Shown piece after piece: positions 1 to 10,095 of a stretch of 10,095 nt of DNA. Origin of the DNA: Nitrospirota bacterium (GTDB taxonomy: Bacteria > UBA2233); assembly GCA_011620345.1 (NCBI GenBank), contig WOZJ01000055.1:1-10095 (forward strand), read 5' to 3'. Position 1 is the stretch's first letter. Each line of letters starts with the position of its first letter. A program made the translations under genes and the position numbers. The notes under the pieces were generated by a model. The model saw only the letters and a list, made by a program, of their open reading frames with translations, searched no databases and was not told where the DNA came from.

Positions 1-3000
1 ACCTGCGTCCTGCCCGTCTCGAGCACCTGGGTTTCCCTAGAGCCGTCCCTGTAGATCGTTACCCCCTTGCAGCCCTGTTCCCAGGCCAAAAGGTAGACCT
101 TTTCGACGGCTTCCGGGGCCGCTTCAAACGGAAAGTTCACCGTTTTGGAGATGGCGTTGTCCACGTGCGCCTGGAAGGCCGCCTGCATCCTTACATGCCG
201 TTCCGGCGGAATGTCGTGGGCGCACACGAACAGCTCCCGTATGTCTTCTGGAACCTCCTCGACGTGCGCAACGCTGCCCTCGAACGCGATCCTCTCCATG
301 AGCGCTTCAGAGTAAAACCCACGCTCTTTGGCGATCCGCGCAAACTCCGGGTGCACTTCGATCAGCTTTTGGCCGTCCAGCACGTTGCGGATGTAGCTGA
401 CGGCGAACAGAGGCTCGATTCCGGAAGAACACCCCGCGATGATGCTGATCGTCCCCGTCGGCGCGACGGTCGTAACCATCGCGTTGCGCTGGGGGATCTT
501 GTAAACGCTCCCTTCGAAGTTGGGAAAAGGCCCTCGATCTTTGGCAAGCTTTCGGGATACCAAGGCGGCCTCCTCGTGGATAAAGCCCATCACCTCGCCG
601 GCGATCTCTAGCGCCCTCTGGGAGTCGTAGGGCACGCCAAGAAGGATCAGCATGTCGGCGAACCCCATCACGCCGAGTCCGATCTTGCGGTTCGCGAGCG
701 TCACCCTGGAAATCTCCTCCAGCGGGTAGCGGTTCATGTCGATCACGTTGTCCAGAAAATGGACAGCGGTCTCCACGGCCCCCTGGAGCCTATCGAAGTC
801 GACCCGGCCGTCCTTGACAAAGTTGGAGAGGTTGATCGAGCCCAAGTTGCAGGACTCGTAGGGCAAAAGGAACTGCTCGCCGCAGGGGTTGCAGCTCTCG
901 ATTTGGCTTACATGGGGCGTTGGGTTCTTGGCGTTCACCCTATCGATAAAAACGATGCCCGGGTCTCCCGTAGCCCAGGCGTTCTCGACGATAAGCTCAA
1001 AGATACGCCTGGCACTCTCCATCCGGACGACGCTGCCGTCCCTGGGGTTGATGAGGGCGTACTCCTCCCCCTTCATCAAGGCTTCCATGAAGACGTCCGT
1101 GATGGCGACCGAGATGTTGAAGTTCTGGAAGCGCTTACCGTCCCTTTTGCAGACAATGAACGCTTCGATGTCGGGATGGTCGACCCGAAGGATCCCCATG
1201 TTCGCACCGCGCCTTGTCCCCCCTTGCTTGATCGTGTCGGTGGCGGCATCGAACACGCCCATGAACGAAACCGGGCCGGAGGATACCCCCTTGGTCGAGT
1301 GGACGAGGTCTCCTTCGGGCCTTAGGCGGGAGAAGGAGAACCCGGTATTGTGGACCATGGCTAGGCCAGACTGTCCGGCAGCGTACGTGTTCCAACCCTC
1401 CACGGAAAGGTCGTAGTAGGGCTTGGGCGTTGTCGCCCGCTCTACACGAGCAATTTCCTGGCCGCGTGCCGCGACACGCTCCATGAGCGCTGCCAGGTCC
1501 GGGTCTTGGAGCCGCACCCGTGAGGCAATGGCGCGCAGGTCATCGCGGCGGCAGCGATGATTGGCGTTGCAGGACCATCGGTTAAGCTCTATGGCGCAGG
1601 GTCCGGGTCCGGTTGACTTATCGCCCCTCCGCCGGACCAACCCCAGCTCCACCATTCGGTCACGCCAGGCCCGTAACGGGAGTCGCAGCGCAGTTTCTCT
1701 TGTGCTCTCCGTGGAGAGCCGGGCGAGCCGGAAGCGGTTGGCCAGGTAGAGTTGCAGGTCGTTAGCGAGTTGCAGGACTTGGGGCAGGGAACAGACCTGC
1801 ACGTTGAACACCGTCTGCCTCCCCCTACCCCGCGGGTTCTTCTTGGATACCGTAGGACGGTAGCCCATCAGGGCGGCAAGCGCGGCCAAGTCCTGGGCAA
1901 ATTCTTCCGAAACCGTGGAGTAGGACGGACTGCCATCCTTGGCGACGTAGCCGTCGCTGTCCAGAAGCCCGGCAAGGAACGCGCGCACGACCGGCAGGGG
2001 CGACTTGGCGATAACCTCGGGGACCCGGATGTGGTCCTCCTTGACGCCGATTGCGCCGAGCCCGCAGGCTTCCAGCAGGTCATGCACGAACCGCTGAGAC
2101 AAGGTAGCCAGCAAGAAGCTTTCTGTACTCCGGTTATCCCGCTGGATGGCGACGTGAATGTCCCTCGAGGCCAGGACCTCTTGCACGCGCTCCAGCACGT
2201 CGCGGGTGCCGGAGAACCAACGCACCCGGTACTGTCTCAGAGAGGGCACGTAGCCAAACGACCCGTCGCCCAAGGTAAAGCCAATGAGCCAGCCCATCCA
2301 GGGATCGATCGTCAGAGTGCCTGCCGTGCGGTACTCAGACCATGGCCAATAGGAATCCGGGCGGTCCGGTCCGAGGATCACGTCCCCTTGCATGAGCTCA
2401 TCAGCGCGGACTTCGGCAAAGCCAGCATCCCGCAGCACCATGAACGGATGCCAGGCGCTAGTCTGGATGACCGTGCCCTCGCGCGTTCGGACTGTCATTT
2501 GATCTGCGGCCGGGACATCAAACTTCCAGACATGGGTAACCTTGCGCAACCCCATGGACCCCGTGGCGGGGTCCATGGCTGCGGTCTGAATGTTGAGGTC
2601 GTTCACGTCATAAGCGATGCCAAAACCGTGACGGATGCCTGGGCGGCCGTCCGCCGTGGTCCGATGGAACAGCACTTCGATAGGCTCCAGCCCGCAAAAT
2701 GTGCTCCAGACCCTAGCATCGCCGGCAATGCAGCCGCCGCCGGATTTGTGGATCAGGGCGGCGTGCTTTACCGTTTCGAAGATACCATTCAGCGAATCTT
2801 CCACGGGGAGGACGAAGCAGGCGCTAAGCTGGCCCAAAGGCCTGCCCGCGTTCATCAGCGTGGGCGAGTTCGGAAGAAAATCGAGCGATGTCAGGAGCTC
2901 GAGAAACCTTGGGTAGGCATTCCCTGGGTCTTTTCCGTAAATCGCCTCGGCTTGGGCGATCGCTCCGGCCACGCGCTCGAAGAGCTCGGATGGTGTCTCG

Positions 3001-3125
3001 ACAACGTTTCCTGATTCGTCTTTTTTCAGATAGCGTTTTTCTAAAACCTTGAGCGCGTTATGGGTAAGCCTAGACATCAGATCGTTTCCGTTTTGCCCGG
3101 GCGACCTTACGTTTTGTATGAGCAC
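1..3125 (-). CDS. nrdJ: Adenosylcobalamin-dependent (class II) ribonucleotide reductase, intein-containing, 3' end outside window
   Basis: Reduces ribonucleotides to deoxyribonucleotides in the cytoplasm, using adenosylcobalamin to make the catalytic thiyl radical. The reading frame is open from 3125 to the left edge. Residues 1-131 are N-extein, with [11 protein letters not shown] at 85-95 and LSACFVLP around Cys103, a position usually redox-active. A 462-aa intein follows, then C-extein starting [10 protein letters not shown]. The C-extein contains the NPCGEQ catalytic motif (876-890), [21 protein letters not shown] and [12 protein letters not shown], all typical of NrdJ. The C-terminal Cys pair would lie outside. 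I chose GTG at 3125 because GGAG sits 6 nt upstream; ATG at 3077 ([17 protein letters not shown]) is possible but has only a weak ribosome site. It lies 58 nt downstream of the HAD gene on the same strand, so the two may be co-transcribed. Family assignment is very secure; the exact start is not. Confidence 0.95.
1347..2732 (-). mobile_element. Intein with LAGLIDADG homing endonuclease, inserted in NrdJ
   Basis: In-frame insertion of 462 codons between KSGGG and TGFSFS, two halves that are contiguous in ordinary NrdJ. Splicing block A begins Cys1-IAGDARVW. Block B is TSAWHPF with His95; a Ser or shifted Thr stands at the usual TxxH Thr. Block F is [15 protein letters not shown] and block G is GLAMVHN, ending with His461-Asn462 followed by a Thr nucleophile at +1. 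The endonuclease has two LAGLIDADG helices about 104 residues apart: LIGFTLGDG at 149-157 (Asp156) and LAGLLDSDG at 253-261 (Asp260). All splicing and endonuclease residues seem intact, so both activities may survive. A late Cys-X8-Cys-X3-His-X-Cys cluster near [12 protein letters not shown] is an unusual extra. Protein splicing should yield an uninterrupted reductase. Confidence 0.95.
2552..2578. repeat. Perfect 12-bp inverted repeat inside the intein gene
   Basis: CCATGGACCCCG and CGGGGTCCATGG are separated by only TGG. It lies between intein blocks A and B and encodes part of [10 protein letters not shown] on the minus strand. There is no T-tract on either side, so it is not a typical terminator. 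Confidence 0.8.
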
Positions 3126-3183
3126 GGGGTACTCCCTTCGTTGTGGTTGCCGTAAAGACGGGAAGCAAAGGCAAGGGGAAAAC

Positions 3184-3957
3184 CTACGGTTGTGTTGCCG
3201 ACAAGATCCAAGCGAGGGCCGCCGCCACACCATGCTCGGTATTGGCGGGCGCGATGAAGTCCGCCATGGCTTTGAGCGGCTCGATTGCGTTCCCCATCGC
3301 AACGCGGACTCCGGCGTAGCCGAAAAGCTCGAGATCGTTTTCTCCATCACCGATGCAGGCGATTTCTTCGGGCAGGATCCCCAACGCCTTGGCCACGGAA
3401 TCGAGGCCGGAGGCCTTGCTTACGCCAGCCGGACAAATCTCTAAGTTGCCATGGAACGAGGAGGTCGTATAAATGGTACCGTCCAAGAGCGCCTTGATTT
3501 CGGCCTTGGCCGATTCTACGCTGGCGATATCGCCGGAGGCGTAGAGCTTGACGACTTCATGGAAGCTGTCGTCTTGGCTTGTTGGCCGGACGACGAAGCG
3601 TAGGTCTGCGGTAATTTCCATGACGAAAGGCACAAGCCCAAACTCTGGAAGGCACTCAAGGCAACTTCGAACGGCCTCCAGAGGAATCGTGCGCTTCATC
3701 AAAGGCCTTTGCCGGCCGACATCCCAAAGGACGGCCCCGTTGCAGGTCACGAGCGGGGCACTCCATGTGATCGGCCTGCTTAAATGAGTTGCGCTATGGG
3801 GGTCACGGCCTGTAGCCAGGGTTACACAAGCCCCCTTGCTCAAGATGCTCGAAATAAGAGGCAAGGCTGCGGTATCGAGGGCTCCTTCCCCATCAAGGAG
3901 TGTCCCGTCTAAGTCGATGGCAATAAGCCGCACCTTGGAGGACAGTTTTGCGGCCAC
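3184..3957 (-). CDS. Cof-type HAD-superfamily phosphatase
   Basis: Soluble Mg-dependent phosphohydrolase of the HAD IIB (Cof) group, which typically acts on sugar phosphates or other small phosphorylated metabolites; the substrate cannot be read from sequence. Motif I is DLDGTLLD with nucleophile Asp15 and general acid Asp17. Motif II is LATGR at 47-51. The motif III Lys is probably Lys181 in VSKASGL. Motif IV is GDGEND at 203-208, with a mobile C2 cap between motifs II and III. The 257-aa length is normal for the group. The GTG start at 3957 is forced: an in-frame TAG lies a few codons upstream and AGGA is about 10 nt away. It sits directly upstream of nrdJ on the same strand. A functional link to nucleotide metabolism is possible but unproven. 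Confidence 0.9.
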
Positions 3958-4206
3958 GGCTTCGATGTCCTACTGTCTTGTGATTGGAGCTTTTAGCTTA
4001 GCATACCTCTTGCCAGCCAAGCCAGGGTTCTTTTTGCGCTGGATCGACCCCTTAAAGTGCCGTAAAAAGGGTAAGGGCTAGAGGCCACCAGGGTCCCCCT
4101 CTTCCGGTAGATTGACGAAACCAAGAAAACCTCGGTCAGCCTACCAAAGCGGAGTAGGGGGCAAGACCTTTTAAGGCTTTTAAGCGGCCTTAACAAAGGC
4201 GGCTTC
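3958..4206. other. Intergenic region between divergent genes, with a long imperfect hairpin
   Basis: This 250-nt gap separates the minus-strand HAD gene from the plus-strand peptide cassette. I find no convincing gene in it. It contains a long interrupted stem spanning 4095-4161. CCCCCT (4095-4100) pairs with AGGGGG (4156-4161), TTCCG (4102-4106) with CGGAG (4150-4154, one wobble), GTAG (4107-4110) with CTAC (4141-4144), and TGAC (4113-4116) with GTCA (4135-4138). It could be a DNA-level operator or the leader of an unmapped transcript. Confidence 0.5.
4168..4193. promoter_or_regulatory. Tandem CTTTTAAG boxes upstream of the peptide promoter, possible operator
   Basis: The palindrome CTTTTAAG occurs at 4168-4175 and again at 4177-4184. 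An overlapping inverted repeat pairs TTAAGGC (4171-4177) with GCCTTAA (4187-4193). The boxes lie 23-39 nt upstream of the -35 element, where an activator or repressor commonly binds. Regulatory function is inferred from position only. Confidence 0.35.
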
Positions 4207-4236
4207 TTGACAACGACTCCTGTAACGTTTTAGGAT
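4207..4236 (+). promoter_or_regulatory. Sigma-70-like promoter of the peptide/exporter cassette
   Basis: A perfect -35 hexamer TTGACA (4207-4212) is followed after 18 nt by TAGGAT (4231-4236) as the -10. GATAAT at 4234-4239 is closer to consensus but 21 nt away. Transcription would begin near 4243, leaving a short leader before the first ribosome site (AAGGAAGAGG, 4251-4260). It is the only strong promoter I can see for the plus-strand genes up to about 8780. Confidence 0.6.
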
Positions 4237-4266
4237 AATTTATACCTTACAAGGAAGAGGATAGTT

Positions 4267-4380
4267 TTGCATGGTAAAAACATTGTATATACCATCCCCG
4301 GTAAGTCCGGTAAGGAAGCGGTCTTTCCCGAGGGCCCCAAGAATGGCAAATGCATCTGCTTCGATGAATCCAATCACTAG
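4267..4380 (+). CDS. Small peptide 1 (37 aa), putative precursor or leaderless peptide with a Cys-X-Cys motif
   Basis: Unrecognised. A TTG start has GAGG 6 nt upstream and lies about 25 nt after the predicted transcription start. The product begins MHGKNIVYTIPGKSGKEAVF and ends NGKCICFDESNH, with Cys at 29 and 31. It has no membrane segment and no classic signal peptide, and is lysine/glycine-rich with a charged end. A competing frame starts at ATG 4271 and ends at 4414 (47 aa, ending EYKKAGGY). I prefer the TTG frame for its ribosome-site spacing and its more protein-like composition, but this is not decisive. It is the first gene behind the promoter and heads a run of three tiny genes, a CPBP protease and an ABC exporter, which suggests a secreted or processed peptide. 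Confidence 0.45.
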   Translation: MHGKNIVYTIPGKSGKEAVFPEGPKNGKCICFDESNH

Positions 4381-4433
4381 AACCCTCGAATACAAAAAAG
4401 CGGGCGGTTACTAACCGATAAACCCCTCAACAT

Positions 4434-4439
4434 AGGAGG
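4434..4439 (+). promoter_or_regulatory. Consensus Shine-Dalgarno site of small peptide 2
   Basis: A complete AGGAGG stands 6 nt before the ATG at 4446. It is the best ribosome site I see in the window and a main reason to accept the following short frame as a gene. Confidence 0.75.
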
Positions 4440-4445
4440 TATCCG

Positions 4446-4604
4446 ATGGAGACGCGTGTACGTAGAAGGACCAAACGAGGAGCAGAGCTGGCAAGCGGGT
4501 TACTTCAGTCCGGCGGCGGGAAGAAGGGTGCCGGGCCGGGACCCGAGCAGCAGGCTGGAGGGGCAGGCCCAAGTTGCTCCCCTGTTACCATTTACCCTCA
4601 CTAA
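4446..4604 (+). CDS. Small peptide 2 (52 aa), Gly/Lys-rich putative secreted or modified peptide
   Basis: Unrecognised. The ATG has a perfect AGGAGG 6 nt upstream. The N-terminus is strongly basic (METRVRRRTKRG), followed by a short ALASGLL-like stretch and a Gly-rich core GGGKKGAG at 23-30. The remainder is Gly/Pro/Gln-rich with a single Cys44 near the end, closing PVTIYPH. The next gene is exactly the same length (52 aa) and shares the GGKKG core, so the two look like diverged paralogues or a two-peptide pair. There is no transmembrane helix. Its place between the promoter and a CPBP protease/ABC exporter suggests a bacteriocin-like or signalling peptide. It could instead be a fortuitous frame in a leader RNA. 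Confidence 0.55.
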   Translation: METRVRRRTKRGAELASGLLQSGGGKKGAGPGPEQQAGGAGPSCSPVTIYPH

Positions 4605-4634
4605 AACAAACTAACCAAGAAGGATTAAGGCTGT

Positions 4635-4793
4635 ATGCTTAATAAAAAAAGTAAAAAAGGTCCGTGCATCGCTACGGGAACTCAGGCAGGTTCCGCTGGA
4701 TTAGGCGGCGGAGCGCCTCAAGAGGGGGGCAAAAAGGGTGGAGCGCCCGCACAAACCCCAGCCGCTCCAGCGCCGGGGGTTTCTTACTACTAG
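4635..4793 (+). CDS. Small peptide 3 (52 aa), Gly/Lys/Pro-rich putative secreted or modified peptide
   Basis: Unrecognised. The ATG follows AAGG (4627-4630, 4 nt spacing) and an earlier AAGGA. It begins MLNKKSKKGPC with Cys11, then a small-residue stretch, the core GGKKGG at 31-36, a Pro/Ala-rich tail APAQTPAAPAP, and a C-terminus GVSYY. Equal length and the shared core link it to peptide 2. It lies 30 nt after peptide 2 and ends 21 nt before the protease start. Its TAG stop is in the same frame as the protease gene, with seven sense codons between them, so read-through would fuse the two. Low-complexity composition means homology tools may miss relatives. Confidence 0.55.
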   Translation: MLNKKSKKGPCIATGTQAGSAGLGGGAPQEGGKKGGAPAQTPAAPAPGVSYY

Positions 4794-4803
4794 GCCCCTT
4801 TTA

Positions 4804-4814
4804 AGCGTTACGCC
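4804..4814 (+). promoter_or_regulatory. 11-nt start-adjacent motif AGCGTTACGCC, copy 1
   Basis: AGCGTTACGCC touches the GTG start of the CPBP gene. The identical 11-mer touches the ATG of the CbiN-like gene at 8498-8508. This copy has no good Shine-Dalgarno site nearby. It contains the odd palindrome GCGT-T-ACGC. Function unknown. Confidence 0.35.
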
Positions 4815-5453
4815 GTGGTGGAGGGTATTGTTGCCGCGCTTTTTGTCCTGATCGCCCTGGACTACGGGACGAACGGCAGGCTTGGCCTGCTGGTTGGCGT
4901 AGCGCAGCTTGCCCTTTTCGCGGTTGGCCTTTGGCAGGGCCAGGCAAGCCTAGGAAGTGGGCTTGCCTGGCCCTTTTTGCTTCTTTATTCCGCCTTAGGA
5001 ATCGCCCTAGGGTACGGGCTTTACGCACTGTCTTCGCTCGCGACCCATGTGACACCAAAGGAAGTGGTCGACTATTTCCGGGAAGGGAAGGGGTTTTTGC
5101 GCTTTTACAGGGAAAGGCCCGGGGTAGCGCTATCTTACCTCTTTATGGCCTATTACGAAGAAGTGCTCTGGAGGGCAATCGTTCAAGGAGCTTTGGCTGA
5201 AATGTTCTCGAACCTGTCTTTGGGCATCCTTATCGCTGCCGCCTTCTTCACGATAATGCACTTCCGTTACTTCATCGAGCTGCCCGTTCGATGGGCAGAG
5301 TTTTTCGTGTTTTCATTGACACTAGGCGTACTCTACGCCTCGACGGGCTCTTTGTTCCTGGTAACGCTCGTTCATTTCCTGCGCAACCTGCATGTCACAT
5401 TTTTTGCCCACTGGGACGAGCAGCAGGTCCAAACCGAGCAGACACAATCATAA
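4815..5453 (+). CDS. CPBP (CAAX protease/bacteriocin-processing) family intramembrane metalloprotease
   Basis: Integral membrane glutamic-type protease of the Rce1/Abi group. All three family motifs are present: EEVLWR at 115-120 (EExxxR), FTIMH at 145-149 (FxxxH) and HFLRN at 187-191 (HxxxN). Several membrane segments (about 4-18, 23-40, 53-75, 105-125, 133-150, 163-195) and a polar tail surround them; the 212-aa length is normal. In peptide operons such proteins process the precursor or protect the producer, and SkfC of the Bacillus skf operon is a comparable case. GTG at 4815 is essentially the only possible start because the in-frame TAG of peptide 3 lies just upstream. The ribosome site is weak, so translation may be coupled. 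The next gene's ATG follows its TAA directly. A terminator-like hairpin lies inside the gene. Confidence 0.88.
   Translation: MVEGIVAALFVLIALDYGTNGRLGLLVGVAQLALFAVGLWQGQASLGSGLAWPFLLLYSALGIALGYGLYALSSLATHVTPKEVVDYFREGKGFLRFYRERPGVALSYLFMAYYEEVLWRAIVQGALAEMFSNLSLGILIAAAFFTIMHFRYFIELPVRWAEFFVFSLTLGVLYASTGSLFLVTLVHFLRNLHVTFFAHWDEQQVQTEQTQS
4936..4978 (+). terminator. Terminator-like hairpin inside the CPBP protease gene, possible attenuator
   Basis: AGGGCCAGGCAAGCC (4936-4950) is perfectly complementary to GGCTTGCCTGGCCCT (4960-4974) across a 9-nt loop. T4974-4978 forms the T-tract, followed by a further T-rich run. A 15-bp GC-rich stem with a T-tract on the plus strand matches an intrinsic terminator. 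It falls about 120 nt into the protease gene, in codons for GQASLGSGLAWPF. Partial termination here would make peptide transcripts outnumber exporter transcripts. In actively translated mRNA the ribosome could suppress it. Confidence 0.6.
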
Positions 5454-6449
5454 ATGGACGCTTCGCTTCCGCTCGCGCTCGAGGCCGTCAGCAAAACCTT
5501 TCGTACAAAAGGCCGGAAAAAGCAGGTTGTCAACGCCCTTCTGAATATCAGCTTAAGGCTTAAAAAGGGCGAGGTCGCAGGCCTTTTGGGCCCAAACGGC
5601 GCCGGCAAGACGACCCTCATCAAGATCCTTTGCGGCCTTGTGTACCCGGACAAAGGCCGAGTCCTCGCCTTCGGCAGTCCCTTCGAGCAAAGCCGCAAAC
5701 AGGCACTCTCCAGGATGGGCGTCCTGCTCGAAGGCCATCGACACATTTTTTGGCCGCTTACGGTCGTAGAGAACCTCAAGTACTTTGGCATGCTCAAGAA
5801 CGTCCCTGGCCCTGCCCTTCGTGAAGACATCGATAGGCTCGTCCAGTTTATGGGTCTAGAAGACAAGCGCGACGTGCCCGTTAGGTTCCTCTCGCAGGGA
5901 ATGCGCCAGAAATTAAGCGTTGCCGTAACGCTCCTTGGCAACCCGGATGTTCTTCTGCTGGACGAGCCGACACAAGGGTTGGACGTCGAATCCCTAAGGG
6001 ACCTCAAGCAGCGCATTGTCCGTCTCGCGAAGGAGTTTCAAAAGGCCATCCTTCTTTCGACCCACCAGATGGAAGTGGCCCAGGAGCTCTGCGACAGAAT
6101 TCTCATCCTCCAAGAGGGGAGAATCCTTGCAGATGCCCCGACGCCTGAACTGATGGGTTATTTTAAGGGGCAGAACTTCATGCTGACAATTAAGGGCCTT
6201 CCATCCTTTTCCCATGAAAGCCAGCCTTTCGCCGCCCTCGGGATGGAACCCAGCCTAGATGAGCACGAAACCGTCGGCACAAACGGCATTGTCCGCATAA
6301 GGGTGGGGGTAAAAAACGGCGAAGGGCTCTTTGACGTGCTCCAAGGGCTAAAAGCCAAAGGCGCCGAGATCGTCAAGGTCGAAGAGCTCAAACGCTCACT
6401 CGAAGAGGTATTCATGGAAATCCTCGGAGGGAAAAAGGGCGATGGGTAG
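5454..6449 (+). CDS. ABC transporter ATP-binding protein (ABC-2 export type)
   Basis: Cytoplasmic ATPase that powers the adjacent permease. Walker A is GPNGAGKTT at 46-54, the signature is LSQGM at 146-150, Walker B is VLLLDEP at 166-172, the D-loop follows at GLD, and the switch His is 204. The Q-loop reads LLEGHRHIFWPLT, with Glu where many ATPases have Gln; this variant is common in the drug/lipid/peptide export (DrrA/CcmA-like) subgroup. Residues after about 235 form the C-terminal extension typical of this group, for a total of 331 aa. The ATG immediately follows the TAA of the protease gene, and the 3' end overlaps the permease gene by 8 nt, showing one translation unit. By context the likely substrate is the upstream peptides; self-resistance export is an alternative. 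Confidence 0.93.
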   Translation: MDASLPLALEAVSKTFRTKGRKKQVVNALLNISLRLKKGEVAGLLGPNGAGKTTLIKILCGLVYPDKGRVLAFGSPFEQSRKQALSRMGVLLEGHRHIFWPLTVVENLKYFGMLKNVPGPALREDIDRLVQFMGLEDKRDVPVRFLSQGMRQKLSVAVTLLGNPDVLLLDEPTQGLDVESLRDLKQRIVRLAKEFQKAILLSTHQMEVAQELCDRILILQEGRILADAPTPELMGYFKGQNFMLTIKGLPSFSHESQPFAALGMEPSLDEHETVGTNGIVRIRVGVKNGEGLFDVLQGLKAKGAEIVKVEELKRSLEEVFMEILGGKKGDG

Positions 6450-7266
6450 GATGGCTGAGCTGAATAACCTGGCTAAGGCCGAGATGTACCGGGAGTACCT
6501 GTTCGCCAAACGTTACTCCGTGGAGGTGTGCGTTAGGCTCTTTACGGTGTACGCCTTCTTTCTTGTGCTGTTCCTCGTATCCAAAAGCTTTGGCGGCGTC
6601 GAACGGCTCGGCGCCTTCGGGATGATGAACCTGAGCGCCTACCAGCTCGTTGGGTTTGCGATGTGGCTTTTCTCACTCATGGCCTTAGGCGTCGTCAGCG
6701 ATGACATCGCCTACGGCAGCCAGATGGGGGTGCTCGAAGCGGTCTGGCTTATGCCGCACGCCCCGCTTACGATGCTCTGCGTCCGGGCGCTTATCAAGGG
6801 TTTTTACGAGCTATTGTTCCTTTCACTGTTCATAGGCTTAGGAATGGCGACCACGGGCATCCGGCTCGCCCCGCGCGTGTTGCCCGCCCTTGTCATTCTT
6901 GCAGTCACGCTGACGGGGCTTTTCGGGCTGGGACTGCTGTTTGGAGGGCTTGCGCTTATGTACAAGCGGATCGGGCCAGTCACCTCGATTGTACGCACCT
7001 CCTTTTTGTTCCTTACCGGCGCGCTCGTTCCGCTGGACGTTCTTCCAAAGGCCCTCAAGACGCTTGCCCTTTTCTTGCCGATGACGGACGGGGTGGCACT
7101 GATCCAACGCCTGCTCGTCAACAATACCCCCTTGCAAGACGTGTTCTTGAGCGTGGGGATGCTAAGGTGCTTAGCGAACGCGCTCATCTACTTTACGGTC
7201 GGGGTCTTTGCGTTTTGGCACTTTGAGCGAAAAGCCAGAAAAGAAGGGCTGCTTGCCGTCTATTGA
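6442..7266 (+). CDS. ABC-2 type permease, partner of the preceding ATPase
   Basis: Inner-membrane permease of 274 aa with about six hydrophobic segments (roughly 30-47, 67-87, 119-138, 147-172, 181-205 and 233-261). The topology and the region around RTSFLFLTGALVPLDVLPKA fit the ABC-2 membrane family, as in DrrB or NodJ-like exporters. The ATG at 6442 lies inside the end of the ATPase gene with GGAGG about 11 nt upstream. A second ATG at 6451 would be crowded against its ribosome site. The overlap implies a stoichiometric complex with the ATPase. The tadA gene follows after 7 nt, so the transcript probably continues. Substrate is inferred from context to be the small peptides. Confidence 0.9.
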   Translation: MGRMAELNNLAKAEMYREYLFAKRYSVEVCVRLFTVYAFFLVLFLVSKSFGGVERLGAFGMMNLSAYQLVGFAMWLFSLMALGVVSDDIAYGSQMGVLEAVWLMPHAPLTMLCVRALIKGFYELLFLSLFIGLGMATTGIRLAPRVLPALVILAVTLTGLFGLGLLFGGLALMYKRIGPVTSIVRTSFLFLTGALVPLDVLPKALKTLALFLPMTDGVALIQRLLVNNTPLQDVFLSVGMLRCLANALIYFTVGVFAFWHFERKARKEGLLAVY

Positions 7267-7273
7267 CGATGCG

Positions 7274-7750
7274 ATGAAGCCTTACGCCTTCCCCCGCCTA
7301 GATGATACGCTCTACATGAACCTTGCCCTTGCTCTGGCCAAAAGAGCCATGCTCGATGAAGAGGTTCCCGTGGGAGCGCTCGTTGTTTTGGGCGGCAAGG
7401 TTTTAGGGTTTGGTTGGAACCAAAAAGAGGCCGGCCTCGACCCGACGGCGCATGCCGAGATCCTGGCGCTTCGAATGGCCGGCAGGACAAAAGGCAACTG
7501 GAGGCTTTCGGGTGGGTGCGTCTACGTTACGAAAGAGCCCTGCGTGATGTGTGCGGGTGCGCTCTTAGAAGCCCGGGTGGCAAGGGTCGTCTACGGCGCC
7601 AAGGATTTCAAAACGGGGGCGTTGGGCTCGCTCTACTGCCTTCACGATCAGGCGTTCTTGCCGCACAGACTGTCCGTTTCAGAAGGGGTAGAGAAGGACA
7701 GGGCCGCGGAACTCCTCGTTCGTTTTTTCCGATGCAAAAAGAACCGCTGA
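7274..7750 (+). CDS. tadA: tRNA-specific adenosine deaminase
   Basis: Converts A34 to inosine in the anticodon of tRNA-Arg(ACG), allowing it to read CGN codons; essential in many bacteria. The zinc site is complete: HAE at 60-62 (ligand His60, catalytic Glu62) and PCVMC at 89-93 (Cys90, Cys93). VPVGALVV, ARVARVVYGAKD and GALGSLYCL are typical family stretches. The ATG at 7274 gives 158 aa, a normal length; an in-frame ATG at 7208 would place 22 extra residues inside the permease gene and is unlikely. The gene begins 7 nt after the permease and overlaps the next gene by 19 nt. It is probably a housekeeping gene caught in the run rather than part of the peptide system. Confidence 0.93.
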   Translation: MKPYAFPRLDDTLYMNLALALAKRAMLDEEVPVGALVVLGGKVLGFGWNQKEAGLDPTAHAEILALRMAGRTKGNWRLSGGCVYVTKEPCVMCAGALLEARVARVVYGAKDFKTGALGSLYCLHDQAFLPHRLSVSEGVEKDRAAELLVRFFRCKKNR

Positions 7751-8499
7751 AGAGGTTTTTATGGCTTCTAGCCGCATCAAGCGCAGCCCTTGCGTGCCTT
7801 GAAGGAAAGGCGTTTGCCGTGCACCTAGCGGACGGGGTTCTGCCTTTCGGCCAAGCTCTCGCGTGGAACGGCGTAGGCATTGCTGCAGTGGCCTTCAGCT
7901 TGAAGCGGGTTTCTGCCGCGCACGGCCAAGAACCCTTTATCAAGGCGATCGCCGCCTTGATGGGCTCGGTGTTGTTCGTCCTTTCTGGGCTGCCTATCCC
8001 CGTGCCCTTTCTTGGGACCACTTCCCACCCTACGGGGATGGGAATCGTGAGCCTGCTTGTCGGCCCTTACATCGCGATTCTCGTGACGCTGGTTGCGCTC
8101 GTTTTGCAAGCACTGCTTTTAGGCCATGGCGGGATCTCGACGCTCGGGGCGAACCTCGTGAGCATGGGGGTTGTGGGGAGTCTGGCCGCGCTTTCGAGCT
8201 TTCGGCTCGTTCGGGGGCTCGGCGGTTCAAAAATGGCAGGGGCGTTCGTGGCCGGGCTTTTGGGCGATTACCTCCCTTACTTTGCAACGGCGACCATTCT
8301 CGCGTTCGGGGTACACGGCACGGCCGCGTTCGGTTCCGTTTTCCTGGCAATCCTTGCAGCCTATGCCCCAACCCAGGTGCCGATCGGGATTCTCGACGGT
8401 GTACTTGCGCTCGGGGCTTACAGGTTCCTTACCGCCAGGCGCCCGGACGTCTTCGAACACCTTAAGGACCGAGGGCTGCTCCCTCGCTACGTAAGGTAG
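7732..8499 (+). CDS. cbiM: CbiM-like cobalt transport permease (ECF-type), with signal peptide
   Basis: Substrate-binding membrane subunit of a cobalt (or nickel) energy-coupling-factor transporter. Residues 1-29 form a cleavable signal ending KAFA, so the mature protein would start VHLADGVLPFG. In the family the new N-terminus is Met-His and binds the metal; the second-position His is kept here but Met is Val. GTTSHPTGMGI around His99 and LLLGHGGISTLGANLVSMG at about 128-146 are conserved CbiM motifs. It is 255 aa with about seven hydrophobic segments. The ATG at 7732 overlaps the end of tadA by 19 nt with no clear ribosome site, which suggests translational coupling. No CbiQ or CbiO gene is in the window, so the energising subunits must be elsewhere or absent. 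Cobalt supply would serve cobalamin for the class II reductase. Confidence 0.88.
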   Translation: MQKEPLKRFLWLLAASSAALACLEGKAFAVHLADGVLPFGQALAWNGVGIAAVAFSLKRVSAAHGQEPFIKAIAALMGSVLFVLSGLPIPVPFLGTTSHPTGMGIVSLLVGPYIAILVTLVALVLQALLLGHGGISTLGANLVSMGVVGSLAALSSFRLVRGLGGSKMAGAFVAGLLGDYLPYFATATILAFGVHGTAAFGSVFLAILAAYAPTQVPIGILDGVLALGAYRFLTARRPDVFEHLKDRGLLPRYVR

Positions 8500-8508
8500 C
8501 GTTACGCC
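8498..8508 (+). promoter_or_regulatory. 11-nt start-adjacent motif AGCGTTACGCC, copy 2
   Basis: Identical to 4804-4814 and likewise directly against a start codon (ATG 8509). It overlaps the stop codon of cbiM. TAAGG lies about 12 nt before the ATG, so the ribosome site is poorly spaced here as well. Confidence 0.35.
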
Positions 8509-8781
8509 ATGAAAGAGATCCGGAGGTTTTTATCGACGCTTCTTTTCGAGGCCTTGTTCGTTTTAGGCCTTCTTTGCTGCAGCTCGGCTCAGGCCATCGA
8601 AGGGGTCGAAGAGGGCAAAATCGAGCCGATCGTAAGAGCCTTGGGGGTAGAGCCTAAAGGCCCCGTTCTTGACTTGAAGGGCGACGCCCTGCTTTTCGTA
8701 GCGTTCGGCGCGGGCGCGCTCGCCGGAGGAGTGGCGGGGTACTGCCTTCGCGCGTTGATCCAAAAAGACCAGCCCCGATGA
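8509..8781 (+). CDS. Small CbiN-like membrane protein (putative cobalt transporter accessory subunit)
   Basis: A 90-aa protein with an N-terminal hydrophobic or signal segment (about 8-29, ending SSAQA), a short extracytoplasmic stretch rich in Glu/Pro/Gly, and one membrane helix near 62-83 (LLFVAFGAGALAGGVAGYCL) before a basic cytoplasmic tail. CbiN has the same size, the same two-helix layout and the same position right after cbiM, and it aids metal loading of CbiM. Sequence similarity to CbiN is not obvious to me, so the call rests on topology and synteny. It begins 9 nt after the cbiM stop. A PDGLE-type accessory domain is an alternative. Confidence 0.6.
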   Translation: MKEIRRFLSTLLFEALFVLGLLCCSSAQAIEGVEEGKIEPIVRALGVEPKGPVLDLKGDALLFVAFGAGALAGGVAGYCLRALIQKDQPR

Positions 8782-8897
8782 CATCCAACGCCCCATCTCC
8801 GCCTTTGGTGACCATAGAGATGATGATGCTTTTATCAACCATTTTTAACCTTGGCAGTTCCGCGTGCGGCTTTATTCGACCGAGCACGATCGGTTAG
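8778..8897 (+). CDS. Possible 39-aa ORF, ATGA-coupled to the CbiN-like gene
   Basis: The ATG overlaps the TGA of the preceding gene (ATGA), a common sign of coupled genes. The 39-aa product begins MTSNAPSPPLVTIEMMMLL and ends CGFIRPSTIG, with one moderately hydrophobic stretch. No family is recognised. It may be chance or the stub of a lost downstream transporter gene. Confidence 0.2.
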   Translation: MTSNAPSPPLVTIEMMMLLSTIFNLGSSACGFIRPSTIG

Positions 8898-8948
8898 AAT
8901 AACAATTGTGGGCAAAACATAAAAAAACAACGATAAGGAGAAAAAGCG

Positions 8949-9452
8949 ATGCGAAAGCTCTTTATGGTTACGTTCTTTTTGTTGTTTGGGATCGCGCTGC
9001 CGCTTCAGGCCGAAACCCTTCTTGAGGAGTTCCAGTCGGATCCGAACGTGGTCCAGGCCTTGAATCAGCTCAATACCGCGCTTTCCAACCCCTCATTGCA
9101 AGGACCCCTTTCGACGCGAAACGAGCTCTCCTCGAACCCCAAAGCGCTCGAGGCAATCCAAGGTCTTCAGAATGTCCTTCAGAATGTCCAGAGTCTCGAC
9201 CAGCTCGATGCCGCGCTTCAAAACCCCTTTGTTCAACAGTACGCACAGGCCACGGAAGCAATACTCAGTGATCCCGGCGTTATCAAAGCCGTTCAGAAAT
9301 TCCAGGCCGCGGTCCAGGCCAACCCGCAACTCGCCTCGGTTCTGCAGGACCCAAACGCCATGCAGCAGCTCCTGAACGAGCTCGCCACTCAGGCCAAACG
9401 TTCCCAGCAAACGGCAAACACCTTAAAGCTCCTCTTGCAGCCGGCCTTTTAG
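8949..9452 (+). CDS. Secreted or periplasmic [D/N]P-repeat helical protein, function unknown
   Basis: A 167-aa protein with a clear signal peptide: MRK, a hydrophobic core to about residue 17, and a cleavage site after LQA at 21. The mature part is Gln/Asn/Leu/Ala-rich and carries seven Asp-Pro or Asn-Pro dipeptides at 31, 47, 63, 92, 108, 125 and 134, mostly 16-17 residues apart. Each is followed by an amphipathic helix-like pattern (DPNVVQALNQL, DPGVIKAVQKF, NPQLASVLQDPNAMQQLLNEL). The last resembles the DP-type repeats of STI1-like chaperone-binding domains, though this is by eye. No Cys and no further membrane segment. The start has AAGGAG 8 nt upstream. TAGAAT at 8895-8900 could be a -10 element, but no convincing -35 pairs with it. 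The gene probably has its own transcript, since 167 nt separate it from the CbiN-like gene. Confidence 0.85.
   Translation: MRKLFMVTFFLLFGIALPLQAETLLEEFQSDPNVVQALNQLNTALSNPSLQGPLSTRNELSSNPKALEAIQGLQNVLQNVQSLDQLDAALQNPFVQQYAQATEAILSDPGVIKAVQKFQAAVQANPQLASVLQDPNAMQQLLNELATQAKRSQQTANTLKLLLQPAF
9165..9188 (+). repeat. Perfect tandem repeat of 12 nt in the secreted-protein gene
   Basis: CTTCAGAATGTC occurs twice back to back, encoding LQNVLQNV at residues 73-80. It sits where the spacing between [D/N]P units is longest (29 instead of 16), suggesting a recent slippage duplication. Confidence 0.85.
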
Positions 9453-9655
9453 CGCCTTAGCAAGTTGCTGGCCCCCAGGAAGCCCAAGGTCAGCGCGCAC
9501 GTTTGGCTCTGAGGACATTGTGGCGGTCTCACCCACGACAGCCACGACCACGTCCGCGTGCCTTGCAGCCGACACGGCCTCGTCAAGGAGCGCCTCGGGG
9601 CTGGCTTCTTTTGTTTGTCCCGCTCGACCCCTTGGATCACCGTAACCACGTTCTC
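9447..9655 (-). pseudogene. Fragment of a BglX-like GH3 beta-glucosidase
   Basis: On the minus strand a frame reads SPEALLDEAVSAARHADVVV, then AVVGETATMSSEPNVRADLG and LPGGQQLAKALKG. This matches the C-terminal GH3 domain of periplasmic beta-glucosidases such as BglX (pattern DEAV..A...DVVVAVVGE....E...R.D..LP..Q..L..ALK). Upstream in another frame, ENVVTVIQGVERD resembles the VTVLxGIK segment that normally precedes it by about 40 residues, so an internal deletion with a frameshift has occurred. The catalytic N-terminal domain and the rest of the C-terminus are missing. Homology ends at the stop codon of the secreted-protein gene on one side and at transposase sequence on the other. It is not functional. 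Confidence 0.75.
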
Positions 9656-9876
9656 TTTGGTGGATACAGAAGAGCATTGGCCTGGCTACGCTATAAAGAA
9701 CGCGTCTTGGTGAACAAGAAAAGGGTCCTTAGGCTCATGCAAGTGAGTGGCCTTACGCTGAAGCCAAATGAACGGCTCAGAGCCTACCTCTACGGCGTTC
9801 GTGAAAGCCTGCGGCCTGCTCGGGATCAATCAGGCCTTCACGAGCTACTCGAACCCCAAGGGGAATGCCGATACCG

Positions 9877-9897
9877 ACACGAAGTCGGCGAAGCAAA
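9877..9897 (+). repeat. 21-nt inverted repeat, left copy: 18-bp insertion in the catalytic-Glu codon
   Basis: Contains ACACGAAGTCGGCGAAGC (9877-9894) followed by AAA. Removing these 18 nt turns the codons GAT ACC G...AA AGG into GAT ACC GAA AGG, i.e. NADTERVMRTLKEE as expected in IS3 transposases. As it stands the protein would read NADTDTKSAKQRVMRT. The reverse complement of all 21 nt occurs at 10044-10064. Confidence 0.85.
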
Positions 9898-10043
9898 GGG
9901 TCATGAGGACGCTCAAAGAAGAGCTGGTCCATATAAGGGAATGGAAGAGCCAAGAGGAGCTTATTAAGGCCTTAGGGGGCTGGATCAGGTTCTACAACGA
10001 GGAGTACCTCCACTCGTCTCTTGGGTATAAATCGCCAACAACG

Positions 10044-10064
10044 TTTGCTTCGCCGACTTCGTGT
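10044..10064 (-). repeat. 21-nt inverted repeat, right copy: 18-bp insertion near the transposase C-terminus
   Basis: Exact reverse complement of 9877-9897 (TTT plus an 18-nt core at 10047-10064). Removing the core joins TTT to GAA and changes TTFASPTSCENEW to the more family-like TTFENEW. The core is a multiple of three long and keeps the frame open. Confidence 0.85.
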
Positions 10065-10095
10065 GAAAATGAATGGGAGGGGGAAGAGATGTGTC

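What the first reader, a model, noticed from the sequence alone, without database searches (positions are those of the whole stretch)
4207..7266. Candidate new peptide system: three tiny genes, a CPBP protease and an ABC exporter behind one promoter
Seen: a consensus-like promoter, three short frames with ribosome sites (37, 52 and 52 aa), two of equal length sharing GGKKG, then CPBP, ABC ATPase and permease with 21, 0 and -8 nt spacing. Known: CPBP proteins and ABC-2 exporters accompany peptide precursors in bacteriocin and killing-factor operons (for example skfA-skfC-skfEF, where a radical SAM enzyme is also present). Inferred: an exported, possibly unmodified or trans-modified, multi-peptide toxin or signal with CPBP processing or immunity. 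I recognise none of the peptides.
Basis: partly seen in the sequence, partly recalled or inferred. Interest (0 to 1): 0.8.

Follow-up and report, generated by a model that had tools for sequence, protein, structure and literature searches.

The report
Three small peptides with CPBP–ABC exporter
A bacterium from a candidate phylum known from two genomes carries an operon of three tiny, probably real peptide genes followed by a membrane protease and an ABC exporter, and the nearest relatives of that exporter, in a second uncultured phylum, also sit behind one to three tiny peptide genes, so this is probably a peptide-export system whose product is unknown.

Summary
The operon is real, with one correction: the first small gene is most likely ATG 4271–4414 (47 aa), not the 37-aa TTG frame. 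The window is a whole contig of candidate phylum UBA2233/Ca. Cutipiota (two genomes). Both carry promoter, peptides A/B/C, CPBP, ATPase, permease and a TadA-like gene as one collinear block (~93% identical) with different 5' flanks. Substitutions in A+B+C are depleted for nonsynonymous changes (20 vs 27.4 expected, P=0.004), indels in A keep frame, and no RNA structure or Rfam family explains the region.

Of 386 diverse genomes searched, only one other phylum holds strong relatives of this CPBP. There, CPBP, ATPase and permease lie in the same order in an operon with GNATs, a degenerate radical-SAM/SPASM protein and one to three ~40-aa MKH… peptides. That independently supports the peptide-precursor reading. 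The peptides themselves are unrelated, and no SPASM maturase was found in either UBA2233 genome.

Best reading: an skf-like peptide maturation/export operon without a recognisable modifying enzyme. Toxin, signal or envelope role is undetermined. New variant of a known kind. 'GGKKG' is not diagnostic; the ATPase C-terminus carries it too.

The parts
4207..4236 (+). promoter-like site TTGACA-18-TAGGAT
   Evidence: 10/12 consensus; near-identical in L007 and close to the 5' end of the conserved block
   Evidence: ATG and stop conserved, in-frame indels, pN/pS 0.37 against 1.46 and 0.89 in the other frames
4434..4439 (+). AGGAGG ribosome-binding site of B
   Evidence: sequence; conserved in L007
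4446..4604 (+). small gene B, 52 aa (METRVRRRTKRG...SPVTIYPH)
   Evidence: intact at same length in L007, pN/pS 0.41
4635..4793 (+). small gene C, 52 aa (MLNKKSKKGPC...PAPGVSYY)
   Evidence: intact at same length in L007, pN/pS 0.26
4815..5453 (+). CPBP-family membrane protease-like protein, 212 aa
   Evidence: PF02517 E=7e-14; EExxxR, FxxxH and third-motif His present; pN/pS 0.18
5454..6449 (+). DrrA-like ABC ATPase, 331 aa
   Evidence: TIGR01188 E=3.3e-61, below the curated cut-off; PF00005
6442..7266 (+). ABC-2 permease, 274 aa
   Evidence: PF01061 E=1.2e-7; homologous to the permease of the second phylum's cassette
7274..7750 (+). TadA-like deaminase frame, downstream end of the conserved block, 158 aa
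   Evidence: HAEIL and PCVMC motifs read from the sequence, not scanned; inside the collinear block

Best explanation
One promoter drives an operon that encodes three small basic peptides and a dedicated membrane complex of CPBP protease, ABC ATPase and ABC-2 permease. The peptides are made in the cytoplasm and exported by the ABC pair; the CPBP protein trims the peptides or gives self-protection at the membrane. It works like an skf-type peptide operon with no recognisable modifying enzyme. Shown: a conserved block, coding constraint on the peptides, intact CPBP motifs, homology to and same gene order as cassettes linked to short peptides in another phylum. Inferred: that A, B and C are the substrates, the direction of transport, the processing, and any killing or signalling role.
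For: Whole block conserved from the promoter on with different 5' neighbours. Combined nonsynonymous deficit in A+B+C, P=0.004, with in-frame indels in A. CPBP, ATPase and permease intact and under strong constraint. The nearest CPBP relatives found among 386 genomes lie in one other phylum, in the order GNATs-CPBP-ATPase-permease-SPASM, behind one to three MKH... peptides. Described precedents: skf cluster (PMC8172795) and CPBP proteins MroQ and SkkI in peptide processing and immunity (PMC10482373).
Against: Only two closely related genomes carry A, B and C, so the codon test is modest. The window peptides are unrelated in sequence to the MKH peptides, have no hydrophobic segment that an intramembrane protease would obviously cut, and no expression data exist. 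GNATs and the SPASM protein are missing from the window, so the analogy is partial.
Confidence: 0.5

Rival explanations
1. The small frames are regulatory leader peptides: their translation tunes expression of a CPBP-ABC pair that serves envelope upkeep or peptide/drug resistance, and the peptides are not exported.
For: All three frames lie between the promoter and the transporter genes; the C-CPBP spacer (21 nt) is identical in both genomes.
Against: No attenuator-like structure: folding is no better than in shuffles and Rfam gives nothing. Three frames of about 50 aa are long for leaders, and their amino-acid sequence appears constrained.
Confidence: 0.15
2. The cassette exports peptides for a core, non-killing function (signal, envelope or cofactor-like role) rather than a toxin.
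For: Single copy in both genomes and followed by a TadA-like gene. In the other phylum the CPBP is present in 36 of 38 good genomes, nearly always as a single match, unlike patchy bacteriocin loci.
Against: Nothing ties it to a specific process, and the peptide sequences differ completely between the two phyla, which also fits diversifying toxins.
Confidence: 0.3
3. The small frames are not genes: chance open frames kept by the closeness of the two genomes, in front of an ordinary CPBP-ABC operon.
For: Only 39 substitutions in all; B and C alone are not significant (P=0.07 and 0.17). No database relative of any of the three.
Against: Combined P=0.004; 58% of random placements would break at least one frame; indels in A keep frame; a consensus ribosome site precedes B.
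Confidence: 0.15

Closest known systems
MKH-peptide / GNAT / CPBP / ABC / SPASM operon of a second, unnamed phylum (found here)
   Same: CPBP, DrrA-like ATPase and ABC-2 permease homologous and in the same order, behind one to three short peptide genes
   Different: It has GNATs and a SPASM-like protein; its peptides are unrelated in sequence to A, B and C
skf operon (sporulation killing factor, Bacillus subtilis)
   Same: Small precursor gene, putative protease (SkfC) and ABC pair SkfE/SkfF for export or resistance (PMC8172795)
   Different: skf has a radical SAM enzyme and a cysteine-containing sactipeptide; no SPASM protein was found in the window's genome. Sequence homology to Skf proteins was not tested
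NF041647 ABC permease/CPBP fusion
   Same: CPBP domain working with an ABC permease (E=3.9e-8 to the CPBP part)
   Different: Separate genes here; 32.5 bits is far below the family cut-off of 435
MroQ-AgrD (Staphylococcus aureus)
   Same: A CPBP protein needed for maturation of a short peptide (PMC10482373)
   Different: No AgrB/AgrC/AgrA-like gene seen in the window; AgrD is processed without this kind of ABC pair. Genome-wide search for agr genes not done

Membership tests
CPBP (PF02517) intramembrane proteases | Pfam match and EExxxR / FxxxH / third-His motifs | tested here: met
   E=7e-14 against a cut-off of 22.4 bits (52.3 bits); motifs EEVLWR, FTIMH and H187 conserved
ABC-2 exporters | ABC_tran ATPase next to an ABC2_membrane permease | tested here: met
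   PF00005 108.4 bits and PF01061 31.9 bits, both above cut-off
skf-type sactipeptide operon | radical SAM/SPASM maturase | tested here: not met
   No TIGR04085 SPASM match in G000 or G001; the control genomes gave matches
skf-type sactipeptide operon | small precursor + CPBP-like protease + ABC ATPase and permease in one operon | tested here: met
   function of A, B and C as precursors is inferred
skf-type sactipeptide operon | sequence homology of the proteins to SkfA, SkfC, SkfE, SkfF | not tested
   No Skf sequences were compared
double-glycine bacteriocins | double-glycine leader and C39-peptidase exporter | tested here: inconclusive
   The Pfam scan listed no C39 peptidase for the ATPase or permease; the leaders were judged by eye only
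MKH-peptide operon of the second phylum | MKH... peptides | tested here: not met
   Profiles A5 and A6 give E of 2 or worse on window and L036 frames; no A5 match in G000 or G001

The most novel reading that the evidence does not exclude
A CPBP-ABC cassette shared by two uncultured phyla is a general export/maturation module for unrelated short peptides; in Ca. Cutipiota it handles three basic peptides without a recognisable modifying enzyme, forming an undescribed secreted-peptide system.
Probability: 0.4. Interest if true: 0.7.

Novelty: new variant of a known kind. Interest (0 to 1): 0.55.

Why it matters
If true, it adds a peptide-export system in a phylum with two known genomes and links it to a nearly universal, apparently undescribed peptide operon in a second phylum, showing one exporter cassette reused with unrelated peptides. 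It would also give concrete genes with which to test what CPBP proteins do next to ABC exporters.

Tried and rejected
The 37-aa TTG frame (start not conserved, poorer pN/pS). GGKKG as a peptide signature (also in the ATPase C-terminus). Structured RNA or a known RNA family. Relatives of peptide C in viral contigs and plasmids, of the small-ORF DNA in plasmids and of the CPBP in plasmids: none. Phage families for the peptides: none; defence families: none for CPBP and permease, only ATPase-domain matches for the ABC ATPase. Solved-structure relatives of the CPBP profile: none meaningful. Kinship of A/B/C with the MKH peptides was tested and not found. Literature searches gave no description of this operon, but the library lacks most subscription papers.

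Full report
Setting. The window is the whole of contig C24 of a 1.80-Mb genome. Genus, family, order and phylum searches each return the same two genomes, and the relative is MAG UBA2233 (NCBI lists it under Nitrospirota). A review lists phylum UBA2233, 'Candidatus Cutipiota', with two genomes of 1.8-1.89 Mb and about 56% GC from oil-contaminated soil and a tailings pond (PMC11382960). That identification of the window's phylum is an inference from these matches.

Observation. Gene order, spacings, promoter match and the two 52-aa frames are as described. The promoter match alone is at chance level for the window. The sister locus L007 is collinear from about 4158 to 7751 at 93% identity. Upstream the genes differ: a HAD-like frame in the window and an HsdR-like 1025-aa frame in L007 (both named from their sequence, not scanned). 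So the conserved unit starts just before the promoter and runs through A, B, C, CPBP, ATPase, permease and a TadA-like frame.

Are the small frames genes? Substitutions between the two genomes were counted in each frame. A (ATG 4271): pN/pS 0.37, against 1.46 and 0.89 in the other frames, with a 9-nt and a 3-nt indel both in frame. B: 0.41; C: 0.26. CPBP and ATPase, as yardsticks, have 0.18 and 0.19. Singly B and C are not significant (P=0.07 and 0.17), but A, B and C together have 20 nonsynonymous changes against 27.4 expected, P=0.004; 58% of random placements would also have created a stop in at least one frame. The frame of A was chosen after looking at three, so the combined value should be read as roughly 0.01. 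RNA folding is no better than in shuffles, and Rfam gives nothing even at E up to 5. B and C match no Pfam or NCBIfam family and A, B and C match no PHROGs family; the 47-aa form of A was not scanned against Pfam or NCBIfam. They are basic (pI 9.8-11.1) and hydrophilic, with no obvious signal or hydrophobic segment by eye.

The cassette. CPBP has intact EExxxR, FxxxH and third-His motifs. The ATPase is DrrA-like and the permease ABC-2. Searching 386 genomes spread over the bacteria with the CPBP gave, apart from the two UBA2233 genomes, two hits near 1e-14 and the rest at 1e-6 or worse. A 12-sequence profile repeated this; it contains members of both groups, so their high scores there are partly by construction.

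The second phylum. There 58 of 68 genomes (36 of 38 good ones) have the CPBP (the profile contains two of its members, so the count concerns that phylum's own family). In 20 loci examined the usual order is short peptides, GNATs, CPBP, ATPase, permease, SPASM-like protein; some loci are cut by contig ends. The window permease is homologous to theirs (hhalign probability 99.1%). Upstream lie one to three peptides of 39-60 aa, nearly all beginning MKH (one MNKH). One class, with consensus MKHIRxITxxRADAFxDFxNAxWRAWxDFxYxKKNE, is found in 53 of 68 genomes (34 of 38 good ones), mostly within about 3 kb of the CPBP. The other class has a hydrophobic tail. The SPASM-like protein keeps its SPASM cysteines and, in 10 of 11, an N-terminal CxCxxC, but lacks CX3CX2C in all 11 examined.

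Interpretation. The recurrence of 'tiny genes, then CPBP-ATPase-permease' in a second phylum is independent support for reading A, B and C as substrates of the cassette. It is not proof: the peptides are unrelated in sequence, GNATs and the SPASM protein are absent from the window, and no SPASM domain was found in either genome. The closest described organisation is skf, with precursor, radical SAM enzyme, putative protease SkfC and exporter SkfE/F (PMC8172795). CPBP proteins are documented in peptide processing (MroQ) and in bacteriocin immunity (SkkI) (PMC10482373). The window therefore works like an skf-type operon but fails the radical-SAM criterion for membership. Near-universality in the second phylum speaks for a core role there and makes a plain bacteriocin less likely.

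Limits. Two close genomes, no expression data, no metagenome scan, and no name for the second phylum.

Noticed in passing
L067-L086 (e.g. L086:5036-11719, L073:5438-11818, L076:5368-11860): An apparently undescribed operon in a second phylum: one to three MKH... peptides, GNATs, CPBP, ABC ATPase, permease and a SPASM-like protein; CPBP in 36 of 38 good genomes and the KKNE-type peptide in 34 of 38.
   Followed up: partly
L067:4407-6533, L082:9708-11540 and nine more loci: SPASM-like proteins of that operon lack the radical-SAM CX3CX2C motif in all 11 examined but keep SPASM cysteines and mostly an N-terminal CxCxxC; L067's copy also matches an acetyltransferase model at its C-terminus.
   Followed up: partly
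G277:C3:256812-256859 and G277:C29:47094-47141: Weak matches (E 0.02-0.04) to the N-terminal 16 positions of the MKH peptide profile away from the operon, possibly further MKH peptides.
   Followed up: no
window 3-3350 (- strand): Long frame that reads like a ribonucleotide reductase large subunit interrupted by an intein-like insertion (by eye).
   Followed up: no
window 7741-8499: CbiM-type cobalt uptake gene (PF01891), absent from the corresponding place in L007.
   Followed up: no
window 8949-9452: 167-aa protein with a signal-like N-terminus and only weak family matches (one Pfam model just above its cut-off); conserved in L007 at 8114-8605.
   Followed up: no
window 9465-10095: Integrase-core fragment at the contig end (PF13683), beside what looks like the remnant of a glycoside-hydrolase-like gene that is longer in L007 (8602-10446).
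   Followed up: no
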